From the IMG/VR virus record IMGVR_UViG_3300042197_003284, positions 1 through 40,115 of that record: 40,115 nt of DNA; one strand, written 5' to 3'. The notes under the pieces are model-generated. The model had not been told where the DNA came from and did no database searches. It saw only the letters and a program-made list of their open reading frames with translations. The position numbers and the translations under genes were made by a program. Each line of letters starts with the position of its first letter. Position 1 is the first letter of the stretch. Positions 1 to 40,115 of the stretch are shown one piece after another. This DNA is from a virus.

Positions 1-83
1 GAGGCTATAGAAATAAGCTTTTTAGCAATATCTAAATCTCCATTATGGTTAATACCTATTTCCGCTATTATCTTGGTGTTCAT
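1..83 (-). CDS. neuB: N-acetylneuraminate (sialic acid) synthase, N-terminal fragment
   Basis: Only the first 27 codons are inside the window; the gene runs off the left edge. The peptide begins MNTKIIAEIGINHNGDL, then a helix with AKKLI. The IAEIGxNHNG signature is the first strand and loop of the NeuB/PseI/LegI synthase barrel. That family condenses phosphoenolpyruvate with an N-acyl hexosamine to make a nonulosonic acid (sialic, legionaminic or pseudaminic). The start ATG overlaps the stop of the TPR gene in an ATGA arrangement, so the two are probably translationally coupled. Which nonulosonic acid is made cannot be told from this fragment. It fits the glycan genes that fill much of the window. 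Confidence 0.85.
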   Translation of the reverse strand, partial: MNTKIIAEIGINHNGDLDIAKKLISIA

Positions 84-361
84 AAATTCCTCACTACAAG
101 ATCATACAGTCTTGCCTTAACAAAATCATTTTCTTCAACTTTTAAAGCTTCGTTATACAATCTGATCTTTTCTTCTTCTTCACTTATTAGATCAGCAAGT
201 TTTATATATGGCCAAGCTTCTGTGGGTTCGTTCTCTAAACACTTGTAAAAATATTGTTTTGCAGATTCTATTTCTTCAATTGATTTGTTAGGATCAACTT
301 GTTCGTTATCGTCAAAACCTAATTTCATAGCTTTTAAAGCTAACATTATCCATATATTCAT
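80..361 (-). CDS. Small TPR-like protein
   Basis: A 93-residue protein, almost wholly helical in pattern. Residues from about 30 to 93 read as two tetratricopeptide-like helix pairs: A-x2-YFYKCLE-x-EPTEAWPYIKLADL, then KIRLYNEALKVEENDFVKARLY. The N-terminal 20 residues are hydrophobic but short of a clear membrane segment. TPR folds mediate protein-protein contacts; no enzymatic residues are visible. The stop overlaps the neuB start (ATGA), so it probably works with, or at least is expressed with, the nonulosonic acid synthase. A partner role in glycan synthesis is inference only. Confidence 0.6.
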   Translation of the reverse strand: MNIWIMLALKAMKLGFDDNEQVDPNKSIEEIESAKQYFYKCLENEPTEAWPYIKLADLISEEEEKIRLYNEALKVEENDFVKARLYDLVVRNL

Positions 362-415
362 CCTAAGTTCCTACATTAGAGAGTATCAATGGTGTGAGCA
401 GTCAACCTTTTATAC

Positions 416-499
416 TTAGTATACCCTTTTTGGATAAATATCAACATAATATTTCCAATCAAAATCTATTGGTAATAGACTGTTTACGTTCTTAATCAT
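416..499 (-). pseudogene. Possible truncated glycan-gene remnant (27 codons)
   Basis: A short frame starts at an ATG overlapping the stop of the RgpF-like gene (ATGA) and encodes 27 residues ending FDWKYYVDIYPKRVY. The phrase FDWxYYxxxYP is the kind of opening seen in longer glycan-associated proteins, usually followed by DL and a repeat of similar helices. Here a stop follows at once, and a shifted frame continues with GYTKYKRLTAHTIDTL before its own stop. This suggests a gene broken by a frameshift and deletion. It could also be a real coupled micro-peptide or chance coding. The family link is from memory of the motif and is tentative. Confidence 0.3.
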
Positions 500-1401
500 T
501 CTTTTTCTATACTGTAATTATCAATAATTCTATATTTTTGTTTAGTAATATTCTCTAAATGATACCATGTTATAGTAGAATTTTGAATATCATAATAGCC
601 ATAAATATTTGGGTCTTCTAGTAAATAACAATCATTATTGTATGTATGAACCATGCTAAAATACTGTTTGTTTGGAGCTTTGGGATTATTAATTTTTACA
701 ATTTTATGATCAGCATGAATAAAATCTAAGTTTTGATATGTATTTACATACCCAAAAATTCTTTCCATAGCGTGGGAATACGTACCTTTCTTCCTATCAT
801 CTACTTTGCCTGTTTCATTATATAGCAAATCTAGGATGGTGTCAATATTTTTGCTGATATGTTGTTCGAATATTTTGGTTTTGCCCATAAACATATTACC
901 AGCAGGAAACTTAGAGTTTTTTACTGTATTATAATCTATGCCTATTTTTGCGCATATCTCTATGATTTTATTCCTATTTTTATATTCTCTATTTCCCATC
1001 AATAAAACTTTATTAGAAAGCAATCCTGCATTTTTAGTGTTTAGCAGTTTTTGCAGATTGGCTAGGAATATTTCTTTTGATCCTATAAGATCGTTAAGCA
1101 GCATGGTCCTCCAGTTTATGCGTCCTTTAAAGCCCCAATAGCTTTTTTTAGAATGAAGCTTTATAAAAACTGGTTCTTCTATAGATTTAAGCTGATTTAA
1201 AAAAGGAGCAACATCAGCCCCGTAGTTTTGGTGGAAAGATACCCTATAGTCAAAGTCTGCAAAATCATTAATATTATTATGATTATCTTTACATAATCCT
1301 ATATATAATCTAATATATTCAGCTAGAGGTAACAACAATTGTTTGAACTCTGGCCACAGATCAGTATGGTACAAATACAGACAAACTGCAACATCTCTCA
1401 T
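496..1401 (-). CDS. RgpF-like rhamnan synthesis / glycosyltransferase protein
   Basis: A 301-residue protein with the landmarks of the rhamnan-synthesis F (RgpF) family: NYGADVAPFL (about residues 59-68), FIKLHSKKS (79-87), FPAGNMFMGK (about 165-174) and TYSHAMERIFGY (about 208-219). In streptococci RgpF takes part in building rhamnose-glucose polysaccharide; related phage and LPS-cluster proteins are presumed glycosyltransferases. No signal peptide or membrane segment is evident, so it should act in the cytoplasm. It has its own upstream gap of about 70 bases and no neighbour overlapping its start. It belongs with the neuB-TPR pair downstream. Family membership is clear; donor and acceptor sugars cannot be read. 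Confidence 0.85.
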   Translation of the reverse strand: MRDVAVCLYLYHTDLWPEFKQLLLPLAEYIRLYIGLCKDNHNNINDFADFDYRVSFHQNYGADVAPFLNQLKSIEEPVFIKLHSKKSYWGFKGRINWRTMLLNDLIGSKEIFLANLQKLLNTKNAGLLSNKVLLMGNREYKNRNKIIEICAKIGIDYNTVKNSKFPAGNMFMGKTKIFEQHISKNIDTILDLLYNETGKVDDRKKGTYSHAMERIFGYVNTYQNLDFIHADHKIVKINNPKAPNKQYFSMVHTYNNDCYLLEDPNIYGYYDIQNSTITWYHLENITKQKYRIIDNYSIEKE

Positions 1402-1474
1402 GTTTGTTAAATAAAAGTTTCTATAGTATGTTAGTATATATCAATTGTTTATCGAGATCTAATGACCAGATATG

Positions 1475-1675
1475 CTATGGTGAATATGTGTAGCCAAAAT
1501 AGTAGCTGGGATCATCAAATCGTTCATTATATTTGCTCTCTATATCATTTATAGTTGGAGTATTTTTAACATAAAGATTAGAAAGTGAATATTGACCAGT
1601 TCTTGAGCAAGAAACGATCAGGGTTCCATTTTTAATAGGATTGGCCGATTTAGCTTTTATAATATCGATAGCCAT
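1475..1675 (-). CDS. Hypothetical protein, 66 aa
   Basis: Not recognised. A small soluble protein, MAIDIIKAKSANPI at the start and a tyrosine-rich tail (SYYFGYTYSP). The start has a clear ribosome site: ATGGAGAAATTTTATG places GGAG 7 bases before the ATG. A GGTGTA element lies 40 bases upstream of the start (1716-1721), as it does ahead of two neighbouring genes. The coding pattern and ribosome site support a real gene; no function is offered. Confidence 0.6.
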   Translation of the reverse strand: MAIDIIKAKSANPIKNGTLIVSCSRTGQYSLSNLYVKNTPTINDIESKYNERFDDPSYYFGYTYSP

Positions 1676-1725
1676 AAAATTTCTCCATTTTATGATAAAT
1701 AATCTACTATAAGATTACACCAGTT

Positions 1726-2043
1726 CTATCTTTCTATTCTATCTTCTAGCGCTTCTAGTGTTTTTCCCAATGTAGCAATTTGAACCTTTAATTCATTCAT
1801 AACTTCTGTATTTCTTTGTAAAGCCATAGCAAAAGCAGCTTGGCTTTCTTTGTTATTAGCTAATCTTTCCATAATAAATTGTCTATCATGGATATAGGGG
1901 CTTTGAGTTTCTATCATATGGGCTACTTCTGCTCTAGTTGCCATATTTTTACCTATAGTCATCCAGAACCCTATCATCGTTACAATAATACCTATGCTAG
2001 TGGTAGCTAAGTTTTCCCAGAAATGAATTATAGTTTCTGGCAT
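1726..2043 (-). CDS. Single-pass membrane protein with coiled coil
   Basis: A 105-residue protein. Residues about 12-30 (SIGIIVTMIGFWMTIGK) form one membrane helix. Residues about 50-105 are a heptad-like amphipathic helix (NELKVQIATLGKTLEALEDRIER) predicted to be coiled coil. This layout recurs in small phage membrane proteins, including holin- and spanin-associated ones, but there is no lysis gene alongside to support that role. GGAG sits just before the ATG (ATAGGAGTTTATTATG). A strong terminator for the upstream gene lies between the two genes, so it must have its own promoter, possibly around the AGTGTA element at 2087-2092. Confidence 0.65.
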   Translation of the reverse strand: MPETIIHFWENLATTSIGIIVTMIGFWMTIGKNMATRAEVAHMIETQSPYIHDRQFIMERLANNKESQAAFAMALQRNTEVMNELKVQIATLGKTLEALEDRIER

Positions 2044-2098
2044 AATAAACTCCTATTATCAGAAATAATGTAATATCAAATATATATACACTACTAAA

Positions 2099-2130
2099 TA
2101 AAAAAAGAACCAGAGTGTTACTCTGGCTCT
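2099..2130 (-). terminator. Rho-independent terminator after the 175-aa gene
   Basis: On the minus strand a 10-bp stem (AGAGCCAGAG with CTCTGGTTCT, one G-U pair) encloses a 5-base loop TAACA and is followed by a run of seven T. The arms are at 2121-2130 and 2106-2115. It starts about 30 bases after the stop of the gene ending at 2159, as expected for a true intrinsic terminator. Confidence 0.9.
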
Positions 2131-2158
2131 TCTTTTAGAATGAAATTATAAATATTAT

Positions 2159-2686
2159 TTAGCCGTTTTTGGTTGAATAGTTTTGACTTGTTGGTACGCG
2201 ACTACCAGATCTAAATACTAGCTTGCCTGGGGCACTTCTGGTGGGGCTAGCAGCATTATCTGTACCTGGAGTTTCTACAACAGGCGTAGGAGCCGGACTA
2301 TACTTTCCTGTGTAAAGATTAAAATAGCCTGCTCTAAAAGCTGTTGATGTGCCTTCCGAAACATAGTATTCTCTTTTATTAATACTGCGAACCTGAGAAG
2401 GAACACCAGCACCACTCAACAATACAGAATTACTAACTGTTGATAATGAGGTGGTAACTCTACGAGCAACAGGCTTTTGATTATTGTAAGCAAAGACGCC
2501 TCCAGCAACGGCTGGATCAGTGGCTGTTCCGTCTACTACTGTAGAAGCAAAAACACCAACATCATTAACGCCAATAGATATGTTACTAAGTACTGTAGAT
2601 GAGGCTCCTGCTCTTTTAGCCGATCCTCCTCTATTTTTAGTTGAAGACACAGTTACTGCTGAACCATTTTGCTGAATTGTTGACAT
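2159..2686 (-). CDS. Ser/Thr/Ala/Gly/Val-rich protein, possibly structural (unrecognised)
   Basis: Not recognised. With the chosen start the protein is 175 residues (MSTIQQNGSAV...), low in charge and rich in small residues, with a lysine/arginine-rich C-terminal third. An ATG four codons upstream (2698) is possible, but GGAGAG lies just 5-6 bases before the ATG at 2686, which decides the start. The gene stands alone between its own upstream gap and a strong terminator, an arrangement that fits a highly expressed virion protein. That role is inference. There is no signal peptide, membrane helix or catalytic motif. Confidence 0.7.
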   Translation of the reverse strand: MSTIQQNGSAVTVSSTKNRGGSAKRAGASSTVLSNISIGVNDVGVFASTVVDGTATDPAVAGGVFAYNNQKPVARRVTTSLSTVSNSVLLSGAGVPSQVRSINKREYYVSEGTSTAFRAGYFNLYTGKYSPAPTPVVETPGTDNAASPTRSAPGKLVFRSGSRVPTSQNYSTKNG

Positions 2687-2771
2687 AATACTCTCCATTT
2701 ATCTAGATTGATGGCCATTTTAAGGTAGCATTATCTTATACACCTAAATAAATTAGAAACTTAAGACTTCA

Positions 2772-3413
2772 TTATTGATTATAAAATAAATTTAAGCCAT
2801 TAATAGAATTTACACGAAATCCATAAATTTGAGAATTTTTGACCACTTTTACTTGAGCATCATTCCATAAATTACCATTAGAAATAATATTGATATCTGG
2901 TACTTTTTTATTAATAAGAGCAGAAGCTAATAAGTTATCATTGATATCGTCTAATAAATATCCAGTAGAAGGATATATAATATTAATACCTAAATCTAAT
3001 AGTATTTGAGCAATTTTATATAATAATTCATAAGAATATTGTCTATATTCTAATATATATCGTAATTCTACTTTATTAGAGATGCACAAAGCTAAGGTTT
3101 GTCTTATATCTTCTCTAAATTTATCATATTTTCTATTACATAAAAAGTATGCTGGACACACTAATTCTATAATATCCGCCCCCTGTTTAATAACAGATTC
3201 TGTAGCAATAAGTCTAGCTTTGGTATCTAGAATACCTAGAGGAAAATCTACAGGGCTACTAATTCTAGTAGTGGTACTTAATATTTTAGCTGTTTTTATA
3301 TATTGTGGAAATACAGATATAACACTGGGCTTAAATTTGATGGCTCCAGTTATAGTATTTGTGATTTCTGTTTCATTAGCAGCTACATCGTAACAGGCGT
3401 ATTCTATGTTCAT
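2772..3413 (-). CDS. Deoxyribose-phosphate aldolase (DeoC)-fold protein lacking catalytic lysines
   Basis: A 213-residue protein that lines up with DERA/DeoC over its length. VISVFPQYIKTAKIL (31-45) matches the first barrel strand, DFPLG (56-60) the 'NFPxG' turn, and QGADIIELVCPAYFL (77-91) the 'YGADEVDVVxPxxxL' strand. IIYPSTGYLLDD (145-156) matches 'FIKTSTGK'. DERA forms a Schiff base on the Lys of KTSTG; here that position is Tyr147. The aspartate of EVDVV is Glu83, and the second active-site Lys (FKPAGG) is not conserved. As an aldolase it should be dead, so it may bind a sugar phosphate or have been repurposed. It abuts the ClpP-like gene, its start touching that gene's stop codon. Confidence 0.75.
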   Translation of the reverse strand: MNIEYACYDVAANETEITNTITGAIKFKPSVISVFPQYIKTAKILSTTTRISSPVDFPLGILDTKARLIATESVIKQGADIIELVCPAYFLCNRKYDKFREDIRQTLALCISNKVELRYILEYRQYSYELLYKIAQILLDLGINIIYPSTGYLLDDINDNLLASALINKKVPDINIISNGNLWNDAQVKVVKNSQIYGFRVNSINGLNLFYNQ

Positions 3414-4090
3414 TATTTTTTGAGAGACTCTATATTAGGATATTTTTTTTCGCCCAATATACCATCAGCAAAGCCGTAGGCTACAGCCTCCTCAGCAGTT
3501 AATATCCAATCATATTTATTAGCCAATTGAGACTGAATATGTTTTCTGGCCATCATTTTTTTCCAATTTTTTTCTTTCGCCATATTACTTTGCATACACC
3601 TATCTGTGAATATGTCTATCATTTTTTCACATTCTCTTTCGTTCCACTGAACGTTACTAGAGGCCGCTTTGCTATGCTCACTATCTAAGCTAATAGAACC
3701 ATAGTGAATTAAAATATTAACATTAGGCATTAAAATACGGGTTTTAGCTGCTTGGAAAATGACACTACTAGAAGATTGAACTTTTCCATAAGCAAGAATT
3801 GTAGTTTTAGCTTTAGAAAATCTTATAGTATCATATATAGCTAAGCAATCTTCCCAATCTCCTCCTGGCATATGCATATGTATTAATATAGGATCACTAG
3901 AGAGTTGATTTAGATATCTAATATTTTTTTCAAAAGTAATCGCTGAACGATAGTCAACCCCAGGCTCTATATCCGCATCACTTACGTAAGAATGTAAAAA
4001 TAGTTCTCTGTATTGTACATCTAGACCATATGAATGAATAGAATATAATTCAGAATCATTATTAATATTTGTTGGTGTTTTATTTGTCAT
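3413..4090 (-). CDS. ClpP-like serine protease (S14)
   Basis: A 225-residue protein of the ClpP/crotonase fold. HMHMPGGDWEDCLAIYDTIR (71-90) matches the 'NSPGGxxxxGxxIYDxM' strand. GKVQSSSS (102-109) is the nucleophile loop, with Ser106 aligned to the ClpP serine. NILIHYGS carries His129, and KYDWILTAEEAVAYGFAD (192-209) carries Asp194 and the conserved C-terminal motif. The catalytic triad therefore appears complete. Phage S14 proteases serve either as head maturation proteases or as ClpP-like degraders; the distance from capsid genes leaves this open. It overlaps the upstream gene by 11 bases. No ClpX/ClpA partner is in the window. Confidence 0.9.
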   Translation of the reverse strand: MTNKTPTNINNDSELYSIHSYGLDVQYRELFLHSYVSDADIEPGVDYRSAITFEKNIRYLNQLSSDPILIHMHMPGGDWEDCLAIYDTIRFSKAKTTILAYGKVQSSSSVIFQAAKTRILMPNVNILIHYGSISLDSEHSKAASSNVQWNERECEKMIDIFTDRCMQSNMAKEKNWKKMMARKHIQSQLANKYDWILTAEEAVAYGFADGILGEKKYPNIESLKK

Positions 4091-4523
4091 TATTTAGTAG
4101 TCCATAAACTCTGGAATTAATATCTCTCATAACAGATGAATCATCAAAAACTTTTCCAACAGCTATACGAAATCTATATCTCGTAAAAATATCTAATGTT
4201 TCTACTCCGTCAGTTTGTTCAATAGTATCTACGACATTTTTAGTTAAATCAAAATTAGTATGACCAACCCAAAAATTAAAAATTTTACTACTAATAGTAT
4301 TATCATTCATAGGGATAATACCCATAGGAGTTGCTATAACTCTTATTCCAGACTTCAAAATAGATGCTGGTGGTTCGGGTTCATCGTTTGCACTTTTAAC
4401 CGAATCCATATCGTTATCATAGTCACCTAAATAAGGATCATAATCTTTATCATCCTCATCTCTACCAAATGGATCTATCCACTTTTGCCAAGTAATTAAA
4501 TATGTATTATTTTTATTAGTCAT
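4080..4523 (-). CDS. Conserved-looking phage protein, 147 aa, unknown function
   Basis: Not recognised by name. Residues 1-50 are acidic (DEDDKDYDPYLGDYDND). Residues about 55-140 form a compact alpha/beta-looking domain with IRVIATPMGIIPMND, FNFWVGHTNF, and TRYRFRIAVGKVF. Its overlap with the ClpP-like gene (11 bases) suggests joint expression with the protease. A substrate, adaptor or structural role is possible, but nothing in the sequence decides. No signal peptide or membrane helix. Confidence 0.6.
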   Translation of the reverse strand: MTNKNNTYLITWQKWIDPFGRDEDDKDYDPYLGDYDNDMDSVKSANDEPEPPASILKSGIRVIATPMGIIPMNDNTISSKIFNFWVGHTNFDLTKNVVDTIEQTDGVETLDIFTRYRFRIAVGKVFDDSSVMRDINSRVYGLLNNDK

Positions 4524-4588
4524 AATTGGATAGCAATACCTTGCTGTGACAACAAAGCCCTCTTATAGTAAAAGAAGCCACGACAAAA

Positions 4589-5020
4589 TCAATGATTTTG
4601 AGTGTTAAAAACAGAGGTTGGCCTAATTAGAGGCCTAGAATGACTAGATAATCTGTCTAGCTCATTTTCAAGTATACTATAAAAAGCTAAAACATTATCA
4701 TAAAATAATTTATCATTAAAATTAGAACTATTTTTATATTCTGTTTTAATAGTATTGATTAGTTTTTCTTTAAATAGTCTTGTGTGTGTATATAAAAGAA
4801 AACTAGCGTATTGTTCAGCCAAATCTATAATTATTTGGCTATTAATATCTGTAAGATTAGGTTTTAGTAAATTAATACCAACATCAGCATCATTTAATAG
4901 ATTAATATGTAAAGCCATATTAGTAGACTGGCTATTAATACTATGTTCAGTGATTGGCTCTTCTTTTTTGCTAAATAAGCAATGAAAGAATTGCTTTAAT
5001 GCCCGGAGAAAGATTAACAT
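4589..5020 (-). CDS. Hypothetical helical protein, 143 aa
   Basis: Not recognised. Mostly helical: residues about 60-125 contain SQIIIDLAEQYASFLLYTH and ENELDRL. The ATG at 5020 overlaps the upstream gene by 50 bases and has no convincing ribosome site. A later ATG at 4918 (MALHINLL) is possible but is no better preceded. The N-terminal hydrophobic stretch (MLIFLRALKQFFHCLF) exists only in the long form and could anchor the protein to a membrane. The start is therefore uncertain. Confidence 0.5.
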   Translation of the reverse strand: MLIFLRALKQFFHCLFSKKEEPITEHSINSQSTNMALHINLLNDADVGINLLKPNLTDINSQIIIDLAEQYASFLLYTHTRLFKEKLINTIKTEYKNSSNFNDKLFYDNVLAFYSILENELDRLSSHSRPLIRPTSVFNTQNH

Positions 5021-5327
5021 TATTTAAGTCTACTGATATTAGATGTCCATATTTGACTGATGTTTGATAATTTACGAATACTATATAGTAGATATATAAA
5101 TTATTATCAACAACTTCGATGTCTGCAAGCTTTGTCTTATTAAGACCAGATATGTTATCTGTTAATGATCTTTGCAGCACTAGATTGAGATGTTCTGATA
5201 TATTACTATTAGTTTCTAACTGGGTACTAGGTAAATCCAGTTCGCTCTCTTTTAAAGATAAGATTCTGTGTTTACCTTGATCTGGAACAAAAACCAGAAC
5301 GATTGGCTTAAGATAAACAAACATCAT
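4971..5327 (-). CDS. Hypothetical protein, 118 aa
   Basis: Not recognised. Alternating hydrophobic strands (KPIVLVFVP, NLYIYYIVFVNY, GHLISVDL) with one central helix suggest an alpha/beta fold. The order of elements slightly resembles a Nudix domain, but no Nudix box is present. It overlaps the sigma-factor gene upstream by 20 bases, so it is probably co-translated with it. Whether it affects the sigma factor is unknown. Confidence 0.5.
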   Translation of the reverse strand: MMFVYLKPIVLVFVPDQGKHRILSLKESELDLPSTQLETNSNISEHLNLVLQRSLTDNISGLNKTKLADIEVVDNNLYIYYIVFVNYQTSVKYGHLISVDLNNVNLSPGIKAILSLLI

Positions 5328-5904
5328 ACGACCTAATAATTTCTATTGCTCTTTTTATATTTTGTCGTACTGCTTCTCTAGACACACCAAATTGCTTTCC
5401 TATCTCTGATAATGTTTTGTCTTCTAAATAATACATACGTATTTGTTGTTTTTGCTTATCAGACAAAGAACTATTACTAAATAGTATTTCTATCGTTTTG
5501 GTTAGATCTTCTTGATTTTCCTGATCTATCAAAATATCTAGAGGATCCAGTGCTTTTTCATCTTTGATATTAGAGTACATAGCTGTTTTAGATTCTTTAT
5601 CATCAAAATCTAAACTAATATCATTCTTTTGCTTTTTATATTTATTAGTAATATAGGTTTTGATAGCCCATATAGCACACTGATTCCTATACGAATAAAG
5701 TGTTTTTTGTCCACCTTCCTTGCCTTTACGCTCTGGATCAAATCTCCAATCAGCGTACATAATAGCAGTTGCAACATCCGAGACGGCATCATTATTTTTC
5801 AACATTTCTGCTGATAAGCCATTATAAAATCTTGGACAAAATTTAACAATGGTTTTCTTTGCTAGATTAATATACGTATCCAAACTGTCATAATCTCTGT
5901 TCAT
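5308..5904 (-). CDS. Sigma-70-family RNA polymerase sigma factor (T4 gp55-like late sigma)
   Basis: A 198-residue sigma factor. Region 2 lies at about residues 38-90 (NNDAVSDVATAIMYADWRFDP ... TLYSYRNQCAIWAIKTY). Region 4 is at about 147-192, with the helix-turn-helix TLSEIGKQFGVSREAVRQNI at 164-183. Region 1.1 is absent and region 3 is short, as in alternative and phage sigma factors. T4 gp55 is the precedent: it directs host polymerase to late promoters. Here it probably recognises phage-specific promoters, perhaps the GGTGTA elements ahead of genes at 1.7-2.7 kb. AGGA lies 13 bases before the ATG. A low-GC terminator-like hairpin precedes the gene. Confidence 0.9.
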   Translation of the reverse strand: MNRDYDSLDTYINLAKKTIVKFCPRFYNGLSAEMLKNNDAVSDVATAIMYADWRFDPERKGKEGGQKTLYSYRNQCAIWAIKTYITNKYKKQKNDISLDFDDKESKTAMYSNIKDEKALDPLDILIDQENQEDLTKTIEILFSNSSLSDKQKQQIRMYYLEDKTLSEIGKQFGVSREAVRQNIKRAIEIIRSYDVCLS

Positions 5905-5934
5905 AGATTCATATATCCTTTAATATTAAGTCCT

Positions 5935-5958
5935 AAAAAATATCTGATTATCAGATAT
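5935..5958 (-). terminator. Terminator-like hairpin between the 201-aa gene and the sigma gene
   Basis: A perfect 8-bp inverted repeat, ATATCTGA and TCAGATAT, is separated by 3 bases (5948-5950) and followed on the minus strand by TTTTT. It starts 2 bases after the stop codon at 5961. The stem is AT-rich, so termination may be partial. The near-perfect palindrome ahead of a sigma-factor gene could also be an operator. Confidence 0.55.
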
Positions 5959-5960
5959 CT

Positions 5961-6566
5961 TTACTTGTCTTTTTTGGTTAATTTATTCCACTGTTCAGGA
6001 TTTGGCCTGTCTTTATCTCCGGGTTTGGCCGGACGATATTTTTTGCCCATACGTTCCTTTTTACGTCTGATGTTTTCCCAAAGTCCTGGGCGATCACTGC
6101 CAGAAATATTATCGGCAGCGTCTGAAACAAACATGACAAAATCGTGAATGGTACGCATGTAATCTTCTGTAACAGCGATCTTACCCTGTAGCCAGCTCTC
6201 TGTCAAGTTTTCCGCAACAGAGGGATTTTCTAAAGAAGATAAAATATTTTGAGCATGTGTCATGATAGCCTTTAAAGATCCTACACTCATATTGTAGAAA
6301 TCTTTCTTGTATTCATTCATTTCTTGCTCTATGGTCTCTACTTCCATTTCTTCTATCTCAAGAAAATCTCCGTCTTCTGCTTTGCTATTTCTAAGCTCTT
6401 TAAGTTTTCTTTTTATTGTTTCTAGCTCTAGTTTATCTTCAAGGTCTTGCTTGGCGTCTTCAATTAAATCCTCGTAATCCTCGTATTCTTCACAATCTGA
6501 GCCACAGCCCATACGTGCTTTTATGTTATTATTAATGGAATTCAAAAGATCATGAAATCTACTCAT
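5961..6566 (-). CDS. Phage structural-type protein with long coiled coil
   Basis: A 201-residue, highly charged helical protein. Residues about 25-95 are acidic coiled coil (EYEDYEDLIEDAKQDLEDKL). Residues about 120-150 contain ENLTESWLQGKIAVTEDYMR, a phrase typical of a protein family found beside head or core genes in many T4-like and cyanophage-like phages. The C-terminus is basic (KKYRPAKPGDKDRPNPEQW). A scaffold or core role is plausible but unproven. The gene is separated by only 2 bases from the ferritin-like gene. Confidence 0.6.
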   Translation of the reverse strand: MSRFHDLLNSINNNIKARMGCGSDCEEYEDYEDLIEDAKQDLEDKLELETIKRKLKELRNSKAEDGDFLEIEEMEVETIEQEMNEYKKDFYNMSVGSLKAIMTHAQNILSSLENPSVAENLTESWLQGKIAVTEDYMRTIHDFVMFVSDAADNISGSDRPGLWENIRRKKERMGKKYRPAKPGDKDRPNPEQWNKLTKKDK

Positions 6567-6568
6567 TT

Positions 6569-7135
6569 TTACACCTGTATGCTTAAGAAGTTATCTAGTC
6601 CCATTTGTTCGATAAGTTTGAGATAGCCCTCATACAAAACAATAGCATCCTCGCTGCCTTGCAGTAGAGGGATCATAACATTGGCTGTGAGTTCGTCCCC
6701 CACGGCTCTGGCGGCTGTAATGGTGGCTCTCTCAGCGGCGGCTGCTTCTCTAACAGAAGCAAGATTATATTTTAGCATAGCCATCATATCATGACGAACC
6801 CAAACAGGGGGACTTACAACTAGTGGCTGATAATCAATATCAAAAAACTCTAGTCTGGCTAAATTAATCATTGCATGCTTATGCTCTTCTTGAGCATCTG
6901 CTTTGATGACTTCTGCTAATTTCTTATAGCCCCATCTTTCTAAGTGAACAGCTTGAGCAGACAATACTGTAGTTTGTTGCCAATGAATATTCAAAGACTG
7001 CTTTAGTAGTTCTATAACGCTTTGAGCTGAATAATCTTCTACAATTTGTACTTCAGGCTTTTCTTCTGGTTCGGTATTCATTTGATCTACAGTTTCTTTT
7101 TGTACTTCTAGTAATTCTGAAATTGGTTTAATCAT
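6569..7135 (-). CDS. Bacterioferritin-like protein with degenerate ferroxidase site
   Basis: With the ATG at 7135 the protein is 188 residues. The ATG is preceded by GGTGA at 5 bases and lies just after the upstream stop. About 40 residues are followed by a full four-helix bacterioferritin match: HWQQTTVLSAQAVHLERWGY (51-70), AQEEHKHAMINLARLEF (81-97), LASVREAAAAERATITAA (125-142), and LYEGYLKLIEQMGLDNFL (167-184), the last close to BFR 'LIEKVGLENYL'. Of the di-iron ligands, Glu84 and His87 (BFR E51/H54) remain. E18, E94, E127 and H130 align with His51, Val128, Ser161 and Ala164. The heme Met52 is His85. Iron oxidation is unlikely in the usual way; a structural or metal-binding role in the virion is possible. 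Confidence 0.8.
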   Translation of the reverse strand: MIKPISELLEVQKETVDQMNTEPEEKPEVQIVEDYSAQSVIELLKQSLNIHWQQTTVLSAQAVHLERWGYKKLAEVIKADAQEEHKHAMINLARLEFFDIDYQPLVVSPPVWVRHDMMAMLKYNLASVREAAAAERATITAARAVGDELTANVMIPLLQGSEDAIVLYEGYLKLIEQMGLDNFLSIQV

Positions 7136-7140
7136 TTTAT

Positions 7141-7698
7141 TCACCACGCCTTGCACGACCAGTAACGAGCCTTCCATTTTGGTCCAGGATTGTCGCAATT
7201 ATGACGAGCCCTAAAACTTCTACGTCTTTCTGGAATATTCTTTTTGATTTTCATATTAGGATCGCCAAAGTTTACTTTGACAACATTCCCTTTTTCATTT
7301 TTGACATAAACACTAAATTTCTTAGGACCATCCGGTGTTCTAAATGGCTTATTAAGTGTAACTTTTCTACCTTGATATTCTGAAGCTACTATATGAGAAA
7401 CATCATAGTCTTCTGTCTCTTCTCCAACATCAATATAATCCTCATTATTAGCAATAATAAGATTTAAACTGGTCAAATCTTCCGTCTCTCCACACTCTTC
7501 GCAATCAAAAGCGGTTATGAACCCTAATATTTCTAATACTTGATCGAATAATCCTGCTTTAGATTTTTTTGTTTGACCAAGACAAACTGCTATTCTTTGT
7601 TTATTATCGGGATAGTCCTTTTTCATAGTGTCGTTGCTCATACAACGAGATACAAATTTTTGACGATCCTCATTTTTTTCTGGCTGTGGGATTGGCAT
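7141..7698 (-). CDS. DUF6321-type phage protein (prohead-associated)
   Basis: A 185-residue protein. The N-terminus MPIPQPEKNEDRQKFVSRCM and the following DYPDNKQRIAVCLGQ form a motif common at the start of phage head-associated proteins. The C-terminal part (about 112-185) holds LNKPFRTPDGPKKFSVYVKN, FGDPNMKIKK, and RRRSFRARHNCDNPGPKWKARYWSCKAW-type residues, the DUF6321 signature with conserved Cys and Trp. In other phages this domain sits next to prohead protease or portal genes. The biochemical function is unknown. The gene ends 5 bases before the ferritin-like start, so they are likely co-transcribed. Confidence 0.75.
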   Translation of the reverse strand: MPIPQPEKNEDRQKFVSRCMSNDTMKKDYPDNKQRIAVCLGQTKKSKAGLFDQVLEILGFITAFDCEECGETEDLTSLNLIIANNEDYIDVGEETEDYDVSHIVASEYQGRKVTLNKPFRTPDGPKKFSVYVKNEKGNVVKVNFGDPNMKIKKNIPERRRSFRARHNCDNPGPKWKARYWSCKAW

Positions 7699-7713
7699 AA
7701 ATATTTCTCCTGA

Positions 7714-8781
7714 TTACTTTTGTATACACCCATACATAGCATTTGCAGAATTAATCCATGAATACTCTTTAGCCGTTTTTACTCCACCGGTATTAGTAGA
7801 TAGTCTATTGTTATAGCAATGTCTCATATAGTCAATTATTTGATTTTTTTCTGATTGGCCAATTTTAGCCCAATTACCTTGTCCAATAAAAGCCTTGCCA
7901 TCTATAGCCTTTTCTGTATTTTTTATATCTATCAAAAAGGCATTATCATGATTACAAAATTCAGTGTGTGAAGAATAATTTGTGGCAATAACAGGTTTGT
8001 TCATAGACATTGTTTCGAGAAGTTCCATATTCCAGCCTTCTGCACGAGAAGGATATAGTCCGCAATCAGAGTTAGCTATAATTTGAGCAACTTCTCTATG
8101 CGTATTTACTCCGCTATATAATTTAATTCTCGGTTTATTGTATAGATTCTTCCATGATTTAAGTTCATCGGCAGATGAATATGAATTAGTATGTTCTGAC
8201 GCTAAAATATGTAGCTCTACATCAGTTTCTGCTGGAAAAGCTTTTTCAAATAATTCTAATAGAATATCGTGTCCTTTTCTGATTTCCCATTTGCCTATAT
8301 TCAAAAATATGTATTTAGAATTATCTTTGGTAGAAACATAGTGATCTAAATCAAAAATATTTCTATCAACCCCCAAAGGAACAATATCTATGGGAGATTT
8401 TATACCATTATTTAATAAAATCTCTTTGGCCCATTGGCTAGTAACAAATATATGATCAGGAACAGATAGACTAGTTTTTTCTATTGATGATAAAGTATCT
8501 AGCTCAAAAAATGGCATTGCAAAATATTTGCCTCTTCCAAGGTGTTCTAGTAAATCAAATTGATGCCAGATTTTTACATATGGAGCATTAATATCACATT
8601 TTTGTCTATTTTGTATCAAGCTAGATAATAAATCATATTCTTGTTTAGAGGATACTGTTGGTCCTCCTATTGGAAAAAAGGAAATATCTATAGGTCTAAT
8701 GGATGCTAATGCCTTCAGAATATTTAGAGAAGCTATGCCATAACCAGTACTGTTGATAGGAGCAGCAAAATTAAGTTTCAT
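7714..8781 (-). CDS. GT4-type glycosyltransferase (GT-B fold)
   Basis: From the ATG at 8781, preceded by AGGA at 5 bases, the protein is 355 residues. An upstream ATG at 8853 would overlap guaC by 62 bases and lacks support. The N-terminal lobe opens MKLNFAAPINSTGYGIASLN. The middle has PDHIFVTSQWAKE and IDIVPLGVD. The C-terminal lobe has NIGKWEIRKGHDILLE, and PSRAEGWNMELLETMSMNKP carries the E-x7-E nucleotide-sugar motif of GT4/GT1 enzymes. It retains anomeric configuration in that family. It lies between a head-type gene and guaC, away from the main glycan block, but in the same direction. Confidence 0.9.
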   Translation of the reverse strand: MKLNFAAPINSTGYGIASLNILKALASIRPIDISFFPIGGPTVSSKQEYDLLSSLIQNRQKCDINAPYVKIWHQFDLLEHLGRGKYFAMPFFELDTLSSIEKTSLSVPDHIFVTSQWAKEILLNNGIKSPIDIVPLGVDRNIFDLDHYVSTKDNSKYIFLNIGKWEIRKGHDILLELFEKAFPAETDVELHILASEHTNSYSSADELKSWKNLYNKPRIKLYSGVNTHREVAQIIANSDCGLYPSRAEGWNMELLETMSMNKPVIATNYSSHTEFCNHDNAFLIDIKNTEKAIDGKAFIGQGNWAKIGQSEKNQIIDYMRHCYNNRLSTNTGGVKTAKEYSWINSANAMYGCIQK

Positions 8782-8791
8782 GTGTTTCCTT

Positions 8792-9892
8792 TTATAGTCC
8801 AAATGTAGGATTTCTATTAGAATGTATACTATTAACTTTACAAAACTGACCACATTTTGCCATATGTTTAATATGAGAAGCTCCGATATAACAACAACAT
8901 GATCTAATCCCTCCTAGAAGTTCTTGTACTACTTTGTCTATTGTTCCTTTGTAATTAACAGTAATTTTAGTTCCTTCACTAGCTCTATAATGTTTTATAT
9001 TGTCTTCATAAAGTTCTTGGGCATGATGGGTGCTCATTCCATAGTATGTAAATCTTCCTTTAGTTTTTTTACCAGATTGAATCTCAGTAGAATAAGATCC
9101 TCCTAACTCCCATTCTCCTTCACACGGATCGGTGCCAGCAAAATACCCTCCAAGCATAACAAAGTCACTACCAGCACACAATGCTTTACAAACATCTCCT
9201 GCCGTCTTGTGTCCTCCATCTGAACATATTAATCCTAGTTTTTTAGGACCATTTTGTAGACCATGGGCTATATAAGCATTATCTAAACAACAGGTCAACT
9301 GAGGCAAACCGCAACCAGTTAAAAAGCGTGTTGTACATGCTGACCCTCCTCCTATGCCACATTTTACTATATCCACACCACCATAAATTAATAGTTCTTG
9401 GGTGGATGAAGTATTAGTAACATTACCGGCTACTATAATAGATTCTGGAAAATGATCTCTGACTTTTTTGCAGTATTTTACAAACACGTCCATATGACCA
9501 TTAGGAACATCTATACATATATTTGGCTGTATGCCGGTTTGTTCTTTAAATTCTAGTAAATGATTCAGATCGCTCTTCTTGTACCCTATAGATACAAAAG
9601 TATAATCTATATTCTGAGGATATTTACTAAAATAGTCTTTGAGTTGTTCTATTGTATGATATTTATGTAGGCACGTAATAATTTTATATTTAGATAATTC
9701 TATTGCCATACCAAAAGAAGCAAAGCTCATATTGGCACACATAATAGGAACACCAGTCCAAACTCTAGTAGAGTGATAGAAGGTAAATGTTCGTTCTGTA
9801 ACTATTTCTGATCGACTAGACAAAGTTGATCTTTGAGGAACAATAAGAACATCGTCAAAGTCTAATGCTGTATCATTGATGATTGGTTGCAT
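8792..9892 (-). CDS. guaC: GMP reductase
   Basis: A 366-residue TIM-barrel enzyme of the IMPDH/GMPR family without CBS domains. LDFDDVLIVPQRS (10-22) opens the barrel. GIGGGSACTTR (179-189) holds the catalytic loop with Cys186, the same number as in E. coli GuaC. YGMSTHH and HYRASEGTKITVNYKG followed by LLGGIRSCCCYIGA match GuaC rather than IMPDH. The enzyme converts GMP to IMP with NADPH and releases ammonia, feeding purine interconversion. In a phage it could shift host GMP toward the adenine pools needed for an AT-rich genome. It ends 10 bases before the GT4 start. Confidence 0.93.
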   Translation of the reverse strand: MQPIINDTALDFDDVLIVPQRSTLSSRSEIVTERTFTFYHSTRVWTGVPIMCANMSFASFGMAIELSKYKIITCLHKYHTIEQLKDYFSKYPQNIDYTFVSIGYKKSDLNHLLEFKEQTGIQPNICIDVPNGHMDVFVKYCKKVRDHFPESIIVAGNVTNTSSTQELLIYGGVDIVKCGIGGGSACTTRFLTGCGLPQLTCCLDNAYIAHGLQNGPKKLGLICSDGGHKTAGDVCKALCAGSDFVMLGGYFAGTDPCEGEWELGGSYSTEIQSGKKTKGRFTYYGMSTHHAQELYEDNIKHYRASEGTKITVNYKGTIDKVVQELLGGIRSCCCYIGASHIKHMAKCGQFCKVNSIHSNRNPTFGL

Positions 9893-9899
9893 AATTTTC

Positions 9900-10103
9900 C
9901 TAAGTTTTCTTTAAAAATTCATCTGTATCAAAACATTTCCATTTAGTATGATCGTCAAAACCTGTTTCGCTTACGCAAATTTTTGGTCCTGTAATCATGC
10001 CTCTGCCTTTATAGTGTGTTAAGGCGGCTAAAATAGCTGATATCTCATCATTACAATCAATGATATATTTGATTTGACCAGATTTTACATAATATTTTGG
10101 CAT
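9900..10103 (-). CDS. Small phage protein, 67 aa
   Basis: Unknown function. The sequence MPKYYVKSGQIKYIIDCND, then ILAALTHYKG and GPKICVSETGFDD, reads like a small alpha/beta protein type seen in other T4-like phages. Those tend to share 'GPKICVSExGF'. It is compact, soluble and has two cysteines. It sits 7 bases before guaC in the same direction, so it is co-transcribed with it. Confidence 0.65.
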   Translation of the reverse strand: MPKYYVKSGQIKYIIDCNDEISAILAALTHYKGRGMITGPKICVSETGFDDHTKWKCFDTDEFLKKT

Positions 10104-10118
10104 GTAATTCGGGTACTA

Positions 10119-10649
10119 TCAGAGATTAAAAAATCTCCACCTATTATAGGTAGTAATATTTTCATCTTCATTAATATGCATTAGGTATTTTTTAATATCA
10201 TCCCAGTTTGAAAAAAACATTTCATGAGGAATTGCTCCAAATAACCAGTCGGGGGTTGCATCCTTACCTTGTTCAATATGAATTAAGATTGGTTTTTTCG
10301 ATCTATTAGCATCAAAAATTTCCTCATATGTACCGCACGGATGAACCTGTAGATCTAAATTAACAATTAAGAAATCGCTAATATCAACAAGTCTTAAGTC
10401 TACAGCCCTAATAGTTTTCATCATATGAGACAATTCGTCATATCTATGTTGTTTTTTTAACTTAGTTTTAATAACATGACTGTCTTGATCTTCCATACCA
10501 ATATCTGTTGGTTTGCTAATAGGATTAAAGACTGTTACTCCTAAGCTTTCTAAGAATGGAGTTATATTATCTCTCCATGTGGCGCCTCTATCGGCTACCC
10601 TATCCATTGCACCAGCTAGATACACTCTTTGATTTTTAAGTCTATTCAT
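10119..10649 (-). CDS. Nucleoside 2-deoxyribosyltransferase-like protein
   Basis: A 176-residue protein of the Rossmann-like NDT/DUF4406 superfamily. VYLAGAMDRVADRGATWRD (9-27) is the N-terminal substrate loop. VTVFNPISKP (38-47) is the second strand. DISDFLIVNLDLQVHPCGTY (89-108) with Glu109/Glu110 supplies the usual catalytic Glu of 'GTxxEI', followed by KKPILI. Known NDTs swap bases between deoxynucleosides; related phage enzymes may hydrolyse deoxynucleotides. With guaC nearby this suggests nucleotide salvage or modified-base precursor supply. Its start overlaps the stop of a 46-residue membrane peptide (TAATG). Confidence 0.8.
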   Translation of the reverse strand: MNRLKNQRVYLAGAMDRVADRGATWRDNITPFLESLGVTVFNPISKPTDIGMEDQDSHVIKTKLKKQHRYDELSHMMKTIRAVDLRLVDISDFLIVNLDLQVHPCGTYEEIFDANRSKKPILIHIEQGKDATPDWLFGAIPHEMFFSNWDDIKKYLMHINEDENITTYNRWRFFNL

Positions 10650-10789
10650 TAGTATTTATCACAAAATAAGAAAGAGAACAAATTTTTAGAATTATAATTC
10701 CGCTCTATATTAGAAGGAATCATACTAACCAATCCATGAATAATACCACAGATTAAAGATATCGCCAAAAACATTCCAAGAGATGACAT
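10649..10789 (-). CDS. 46-residue membrane micro-protein
   Basis: A short gene. The start ATG overlaps the GT2 stop (TAATG at 10787-10791), and its own TAA overlaps the next gene's ATG, again TAATG. Couplings at both ends argue strongly that it is translated. The peptide MSSLGMFLAISLICGIIHGL forms one membrane helix, followed by a polar segment and an aromatic end (NLFSFLFCDKY). It cannot be assigned; small single-pass phage peptides often act on host membrane proteins. Confidence 0.65.
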   Translation of the reverse strand: MSSLGMFLAISLICGIIHGLVSMIPSNIERNYNSKNLFSFLFCDKY

Positions 10790-11520
10790 TATTGATCCTG
10801 TTCAAGATATTTTAAATATTTTTGTCTCATTTGTTGAACCTCGGCAACCATTTCTAGTAGGTGCTTTGGATCCGTTGATCTTCCTGTTGGATTGTGATAA
10901 TACAGCCCAACCGGATGATTTACCATTTGTATTCTAGCACCTCCGACCGCACAACGCAACCATAAATCTCCATCGGATGCCGTTTTGTAAGACTCATCAA
11001 AATATCCAAATCTATCGTGTATACTCTTTTTCCACATTGGCATACAATGAGGACTATTATTAATTAGTAAATTTTTTAAGGAATGAGGTAGACACGGATA
11101 TATATGTTCATACGAGTTGTTCTCATAAGTTTCGTTAGGTATGGTGGATACATATGTTAATCCATATACCAGATCTAATGAAGGATCTCTCTCAAATGCT
11201 TTGTATAAAATTTCTGTACTATGTACATTTTTTCTATCATCTATATTCCAATTTCCTATAATAGGAGCAGAACATTTTTTTACAGCTATATTCCATGCCG
11301 CATATAATCCTGGATCAGATTCTAGTCTATAATACTTGATATTACTGTATTTTTGAGTCAGTGGTTCTATGGAGACTCTTTCATTTTCTGGAGATGCACA
11401 GTCTAAAAAAACAAACTCTATGTCTGAAAACATAGATTGTTTTAACATATTTTCAATATAACCATTCAAAAATTTTTGTCCTTTATATATAGAACAAAAT
11501 AAAGAGCATTTATAATTCAT
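10789..11520 (-). CDS. GT2-family glycosyltransferase
   Basis: A 243-residue GT-A enzyme. The N-terminal strand reads CSLFCSIYKGQKFLNGYIEN. IEFVFLDCASPENE and NIKYYRLESDPGLYAAWN are the typical GT2 core. The metal-binding acidic pair is in NWNIDDRKN (Asp94-Asp95). Residues SYKTASDGDLWLRC (about 180-193) form the acceptor-side motif equivalent to 'xxEDxdlwlR'. It should transfer a sugar from a nucleotide donor in the cytoplasm. It leads into the micro-protein and NDT-like genes by overlapping codons. Confidence 0.9.
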   Translation of the reverse strand: MNYKCSLFCSIYKGQKFLNGYIENMLKQSMFSDIEFVFLDCASPENERVSIEPLTQKYSNIKYYRLESDPGLYAAWNIAVKKCSAPIIGNWNIDDRKNVHSTEILYKAFERDPSLDLVYGLTYVSTIPNETYENNSYEHIYPCLPHSLKNLLINNSPHCMPMWKKSIHDRFGYFDESYKTASDGDLWLRCAVGGARIQMVNHPVGLYYHNPTGRSTDPKHLLEMVAEVQQMRQKYLKYLEQDQ

Positions 11521-11532
11521 ATATATTTTTCT

Positions 11533-12663
11533 TTATTCTAAGGTGATAGATGGATTGTATGCATTAATGATATTTATCATATAATCTACTTCTGATGAGG
11601 TTAAGAACGGATGCATAGGCAAACTGGTGGCGGTATTACAATAATTTATAGTATTAGTATTAGAATCATAGCTTGGTAAGTCTGTATACATTGGTGTTTT
11701 TTCTATCGGTATAGGATAATGTATACCATGTTCTATATTATTAAGCGTTAGATATTTCTGAAAGTGTTGTCTATTATAAGTTAATACAGGATAGACATGA
11801 TGTATTGGCAGGCAATAATTAGGAGTTAATGGCAATTGAATATTGGGGTTATTAATCTCTTTTTCTAGTCGGTTAACTATTTGTCTTCTTCGTTCATTCC
11901 ATTCTTCTAAATAATCTAATTTATGATTTAAAATAATAGCCTGTAAAGAATCAAGTCTATGATTATAGCCTTTAGTAATATGATGATATTTTTTAATAGC
12001 TCCTAAATTTCTAAGAGGTAATAATTTTTCATATAAATGTTGGTGTGGAGTAACAACAATGCCGCCATCTCCAGCCGCTCCTAAATTTTTTCCAGGATAT
12101 AGAGAAAATGCTGCAATATGGCCGAATGTGCCAGCATATCTGTCATATGCTTTTGCTCCGTGTGCCTGAGAAGCATCCTCTATGAGCCATGCATTGTATT
12201 GATTGCATAGATTTACAATTTTTTTCATATCGCAAGTGTATCCATATAAATGAACACATACTACAATAATTGTAGAATAGCAGCTAGAATATGTTTTTAA
12301 AATATTTTCAAGTTTATTAGTATCTAACTGATAGCATTCATCGCAGTCTACCAATAAGTAGTCGGCATCAGGAATAGCATTTTCAATACCAAAAATAGTA
12401 GCAATGTATGTATTTGCTGGAATTACAACAAGAGTCTTACCTTTAGGTTCTAGAGCCAATGCTGCCAATTTTAAAGCATCTGTACCATTTGAGACTCCAA
12501 CAGCATATGGTATGTCTAAAAAATTAGCAAATTTTTTTTCAAATTTTTCTACGTCTGTTCCTAAGATAAAATCAGAACGATAAAATAAATCATCTAAATC
12601 TAATATCGCCTTGTCTTTTATAAGTGTCCACTGTTGATACAGATTATTAAAGGATACTTTCAT
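11533..12663 (-). CDS. DegT/DnrJ/EryC1/StrS sugar aminotransferase
   Basis: A 376-residue PLP enzyme. GVSNGTDAL (56-64) binds the cofactor phosphate. PANTYIAT (82-89) is the substrate strand. IEDASQAHGA (161-170) supplies the Asp163/Gln166 ring contacts. FSLYPGKNLGAAGDGG (186-201) carries the Schiff-base lysine, Lys192. RNLGAIKKYHH follows. The family transaminates keto-sugars bound to nucleotides. It lies next to a Gfo/Idh/MocA oxidoreductase and a hexapeptide acyltransferase, the same trio used for 3-amino and 2,3-diamino sugars (Wlb/Wbp pathway) or Fdt-type sugars. It is separated by only 2 bases from the oxidoreductase. Confidence 0.93.
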   Translation of the reverse strand: MKVSFNNLYQQWTLIKDKAILDLDDLFYRSDFILGTDVEKFEKKFANFLDIPYAVGVSNGTDALKLAALALEPKGKTLVVIPANTYIATIFGIENAIPDADYLLVDCDECYQLDTNKLENILKTYSSCYSTIIVVCVHLYGYTCDMKKIVNLCNQYNAWLIEDASQAHGAKAYDRYAGTFGHIAAFSLYPGKNLGAAGDGGIVVTPHQHLYEKLLPLRNLGAIKKYHHITKGYNHRLDSLQAIILNHKLDYLEEWNERRRQIVNRLEKEINNPNIQLPLTPNYCLPIHHVYPVLTYNRQHFQKYLTLNNIEHGIHYPIPIEKTPMYTDLPSYDSNTNTINYCNTATSLPMHPFLTSSEVDYMINIINAYNPSITLE

Positions 12664-12665
12664 AA

Positions 12666-13532
12666 TTATTTATTTTTTTCTAATATTACTGTAATATCTA
12701 GTGTTTGTTTATAATTAGACACTGTATTATTTAAAAATTGTTTGACGGATATGGCTAGTGGTGGAGTTGTATCGAAAGAGATGTTGTTATTATTTAACAC
12801 GATTTCTTTACTCATATCATCCCATCTAATGATATCTGATCCACAGTCTATAATATAGGTTCTGTCTTTGATGGGGTAGTGCCAACTAGCATTAATTTGT
12901 ACGCTAGTATTATTATACTTTAATAGTCCTATACTACTGTCATTCATAGTACTAGTGATAGATCTTTTAAAATTAATCCATTTAACATAATTAGGAAACG
13001 AATCCAGTATATGGTTACATATAGAGACATCATGGGAGGCCAAGTCCCATTTAGCATCTGTGTCATATCTTACTGGACCAAGATTCATTCTATTGGCCAT
13101 AATACTACTAATTTGTAAATTACGTTCTTGAATTAATTCTTTAATTTTATTTACAGCAGGATTTAATGTAAATAGCCAATCTACAAATAAACAGCACTTA
13201 TTTTGTGAAGCTATACCAAATAGTTCTTGGACCTTAATAGGGTTAGTATCCAATGGTTTTTCACAAAATACATCTATGCCTTTAGTTAGAAAATACTGAC
13301 ATAGGCCATAGTGAGAAGAAACAGGCGTCACAATAAAAATTTTGTCACATATGAGCATCTCTTCATACGTAGATAGTATGTTGCACTGAGCGGTGATCGA
13401 ATTGTTCTCTATGGGTTTTTCATCATATATGTATATATTATTTATTCCAAAACTATTTAAAGTAGAGAGTAAAATCTTACCCCAATATCCAAAACCGATT
13501 AATCCAATTTTCATAGATTCATTGTATTTCAT
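12666..13532 (-). CDS. Gfo/Idh/MocA-family sugar oxidoreductase
   Basis: A 288-residue NAD(P)-dependent enzyme. [11 protein letters not shown] (9-19) is the dinucleotide-binding loop. [11 protein letters not shown] (66-75) and [10 protein letters not shown] (89-98) carry the conserved catalytic Lys of EKP. The C-terminal half includes [20 protein letters not shown], typical of nucleotide-sugar oxidoreductases such as WlbA. It probably oxidises the 3-position of a UDP- or dTDP-sugar, giving the keto form used by the adjacent aminotransferase. The start ATG overlaps the acyltransferase stop (ATGA). A second ATG six codons in is possible. Confidence 0.88.
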
Positions 13533-13957
13533 AGTGTGCGTATTATTCTGGCTGGATTTCCAGCTACTACAGAATTCTCTGGAACATCTTTGGTTACGAC
13601 AGATCCTGCTCCTATTATTGAGTTTTTACCAATAGTAACCGGCAATATTGTTGCGTTACTTCCTATCCTTACATTTGATTCAATAATGGTTGGTCTTTGA
13701 ATCCATTCATCTATAGAAGGAGAATCGAAAATATCATTTATAAACATCACGCCATGGCCAATAAATATGTTATCATGCAAAGTTACAGAGCTACATAAAA
13801 ACGAATGGCTGCTAATTTTGCAATTTTTACCAATAGTGACTTTGTTTTGTATTTCAACAAAAGGACCAACAAATGTATTATCTCCAATTAAACAACCGTA
13901 AATATTTACTGGTTCTATTATTTTAACTGATGCCGCGATATCTGATTCTTTAATCAT
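13529..13957 (-). CDS. Left-handed beta-helix sugar N-acyltransferase
   Basis: A 142-residue protein built of hexapeptide repeats, for example [18 protein letters not shown] and [14 protein letters not shown], ending with [20 protein letters not shown] and PARIIRTL. This is the WbbJ/WlbB/FdtC type. The active form is usually a trimer with acetyl-CoA bound between coils; the usual active-site His is probably in [10 protein letters not shown]. The gene opens the three-gene amino-sugar cassette. It most likely acetylates the amino group installed by the DegT enzyme. It overlaps the oxidoreductase by 4 bases. Confidence 0.9.
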
Positions 13958-13958
13958 T

Positions 13959-14747
13959 TTATGATATTTGTTTTCTAATTAAATCTAACCAAGTATTTAT
14001 ATCAAGCCAAAGATTATATTTTTGTGCTTCTATAAATAATTTATCTATTTTAGGTAATAATTCTTGATTTCGTAATTCGTTCTCATGTTCTAATAGTAAA
14101 ACCGGAAATAGTCTATGTAAATATTTGTATTGTATCGGATTAAATGTTATTGGCACACGTTTAAGATAAAGCGTCTCATATATTCTATGATTATCTCCTG
14201 GGCCGTTTCCTTGGGGGCATACAACTGCTTTGTGTTCTAGAATATCAGTAATAAATTTATAATAATTTGAACTAGGATCCTGCCATGTAATATGATTTGT
14301 TTCTTGACAAATATTTTTAATAAAAAATCTATGATTAGGATTAGTGCTAACATTAAAATTAGCATAAATAGATTTAGTAGGGTTATGGTTAATATTTTGT
14401 GATTCAATAATGGTGGTGGGTTTTTCTATAGCGTGAGGCCATACGAAACCGTGTCCATCAACTTTACACGGTAATGTATTTTCTAGTCCCAGAGGTATAG
14501 ATTTTAATTTTGGACTATCTGATAGTCTATTTTGACAAAACCATATTTTAATATTCTTAGGTGCTAGTTTTACTATGTCATCTGTGATACAGTAGTCGCT
14601 ATTGCCTGTAATAAAGACAATCTTTTTATCTATATTTTTTATTTGTTGAAAAGCATCAAGAATATAGTCTGTTTTGCAAAAAAAGATATTTGCATTATCG
14701 TGTAAATAAGAGAATTTATTTATCTCTAAAAAATCAATACGATTCAT
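13959..14747 (-). CDS. Exostosin-like (GT47-type) glycosyltransferase
   Basis: A 262-residue protein. The best marker is the C-terminal segment [20 protein letters not shown], followed by [10 protein letters not shown] (about 172-202). It matches the nucleotide-sugar-binding part of exostosin-type GT-B enzymes ('CPxGxGxDxxRxxExLxxGxiPV'). IPLGLENTL and [15 protein letters not shown] precede it. The protein is shorter than two-lobe GT-B enzymes. It is therefore probably a glycosyltransferase, with donor unknown. It overlaps the DUF6165 gene by 14 bases. Confidence 0.7.
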
Positions 14748-15120
14748 ATGATTTTTCTTCTGTTAGTTCTGATCCAGAAAAGATATTTATTTGTTTTTTT
14801 ATGAATGCTCTTTCATCATTAAAAATATAAACAGATCTGGCTAAATTAATGAATACATCATCAAATAATTGCTGTTTTTCTTTTACTCTAATACTGTCTT
14901 CGATGTCCCATAATTTAGTATTAATATTAATTAAATCAGTATATAACTTTTGAAGATATTCGCTATCTTTAACAATTAAATTAAAAATAGGGCGCAATAT
15001 GTCTAATTCTTTAGAGATATTTTGAATTTGCAAAACATTATTTATTTTTGTAGACTTAATAGTTAAAATAGAAAATTTATCTAATATTTCAGCATTAGAT
15101 ACTAATATTTGATATGCCAT
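14734..15120 (-). CDS. DUF6165-family protein
   Basis: From the ATG at 15120 (MAYQILVSNAEILDKFSIL) the protein is 128 residues. An upstream ATG at 15168 would add 16 residues unlike the family. NAEILDKFSILTIKSTKI, the central LWDIEDSIR and the end VYIFNDERAFIKKQIN then SELTEEKSY match DUF6165, which is frequent in LPS and capsule clusters. The fold is a helical bundle and the function is unknown. It overlaps the methyltransferase-like gene by 26 bases, so translation is likely coupled. Confidence 0.75.
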   Translation of the reverse strand: MAYQILVSNAEILDKFSILTIKSTKINNVLQIQNISKELDILRPIFNLIVKDSEYLQKLYTDLININTKLWDIEDSIRVKEKQQLFDDVFINLARSVYIFNDERAFIKKQINIFSGSELTEEKSYESY

Positions 15121-15724
15121 AGTCTGTATTTTCAATAAACATAAAACCGTTTCTATCATCAGAATCAACTAGGATTTTATAGCTAGAAGCAGATAAAATC
15201 TCTTGTCTAATTAATCTACATTTCATTGTTTGTGTATCATCTAGTGCTATGAAGCGAGATCTATCTTTTAGTAGACACCATTCGTGGTATGTTGAAAATT
15301 CTCCTCCGTCTAATAGTAGGAAATCTATAGAATCCGGCAACATTCTCAATATATTCGGACACGTTTGTAGATCATATATATCATTATATAGCCATATAAT
15401 ATGTTCTAAGCTTTGTATAGGATTTTTTTTAATATAATTATCTAGATCTCTAAGAGTAATTATAGATCCATGAATTAATTCTACATAATTTTTATATGGT
15501 GCTAAATTAGATTTAGCTATATCAAAAAATTCTTTATTTGTCTCTAAACTCATAAATTTACAATTAATATAATTATGTTTAATAATATTATCTATGATAA
15601 CTTTAGTAGAACCTAAACCCTTCCATGTTCCTATCTCTACAATATTTTTAAGTATATGATTTTGAAAAATATTTTCTATATGACTAGCAAAAGAAGATCC
15701 TGCTAATATTTGACCATTAATCAT
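15095..15724 (-). CDS. Class I SAM-dependent methyltransferase-like protein
   Basis: A 209-residue Rossmann protein. IVEIGTWKGLGST (28-40) is the SAM-binding motif I. FMSLETNKEFFDIAKSNL (about 57-74) is motif II with the acidic residue. DFLLLDGGEFSTYHEW (about 133-148) corresponds to motif IV. It resembles Methyltransf_24 proteins found beside glycan genes and may methylate a sugar. The substrate is unknown. It overlaps both neighbours (8 and 26 bases). Confidence 0.75.
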   Translation of the reverse strand: MINGQILAGSSFASHIENIFQNHILKNIVEIGTWKGLGSTKVIIDNIIKHNYINCKFMSLETNKEFFDIAKSNLAPYKNYVELIHGSIITLRDLDNYIKKNPIQSLEHIIWLYNDIYDLQTCPNILRMLPDSIDFLLLDGGEFSTYHEWCLLKDRSRFIALDDTQTMKCRLIRQEILSASSYKILVDSDDRNGFMFIENTDYGISNISI

Positions 15725-16364
15725 AATCTACTATACTCCACTTAGAAGATATTTCAAAATTACACGGATGATTTCTGGTATCATGATAATATAATTTATG
15801 TGTTACATTAGACATACTATCTATTAGATGAAAGATTGAACTATTTATACAATGTATTTCATCGGCTTTTTGTATAATATCTATATAACTAAACAAATTA
15901 TTTGTTTGATATTTTTCTAATACAAATCTATCTAAATTAGAATCTATTTCAAGATTGTAACGACCTTCGCTACACTCATTGTGTACAAATATAAAAGACT
16001 TGTTGTCTATATTGATTTGTGGTGGTAATGTTCTAGGAAATTTAAATAATCTATATCTTTCTATAAAATTTAATCCAACCTGAGCATAAAAAGATTTATC
16101 CCAATTATTAGGATCACATTTATTAAAACCTATACATAGTATATCTTGATGTGTGTCTTTTGCATATTTGTGACTTTCTTCTATTTCATACAGTCCAGCT
16201 ATTGGAACTATATTAACATTATTATTTTCTGTATAAAGAGATCTCACGGTGGGTTCATTATGTTTTTTGCATATAAGATCTATTTTTTGTTTCTTAGAAA
16301 AATAATTAACTAAGCCATTACAAACAAAATGATCTCCTAATCCTAGATGATGATGTATTATCAT
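15717..16364 (-). CDS. GT9-like (heptosyltransferase-type) protein
   Basis: A 215-residue protein. HHHLGLGDHFVCNGLVNYFS (4-23) fits the glycine-rich first loop of GT-B enzymes. YIDIIQKADEIHCINSSIFH (about 160-179) fits the C-lobe motif of GT9 and related enzymes, where the donor is bound. It is short for a complete GT-B enzyme, so it may be a minimal or single-substrate version. It overlaps the GT8-like gene by 4 bases. Confidence 0.65.
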   Translation of the reverse strand: MIIHHHLGLGDHFVCNGLVNYFSKKQKIDLICKKHNEPTVRSLYTENNNVNIVPIAGLYEIEESHKYAKDTHQDILCIGFNKCDPNNWDKSFYAQVGLNFIERYRLFKFPRTLPPQINIDNKSFIFVHNECSEGRYNLEIDSNLDRFVLEKYQTNNLFSYIDIIQKADEIHCINSSIFHLIDSMSNVTHKLYYHDTRNHPCNFEISSKWSIVDYD

Positions 16365-17140
16365 TGTATTTTTTTAATGCTATCAAATATTGATTGTGCT
16401 TCTCTAGCATTTTTGCATCCGTGTAAAGCATAGAACTTAACAGGACATTTGTGTTTTGTATAAGTTTCATAAAGTTCTACACTATTATCTAAATTATTAG
16501 AAATGTAGTCTTGATATAAAGTAGCATTAGGAAAATAATTATATCCTAGATTCTTTTTTGCTTCATATTTAGACAATAAACAATTTAGAATACCTTCATC
16601 TTCTATATATGCTGGTATATTATTTTTATTAAACCAATCAATACATTCAGTAATTTCTTCAATAAATAGTCTATGGGTTTTACTGATGACACCTGAAGCA
16701 TATACATAGGGCATTTTTGGTTTATTTGATGTAAATAGTTGCATCATATCAAATAATCTATCTTTATGCATCGGATTATCAAAAGGATTATGAGGATGAA
16801 CTGCAAATAAAGGATACCTACTATTGGAATAGTCGTAATCATTATCAAATAAATTGTCTATACCGGGCAATGCTATCATATCTGCGTCTAACATAACGCA
16901 TGTATCGTAGTCTTGATCTAATAATGTAGACCATTTATATCTATATAACATATTTAAATTATGTAGTGTACTATTTAAGTAAATGGGTTTAGATATAATT
17001 TGAGAGTTATTAAAATCATATGAAAAATTAATACAATTAATTATTAATTTATATTTACTAAAGGAAAGAATTGAGTCGGCTAATACCTTAACTAAAGGTA
17101 GCCAACGTTCAGTACAAAAAGTATTGTATACTCTTAGCAT
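16361..17140 (-). CDS. GT-A glycosyltransferase, GT8-like
   Basis: A 259-residue protein. It opens MLRVYNTFCTERWLPLVKVL, and KWSTLLDQDYDTCVMLDADM carries the metal-binding DAD (Asp85, Asp87). VYASGVISKTHRLFIEE and IPAYIEDEGILN follow, then KFYALHGCKNA near the end, where GT8 enzymes have a metal- and donor-binding His. Probable retaining transferase using a UDP-sugar, with acceptor unknown. It lies 11 bases after the stop of the next gene upstream in the operon. Confidence 0.75.
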   Translation of the reverse strand: MLRVYNTFCTERWLPLVKVLADSILSFSKYKLIINCINFSYDFNNSQIISKPIYLNSTLHNLNMLYRYKWSTLLDQDYDTCVMLDADMIALPGIDNLFDNDYDYSNSRYPLFAVHPHNPFDNPMHKDRLFDMMQLFTSNKPKMPYVYASGVISKTHRLFIEEITECIDWFNKNNIPAYIEDEGILNCLLSKYEAKKNLGYNYFPNATLYQDYISNNLDNSVELYETYTKHKCPVKFYALHGCKNAREAQSIFDSIKKIQ

Positions 17141-17151
17141 AAAAATTTATT

Positions 17152-17811
17152 TTATTTAACTGGTATATATGTATGATGAATAGGGTGACGTATATCTTGT
17201 TCGTTGTATACCTCTCCTACAAATTCAGAACCTATCCTAGAACTAGGAAACGGCCTTTTATCAAAAAACTCATCATGAACTATTTTATCTTCTTTTATCA
17301 GAGGATATAAAACTTTTCCAAAAAACTCATAGTCCGTACCGTATCTATCTGCTTGACTGAAATTTTGTATAAGGGGTTTGATATGAAATTTATTATTATT
17401 TTTATAACCCCACATCCCTCCTAAGATCGGGTATCCATGAAAAGGATGGTCTCTCATAATATGGAATGTTCTGTCACTACCAATCCATTCGTCAACAGCA
17501 TTCTTTTCTCTAATAGACAGTCTAGAATCTGTATCTCTAAAAATAGATAGTTCTATCTCAGGATCGTCACAAGTAGAAAATCTCCAAAACATACCTTTCC
17601 AATCACCATAGTCGGGCATTAGAATAGTTTTTACATTAGGGAATAAATTAAGTTTATCTATAATGTAAGTAGGAGTCGATAACCCTATATAATAGTAGCA
17701 TATCCATTCAGGATATAAAGATAGGGCTAATTCTGCGTTCTTAAGAGCCCCTACACAATAGATAGGTTTATTTCCCCATAAGCTAAATGATATAACTTTA
17801 TTTTTTTTCAT
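17152..17811 (-). CDS. Glycosyltransferase-like protein of an uncharacterised family
   Basis: From the ATG at 17811 the protein is 219 residues; an upstream ATG at 17877 would lie deep in the macro-domain gene. It opens KVISFSLWGNKPIYCVGALK (5-24), with NAELALSLYPEW. Then come a GT-A-like acidic motif FRDTDSRLS (91-99) and FHIMRDHPFHGYPILGGMWG (117-135). The segment order and the DxD suggest a GT-A-type fold. I know this kind of sequence only as uncharacterised proteins in glycan and phage gene clusters. Whether it transfers a sugar is inference. It overlaps the macro-domain gene by 14 bases. Confidence 0.65.
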   Translation of the reverse strand: MKKNKVISFSLWGNKPIYCVGALKNAELALSLYPEWICYYYIGLSTPTYIIDKLNLFPNVKTILMPDYGDWKGMFWRFSTCDDPEIELSIFRDTDSRLSIREKNAVDEWIGSDRTFHIMRDHPFHGYPILGGMWGYKNNNKFHIKPLIQNFSQADRYGTDYEFFGKVLYPLIKEDKIVHDEFFDKRPFPSSRIGSEFVGEVYNEQDIRHPIHHTYIPVK

Positions 17812-18382
17812 TTGCTTTAGGATTATAGTTATAAACCGTAACGAAATACTTACCCCATATATCGTCAATAAGATCACTTATAAAAGACCAATTACCCCCA
17901 GCTAGACCACTACCAAATTTAGGAGTATGAATTTCTACACTTTCTGTATTTTTCATAAAACCAGTATTCATATTGATAAACATATTTACTTTAGCCATGC
18001 TTTTGACTAATGCACAATAATTTAACGGTCTAGGATTAGAGGATGATTTGATACCATTTTGTGCTATCATATTAACAACATGTATTTTATGTTTATATTT
18101 AGGTTCTTCATATACTGTTAATATTTGCGCATATCCTAGATTGGCTTTTAAGAAATTTTTTCCTAATAGGTGGTAATCAGCTTTTACGGAAGGAAAATGC
18201 TCAGCAATTTGAGCGGCAAATCCTGCGCCGAATGAATCTACATTATTACATACATGAGGAATCAAAACAGTACAGCCTTTCTCTTTGGCTTTTACTCTAT
18301 TATAGACTGTTTCAAACAAATTATGATTAGAATACATAAAAGTATTATGAAGGCTATGATTTTTATGAGACATTTTTACCAT
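17798..18382 (-). CDS. Macro-domain (ADP-ribose-binding) protein
   Basis: A 194-residue protein with a complete macro-domain signature. IPHVCNNVDSFGAGFAAQIA (41-60) is the ADP-ribose phosphate-binding loop region, and PKFGSGLAGGNWSFI (154-168) is the second. This pattern (xGSGLAGGxW) is that of the Poa1/ALC1-type subclass, which binds or hydrolyses ADP-ribose 1''-phosphate or removes ADP-ribose from targets. In a phage it might counter host ADP-ribosylation defence such as DarT-type toxins, or process NAD-derived by-products. GGTGA lies 4 bases before the ATG. It sits oddly among glycan genes. Confidence 0.88.
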   Translation of the reverse strand: MVKMSHKNHSLHNTFMYSNHNLFETVYNRVKAKEKGCTVLIPHVCNNVDSFGAGFAAQIAEHFPSVKADYHLLGKNFLKANLGYAQILTVYEEPKYKHKIHVVNMIAQNGIKSSSNPRPLNYCALVKSMAKVNMFINMNTGFMKNTESVEIHTPKFGSGLAGGNWSFISDLIDDIWGKYFVTVYNYNPKANEKK

Positions 18383-18386
18383 AATA

Positions 18387-18638
18387 TCACCTATTAATTT
18401 TCGGCCATTTATTTTTTGGACATTCTTGATCAGCCCACGCTAATTTATTTAGAAAAACACTTTTATTATTAATATTACATCCGCAAACATTACATTCTGA
18501 TTTTTTTTGATTAAAATATTCACAAGATAAACATATATTATATCTATAAATAATTTCATCCTTAGTGGATTTTGGAAATCCATTATAGACATGAAACCAC
18601 AATGATTTAAGAAATGTTAGTATTCGTAGACGTATCAT
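18387..18638 (-). CDS. Small zinc-binding protein
   Basis: An 83-residue protein. Residues from about 35 hold ICLSCEYFNQKKSECNVCGC, then a final CPKNKW. The CxxC, CxxCxC and distant Cys pattern is that of a small zinc ribbon found in T4-like and cyanophage genomes. The basic N-terminus (MIRLRILTFLKSLWFHV) may be amphipathic. Function is unknown. It overlaps the next upstream gene by 32 bases. Confidence 0.7.
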   Translation of the reverse strand: MIRLRILTFLKSLWFHVYNGFPKSTKDEIIYRYNICLSCEYFNQKKSECNVCGCNINNKSVFLNKLAWADQECPKNKWPKINR

Positions 18639-18864
18639 TGGTAGTTTTTGTTCTTTCCTTAATGGCTATTATATTATTTTCTTTATCTAGTTTAAATATA
18701 TCTAATTTTTCAATTAGATGATTTGATTCTAGCCATCGTGATATGCCACTTTTTAGATTTATACATAATCTCTGGCCATTTTTCTTGAAGTCCGTAGTAA
18801 CAATAAAACTACCAATTTCAGCTTCAAAACAATCACCGGCAACTAATTCTTCAAGATATTGCAT
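18607..18864 (-). CDS. Small beta-rich phage protein, 85 aa
   Basis: Unknown function. GDCFEAEIGSFIVTTDFKKN and RLCINLKSGISRWL make up a short beta-rich domain of a type seen in phage accessory regions. The last 15 residues are polar and disordered-looking. It is the second gene of the operon driven by the minus-strand promoter at 19102-19129. It overlaps the zinc-binding protein gene by 32 bases. Confidence 0.6.
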   Translation of the reverse strand: MQYLEELVAGDCFEAEIGSFIVTTDFKKNGQRLCINLKSGISRWLESNHLIEKLDIFKLDKENNIIAIKERTKTTNDTSTNTNIS

Positions 18865-18865
18865 A

Positions 18866-19063
18866 TTAGTGATTATAATAATTGTCCCAATCTTCCCATT
18901 CTTCGTCTTGATAGCTCTCTTTTATCTTTTTGATTTCTTTTTTTATTTTATGCTGCTTGATGTCTTCGTCTTCGTAATTTGTCTTATGTTTAGAGGTTTT
19001 GCTCTTATTGAGCTTATCTCTTCTGTTATTCTTACGATCCTGAAAATCTTCTTGTTTTGACAT
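18866..19063 (-). CDS. Small charged protein, 65 aa
   Basis: A very polar protein, strongly basic in the first half (RKNNRRDKLNKSKTSKHK) and acidic at the end (DEEWEDWDNYYNH). It is likely disordered. It is the first gene after the consensus minus-strand promoter, with about 30 bases of leader. It may bind nucleic acid or a host protein; nothing in the sequence says more. Its stop is 1 base before the next gene. Confidence 0.55.
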   Translation of the reverse strand: MSKQEDFQDRKNNRRDKLNKSKTSKHKTNYEDEDIKQHKIKKEIKKIKESYQDEEWEDWDNYYNH

Positions 19064-19101
19064 GGTTTCTAAAAAAGTATATAAAAGTGAACAACTACTG
19101 T

Positions 19102-19129
19102 ATTATATGATCTCATGGGATCGTGTCAA
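19102..19129 (-). promoter_or_regulatory. Consensus sigma-70 promoter, minus strand
   Basis: TTGACA (19124-19129) and TATAAT (19102-19107) both match the consensus exactly, separated by 16 bases. It should start RNA near 19095, about 30 bases ahead of the gene starting at 19063. It points away from the plus-strand promoter 25 bases beyond its -35 box. Confidence 0.88.
19109..19122. promoter_or_regulatory. Imperfect palindrome inside the minus-strand promoter spacer
   Basis: GATCTCATGGGATC is identical to its own reverse complement at 12 of 14 positions and carries GATC at both ends. It fills the spacer between the -35 and -10 boxes. It could bind a repressor or respond to Dam-type methylation; neither is shown. 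Confidence 0.35.
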
Positions 19130-19153
19130 CCAGTTTTTTAAAAAATACAACAG

Positions 19154-19182
19154 TTGACAAAGGTCTCGTAATGGATTATATA
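19154..19182 (+). promoter_or_regulatory. Sigma-70-type promoter for the plus-strand glycan operon
   Basis: TTGACA (19154-19159), 17 bases, then TATATA (19177-19182). RNA should begin near 19189. This is downstream of an in-frame ATG at 19185 and so supports the start at 19224 for the first gene. The two divergent -35 boxes form an inverted repeat (TGTCAAC and GTTGACA) around a TTTTTTAAAAAA core. Confidence 0.88.
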
Positions 19183-19223
19183 TTATGCAGGTGGTGTGGT
19201 TAATATCTTACTCTAGGGCTTCT

Positions 19224-20882
19224 ATGTCTAATTATACTTTAGTGACAGGATTATGGGATCTTGGTAGGGGCTCTTTATCTGAAGGGTGGAGTAGGTCTTT
19301 TGAACACTACCTACAAAACTTTATATCTCTGCTACAATCAACAAAAGACATTAATTTAATTATCTTTATTGATAAAGAGCACGAGTCTTTAGTGTGGGAA
19401 CATAGAGACAGGTCTAATACTGCTGTTTATCATCATTCTAAAGATGATTTTAGTGGATCTTTTTTTCCATTTTTTGATAAAATACAAGATATTAGGACCA
19501 ATGAAGGTTGGTTAGACCAAGCAGGATGGTTAAGAGATAGTACCCAAGCAAGATTACCTTTTTATAATCCTATGGTTATGAGCAAAATGTTTTTGCTGCA
19601 TAATGCTAAGATATTTAATCCTTTTAGTAGTGATTACATGTTTTGGATAGATGGTGGTATAGCTAATACTGTTCATCCTGGATATTTTGGTCATGATAAA
19701 GTTTTAGATAAAATTGTATCAAATCTAAACTCGTTTTTATTTGTTTGTTTTCCATATCAGCCAGATACTGAAATTCATGGATTTAATATTCTTAAAATGA
19801 GAGAATATTGTAGGTCTAATGATGTTAACAGGGTCGCTAGAGGAGGTTTTTTTGGTGGACATATAGACAGTATATCTCAAGCTAATGAAGTTTATTACTC
19901 ATTGCTTAATGATACCATTAACGGCGGCTTAATGGGTACAGAAGAGAGTATATTTACTATAATGACCTATCTTGATCCAGATATCTATAGATTTGCATCT
20001 ATTAATTCTGATGGATTATTGTCTACATTCTTTGAAAATGTAAAAAATAATAATTTAGAACTTTCTGGTAAAAAACCAGCTAGTCGTAAAAACCATAAAA
20101 ATAATGATGTATTATTATATATAAATACATTTAATTCTCCAGAACAATTACTAATGGTTTTACAAAGTTTTCAACAGCACGACCATAATTTCTTAACAAA
20201 AACCAAAAAAATTCTCATTAATAATTCTACTGATACTACATTATTTGATAAATATGATCAAATTTGTACAGAATATGGTTTTATAGAACAGATCAAGCAG
20301 GGAAATTTAGGAGTGTGCGGAGGCCGACAGTTTGCTGCTGAACATTTTGCGAATTATGGCGCTAAATATATGATGTTCTTTGAAGATGATATGTTATTAG
20401 ATATGTCTTCTTTATGTTGTCCGTTTGGATTTAGAAAATCTATTCCTAGTTTTTATGATAAAGTAATAGCCTTAATGAATAAAGAATCGTATGATTTTTT
20501 AAAATTTAGCTTTAGTGAATTTTATGGTCATAATGGAGAACAATGGAGCTGGCATAATTTACCATCAGATAAAAAGTTGGAATATTTTGGAAATATCAAC
20601 AAAAAACCCAATACAAAATTTAGTGAAATTAAATCTATTAACGGTATGCCTTATGCTGAAGGAGAGATTTACTATTCTAACTGGCCGCATATTATAGACC
20701 AAGAAGGTAACCAAAAATTGTTTCTAGACACAACATGGGCTCGTCCGTATGAGCAAACCTGGATGAGTCATATATATACTCTAACAATTACTAATCAAGT
20801 TAGACCAGCAATTATTTTAGGTAGTCCCATCACACATAATAGAGTACATTTTTATGACGGAAAAGATAGAAAAGAAAGCTAA
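19224..20882 (+). CDS. Two-domain glycosyltransferase (HtrL/YibB-like + GT2-like)
   Basis: A 552-residue protein. The ATG at 19224 is chosen because AGGG lies 5 bases upstream and the predicted RNA start falls after the earlier ATG. The first 280 residues or so (TLVTGLWDLGRGSLSEGWSR ... NPMVMSKMFLLHNAK ... DYMFWIDGGIANT) resemble HtrL/YibB proteins linked to LPS. From about residue 295 a second domain follows (VLLYINTFNSPEQLLMVLQS), with FFEDDMLLDMSSL carrying an acidic metal site. Fusing two GT-type modules suggests sequential sugar addition. It opens the plus-strand operon and overlaps the next gene by 29 bases. Confidence 0.82.
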   Translation: MSNYTLVTGLWDLGRGSLSEGWSRSFEHYLQNFISLLQSTKDINLIIFIDKEHESLVWEHRDRSNTAVYHHSKDDFSGSFFPFFDKIQDIRTNEGWLDQAGWLRDSTQARLPFYNPMVMSKMFLLHNAKIFNPFSSDYMFWIDGGIANTVHPGYFGHDKVLDKIVSNLNSFLFVCFPYQPDTEIHGFNILKMREYCRSNDVNRVARGGFFGGHIDSISQANEVYYSLLNDTINGGLMGTEESIFTIMTYLDPDIYRFASINSDGLLSTFFENVKNNNLELSGKKPASRKNHKNNDVLLYINTFNSPEQLLMVLQSFQQHDHNFLTKTKKILINNSTDTTLFDKYDQICTEYGFIEQIKQGNLGVCGGRQFAAEHFANYGAKYMMFFEDDMLLDMSSLCCPFGFRKSIPSFYDKVIALMNKESYDFLKFSFSEFYGHNGEQWSWHNLPSDKKLEYFGNINKKPNTKFSEIKSINGMPYAEGEIYYSNWPHIIDQEGNQKLFLDTTWARPYEQTWMSHIYTLTITNQVRPAIILGSPITHNRVHFYDGKDRKES

Positions 20883-22134
20883 CGATACTATTTTTATACA
20901 AATAGCTGCGTATAGAGACCCTCAACTATTGCCTACGCTAAGAGATATGCTGGATAAAGCTAAAAATCCAGAAAATCTCAGAATAGGTATAGCATGGCAA
21001 CATTCTCCTAGTGACGAGTGGGACAATCTGGATGAATTTAAACAAGATGATAGATTTAGAATTATAGATATTGATTATAAGGACAGTCAAGGAGTATGCT
21101 GGGCTAGAAACCTAGTGCAATCACTATATAAAGATGAGAAATATACTCTTCAACTGGATAGTCACCACAGATTCGTAGAGAACTGGGACTCAGAATTAAT
21201 TCTAATGTTGACTGATCTACAAAACAAAGGACACGAAAAACCATTATTAACCGCATATATTCCTAGCTTTGATCCTGATAATGATCCCGCTATGCGTGTA
21301 CAAGAGCCTTGGAAAATGAATTTTGACAGGTTTATTCCAGAGGGTGCAGTATTTTTTCTACCAGCTTCTTTTGATCAATGGGAAGATAAGTCACAACCAT
21401 TACCCGCTAGATTTTATAGCGCTCATTTTGCTTTTACTGTTGGGCAGTTCTGTAAAGAAGTAAAGCATGATCCTAATTATTATTTTCATGGTGAAGAAAT
21501 TAGTATCGCTGCTAGAGCTTATACTCACGGATATGATCTATTCCATCCTAATAAAGTTATTTGTTGGCACGAATATACTCGAAAAGGTAGATCTAAACAA
21601 TGGGATGATGATGGTAAATGGGTTGAAAGAAATAATACATGTCATTTACGTAATCGAAAATTATTTGGAATGGATGGAGAAATTAATGATATAGATTTTG
21701 GTATATACGGTTTTGGTACAGTAAGAACCCTAAGAGATTATGAAAAATACTCCGGACTCTCATTTGCTAAAAGAGCCATACAAAAAAGAGTTAAAGATAA
21801 CAAACCTCCACCAGATCCAGACACATCACATTTATCTGATGAAGAATTTGATAAACAATTATTGAGGATTTTTAAGCACTGTATTGATATACAATACGGA
21901 CAGGTTCCGGAAAACGATTACGATTTCTGGGCTGTAGCATTTAAAGATTCTGATGGTAATGATATTTATCGTAAAGATGCAGATAAAGATGAGATAATTA
22001 GAATGAAACAAGATCCTGATGGATATTGTAAGGTATGGAGAGAATTTCAGACAGACTCTAAACCTATAAGTTGGATAGTTTGGCCTCATAGTTTAAGCAA
22101 AGGCTGGGCTGATCCGATAACAGGGTATTTATAA
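20854..22134 (+). CDS. GlcNAc-transferase-like glycosyltransferase (GT60 type)
   Basis: A 426-residue protein. IFIQIAAYRDPQLLPTLRDM (13-32), GVCWARNLVQSLY (80-92), and TLQLDSHHRFVENWD (98-112), where DSH takes the place of a DxD metal motif, are the hallmarks of the family of eukaryotic Skp1 GlcNAc-transferase (PF11397). Relatives occur in bacteria and phages. FHGEEISIAARAYTHGYDLF (about 210-229) is the acceptor-side motif. The C-terminal 130 residues are extra and acidic. GlcNAc as donor is inferred from the family. Confidence 0.88.
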   Translation: MTEKIEKKANDTIFIQIAAYRDPQLLPTLRDMLDKAKNPENLRIGIAWQHSPSDEWDNLDEFKQDDRFRIIDIDYKDSQGVCWARNLVQSLYKDEKYTLQLDSHHRFVENWDSELILMLTDLQNKGHEKPLLTAYIPSFDPDNDPAMRVQEPWKMNFDRFIPEGAVFFLPASFDQWEDKSQPLPARFYSAHFAFTVGQFCKEVKHDPNYYFHGEEISIAARAYTHGYDLFHPNKVICWHEYTRKGRSKQWDDDGKWVERNNTCHLRNRKLFGMDGEINDIDFGIYGFGTVRTLRDYEKYSGLSFAKRAIQKRVKDNKPPPDPDTSHLSDEEFDKQLLRIFKHCIDIQYGQVPENDYDFWAVAFKDSDGNDIYRKDADKDEIIRMKQDPDGYCKVWREFQTDSKPISWIVWPHSLSKGWADPITGYL

Positions 22135-22157
22135 TACTATTATAGAAAGTAATAACA

Positions 22158-22898
22158 ATGGGTTTTTTACAAGCTTTATCTGTATATGATGTTGGTTCCC
22201 CTAAGCTAAGATTAGGCAATCCAAATGATGGTGGATACATTCTCAATCAAGCTATATTAGATAATACAGAAAGATTAATATCTGTAGGAATCGGAGGAGA
22301 GGATGCTTTTGAACTTCAATGGGCAGCACAATATCCGAATTCTGTAATAGAAGCTTACGACGGAACCTATCCTTGTAATAATATTTGTCATAAATTCCCA
22401 GATAGAATTAATAAAAATATTTTCTATGTTCATAATAATGTTGGTTTTAAAGAAAAAGATATACCTATTAATGTTATAGCAGATTACAAACGTAATGTTT
22501 TGTTAAAGGTTGATATTGAAGGAGCAGAATATTCTATCTTTGATAATTTTTATCCTGATACTAATCTAACTGGTTTAATTTTAGAAGTACATGATTTGCA
22601 TTCAGAACAGAATAGAGGTAAGTTAGTAAAACTTATACAAGAAAATTTTAAAAATTTAGTCTTATTTCATATACACGGCAATTCTTGGGGCGGAACTTTT
22701 GACTTAAATCTAATACCTAATTCTGATAATTCAGTTATTGTTAAAAACTTTCCTCATGTATTAGAATTATCTTTTGTCTCTAAACATATAGTAGATAATT
22801 TATGTGTAGATTATACTAAATTCCCTATTCTAGGATTAGACACTTCTAATAAACCAGATGCTCCGGATATTGATTTATATTGGGTGAATTCTATATGA
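22158..22898 (+). CDS. FkbM-like methyltransferase
   Basis: A 246-residue protein. RLISVGIGGEDAFELQWAAQ (about 39-58) is the SAM-binding motif. NVLLKVDIEGAEYSIFDN (about 114-131) is the FkbM signature. LTGLILEVHDLH follows. FkbM enzymes O-methylate sugars or natural products; in this operon a sugar is the likely target. Its stop overlaps the next start (ATGA). The ribosome site (AGAAAGTAATAACAATG) is weak. Confidence 0.82.
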   Translation: MGFLQALSVYDVGSPKLRLGNPNDGGYILNQAILDNTERLISVGIGGEDAFELQWAAQYPNSVIEAYDGTYPCNNICHKFPDRINKNIFYVHNNVGFKEKDIPINVIADYKRNVLLKVDIEGAEYSIFDNFYPDTNLTGLILEVHDLHSEQNRGKLVKLIQENFKNLVLFHIHGNSWGGTFDLNLIPNSDNSVIVKNFPHVLELSFVSKHIVDNLCVDYTKFPILGLDTSNKPDAPDIDLYWVNSI

Positions 22899-23737
22899 TC
22901 TATATATCATTATGTTGTCTACCAGACAGAATAGCTTTAAAAGACAGCTTTGAGCAGTGTCTTAATGCTTTAAGAAATCAAAAAACTAGTTATGAATATA
23001 AAATATTACTTTGTATTCCTAATAAATTTATTAATTATGAAGAATTTTCTATTCCTGAATGGTTATTAAATATAATAGATCAAGATAATAATATAAATAT
23101 TCTTAGAAGCGATATAGACTATGGACCAATTACAAATATCTTGTATCCCATACAATTAGTAAATATGAGTGATGATGATATTTTGATTGTATGTGATGAT
23201 GATCATTTATATCATTGTGATATGGTAGAATACCATATGAAGAAACTACAAGAATATCCAGATAATCATTGTATATGTTTTAGAGGTAATGACCCCAAAG
23301 AAATGCGTACATGGTATCAAGATTCCACCAAAGTAGGAAAGCTATATAATAGTTGCGTACTGTTTCCTACGCCAAAAGATATCTATCTTAGATTTCCTGA
23401 CCACTGGCACTCCGTATCATATAGAAAGAAACTTCTTAAATCTGATCTATTAGACCCTAATTTTTTGTCTATGACTTGGAATAATGATATCCTAATGGGA
23501 TATTATGGATGGAAAAATCATTTCTTCTATTTATGTGCAACTTATGAAGACGAAGTTGACTATAGGCCGGTAAATCATGATGGTCGAGGATCTTATAGTT
23601 TTCCTATAGTAAAACCCTTACCATATGATAGTTATAGTGGATGTAATAGATGGAGAGCACAATCTAATACGGATATATGGAATCATCCAGTATTCTCACA
23701 AGTAATGAAACAAGATCAAGGAATCATACAACTATGA
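22895..23737 (+). CDS. GT2-like glycosyltransferase, tandem paralogue A
   Basis: A 280-residue protein from the ATG at 22895, which overlaps the FkbM stop (ATGA) with GGGTGA upstream. IYISLCCLPDR opens the domain. LRSDIDYGPITNI and ILIVCDDDHLYHCDM (96-110, DDD at 101-103) are the metal-binding core. TWNNDILMGYYGWKN corresponds to the acceptor loop. It is clearly related to the next gene: both have IDYGxIT, DDD and 'W..D.l....G' in the same order and spacing. The duplication could give two transferases with different acceptors. Confidence 0.78.
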   Translation: MIYISLCCLPDRIALKDSFEQCLNALRNQKTSYEYKILLCIPNKFINYEEFSIPEWLLNIIDQDNNINILRSDIDYGPITNILYPIQLVNMSDDDILIVCDDDHLYHCDMVEYHMKKLQEYPDNHCICFRGNDPKEMRTWYQDSTKVGKLYNSCVLFPTPKDIYLRFPDHWHSVSYRKKLLKSDLLDPNFLSMTWNNDILMGYYGWKNHFFYLCATYEDEVDYRPVNHDGRGSYSFPIVKPLPYDSYSGCNRWRAQSNTDIWNHPVFSQVMKQDQGIIQL

Positions 23738-24507
23738 ATATTATAGTTACACTAACAAGCGTCCCTAATAGATTAGAAGAAAGAAATGGACACTCTACAG
23801 CCAGAGAATCTTTAAAAACTATTCTATCTCAAAAAGTTTCTATACCATATGAAGTGCATTTTAATGTTCCAAATGAATATAGAGGATCTGATATTGAAAT
23901 ACCAACATGGTTAGAACATATGAGTAAAGAATATAATCATCTAAAAATATTTAGAACAATAGACTATGGTTCTATCACCAAAATTTTACCAACATTAGAT
24001 AGACTTGATGATCCTGATACCTTAATTATTGTTGCTGATGATGATCTATACTATATGGATGGTATGGTGCAGGCTCATGTGGATGCTAGATTAAAATATC
24101 CTGAATGTGCTATAGGTTTTGCTGGTATGGCATCTCTTGACGGATCGTGCCACTTTTGTACCACTTTAGCAAAGGATACATATGTTAAAGTTTTGGAGGG
24201 GTATAAGACCGTATCATATTTACGTAAATTTTTTGACTTACCTGATTTTATTAGTAATTTCTTGGGCAAAACATGGAGAGACGATGAGCTTTTATCTGCT
24301 TATATGGGATATAGAAATATTCAAAAAATTGTTTTGTCATATCCAGGAGATAGTGATTTTACTCCTAGAGTAGAATCTTTTCCTGTTGTCGGTCATGTTC
24401 CTGCCGAACGTGGTGGTTGTAATGTATTTAGAGATTCTCAAGAATTTCAACAAATATCAGAAACCAATATATCAAACTTTTTTAAACTAGGATACTTAGA
24501 AAGATAA
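23734..24507 (+). CDS. GT2-like glycosyltransferase, tandem paralogue B
   Basis: A 257-residue protein from the ATG at 23734 (ATGA overlap with paralogue A). VTLTSVPNRLEERNGHSTAR opens it. TIDYGSITKI (75-84) and LIIVADDDLYYMDGM (97-111, DDD at 102-104) are the core. KTWRDDELLSAYMGYRN follows the same pattern as in A. Its closing part (DFTPRVESFPVV, ERGGCNVFRD) parallels A's VDYRPVN and GCNRW. Substrates are unknown. Confidence 0.78.
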   Translation: MNIIVTLTSVPNRLEERNGHSTARESLKTILSQKVSIPYEVHFNVPNEYRGSDIEIPTWLEHMSKEYNHLKIFRTIDYGSITKILPTLDRLDDPDTLIIVADDDLYYMDGMVQAHVDARLKYPECAIGFAGMASLDGSCHFCTTLAKDTYVKVLEGYKTVSYLRKFFDLPDFISNFLGKTWRDDELLSAYMGYRNIQKIVLSYPGDSDFTPRVESFPVVGHVPAERGGCNVFRDSQEFQQISETNISNFFKLGYLER

Positions 24508-24509
24508 TT

Positions 24510-24872
24510 ATGTATACAAAATATTTCATTGCTATTTTCTTAATTTTATTAAGTTTTTATAGTACTAACTCGTGCTTCGCTCAGTCAGCATATCCTAATT
24601 ATTCTGCTATGAGTCTAGATCATACCTTAACAAACTTTGTAGAAGCCCATACTTATGCATCAGTCAATAACTATAAGTATATGGCCCCACCAGAAGAGGA
24701 TACGAGTGAATCACATGATTATCCTTGTCCTCCAGAACTCAAGAAAGATTTAAATAAACTATCTAGACTATATAATACTAAAAATTTAAAAGCATATAGA
24801 AAAGCTTTAAATAAAATAGAAAAAAAATATACAGAATCCCCTCCTGATATAGATACCGAAATTAAAAAATAG
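24510..24872 (+). CDS. Small secreted protein
   Basis: A 120-residue protein. Residues 1-24 are a signal peptide (MYTKYFIAIFLILLSFYSTN) with probable cleavage after CFA, before QSA. The mature part is proline- and lysine-rich, with an ESHDYPCPPELKK segment. It is the last gene of the plus-strand operon. Its stop overlaps the end of the convergent subtilisin gene by 11 bases, and no terminator is visible, so the two transcripts probably overlap. Confidence 0.65.
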   Translation: MYTKYFIAIFLILLSFYSTNSCFAQSAYPNYSAMSLDHTLTNFVEAHTYASVNNYKYMAPPEEDTSESHDYPCPPELKKDLNKLSRLYNTKNLKAYRKALNKIEKKYTESPPDIDTEIKK

Positions 24873-25797
24873 GGTTAATTATTCCGTATCCTTCATATTT
24901 TCTAATATTTTTATATCTAGGATTAGATAAACTAATAGCATTCTTTTTAAAAATATTTATATAATCATCTATAGACTTTAATGTATATTTGTTAGTTTTT
25001 TTATTATAGGATAAGAGCAATGATGCGCAACCTATAGCAAAAGGGTTACTCATGCTAGTTCCGCTCATTAATGCATATCTATTACCTGGTATGCATCCTA
25101 AAATATTATGGCCCGGAGCTAAAAAATCTAATGAGTCGCCGCTACAGGTAAAACTTGTACGATCTAGATTCTCGTCTATGGCACCAATAGAAATTACATC
25201 GCTATAATTAGCAGGATACATAATATCAGATGTTTCACCAGCATTTCCGGCAGCACAAAATATAATTTTACCTTTTTTATAGGCATAACGAATAGCATCT
25301 TCTAAAACTTTTACATTAGTTGGTGATCCTAGGCTCATACTGATAAAATCAGCATTAGTATCATCAGCAACCCAATATAAAGCGTCGGCAACATCTTTTA
25401 ATGATCCTGTTCCGTCATCCCCAAGAGCTTTTACTGGAATAATTTTAGTTTCTGGAGCGACTCCTACCATACCAAAACCATTGTCTATAGCAGCAATAGT
25501 CGAAGAAACGTGTGTACCATGACCAGCGTTATCTGACGGAGGTTTTTTATGATCAACAAAATTCTTACCCGGTAAAAGATTAGGCAACAAATCTTGATGC
25601 ATAAGATCGCACCCTGTGTCTATTACTGCTACTATAACTCCTTCTCCTCTAGATTGTCTCCATACTTTTGGTATATTAAATTTTTCTAATTCCCAGCCAT
25701 ATTGTTGTGGACTATTTATAGATAGGCCATAATAATCTTCTCTGATATATGGCAATAGCGAGACTCTGTTACGACGAAATAATTTTAAAAAATCCAT
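24862..25797 (-). CDS. Subtilisin-like serine protease (S8)
   Basis: A 311-residue protein with all catalytic residues: Asp60 in VIVAVIDTGCD, His93 in NAGHGTHVSST, oxyanion Asn185 in CAAGNAGE and Ser248 in MSGTSMSNPFA. A short N-terminal stretch of about 50 residues precedes the domain, with no signal peptide and no clear propeptide. It should therefore act inside the host cell or be packaged. It follows a secreted trypsin-like protease by 1 base. Possible roles are virion protein processing or degradation of host proteins; nothing shows which. Confidence 0.93.
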   Translation of the reverse strand: MDFLKLFRRNRVSLLPYIREDYYGLSINSPQQYGWELEKFNIPKVWRQSRGEGVIVAVIDTGCDLMHQDLLPNLLPGKNFVDHKKPPSDNAGHGTHVSSTIAAIDNGFGMVGVAPETKIIPVKALGDDGTGSLKDVADALYWVADDTNADFISMSLGSPTNVKVLEDAIRYAYKKGKIIFCAAGNAGETSDIMYPANYSDVISIGAIDENLDRTSFTCSGDSLDFLAPGHNILGCIPGNRYALMSGTSMSNPFAIGCASLLLSYNKKTNKYTLKSIDDYINIFKKNAISLSNPRYKNIRKYEGYGIINPIF

Positions 25798-25798
25798 T

Positions 25799-26560
25799 TT
25801 ATTTTACCTTTAAAAAAGCCGTTTTATTTGATTCTATCCAATCAATATGTTCACTAATTCTAGTATGATAAGACTCTAATAAGTATAGATCTTTTTTCTG
25901 GTTTACTGGTTGACTAATAGCAGAGTGTATGCCAGCTAGTTTTTTATCAATAAAGAGCCCTCCTCCGCTGTCTCCAGCCGCTATTAAAAATTCTAGAGGT
26001 GTTTTATGATGAGTTTTAGATGGTGAGCAAACCAACACTCCTTTATCTATATAGTCAACCACATTAGATCCTGCTCTAAGCTTATTATCATAATCAGTTA
26101 TTCCAGTAATAAAAGTACCAGGATGCCCAAAACCGGCTAAAAAACAAGTTTTATTAATTTCGTTTTTATCAATATACAGTTCTGGATATGTTTTTAGTTT
26201 AATATTTTTATCTACTAAAACTATTGCTATATCATTTTGACCTATAATAGGCATACGAAAATCTTGATGTACTCGCCATCTAATAGCTTTTATTTTTTGA
26301 TCATTAATAACTATGGTACAGTGTTTAGCATCAAACATAAAATGAGCTGCTGTTAGTACAATACGATCATGTATAGCTACACAAGAACCCATCCATGGAT
26401 TATCTCTATTATCCGTTCCTAGAACTTGCCCTGTATAATTGTACTCTTGAGCTAATTCAAGATGTTTACTATCATCAGTTTCTGGATCTCTTAGTCCGGC
26501 TAAAACTGGTAAACAAATAGCTAAAAATGCTATTAACCAAATTATTATTTTGGTTTTCAT
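25799..26560 (-). CDS. Secreted trypsin-like serine protease (S1)
   Basis: A 253-residue protein. Residues 1-21 are a signal peptide (MKTKIIIWLIAFLAICLPVLA). The triad is His73 (VLTAAHF), Asp110 (QNDIAIVLVD) and Ser198 (AAGDSGGGLF). Cys60 and Cys81 flank the His and could make the usual disulphide. CFLAGFGHPG and VLVCSPSK give further chymotrypsin-fold strands. The protease would be exported by the host's Sec system. Its start lies inside the HNH gene, giving an 86-base overlap. An exported phage S1 protease adjacent to an S8 protease is unusual. Confidence 0.92.
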   Translation of the reverse strand: MKTKIIIWLIAFLAICLPVLAGLRDPETDDSKHLELAQEYNYTGQVLGTDNRDNPWMGSCVAIHDRIVLTAAHFMFDAKHCTIVINDQKIKAIRWRVHQDFRMPIIGQNDIAIVLVDKNIKLKTYPELYIDKNEINKTCFLAGFGHPGTFITGITDYDNKLRAGSNVVDYIDKGVLVCSPSKTHHKTPLEFLIAAGDSGGGLFIDKKLAGIHSAISQPVNQKKDLYLLESYHTRISEHIDWIESNKTAFLKVK

Positions 26561-26873
26561 AATTCATATTCTTTATTTTATAAGGTCTATTTTTTACCTT
26601 ACTTAAATACACCTTAGCGTCTTCTCTAACAGAAATATTCCAACTATTATAATCCATTAAATGTCCAAATATAAAATGACAAGTTTTACAAAGAGTAATT
26701 AAATTTGTAATATCTAGTTCTTTATCAGGATTAACATGAAAAGGTTCTATATGATGAACTTCTAGTGTTTTTTCAGAACCGCAGGCAGCACAGCTATTAT
26801 TGGTTGATAAAAAAAGTTTTCGTACCTTAGACCATTCTGAAGAACGTGCAGAAAATATAGAAAACATATGCAA
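26475..26873 (-). CDS. HNH endonuclease
   Basis: A 132-residue protein with a classic HNH domain. Residues 28-31 (CAAC) and 62-65 (CKTC) bind zinc, and EVHHIEPFH (38-46), NLITLC (57-62) and a following His supply the catalytic pattern. The last 50 residues are unlike HNH domains and run 86 bases into the S1 protease gene. Free-standing HNH nucleases spread as homing-type elements in T4-like phages, which may explain the awkward overlap. It lies directly next to the PA14/FN3 gene. Confidence 0.88.
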   Translation of the reverse strand: MHMFSIFSARSSEWSKVRKLFLSTNNSCAACGSEKTLEVHHIEPFHVNPDKELDITNLITLCKTCHFIFGHLMDYNSWNISVREDAKVYLSKVKNRPYKIKNMNYENQNNNLVNSIFSYLFTSFSRTKRSRN

Positions 26874-28292
26874 TTATAAGGGCTTAGTAGGAGTTGCATA
26901 ATCATTCGTAAAGACTATTGACTGGTGTTCTCCTGCATTTATAGCAGCTGTACCGTAATTAAAGCCCCATATAGAATAATGCGTGACTAGTCTAAAAATA
27001 TAATTTAAACTTGAATTTAAATTACTAATAATAATTTTTCTAAAGCTCCAATCCGTACTTCCAGCCAGAGTCCAGCTCAATCCGCTATCTGTAGAATAAT
27101 AAATATCATAAGAAGCAGGAATTGCTCTAAAAAAATTTGTATTGAAATTAGCATTAAAAGAATGATAATCCCATGTAGGATCGGCCCATTCTATTTCTAT
27201 AGCACTAAATCCAGGTTTAGTAGATAATATTTGAGATGCTGCTCCAACAGGAATATTAGGAACAGGAATAGAAGATATTGTGTTGCCATATACTAGGTTT
27301 CCAAATACATGGGTGCTCGGATAGTATGCGGCAATTCTTATATCATATGAGTTATAATTTTGTAATCCTGTAATTATACCACTTCTTATAACATTAGAAC
27401 CAGTAACAGGAAAAGAATTATAACTTAATATTCCTATAGTCGTATTATTAATTTGCACATGATATTCTTGTGGTGTTGTTATAGGATTAGCGGGGGCTGC
27501 CCAACTAAATACTATATGATTTTGTCCACCAACTTGAGTTAATAAAGTAGGATCGCTTTGTATTGGTACGGCTCTAGAAGGAGATAATGATGGTGTTATA
27601 GATACTGAAGGAGTAATAGAAGCAGTGATGGAAACAGAAGGAGTAACCGAAGGTGTAGCGCCTATTGTTGGAGTTACTGAAGGAGTAAGAGTATTAGTCG
27701 GAGTTATAGATGGAGTAGGAGTATTTGTTGGAGTAGCGCTAGGAGGCATGGGCGTAGGAGTAGGAGTGGGTGACGCCAAAGGATCTGAACAATACCAATT
27801 ACTATAAGGAATAATAACATCTGTATTATTTGTATATACAGAATTCCAAAACATTTTTAATTCAATATCATCGCTATTACCAGGAACATACTGAATACTT
27901 ATCGAATGTAATCCAGGATTTAAATAAATATTTGTATTATTATTGTATATAATATTATCAATTGTTATAGAATATTGAGCATTAAGATTTGTTACTAAGT
28001 TTAATTTGTATGAATCTGCGTTATCAATATATAATTGACCAGAAAAATTAATTTGAAAATTATTATCTAAAGTAGTTGGTACTCCAGGAAGATTAATAGT
28101 ATATGGTCTACTAATAAAATTTAATTCTTTGTAATTTAATACAGCAACAATATTTCCTAACTCAGATACATTTTTAATATTATGAGACGAATTTTGATAA
28201 ACTAGTCCACGAATACAAATATCTACCAAAGCCGATTTAGACGGAGTAGGAGAAGGGATTAAACAACATTTTATAGGAATAATATTGGTCAT
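26874..28292 (-). CDS. PA14-like / Pro-Thr-Ser linker / FN3 protein, possible virion adhesin
   Basis: A 472-residue protein in three parts. Residues about 60-155 are PA14-like (INFSGQLYIDNADSYKLNL; NPGLHSISIQYVPG). Residues about 170-245 are a Pro-Thr-Ser linker (ASPTPTPTPMPPSATPTN and similar). About 250-472 hold two fibronectin type III domains (HIVFSWAAPANPITTPQEYH; AIEIEWADPTWDYHS). FN3 and PA14 modules on phage virions bind carbohydrates. The N-terminus MTNIIPIKCCLIPSPTPSKS shares a CC-then-PT pattern with its neighbour. No signal peptide is present, which fits a virion rather than a secreted protein. The role is inferred. Confidence 0.75.
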   Translation of the reverse strand: MTNIIPIKCCLIPSPTPSKSALVDICIRGLVYQNSSHNIKNVSELGNIVAVLNYKELNFISRPYTINLPGVPTTLDNNFQINFSGQLYIDNADSYKLNLVTNLNAQYSITIDNIIYNNNTNIYLNPGLHSISIQYVPGNSDDIELKMFWNSVYTNNTDVIIPYSNWYCSDPLASPTPTPTPMPPSATPTNTPTPSITPTNTLTPSVTPTIGATPSVTPSVSITASITPSVSITPSLSPSRAVPIQSDPTLLTQVGGQNHIVFSWAAPANPITTPQEYHVQINNTTIGILSYNSFPVTGSNVIRSGIITGLQNYNSYDIRIAAYYPSTHVFGNLVYGNTISSIPVPNIPVGAASQILSTKPGFSAIEIEWADPTWDYHSFNANFNTNFFRAIPASYDIYYSTDSGLSWTLAGSTDWSFRKIIISNLNSSLNYIFRLVTHYSIWGFNYGTAAINAGEHQSIVFTNDYATPTKPL

Positions 28293-28296
28293 AAAA

Positions 28297-29118
28297 CTAT
28301 GGAATAAAGTTAATTGTCTGTGCTATAATATAAGATGGTGACGGGGTTGGTTCCGGTGTGGGCGATGGTGTCGGTGTTCTTGTTGGACTACGTGTTGGAG
28401 TAGCTGTTTTTGTAGGAGTTAATGATTGTGTAGGAGTAGATGTTGGCGTAATAGATACACTTACACTTAAGCTAGGAGTAACACTAGGACTAATACTTAC
28501 ACTAGGAGTATTCGTAGGAGTATTTGTAGGAGTAGTAGTAGGAGTAGCTGTTAATGAGCTAGTAATACTAGGAGTTACTGTTCTTGTAGGTGTAGGGGTC
28601 GCTGTTCTAGTTGGACTACGTGTTGGAGTAGAAGTTAATGTTGCTGTAATAGATGGAGTAGGAGATACTGAAATAGATAATGTTGGAGTAACAGTTGAGG
28701 TGCTAGTTCTAGTAGGTGTTGGTGTTTTAGTTGGAGTAACAGAGCTAGTAGCAGTTGTGGTTGGTGTTTTAGTTGGTGTTTTAGTGGGTGTATTAGTCGG
28801 GGTTGCACTATTAGTAGGAGTGACACTAGAGGTTGGTGTTTTTGTAGGAGTAACAGTATTTGTGGGAGTATTGCTCGGAGTTCTAGTCGGAGTTACTGTT
28901 GATGTTGGTGTTTTAGTAGGAGTATTTGTTTGAGTACTAGTTCTGGTTGGTGTCGGCGTTTTAGTTTTAGTTGGAGAAGCAGTAATAGAAGGAGTAGGCG
29001 TAGGACTGCGATCAGGCGTTCTAGAAGGTGTTGGATCAGGTGTTATCTCAAAAGGAGGTTCTGGACAGCACTCTGACTTAATTTTATTTTTTAAAAATTG
29101 ATTTAATTTATTAGTCAT
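28297..29118 (-). CDS. Low-complexity Thr/Pro/Ser repeat protein
   Basis: A 273-residue protein. After a short head ([20 protein letters not shown]) almost all residues are Thr, Pro or Ser in imperfect TPT, TPTPT and TPSxT repeats, ending [12 protein letters not shown]. Such chains form extended, rigid stalks and are often O-glycosylated in other systems. The next gene's protein has the same repeat joined to PA14 and FN3 domains. A stalk or fibre component is plausible, and the abundant glycosyltransferases nearby could act on the Ser/Thr; both are inference. It starts 22 bases after the actin-like gene stop. Confidence 0.78.
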
Positions 29119-29139
29119 AATTAATTTCTATTGATTAAA

Positions 29140-30141
29140 TTATAATATTTTAGAGGCTATCAGACAACCTTTAGAAACAGCGTGTAGAGGATCCGGAGCA
29201 TGAACAACTTCTTTTATCGTTAAAGGAAATTTATTTGTTACAAGCTTTTGACTAAAAATATCAATATATCCACGAGCCTGAGACGTACCACCAGCAACAA
29301 CAATTTTTAATGGATTTTTAAATTTTGGTAATAATTTATGATCTGTTAATGCTAAAGATAAATGTTTAGTAGTATAATCTATTAATCTTTCATAATAAGA
29401 GGATACCGCCGCTAAAACAGGATTTTCATTATGTTCTCCAATCACAAAACCACCATTTTCTTTTTCGGCTTGTACAACACTATCTTTTTCTCCTGTAGCC
29501 ACAGCACTCATGCGGTCGATCCAATCTCCGGATTTGGTTGTGCTAAAGACTACTGTAGGCTCACCATTTAACATTACACATACGTTGGTCATCCCGGCCC
29601 CACAACTTATTCCTATACCAGTGTAATCCTCACCCTCTAATTCAGCATAACACAAAGCTTCTGCTTCATTAATAGAAATTACAGAGTATCCTGATTCTGA
29701 TAAAATAGACTTAACTACATCTTCATGATATCCTATATCAAAATCTTCATCTTCTTGGTCTACTGGTTGTGCTGGAACACAAAACACAAGTTTTTCATTT
29801 GGTTCTTTTGCTTGTCCAGCCACTTCTTTTAATATAAATGCTAAAACTCTTTTAGCATTCTTTTCTTTAGCAGATACGACCCCCTTGCTCATAGGTCTTT
29901 TAGCATTATCATTTCTTTCAATAGCTTTATCGATAGCATCTTGACCTAGTAAAATAAATGAACCGTCTTTATCTTTGATAAAAATTTTACCAGCTAAACC
30001 TTTTTCTATCATCTTAGATGCTACAGGAGTTGTTGGACTAATAGTATAAAATGCATCTCTAAAGTCTTTATAGACTATTTTCCCGTTGTCCTCTTGAGAT
30101 AACACTATAAAACTAGTACCTACATCTAATCCTTTTGCCAT
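29140..30141 (-). CDS. Actin-like ATPase (ParM/MreB/FtsA fold)
   Basis: A 333-residue actin-fold protein. GLDVGTSF (4-11) is phosphate loop 1, GIGISCGAGMTNV (175-187) is phosphate loop 2, and IVVAGGTSQARGYID (280-293) is the adenosine motif. This is the ParM/Alp/FtsA pattern. Phage actins of this kind and the unrelated phage tubulins organise DNA or virions in the cell. It lies next to a small membrane protein with a coiled coil, which may anchor it. Polymer formation cannot be judged from sequence. Confidence 0.88.
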   Translation of the reverse strand: MAKGLDVGTSFIVLSQEDNGKIVYKDFRDAFYTISPTTPVASKMIEKGLAGKIFIKDKDGSFILLGQDAIDKAIERNDNAKRPMSKGVVSAKEKNAKRVLAFILKEVAGQAKEPNEKLVFCVPAQPVDQEDEDFDIGYHEDVVKSILSESGYSVISINEAEALCYAELEGEDYTGIGISCGAGMTNVCVMLNGEPTVVFSTTKSGDWIDRMSAVATGEKDSVVQAEKENGGFVIGEHNENPVLAAVSSYYERLIDYTTKHLSLALTDHKLLPKFKNPLKIVVAGGTSQARGYIDIFSQKLVTNKFPLTIKEVVHAPDPLHAVSKGCLIASKIL

Positions 30142-30148
30142 AATTTAA

Positions 30149-30460
30149 TTAACCTTTTAGTGTTTTAAGTTTATTTACAGAACTTTCAATTGTTTCTTGT
30201 GATTCTTTTATAGAAGTGATGTCTTCATATTTTTTTTCAAGATTATCTGTATTAATTTTAGTTACATATTTGGTATCATCAATAGATATTTTGCTTATAG
30301 TATTACTACTATTTGTATTTTTTGACTTAGTAGCTTTACTAATAGCTGACTGACTCCCAAAATTAGGCTGACTATTATAATTTAAACCGATATAAATACC
30401 AGCTATAAATACTAAATTAAATAATAATATTATGGTCAATATAGACAATAGCATCTCCAT
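30149..30460 (-). CDS. Membrane-anchored coiled-coil protein
   Basis: A 103-residue protein. Residues about 3-26 are one membrane helix (LLSILTIILLFNLVFIAGIY). A Ser/Asn-rich tether follows, and residues about 70-103 form a coiled coil (NLEKKYEDITSIKESQETIE). GGAGG lies 9 bases before the ATG at 30460, favouring it over a TTG two codons upstream. It is the first gene after a strong terminator, so a promoter must lie in 30461-30503, where I see no good sigma-70 match. It is the likely partner of the actin-like ATPase 8 bases downstream. Confidence 0.65.
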   Translation of the reverse strand: MEMLLSILTIILLFNLVFIAGIYIGLNYNSQPNFGSQSAISKATKSKNTNSSNTISKISIDDTKYVTKINTDNLEKKYEDITSIKESQETIESSVNKLKTLKG

Positions 30461-30503
30461 AGTCAATAGCCTCCAGTAACATTTACACCATTACACAAAA
30501 AGA

Positions 30504-30529
30504 AAAAGGGGGCAATAATGCCCCCTTTT
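30504..30529 (-). terminator. Strong rho-independent terminator after ruvB
   Basis: A 10-bp stem, AAAAGGGGGC with GCCCCCTTTT (30504-30513 and 30520-30529), has a 6-base loop and is followed on the minus strand by more T. It lies about 40 bases after the ruvB stop and ends the rIIA-ruvB transcription unit. The plus-strand reading also has a short T run, so it may work both ways. Confidence 0.93.
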
Positions 30530-30570
30530 ATAATTAGTATTCTTAGTAATCGTAAGATTAATATTTTATA

Positions 30571-31455
30571 TTAAGATAATACTCGTCCTTTTTGAGTACG
30601 CATAACTAATCCTTTACGTACTAAAAATGGTTCAATGCTATTTTCAATAGTGTCTATAGCAATACCTGTCATAGAAGATATGGCTTTGAGACCTAAAGGA
30701 TTGTTTTTATTTTTCTTAAGTACTTCCATATACATTCTATCATAAGTATCCAGACCATTTTCGTCTATGCCTTGAAGGCTATAAATTTTTGATATAGAAT
30801 CACCATCTCCGTGACAACTAGTATAATTTCTATACCACTGTAATCTGGAATTTAAAATTCTAGGAGTACCCTTGCTTCTTTTGGCTATCTCTAATAGATC
30901 TTCATCATTAATAGTAATAGATAGCTTTTCACAGTTCAACTTTGCTAGTTTAGCTAAATCATCGTCATTATAAAAACACAAGTGTTCTTTAATACTAAAT
31001 CTATCATAAAATGGCTGACTTAGACTTCCTCCACTAGTTGTTGCTCCTACTACAGTAAAAGCTGGTAAATCTATTTGTTCTGGTTTATCTTCAGTAGAAA
31101 TAGTTAACATAAAGTCTTCCATAACCGGATATAAAAATTCTTCTACTAATTTAGGAAGTCTATGAATCTCATCGATAAACAATACTGATCTAGGAGCTAT
31201 ACCTAGCAAATAAGGCATAATATTTTTAACACTACGTATATTTGCGGCATTAGTAGTATATAGGTTGACCCCCAATTCCTTTGCTATAGCACCCGCTATG
31301 GTGGTTTTACCAAGCCCAGGAGGGCCGTCTATTAAAACGTGAGGCATCACCGTATTAGTGTTTTTACAGCCCACCACAGACACTTTGAGTCTGCTTATAA
31401 CATCACTTTGACCAACAATCTCATCAAACGATGTAGGACGAATACCATTAGACAT
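30571..31455 (-). CDS. ruvB: RuvB-like Holliday-junction branch-migration ATPase
   Basis: A 294-residue AAA+ motor from the ATG at 31455, chosen because GGAG lies 8 bases upstream; an ATG at 31470 is less well placed. RPTSFDEIVGQ opens the family domain. GPPGLGKTT (Walker A, Lys50), VLFIDEIHRL (Walker B, Asp95/Glu96), GATTSGG (sensor 1) and PFYDRFS (arginine region) are all present. The C-terminal winged helix (GLKAISSMTGIAIDTIENSI) is the RuvB type. RuvB normally works with RuvA. Here the only neighbour with RuvA similarity is a zinc ribbon joined to RuvA domain III. Confidence 0.93.
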   Translation of the reverse strand: MSNGIRPTSFDEIVGQSDVISRLKVSVVGCKNTNTVMPHVLIDGPPGLGKTTIAGAIAKELGVNLYTTNAANIRSVKNIMPYLLGIAPRSVLFIDEIHRLPKLVEEFLYPVMEDFMLTISTEDKPEQIDLPAFTVVGATTSGGSLSQPFYDRFSIKEHLCFYNDDDLAKLAKLNCEKLSITINDEDLLEIAKRSKGTPRILNSRLQWYRNYTSCHGDGDSISKIYSLQGIDENGLDTYDRMYMEVLKKNKNNPLGLKAISSMTGIAIDTIENSIEPFLVRKGLVMRTQKGRVLS

Positions 31456-31861
31456 TGTTATTATCTCCAAATAATTGTAAAGCCAATTTAATTAAGGAAC
31501 CTGTTTCAGTATTACCGCTTTGTTCAAAAGCTTTTTGTATAAGCTTCTCTGATTCTTTTTTATCAAAACCATACTTTTGTAATATACTTATACATGTTTT
31601 TAGAATATCACTAGACAGCTTTAGTTTTGTATCTGTTTTCTTTGTCGTAGAGTTAGCATACTTAATAAGTAGCTTAGATACTCTTTTAGGAATATAAATA
31701 TTTCCACATTCACATACGACTTTAAAGTTTTTAGTTCTTGCTTCATTTAACAAAAGCCAGTGTTCGATACCACATTCTTCATTCGAACATTTGTATTTAA
31801 AATGAACATCAATATCACATGGCTTAATTTTTCTAATTATCTTTTTTTGTTGATTCATCAT
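31448..31861 (-). CDS. Zinc ribbon + RuvA domain III-like protein (RuvB partner)
   Basis: From the ATG at 31861 the protein is 137 residues. Residues about 22-55 form a zinc ribbon with cysteines at 25, 30, 50 and 52 (KCSNEECGIEHW ... VVCECG). Residues about 85-131 (DILKTCISILQKYGFDKKE ... TGSLIKLALQLF) align with the C-terminal domain of RuvA ('ALxxLGYxxxEAxxxV...SSExLIRxAL'). That domain is the flexible one binding RuvB. The tetramer-forming and DNA-binding RuvA domains I and II are absent. The protein overlaps ruvB by 8 bases. It is a good candidate for an unusual adaptor that brings RuvB to a different DNA or protein target. Confidence 0.7.
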   Translation of the reverse strand: MMNQQKKIIRKIKPCDIDVHFKYKCSNEECGIEHWLLLNEARTKNFKVVCECGNIYIPKRVSKLLIKYANSTTKKTDTKLKLSSDILKTCISILQKYGFDKKESEKLIQKAFEQSGNTETGSLIKLALQLFGDNNNV

Positions 31862-32249
31862 CTTTAATCCAAAATACAAAGTCATTTAGTTCAGAATCAT
31901 ATGCTGATTCTATCATGCCTTTGGCAGCTAGTTCTCTAAGTAAGTTGCTAACCATTCTAGAATTAAGATCTTCTACTATATCACAAAACCCCGGTTCTGT
32001 CAATATGTATCTAGTTTCTCCGGTTGATTTGTTTCTTTGTTTTTTCAGATGATTTTTTACAATCATTTGCGTTTCTGAAACACTCAGAACTTTATTCATT
32101 TCCTCTATGTCTGCTGGCGACATATCCTCAAATAAAACCTTATCTACAGACTCGTTAGAAGAAGCTTCTTTTCCAAAGCTATTAAATACTAATTTACGGG
32201 TACTATCAATAAAATGATTTACATCTTTAATCACAAATAAATCTGTCAT
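31833..32249 (-). CDS. Hypothetical protein with winged-helix-like end
   Basis: Not recognised by name. A 138-residue acidic protein. The part from about residue 55 (LSVSETQMIVKNHLKKQRN) and ending NSRMVSNLLRELAAKGMIES, ELNDFVFWI has the helix-helix-wing order of a winged helix, so DNA or protein contact is possible. A role like T4 gp33 (RNA polymerase co-activator) was considered but there is no specific support. It overlaps the RuvA-III-like gene by 29 bases. Confidence 0.55.
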   Translation of the reverse strand: MTDLFVIKDVNHFIDSTRKLVFNSFGKEASSNESVDKVLFEDMSPADIEEMNKVLSVSETQMIVKNHLKKQRNKSTGETRYILTEPGFCDIVEDLNSRMVSNLLRELAAKGMIESAYDSELNDFVFWIKDDESTKKDN

Positions 32250-32263
32250 AATACAAATACTTT

Positions 32264-32701
32264 CTAGTTAAGAATATCGAATAGACCCTTGTAATAATTT
32301 GGTTGTTGTAAAAAATGTCTAGCGTGGGATTGTATATGTAATGAATATTCTGTATTTATTGGATTATAAACAAAATATTTTGATTTCCATACTTCCTGAT
32401 GTTGATAGTTAATCCCCAAATACTGGCAAGAAGAGTATTCTTTACCAGTATTGGAGAAATAACTATTCACAGGTAACGACTTAGGAGGTATGCCCGACAT
32501 TTCTGGCATAACATACCATATATTTGGTGAAGATTGTACGACATCATTAAGAGCCTCTTGCATCCATTTAGCCCAAGTATCCCATGCTGTTGGATCAAAC
32601 TTGAAGTAAAATTTTTTGTACTGACTCTCTAGATCGTCCTGACTATGATTATAATCGTCGTCATCCTCATAATCATAATCATAACCGTAATCTTCATTCA
32701 T
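32264..32701 (-). CDS. Hypothetical protein with acidic N-terminus, 145 aa
   Basis: Not recognised. Residues 1-25 are almost all Asp, Glu and Tyr (MNEDYGYDYDYEDDDDYNHS). The rest is aromatic-rich (FYFKFDPTAWDTWAKWMQEA; PNIWYVMPEMSG). It lies between the primase and the winged-helix-like gene in the replication operon. The acidic stretch may mimic DNA or be an interaction tail. The intergenic distance to each neighbour is small (7 and 14 bases). Confidence 0.55.
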   Translation of the reverse strand: MNEDYGYDYDYEDDDDYNHSQDDLESQYKKFYFKFDPTAWDTWAKWMQEALNDVVQSSPNIWYVMPEMSGIPPKSLPVNSYFSNTGKEYSSCQYLGINYQHQEVWKSKYFVYNPINTEYSLHIQSHARHFLQQPNYYKGLFDILN

Positions 32702-32708
32702 AATAATA

Positions 32709-33842
32709 TTATCCTATACAAAATTTATCACTAACTTGATTAGCAAGATCTTTAGCAGCACTACTTAGGAAACGATTGCCACTAAAATAGAGTGGGGTAC
32801 TCACTTGATTAAGGAACTCCACGACCGTTTTTAAAAGTTTGGTCTGCTGACCGTCAAGATTTATATCTTCATCTCCAGCATCGCCTGAGAGTGTCTGTAG
32901 AACATCTGTATCATCACTCACAGGCATCACAGGCATGGGATCGCCATAGGCACGTTCAAGACCATTAAGCATCTTAGTCCCATAACTCTTATATTCGTGT
33001 GTATTTTGGAGACTATTCAAGATATCAGTAGCAACATTAGTCGATACTGGAACTCCAGTAATATCACTCTGGTTATAAGCCTTAGCATACCCCTTATACC
33101 ATTCGTCGCTACACTTCTCAGGAATAATCTGTAGAGTAGCAGGCTGGCCGGTTAATGCGCCTTTAAGATCTGCCACATTAACTGGTTGACCAGTAGAACC
33201 GGGAAGCAGGCTAGTGAAATATGGAGCCTTCTTTTCCCACTCCTTACGCCACCAAGTATACGGAACACGATAAATCTGATTAGGTTTGATTGCTCTTGGA
33301 TCACCATCAAAATAGTTAACTAACTTTTTCTGTAACCCATTCCAAAAAGTTTTATTGCTGCCTACAATCTTGCGACTAGCATCGTCAAAAATCCAATAGC
33401 ACTGATAGCCATTACGAGTATCTATTACCCAACTAGGTTTAACAGGAAAACTATTGATCTTTTCCAAGAACTTCTTCTTTTTGGTCATTACAACGCTAGG
33501 CTTAAAATACTTGCCCTCACTATCCCTGCCTGCATCCATATCACAAAAGCAACAAGTAAATTGCTTGATAGCATATAGTTTTCGACCTCCATTTACATAA
33601 AAGTAAACATCAGAATGGTTATTGTCGTTAGCCCGCAAAGCTTCATTTAAATCACCAGTATGGTTCATACTACTAATCTTCTTACGAGGATTACCATTAT
33701 AAACAAAGATATGACTTTGCTTAAAAGAATCTAAAAATTTCTGTCGAAATCTAGACCATGAATTAACGTGCCGTTTTCCAGCATGACTGTTACTCTTATC
33801 AAAAGGATTAAAACCAAGATTATCACTAAAACCGTTACTCAT
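32709..33842 (-). CDS. RepB-like / archaeo-eukaryotic-type primase
   Basis: From the ATG at 33842, preceded by GGTGA at 5 bases, the protein is 377 residues; a GTG at 33851 is an alternative. FTCCFCDMDAGRD (about 95-107) carries the Asp101-x-Asp103 metal motif. SWVIDTRNGYQCYWIF (137-152) is the second motif, with Gln where many have His. LVNYFDGDPRAIKPNQIYRV (174-193) and PYTW complete the RepB_primase/AEP pattern. The family makes primers. The C-terminal part (from about 230) is unlike known primases and may contact a helicase. It sits in an operon with rIIA, rIIB and ruvB. Confidence 0.8.
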   Translation of the reverse strand: MSNGFSDNLGFNPFDKSNSHAGKRHVNSWSRFRQKFLDSFKQSHIFVYNGNPRKKISSMNHTGDLNEALRANDNNHSDVYFYVNGGRKLYAIKQFTCCFCDMDAGRDSEGKYFKPSVVMTKKKKFLEKINSFPVKPSWVIDTRNGYQCYWIFDDASRKIVGSNKTFWNGLQKKLVNYFDGDPRAIKPNQIYRVPYTWWRKEWEKKAPYFTSLLPGSTGQPVNVADLKGALTGQPATLQIIPEKCSDEWYKGYAKAYNQSDITGVPVSTNVATDILNSLQNTHEYKSYGTKMLNGLERAYGDPMPVMPVSDDTDVLQTLSGDAGDEDINLDGQQTKLLKTVVEFLNQVSTPLYFSGNRFLSSAAKDLANQVSDKFCIG

Positions 33843-33881
33843 TATCTTCACCGTTTCCTACTACATCTAAACTTATATTGG

Positions 33882-33900
33882 GATAAGCACCATGCTTATC
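33882..33900. repeat. Perfect inverted repeat in the leader of the primase gene
   Basis: GATAAGCA and TGCTTATC are separated by 3 bases. On RNA this is an 8-bp hairpin about 40 bases upstream of the primase start. There is no following T run, so it is not a terminator. It could be a protein binding site, an RNA-stability element or a processing signal for the RNA directly upstream. Confidence 0.5.
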
Positions 33901-33919
33901 AGAGTCAATATATTGTGTA

Positions 33920-34037
33920 AAAGACGATTAAGGAATCGAACCTTATATTCCAGTCGAGCCGTTACCCAGACACACCATTTAGTGTTGCAGAATCGAACTG
34001 CCGCCTCATTCGGACTTGTCGCCAGACAATCGTCTCC
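33920..34037 (-). ncRNA. tRNA-like RNA with two T-arms in one acceptor stem
   Basis: On the minus strand AGACGAT (34029-34035) pairs perfectly with ATCGTCT (33922-33928), giving a 7-bp acceptor-type stem that two G-U pairs can extend. Directly before the 3' strand is a canonical T-arm: TAAGG, loop TTCGATT, CCTTA (33929-33945). A second T-arm-like hairpin, GCAG, TTCGATT, CTGC, lies at 33987-34001. Each T-arm ends a unit of about 41-42 bases starting GTCTGG, and a small hairpin ACAC-TAAATG-GTGT separates the units. The total length is about 115 bases, beyond any ordinary tRNA. No clear D-arm or anticodon arm fits, and CCA is not encoded. It lies between rIIB and the primase gene in the same transcript. 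Confidence 0.7.
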
Positions 34038-34043
34038 TTATTA

Positions 34044-34061
34044 AAGATCAATACTGATCTT
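34044..34061 (-). other. Hairpin overlapping the rIIB stop codon
   Basis: AAGATCA and TGATCTT form a 7-bp stem with a 4-base loop across the rIIB stop. Only TTTAAT follows, so termination would be weak. It may shield the message end or help separate the tRNA-like RNA, which begins about 7 bases later. Confidence 0.45.
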
Positions 34062-34908
34062 CGTCTTCGTAATCATCTTCTTCTTCATCATCGTCCTCAT
34101 AGAACTGATCCCAATAATCATTGTCATATTCGTCATAAAGACTCTCTTCTTCATCATAGTATTCATCTTCACTAAAGTCGCTCTTATAGAGTGGCTTAAG
34201 AAGTTCACCTTGATATTCTCCAACTACTTCATATCTGCAAGTACGAAGTTTTTCGCAGTTGCAGTCATTGGGAACACTAACAACATCCTTGGGATTAATC
34301 TTAACAATAACAATCTTATCACCGGCCTCGACACTACCATAGCCAGCAACATAATTCAAAGCCCCAGCGTGAAGACCCTGAGAGCAACCAACTCCGCGAT
34401 TATCGTCAACCTTTGCTCGTTTCATTTCACAAACATTACCAACATGATTATCAAATGTACCACGATACTTATCCATATAATCGCTGCGTACTGCCTTATA
34501 TGCTAGAAAGTGACCATCCTCAGTAATCGGCAGATATTGATGCTCAAGAAAATCATATAGTTCTGTCTGGCTCTGCATACTTGGATTGTCCATCAGATTA
34601 TTGAGAAAATTAACAAGCGGCTGGAAAGGCAGACCCTTGCTCATAAACTCAAGAATACGCTTGCTGATAGCACCATGAACTTCTTCGCCATCATAGAACA
34701 CCTTGCCATTCTTAACCTCTACAGCACCATCACTAAATGATGCTACGGCACTTTCAATATCCACCAACTCCAGCAATTCATCTTCCGTAGCAGAACTCAG
34801 CCTTTCCATAATCAGCTTATAATTAAGGTGATCTGGAAGAATCTGATGAGCCTTATTATTAAGGATCAGAGTCAGATTACCGTCAACCCACATAAAAGGA
34901 ACACTCAT
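34048..34908 (-). CDS. rIIB: rIIB-like protein
   Basis: A 286-residue protein matching T4 RIIB in its central part: LYDFLEHQYLPITEDGHFLA, then YKAVRSDYMDKYRGTFDNHV, RGVGCSQGLHAGALNYVAGY and VIVKINPKDVVSVP. The C-terminal 45 residues are very acidic (DDDEEEDDYEDEDQY), an addition to the T4 pattern as I know it. In T4 the rII proteins affect lysis timing and rex-type exclusion; the biochemical role is poorly known. AGGAG lies 7 bases before the ATG. It follows rIIA by 26 bases, and the tRNA-like RNA follows its stop. Confidence 0.88.
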   Translation of the reverse strand: MSVPFMWVDGNLTLILNNKAHQILPDHLNYKLIMERLSSATEDELLELVDIESAVASFSDGAVEVKNGKVFYDGEEVHGAISKRILEFMSKGLPFQPLVNFLNNLMDNPSMQSQTELYDFLEHQYLPITEDGHFLAYKAVRSDYMDKYRGTFDNHVGNVCEMKRAKVDDNRGVGCSQGLHAGALNYVAGYGSVEAGDKIVIVKINPKDVVSVPNDCNCEKLRTCRYEVVGEYQGELLKPLYKSDFSEDEYYDEEESLYDEYDNDYWDQFYEDDDEEEDDYEDEDQY

Positions 34909-34934
34909 TATTCTTCTCCTGTTTTCCTGTGAAA

Positions 34935-37589
34935 TTAAATCAAACTACCCAAACTTTGTCTAAATGCTTCCGCATCAATTTTAGAAACCCATTCCGGCTT
35001 GCCTCTATAACTATCGGAAAAAGCCTTGATAGGATTCTGACTATGGAGACTTCGGATATTACCATTAGTCTCGCTCACACCCACAATATACTTCAACATC
35101 GGTGCTTTGTCAACCTGTTCTTTAAGATTTTTTCTCAGTTCGCTCATCTTCGGCAATTTGGCTACAATATTAGAATTGCTCTTATGAGACAAGGACTTTG
35201 TTATAGGGTTGGTTTCAGCACCGTACATATCGGACAACTTATGATGCAACACCTTTAGACTAATATGATTAGTCCTAATTTTTGCAGGATCAAGTCCGTT
35301 AAGTTCATATTTAGCCAGTATCTTGGTCAACAAAACAAAGTATTCTGTTTTATCAAACCTTCTGATATCAAATTGATCTTTATTGATAGTATCAGTAAAG
35401 AACTCTATCAGAAGCCATTGGTCAATCAATTCAATCATATCCTGATTCTTAATATGCTTGGCATAATCCAAACCAAAAATATTAAAGATATGATACATAA
35501 TCTGTCTATCTGATTGCTTACAACCGTAGTAATAACCGCCGTTATAAGCAGGATCGTTACTCTCAAACTCTTTTTGACAATACTCGATCACATCTTTGTA
35601 TACTGAAACACTTTCTGAGAGTTTAGATTCAATCTTCTGCACATACTTTTTAAACCATTCATTAAAAGTTACCAGATTGATACCATTTTTCTTGAGTTTA
35701 TCAACCGAACTTTGCTTGATCGCAAAAATCTTCTGACTATCAAAAAGTTTCTTACCGATAACGATATTTTCGTCCCGAGCAAGAGCAACAATTTTGTTGA
35801 TAGCAGGATAACCTTCAACAGAAGAATATCTAACAATCGGAATATATACAATCTCATTATCCCCATCTTCGATATAGTCTACTAGAGTTTCTGACAGTTC
35901 CTTTAGGAAGCCAGAATCATTAAGATCATTTCCGCCCAAGACCTTGCAATCCTTATCTGCTCCTAGATCAGTAATAGCAAAGATTTCATCCTTACTAATA
36001 GTTCCGGTAGAACCCCTGCTTTTACGGGGGTTTACACTAGCCAGCAGACTACGATAATCCGATACTTTAAGTAGATTTGATTCGCCCCCAATATCAGCGA
36101 CGATCTTATCAAAACCTTCAGATGAATCTTCTGGATGGTCGCTATCAATCATTAGATAAGCATAGCAATCATTCTGATTACAATACTTTGTCACGATCTT
36201 CTTAGCAGACTCTTCTCCCTTAACATCACAAACAAAGAAAGCAATAGGATTGGTCTTACGGTTATTCTGCCAGTAATACGCACCTTTACCATTCAATGTT
36301 TCAGAATGGATTTTGTCCGTTAGATAAACCATTCTGCGAGAGCGATAACCAGCAGTTCTAAAGTTAAACACATACAATTGCTTACTCTTTTTAAGAGTAT
36401 ACTCTAGATCTTTTCCAGACTGCAACTCATGCGTCTTGCCATTAGGGTCTTTCCAAGATGCACCAGCAGTCCAGCCTCCAGCAAGATCACTCAGATTATA
36501 ATATGTTTGATAAGCCTCGACCAAATTCTTGGCAGTAGACAACTTATCGCTCATATCCTGTTTAAGTTGCAAATAAATATCTTGAGTTTTTTCTCTGAGT
36601 GCTTTGATAACTTGCTTGGTATACTGCAAACCCTCTCTGCTTACATCCATTTCTAGTTCACCAATACCAAATTGGATCTCAAGATACAATCCAGCATTAA
36701 GAATCTCTTGAACTAGATGCTTCCAGTTATCAACGTCTGCCTTACCAAAGGCTCTATTCCACTTCTGAATGTGGTCTGGTTGATCTGGCCTTTCCTCACC
36801 AATAATCTTGCTAGAATCTACTGGATATGCAATATTACCCATGATAGCAACAACACCACTACCGGGACTATTATGACTGCTAGGATATTTAGTATGGTCG
36901 TTACTAACTCGACCAATCTTCCATCCCTTACCATCGATTACAATATTGGTATGAGAATAAGAACCATCATTTACCGATGAGCAAACACCGCCATTAATGA
37001 TCGGCTTAAGTTTGAAATAATGAAAGATTCTCTTTGCCTTAGATGTAAACTCATGAAAATCAAATTGTTTTACAGCAAAACTAATTTCAAGACCATTAGG
37101 TTCACTAGTATCTGATACTTTAATAAGATTCAGACTAGGAACCCCAGATTCATCCATAGCGGCGATATAAGAGAGCTTCTTACCATTATAATAAGAAATA
37201 GTACTAAAGCTCTTGGTATAAGCAAACGGGCTTTTACTACCAAGACCAAGACAACCAACAAAATCATTGCTATCGTTTTTGTTAGAGGCTCCGTATGTGG
37301 TATACAATTCCTCCATATCGGCCTGACTAAGACCAGTGCCAAAGTCTCTTACTGTAAAAGAAGGATTTGTTTGTGTTGGTAGAGTAACCTTAAAAGGATT
37401 CTGATTTTTTGCAGCAATATGTGCGTCGTAAGCGTTGGTACTCAACTCACGAATAACCGCCATAACCTTATCGGAATATAGAGAATCCGAAAGGATTTTA
37501 AACATTTTGCTGGTCTGTGCGATACTAAACTGATTAGCGGACTGAATACCCGCAGAATGAATTTCAACTGTCCTGTCTGCCAACTTCAT
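34935..37589 (-). CDS. rIIA: rIIA-like GHKL ATPase
   Basis: An 884-residue protein, longer than T4 RIIA (about 725). The N-terminal 200 residues are a GHKL ATPase: VIRELSTNAYDAHIAA (45-60; N-box with Glu48, Asn52), FTVRDFGTGLS (78-88; G1), GLGSKSPFAYTKSF (115-128; G2). This is the Hsp90/MutL/histidine-kinase fold. The remainder has no family I can name. GGAG lies 7 bases before the ATG, and a strong promoter lies 40-70 bases upstream. It heads the transcription unit ending at the terminator at 30504-30529. In T4 RIIA works with RIIB at the membrane in exclusion and lysis. Confidence 0.92.
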   Translation of the reverse strand: MKLADRTVEIHSAGIQSANQFSIAQTSKMFKILSDSLYSDKVMAVIRELSTNAYDAHIAAKNQNPFKVTLPTQTNPSFTVRDFGTGLSQADMEELYTTYGASNKNDSNDFVGCLGLGSKSPFAYTKSFSTISYYNGKKLSYIAAMDESGVPSLNLIKVSDTSEPNGLEISFAVKQFDFHEFTSKAKRIFHYFKLKPIINGGVCSSVNDGSYSHTNIVIDGKGWKIGRVSNDHTKYPSSHNSPGSGVVAIMGNIAYPVDSSKIIGEERPDQPDHIQKWNRAFGKADVDNWKHLVQEILNAGLYLEIQFGIGELEMDVSREGLQYTKQVIKALREKTQDIYLQLKQDMSDKLSTAKNLVEAYQTYYNLSDLAGGWTAGASWKDPNGKTHELQSGKDLEYTLKKSKQLYVFNFRTAGYRSRRMVYLTDKIHSETLNGKGAYYWQNNRKTNPIAFFVCDVKGEESAKKIVTKYCNQNDCYAYLMIDSDHPEDSSEGFDKIVADIGGESNLLKVSDYRSLLASVNPRKSRGSTGTISKDEIFAITDLGADKDCKVLGGNDLNDSGFLKELSETLVDYIEDGDNEIVYIPIVRYSSVEGYPAINKIVALARDENIVIGKKLFDSQKIFAIKQSSVDKLKKNGINLVTFNEWFKKYVQKIESKLSESVSVYKDVIEYCQKEFESNDPAYNGGYYYGCKQSDRQIMYHIFNIFGLDYAKHIKNQDMIELIDQWLLIEFFTDTINKDQFDIRRFDKTEYFVLLTKILAKYELNGLDPAKIRTNHISLKVLHHKLSDMYGAETNPITKSLSHKSNSNIVAKLPKMSELRKNLKEQVDKAPMLKYIVGVSETNGNIRSLHSQNPIKAFSDSYRGKPEWVSKIDAEAFRQSLGSLI

Positions 37590-37628
37590 TTTAAATCTCC
37601 AAAGTGTCGTTTAACCCGTGATCTCCCA

Positions 37629-37657
37629 AGTATACTATCGACTTTGCCCTTTGTCAA
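37629..37657 (-). promoter_or_regulatory. Strong sigma-70 promoter for the rIIA-ruvB operon
   Basis: TTGACA (37652-37657), exactly 17 bases, then TATACT (37629-37634). RNA should start near 37622, about 30 bases before the rIIA ribosome site. The perfect -35 box, optimal spacing and position right after the preceding stop (37661) make it an early-type promoter read by host RNA polymerase. Confidence 0.92.
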
Positions 37658-37660
37658 GCA

Positions 37661-37897
37661 TCAGTATTTCTGGCTAGTTGCTGTAATACTGATATAACCA
37701 TAATATATAGGAATAAGTCCTATATAAAATATATGAGGCAAAGTTATAGCAAACCAGCATCCCGAAACAATACAAAAACTTGCTAAAATCCATATTATAA
37801 ATGAAGGTAATCCTATTTTAGTCAAAAAATAAGTAATTGGACCAATAAACAGAATCAATAAAAATACTAGAGAAGCTAATAAAGCCAAACTAGCCAT
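37661..37897 (-). CDS. Small membrane protein, 78 aa
   Basis: Two or three hydrophobic helices: residues about 5-25 (ALLASLVFLLILFIGPITYF), 33-53 (FIIWILASFCIVSGCWFAI) and possibly 56-70. There is no signal cleavage site. Function unknown. It overlaps the upstream coiled-coil gene by 8 bases. A pair with that acidic coiled-coil protein is possible. Confidence 0.6.
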   Translation of the reverse strand: MASLALLASLVFLLILFIGPITYFLTKIGLPSFIIWILASFCIVSGCWFAITLPHIFYIGLIPIYYGYISITATSQKY

Positions 37898-38213
37898 CTA
37901 ATTCCTCTTCATCTTCATCTTCCAAGTATTTTTCTTCCCAATTATTAACTTCTGGTAGCCAGCCCTCATTAGATTGATATTCATCGTCATCGTCATCTAA
38001 AGACTCATCTTCTTCTTCTATAAAGATAGTTAAACTATTTAATAGGTCTAAAATTAGATCTATTTTGGAAGCAATTACTTTTATATCTTTATGTAAGCCT
38101 TCTACATCTTTTTGAAGACCAATGATTTCTTTAGAAAATTTAGTATCTACTCTATGTATCTCTTTTCCGCTTTTAATTACTTCCTTCATAATGTCATTAA
38201 TATCTTTAGACAT
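37890..38213 (-). CDS. Coiled-coil protein with acidic tail, 107 aa
   Basis: Residues about 10-62 are a coiled coil (EVIKSGKEIHRVDTKFSKEI ... KIDLILDLLNSLT). The last 40 are strongly acidic (EEEDESLDDDDDEYQ ... EDEDEEELDG). Such a layout could mimic DNA or bind a basic host protein. The start overlaps the upstream stop codon by one base. Confidence 0.6.
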   Translation of the reverse strand: MSKDINDIMKEVIKSGKEIHRVDTKFSKEIIGLQKDVEGLHKDIKVIASKIDLILDLLNSLTIFIEEEDESLDDDDDEYQSNEGWLPEVNNWEEKYLEDEDEEELDG

Positions 38214-38560
38214 TAGCTTCTCCTTTTGTATTCTGGTATATCGCCATTTTGAATGATTTTTTGATCTTCATATACGGATGCTATACGCCTATAAAATTCT
38301 TGCTTGATATTCTCTAATACACCAGTAATGATAGCAATCTTAGGATATGAAACATCACCCATTACTCCCGATATAATCCGAGAAAAAGCATAATTGATAT
38401 CCCCACATATTGTTAAAAACTCGTCATTAGTTAGTTTCTCTTTATAGGGATTTGAGTGGGGATTATCTGTGTTTGGACTAACATTACCACGCAAACAATA
38501 CATCATATCCTCTATACATCCATCTAATTGAGCCCTGTTTTCTTCTTTAATATATGGCAT
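38213..38560 (-). CDS. DUF6899-type phage protein
   Basis: A 115-residue protein. MPYIKEENRAQLDGCIEDMM opens it, and the centre has GDINYAFSRIISGVM. The end, ITGVLENIKQEFYRRIASVY, EDQKIIQNGDIPEY, is the pattern of a phage family I know as DUF6899. Function unknown. It lies in the early-type run of small genes. Confidence 0.65.
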   Translation of the reverse strand: MPYIKEENRAQLDGCIEDMMYCLRGNVSPNTDNPHSNPYKEKLTNDEFLTICGDINYAFSRIISGVMGDVSYPKIAIITGVLENIKQEFYRRIASVYEDQKIIQNGDIPEYKRRS

Positions 38561-38596
38561 AATTTATCCTTTATAGTAATTAGTTATCGTATTAAT

Positions 38597-38743
38597 TTAA
38601 TCTAGTATTGTTTTTGATAATAGCAAAGACTCTACCAAATTTTTTAGTTCCCTTTTTGCTTCATTTATTAGTTCTATAGAAGCACCAGAAGCCCAAGCAA
38701 AATCTATAACAGCCTCTAAATTAGGAGTCTGATTATTTGACAT
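38597..38743 (-). CDS. 48-residue small protein
   Basis: A short gene filling the only gap in this run. MSNNQTPNLEAVIDFAWASG and then SIELINEAKRELKNLVESLL make a short soluble protein with one amphipathic helix. AAGGT sits 7 bases before the ATG. The next gene upstream on the strand ends 14 bases away. Function unknown. Confidence 0.6.
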   Translation of the reverse strand: MSNNQTPNLEAVIDFAWASGASIELINEAKRELKNLVESLLLSKTILD

Positions 38744-38756
38744 AATATTTACCTTA

Positions 38757-39095
38757 TTACTTTTTAAGTAGTGCTATTTCTGTTATAGAAGATCCCATAA
38801 TAGCTTCAGCTATATTTATGGCCTGATTTAAACTATCTGTTTCAGTAATTTTAATACTACTTAACGGAATATCGATCCAATAAGATCCGTATACAACATA
38901 AAATATATCTCCATAATCGGGATTATGCAAAAGATACTCATCATAAGACTCAAAACTATCGGTATGCCAGTTTCCTTCAATATCTTGTATTTCTCTGACA
39001 GTATCTACTATGATATATTGAAAGTTTGGATGCTTATATTTTTCCGTAGGATTTTTAACAATTCCTCTGAATAGTCTATTAGGTAAACTAACCAT
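38757..39095 (-). CDS. Hypothetical protein, 112 aa
   Basis: Not recognised. Aromatic-rich and beta-strand-like (NFQYIIVDTV; YGDIFYVVYGSYWIDI), with a closing helix (NQAINIAEAIMG). It overlaps the next upstream gene by 8 bases. It could be a small host-takeover protein by position only. Confidence 0.55.
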   Translation of the reverse strand: MVSLPNRLFRGIVKNPTEKYKHPNFQYIIVDTVREIQDIEGNWHTDSFESYDEYLLHNPDYGDIFYVVYGSYWIDIPLSSIKITETDSLNQAINIAEAIMGSSITEIALLKK

Positions 39096-39351
39096 TTTTA
39101 TTACTATTTAAAGTATTAGAATATAAGTAAATTACTTTTTGTTGATCATCATATGGATTATTTTGTAGTCTTAAATCATATAAATCATTATTATGATTGA
39201 TTTTTCCATATGCTACTACTTTAAATGCTTCTAGCTGTTGCCTAAGTTTTTTAAGTTCATCTTTAGCATTTTGCACAGTAAATAACTTAGGAACCAAGCC
39301 CTGTTCTGTACAACGCAAGATATAGTCTAATGGATTAGAATACTCTAACAT
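39088..39351 (-). CDS. Small phage protein, 87 aa
   Basis: Unknown function. The part AKDELKKLRQQLEAFKVVAY, then GKINHNNDLYDLRLQNNPYD and QKVIYLYS, is of a kind common in phages, where a coiled-coil helix is followed by 'YaxixxxGdlYdLrlqxNPyxdqxkVxpLY'. The function of that group is not known to me. It is in a tightly packed minus-strand run. Confidence 0.65.
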   Translation of the reverse strand: MLEYSNPLDYILRCTEQGLVPKLFTVQNAKDELKKLRQQLEAFKVVAYGKINHNNDLYDLRLQNNPYDDQQKVIYLYSNTLNSNKNG

Positions 39352-39353
39352 AT

Positions 39354-39569
39354 TTATGCAAAGCCTATTTTTGTTTTTTCGCCAGTAGTAACCTCTATCT
39401 CATCAGCATAAAACCACTTATTATCGTGGGAGCGGCCGTTCCACCAACTACATTCATATGTTATATAATTATTACCACGAATACAAATTGCTGTGATAGA
39501 ACCATGTATATCGTCAGCCAATTTAACCTTACTACCTATTTTATAGATTTCTAGTGTGTTTTTAGTCAT
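39354..39569 (-). CDS. Small SH3-like phage protein, 71 aa
   Basis: A compact, all-beta pattern: IYKIGSKVKLADDIHGSITA, then ICIRGNNYITYECSWWNGRS and KWFYADEIEVT. The 'G.V...xxxHGxIxxIxIxGxxxxYEVxWWxG' layout is common in small phage proteins with an SH3-like barrel. Function unknown. Its start overlaps the upstream stop by one base. Confidence 0.65.
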   Translation of the reverse strand: MTKNTLEIYKIGSKVKLADDIHGSITAICIRGNNYITYECSWWNGRSHDNKWFYADEIEVTTGEKTKIGFA

Positions 39570-39778
39570 TATATGTCCTTACTTTCTTCACAGTCGTTAT
39601 AACCATCTGAATATCCTATATCATATCCCTGACCATGACCCATAGTATACGCTGCCATGAGCCACTTAATTATAGAGTCTGTTCGTTCTTGTTCAACAGA
39701 AACTTTTATATCATCCATCATTCGATCTATTCTTGGGCCAAACCCTTCGTCTTGATGGAGCCATTGATCGAATGTCAT
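39569..39778 (-). CDS. Small phage protein, 69 aa
   Basis: Not recognised. Helical N-terminal part, then a Gly-rich tail (AYTMGHGQGYDIGYSDGYND), a pattern in which Gly, Tyr and Asp recur every few residues. The start overlaps the stop of the HNH nuclease gene (ATGA), so translation is probably coupled to it. Confidence 0.6.
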   Translation of the reverse strand: MTFDQWLHQDEGFGPRIDRMMDDIKVSVEQERTDSIIKWLMAAYTMGHGQGYDIGYSDGYNDCEESKDI

Positions 39779-40115
39779 AAGTTTTCTTTTCTATGTAATT
39801 TCATGTGACAATTGGCACAAAGAAGTTCGCATTTGTCTAATTCTGTTTGTATAATAGACCATTCTCGATGCCATAAGCTTGATAGATTATCATATTTATT
39901 TTCCCGATCAGTATGATGAAAAGTTAATACTTCAATATCTTTGTTTTTACAGCGTTTACATTTAGCTCCTAGATATTTGAGTCCTTTAGATCTATTATTT
40001 TTTCTTCTATTAAAAGATCTACAGGTCCAACAAACATTGTTTTTGTTCCATTTAAAATCTCTTCCGCATTGAGGGCAATTCTTTTTGGTATTTTTATCTC
40101 TTTGAGTTTGAGGAA
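39775..40115 (-). CDS. HNH endonuclease, partial (5' end outside window)
   Basis: The gene enters from the right edge; 112 residues are visible. Zinc-ribbon cysteines (NCPQCGRDF ... VCWTCRS) and a second pair (KCKRCKNKD) come first. Then come VLTFHHTDRENKY and the final CELLCANCHMKLHRKENL, which is the HNH core (HH, then a CxxCH). The amount of sequence missing at the front is unknown. It is a homing-type nuclease frequent in T4-like phages. It ends with an ATGA overlap on the next gene. Confidence 0.85.
   Translation of the reverse strand, partial: PQTQRDKNTKKNCPQCGRDFKWNKNNVCWTCRSFNRRKNNRSKGLKYLGAKCKRCKNKDIEVLTFHHTDRENKYDNLSSLWHREWSIIQTELDKCELLCANCHMKLHRKENL

Follow-up and report, generated by a model that had tools for sequence, protein, structure and literature searches.

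In the 40,115-nt stretch of phage DNA analysed here (the window), the gap between an rIIB gene and the gene that follows it encodes an RNA in which one acceptor-like stem encloses two T-arms. What kind of RNA is this, is it found in related phages, and what might it do at the end of rIIB?

A tRNA-like RNA with two T-arms

The minus strand is the coding strand for rIIA, rIIB, the tRNA-like RNA, and the following gene, and all parts of the RNA given below lie on this strand. The rIIB gene (34048..34908, minus; PHROG 609, E 3.6e-71) is immediately upstream of the RNA, which starts 12 nt past the rIIB stop codon and, in its twin-elbow form, spans 114 nt (33922..34035). A perfect 7-bp stem adjoining a canonical T-arm, the feature on which the original prediction was built with its strand unstated, is indeed present on the minus strand. 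Its 5' strand, AGACGAT (34029..34035), pairs with ATCGTCT (33922..33928), this helix covaries among relatives, and two flanking G.U pairs can lengthen it to 33920-34037. The 3' strand is followed by TTTAC and lacks CCA. Stacked on this stem is T-arm 2 (TAAGG-TTCGATT-CCTTA, 33929..33945). T-arm 1 (GCAG-TTCGATT-CTGC, 33987..34001), with the same loop, lies within the same stem at exactly the predicted distance of 41 nt and occupies the tip of a central arm, whose 5' strand AGTCCGAATGAGGC (34003..34016) is paired with GGCTCGACTGGAAT (33947..33960); this arm is weaker in the window than in the relative L059. T-arm 1 is conserved in L046, L059, L060, L065, and L183, which with the window make up the twin form (class V, L060 being truncated), and two pairs of its stem are altered on both sides when twin forms are compared. 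The RNA also contains D-like hairpin 1 (TGTC-TGGC-GACA, 34017..34028), a GG-loop hairpin present in all curated distinct homologues; D-like element 2 (GTCTGGGTAAC, 33961..33971), which in relatives reads GTC-TAGGA-GAC; and an extra hairpin (ACACT-AAAT-GGTGT, 33972..33985) that is present in the window and absent from the other twin members.

The minimum-energy fold of L059 and L046 is a cloverleaf with an 8-bp acceptor, D-hairpin 1, the central arm (AGGTTC/GAATCT, an internal loop, and GAGT/ACTC), and T-arm 2, in which the tip of the central arm carries T-arm 1 and then D-hairpin 2, the reverse of the order in tRNA. The same topology, with the extra hairpin and a weaker central arm, is the second-best fold of the window RNA (-30.9 versus -31.0 kcal/mol for the best). 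Over five sequences, 97.0% of the pairs in the twin fold hold, compared with 35-53% in slid controls, and seven pairs are changed on both sides, although most of these compensatory changes are owed to the window sequence because four of the five sequences are close to each other. Thus, from its sequence the twin form reads as two D-linker-T units with mutually paired linkers, a dumbbell with two potential elbows. The earlier description of a duplicated tRNA 3' half stands as to the duplication, and GTCTGG does open both units as claimed; the repeated unit, however, is a D-hairpin, linker, and T-arm, and most relatives contain a single unit with one T-arm.

When the whole window was dinucleotide-shuffled 600 times, no shuffle contained even one perfect T-arm with an adjoining 7-bp stem. 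The raw folding energy of the RNA is unremarkable (z -1.1 to -1.2), and since this single-sequence measure is not significant, comparative evidence is required. In the window, ARAGORN identifies no genes, Rfam gives no matches at the gathering threshold, and the Rfam tRNA model RF00005 gives none at E<=0.1, in agreement with the claim that this is not an ordinary tRNA or tmRNA. A blastn search of the region against named phages also returned no match.

A covarying family in a single slot

A search of IMG/VR with rIIB recovered 80 close relatives, about 78-90% identical, and in most of them a tRNA-like element lies directly past the rIIB stop. The curated set from these uncultured-phage relatives contains 41 distinct elements, on which the counts rest (the raw 152 copies include contigs taken twice); it includes 25 different acceptor helices and 18 different T-stems. 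Common to all is an acceptor-like stem stacked on a T-arm, together with a D-like hairpin having a GG loop. The elements range from about 43 to 114 nt and fall into at least five architectures. Besides the twin form, these are class I (43-54 nt), consisting of the acceptor, an AGC-AATTTGG-GCT hairpin, and the T-arm; class II, with a CCGC-TGG-GCGG hairpin, the linker TACTAGTTA, and the T-arm; class III, in which a D-like hairpin and a variable middle hairpin precede the T-arm; and class IV (about 82 nt), with a long middle arm. L298 represents yet another architecture.

The acceptor helices are 89% paired and the T-stems 98%, and exchanging 3' strands between elements lowers these figures to 57% and 71%, respectively; in each case 0 of 5000 swaps did as well, in a control that leaves sequence relatedness in. 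Stems were scored on curated segments, as MAFFT misaligned the acceptor 5' strands of the mini class. The class II alignment keeps 97.4% of its pairs, against 45-75% in slid controls, and 22 of its cells carry changes in both partners, compared with 7.2 in shuffles. Every one of the 41 curated elements has TTCGATT or TTCGATC as its T-loop; two further relatives have TTCGACT or TTCGACC, and the position that varies here varies in tRNAs too. The loop of every curated D-like hairpin contains GG; these hairpins were assigned by curation, the automatic finder being unreliable. GG is a requirement for the contact between D-loop and T-loop in tRNA, a contact that we infer for these RNAs from their sequences. 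With one mismatch allowed, the acceptor and T stems together form a stack of 12-13 bp in 30 of 41 elements. The 3' tails are pyrimidine-rich, often with a U-run, and none among the curated elements starts with CCA. Compensatory changes across 25 acceptor and 18 T stems, together with the invariant T-loop core, argue for selection on RNA structure, and it is this comparative evidence, rather than folding energy, that establishes the family. The conservation and covariation of the stem and T-arms among relatives, which the original prediction had proposed as its check, thus support its suggestion of a new class of phage RNA.

These RNAs have an acceptor stem stacked on a 5-bp T-arm with a TTCRANY loop, as in tRNA, and lack a cloverleaf with an anticodon arm that tRNA models recognise; no family member examined has an anticodon arm. 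Neither a tag-peptide reading frame nor a tRNA-like domain recognised by ARAGORN or Rfam, as expected for tmRNA, was found in the window or in the relatives scanned, and a tmRNA was rejected. ARAGORN finds nothing at the loci of 16 relatives, and the only matches of relatives to the Rfam 15 families (9 relatives) are far below the gathering score. An ordinary tRNA with an intron, the outcome against which the prediction had been staked, was likewise rejected, as RF00005 does not match and intron-free relatives of 43-54 nt exist. The suggested decoy for anticodon nucleases falls with the absence of an anticodon arm.

In 66 distinct regions (a few registers, such as those of L060 and L079, are mis-set), the element lies 5-41 nt past the rIIB stop on the same strand, that is, it is a tRNA-like structure directly flanking an mRNA. 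IMG/VR-wide pattern scans, which share some contigs, gave 94 stretches for classes I and II; in all 92 that include rIIB the element directly follows that gene in the same orientation, and the remaining two lie at contig ends. For classes III and IV, 57 of 79 matches are behind rIIB, and the remainder are mostly ordinary tRNAs and contigs cut near the element, plus L348 and L330. In L348 an HNH homing-endonuclease-like gene lies between rIIB and the tRNA-like element, and L330:2030-2093 is a class III-like element shortly past the stop of a small ORF on an apparently unrelated phage contig. Searched with a covariance model built from class II only, most of 16 phage records give a match at the rIIB 3' site, among them records with elements of classes I, IV, and V (E 3.9e-4 for the window, E 8.9e-8 for class IV), and few other strong matches occur outside tRNA clusters. 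No element was present behind the distant rIIB genes of seven named phages checked. Some close relatives, including marine ones, also lack it and have other hairpins there, partly overlapping promoters, or nothing; in the element-less marine contigs L230, L239, L245, and L257, the post-rIIB hairpin overlaps a TATAAT promoter (GGATTGCGGG..CCCGCAGTCC).

Exchange of the element and neighbouring genes

On an rIIB tree of 46 rows, seven architecture labels require at least 19 changes, where the possible minimum is 6, and the rIIB rows of L054 (class IV) and L046 (class V) do not differ at any compared column. The scatter of architectures on this tree indicates that the element is exchanged like a cassette, and the label changes, together with identical rIIB genes followed by different classes, indicate that its turnover, by replacement or recombination, far outpaces that of its host gene. 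Element and next gene also combine freely, the element being followed either by a leader hairpin and a PrimPol-like gene or by a gene for a small acidic protein, whose start codon can be as near as 15-20 nt. Several relatives have such a gap of 15-20 nt between the element and the start of the next gene, whose Shine-Dalgarno sequence lies in the tail, so that there is no room for a promoter behind the element.

In the window, the downstream gene (32709..33842, minus) has no Pfam match. Its product, tentatively an AEP/PrimPol-like protein, contains the PrimPol-type motifs DMD and GYQCYW and, in a low-confidence model, has a weak Foldseek match to the PrimPol of cyanophage S-2L (E 4e-3). The primase named in the original prediction is therefore plausible, not proven. 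Ahead of this gene lies a second structured RNA, a leader hairpin at 33874..33912 (minus; TATATTG-ACTCT-GATAAG-CATGGTG-CTTATC-C-CAATATA), which has no Rfam match and shows compensatory changes at 12 of 15 pairs in 13 sequences. Farther along, 29140-30141 (minus) has a strong match to the actin-like Pfam family Volactin (E 7e-61), near a clamp-loader-like gene (30571-31470). The terminase is weakly similar to those of Bacillus phage Slash and Microcystis phage MaeS. A Gp23 search for a T4-like phage gave no match, with controls equally silent, and a search of bacterial genome contigs with rIIB for a host gave none.

A possible processing site at the end of the rIIB mRNA

The reading we favour, with a probability of roughly 0.45, is that these RNAs are conserved cis-acting tRNA-like elements, phage "t-elements", that would mark the 3' end of the rIIB mRNA for RNase P-type processing. 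It is favoured because the position of the element is constant (5-41 nt past the end of one gene and on its coding strand) and the next gene sometimes lacks space for a promoter. Among the functions first suggested, a transcript-processing signal is thus the one that the context (the fixed place behind rIIB and a next gene that is often co-transcribed) recommends. Enzymes that gauge the elbow and the 12-bp stack would recognise the fold. The joint transcript of rIIB and the next gene would be cut immediately 5' of the acceptor stem by host RNase P, possibly aided by RNase Z or the CCA-adding enzyme. The rIIB mRNA would thereby acquire a 3' terminus set a few nt past its stop, the downstream message would be uncoupled, and a small stable RNA would be released. 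The two elbows of the twin form (D1-T2 and T1-D2) could bind two copies of an enzyme or bind it more tightly.

Two reports describe the D-loop and the remainder of the tRNA as dispensable in RNase P substrates (PMC4919913; PMC11221534), and the phage M3 and C4 RNAs and the T4 gene 32 mRNA are known substrates (PMC11143913). Counting against a t-element, the family lacks a 3' CCA, which aids cleavage by E. coli RNase P (PMC5723415). The phages' own tRNAs also lack CCA, so a host that matures them handles CCA-less precursors. The absence of the element from some close relatives also counts against a t-element, as does the fast swapping of architectures, which exceeds the needs of a plain processing site. 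Neither the conserved D-like hairpin nor a second elbow is required by RNase P, so something else may be under selection.

Processing alone does not explain why the D-like hairpin is conserved, why there is a second elbow, or why exchange is so rapid, and these points are the reason for retaining a trans-acting tRNA mimic as a rival, tentative as it is. Here a stable RNA, cut from or made with the rIIB mRNA, would block or divert a host factor that recognises the elbow (RNase P, EF-Tu, the CCA-adding enzyme, T-loop modification enzymes, SmpB, or a tRNA-sensing defence), and rIIB would supply the timing. Conservation of elbow features past RNase P requirements, the existence of a twin-elbow version, and the swapping of architectures among phages with near-identical rIIB, as in an arms race, all favour it, as does the link of rII genes to prophage exclusion. 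It is doubtful but conceivable that these RNAs form a new phage tRNA-mimic family reduced to the elbow, including a two-elbow dumbbell with T-then-D order, whose architectures are exchanged in one slot because they inhibit or redirect a host tRNA-handling or tRNA-sensing factor, as counter-defence or takeover in trans. Yet practically every copy lies at an rIIB 3' end, which is unusual for a trans-acting RNA, and the element has no recognisable promoter of its own; a decoy for anticodon nucleases would also need an anticodon.

Less probable still is an unusual intrinsic terminator or 3' stabiliser, in which the 12-bp stacked helix and U-run would end rIIB transcripts and resist 3' exonucleases. 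Although U4-U7 follows the acceptor strand in many members, and the slot in some relatives holds the other hairpins described above, a hairpin with an immediate U-run is not found in all members (12 of 40 tails lack a run of four U), and neither TTCGAT nor the GG loop would be needed. Moreover, transcription must often continue through the element, since in several phages the next gene's ribosome site lies right against it. Another reading, a decayed tRNA or else a recombination or homing site derived from tRNA and maintained as DNA, might account for the cassette-like exchange, the HNH gene of L348, and D-arms like GTCTGGTGACT, which are found in real phage tRNAs; it is largely refuted by the covariation and the invariant T-loop core, sits poorly with a single fixed slot and orientation, and is very improbable. 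All three of these rivals are less supported than the t-element.

Among the closest known RNAs, alongside tRNA punctuation, are the t-elements of plant mitochondria, tRNA-like structures at mRNA ends proposed as RNase P and RNase Z sites that form 5' or 3' ends (PMC4368725). Those are organellar, whereas the putative processing elements described here belong to dsDNA phages, follow one gene, lack an anticodon arm, and are sometimes double-elbowed. The tRNA-like domain of tmRNA similarly combines an acceptor, a T-arm, and a reduced D region without an anticodon arm; in contrast, the phage RNAs have no mRNA-like domain, tag ORF, encoded CCA, or match in Rfam or ARAGORN, and their acceptor lacks a conserved G.U pair of the alanine-marking type. 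As in these phages, plant RNA viruses place tRNA mimics at RNA 3' ends, where they are recognised by RNase P, the CCA enzyme, and elongation factor (PMC5723415), but those structures are genomic 3' ends, often pseudoknotted and aminoacylated, rather than intergenic elements of a DNA phage with a standard T-arm. M3 RNA and the C4 antisense RNA of P1/P7 are non-tRNA phage RNAs that are processed by host RNase P (PMC11143913), as is proposed for the rIIB element. They belong to different genes, and we know of no twin T-arms in either.

A twin-like RNA does occur in the tRNA arrays of Streptomyces phages Wofford and Elmer (L217), with an 8-bp acceptor on a T-arm and an inner second T-arm followed by a TGG-loop hairpin. 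Unlike the twin form, it lies away from rIIB and lacks D-like hairpin 1, and the likeness is one of architecture. In Wofford (NC_048722, about 89148-89248; L171:1456-1556) this unannotated RNA, with a CCGG-TGGC-CCGG hairpin inside, is located between tRNA-Gly and tRNA-Arg. Streptomyces phage Enygma (L219, about 310-390) has an unannotated gene resembling tRNA-Arg(TCT), with its anticodon arm and D arm seemingly in swapped order, the anticodon arm first.

Mimicry of tRNA is already well known in RNA viruses and organelles. In the literature searched (rIIB with tRNA-like structures, phage tRNA-like structures, and decoys), no prior description was found, and there is no Rfam family. As far as found, then, what is new is that DNA phages have, in untranslated regions, a conserved tRNA-mimic family that is supported by covariation, is linked to one gene only, and includes members with two elbows. 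The family provides a natural set of minimal (to about 43-54 nt) and doubled elbow RNAs for probing the requirements of RNase P, the CCA-adding enzyme, and EF-Tu, and a direct starting point for asking what shapes rII expression and why the element is swapped at such a rate.
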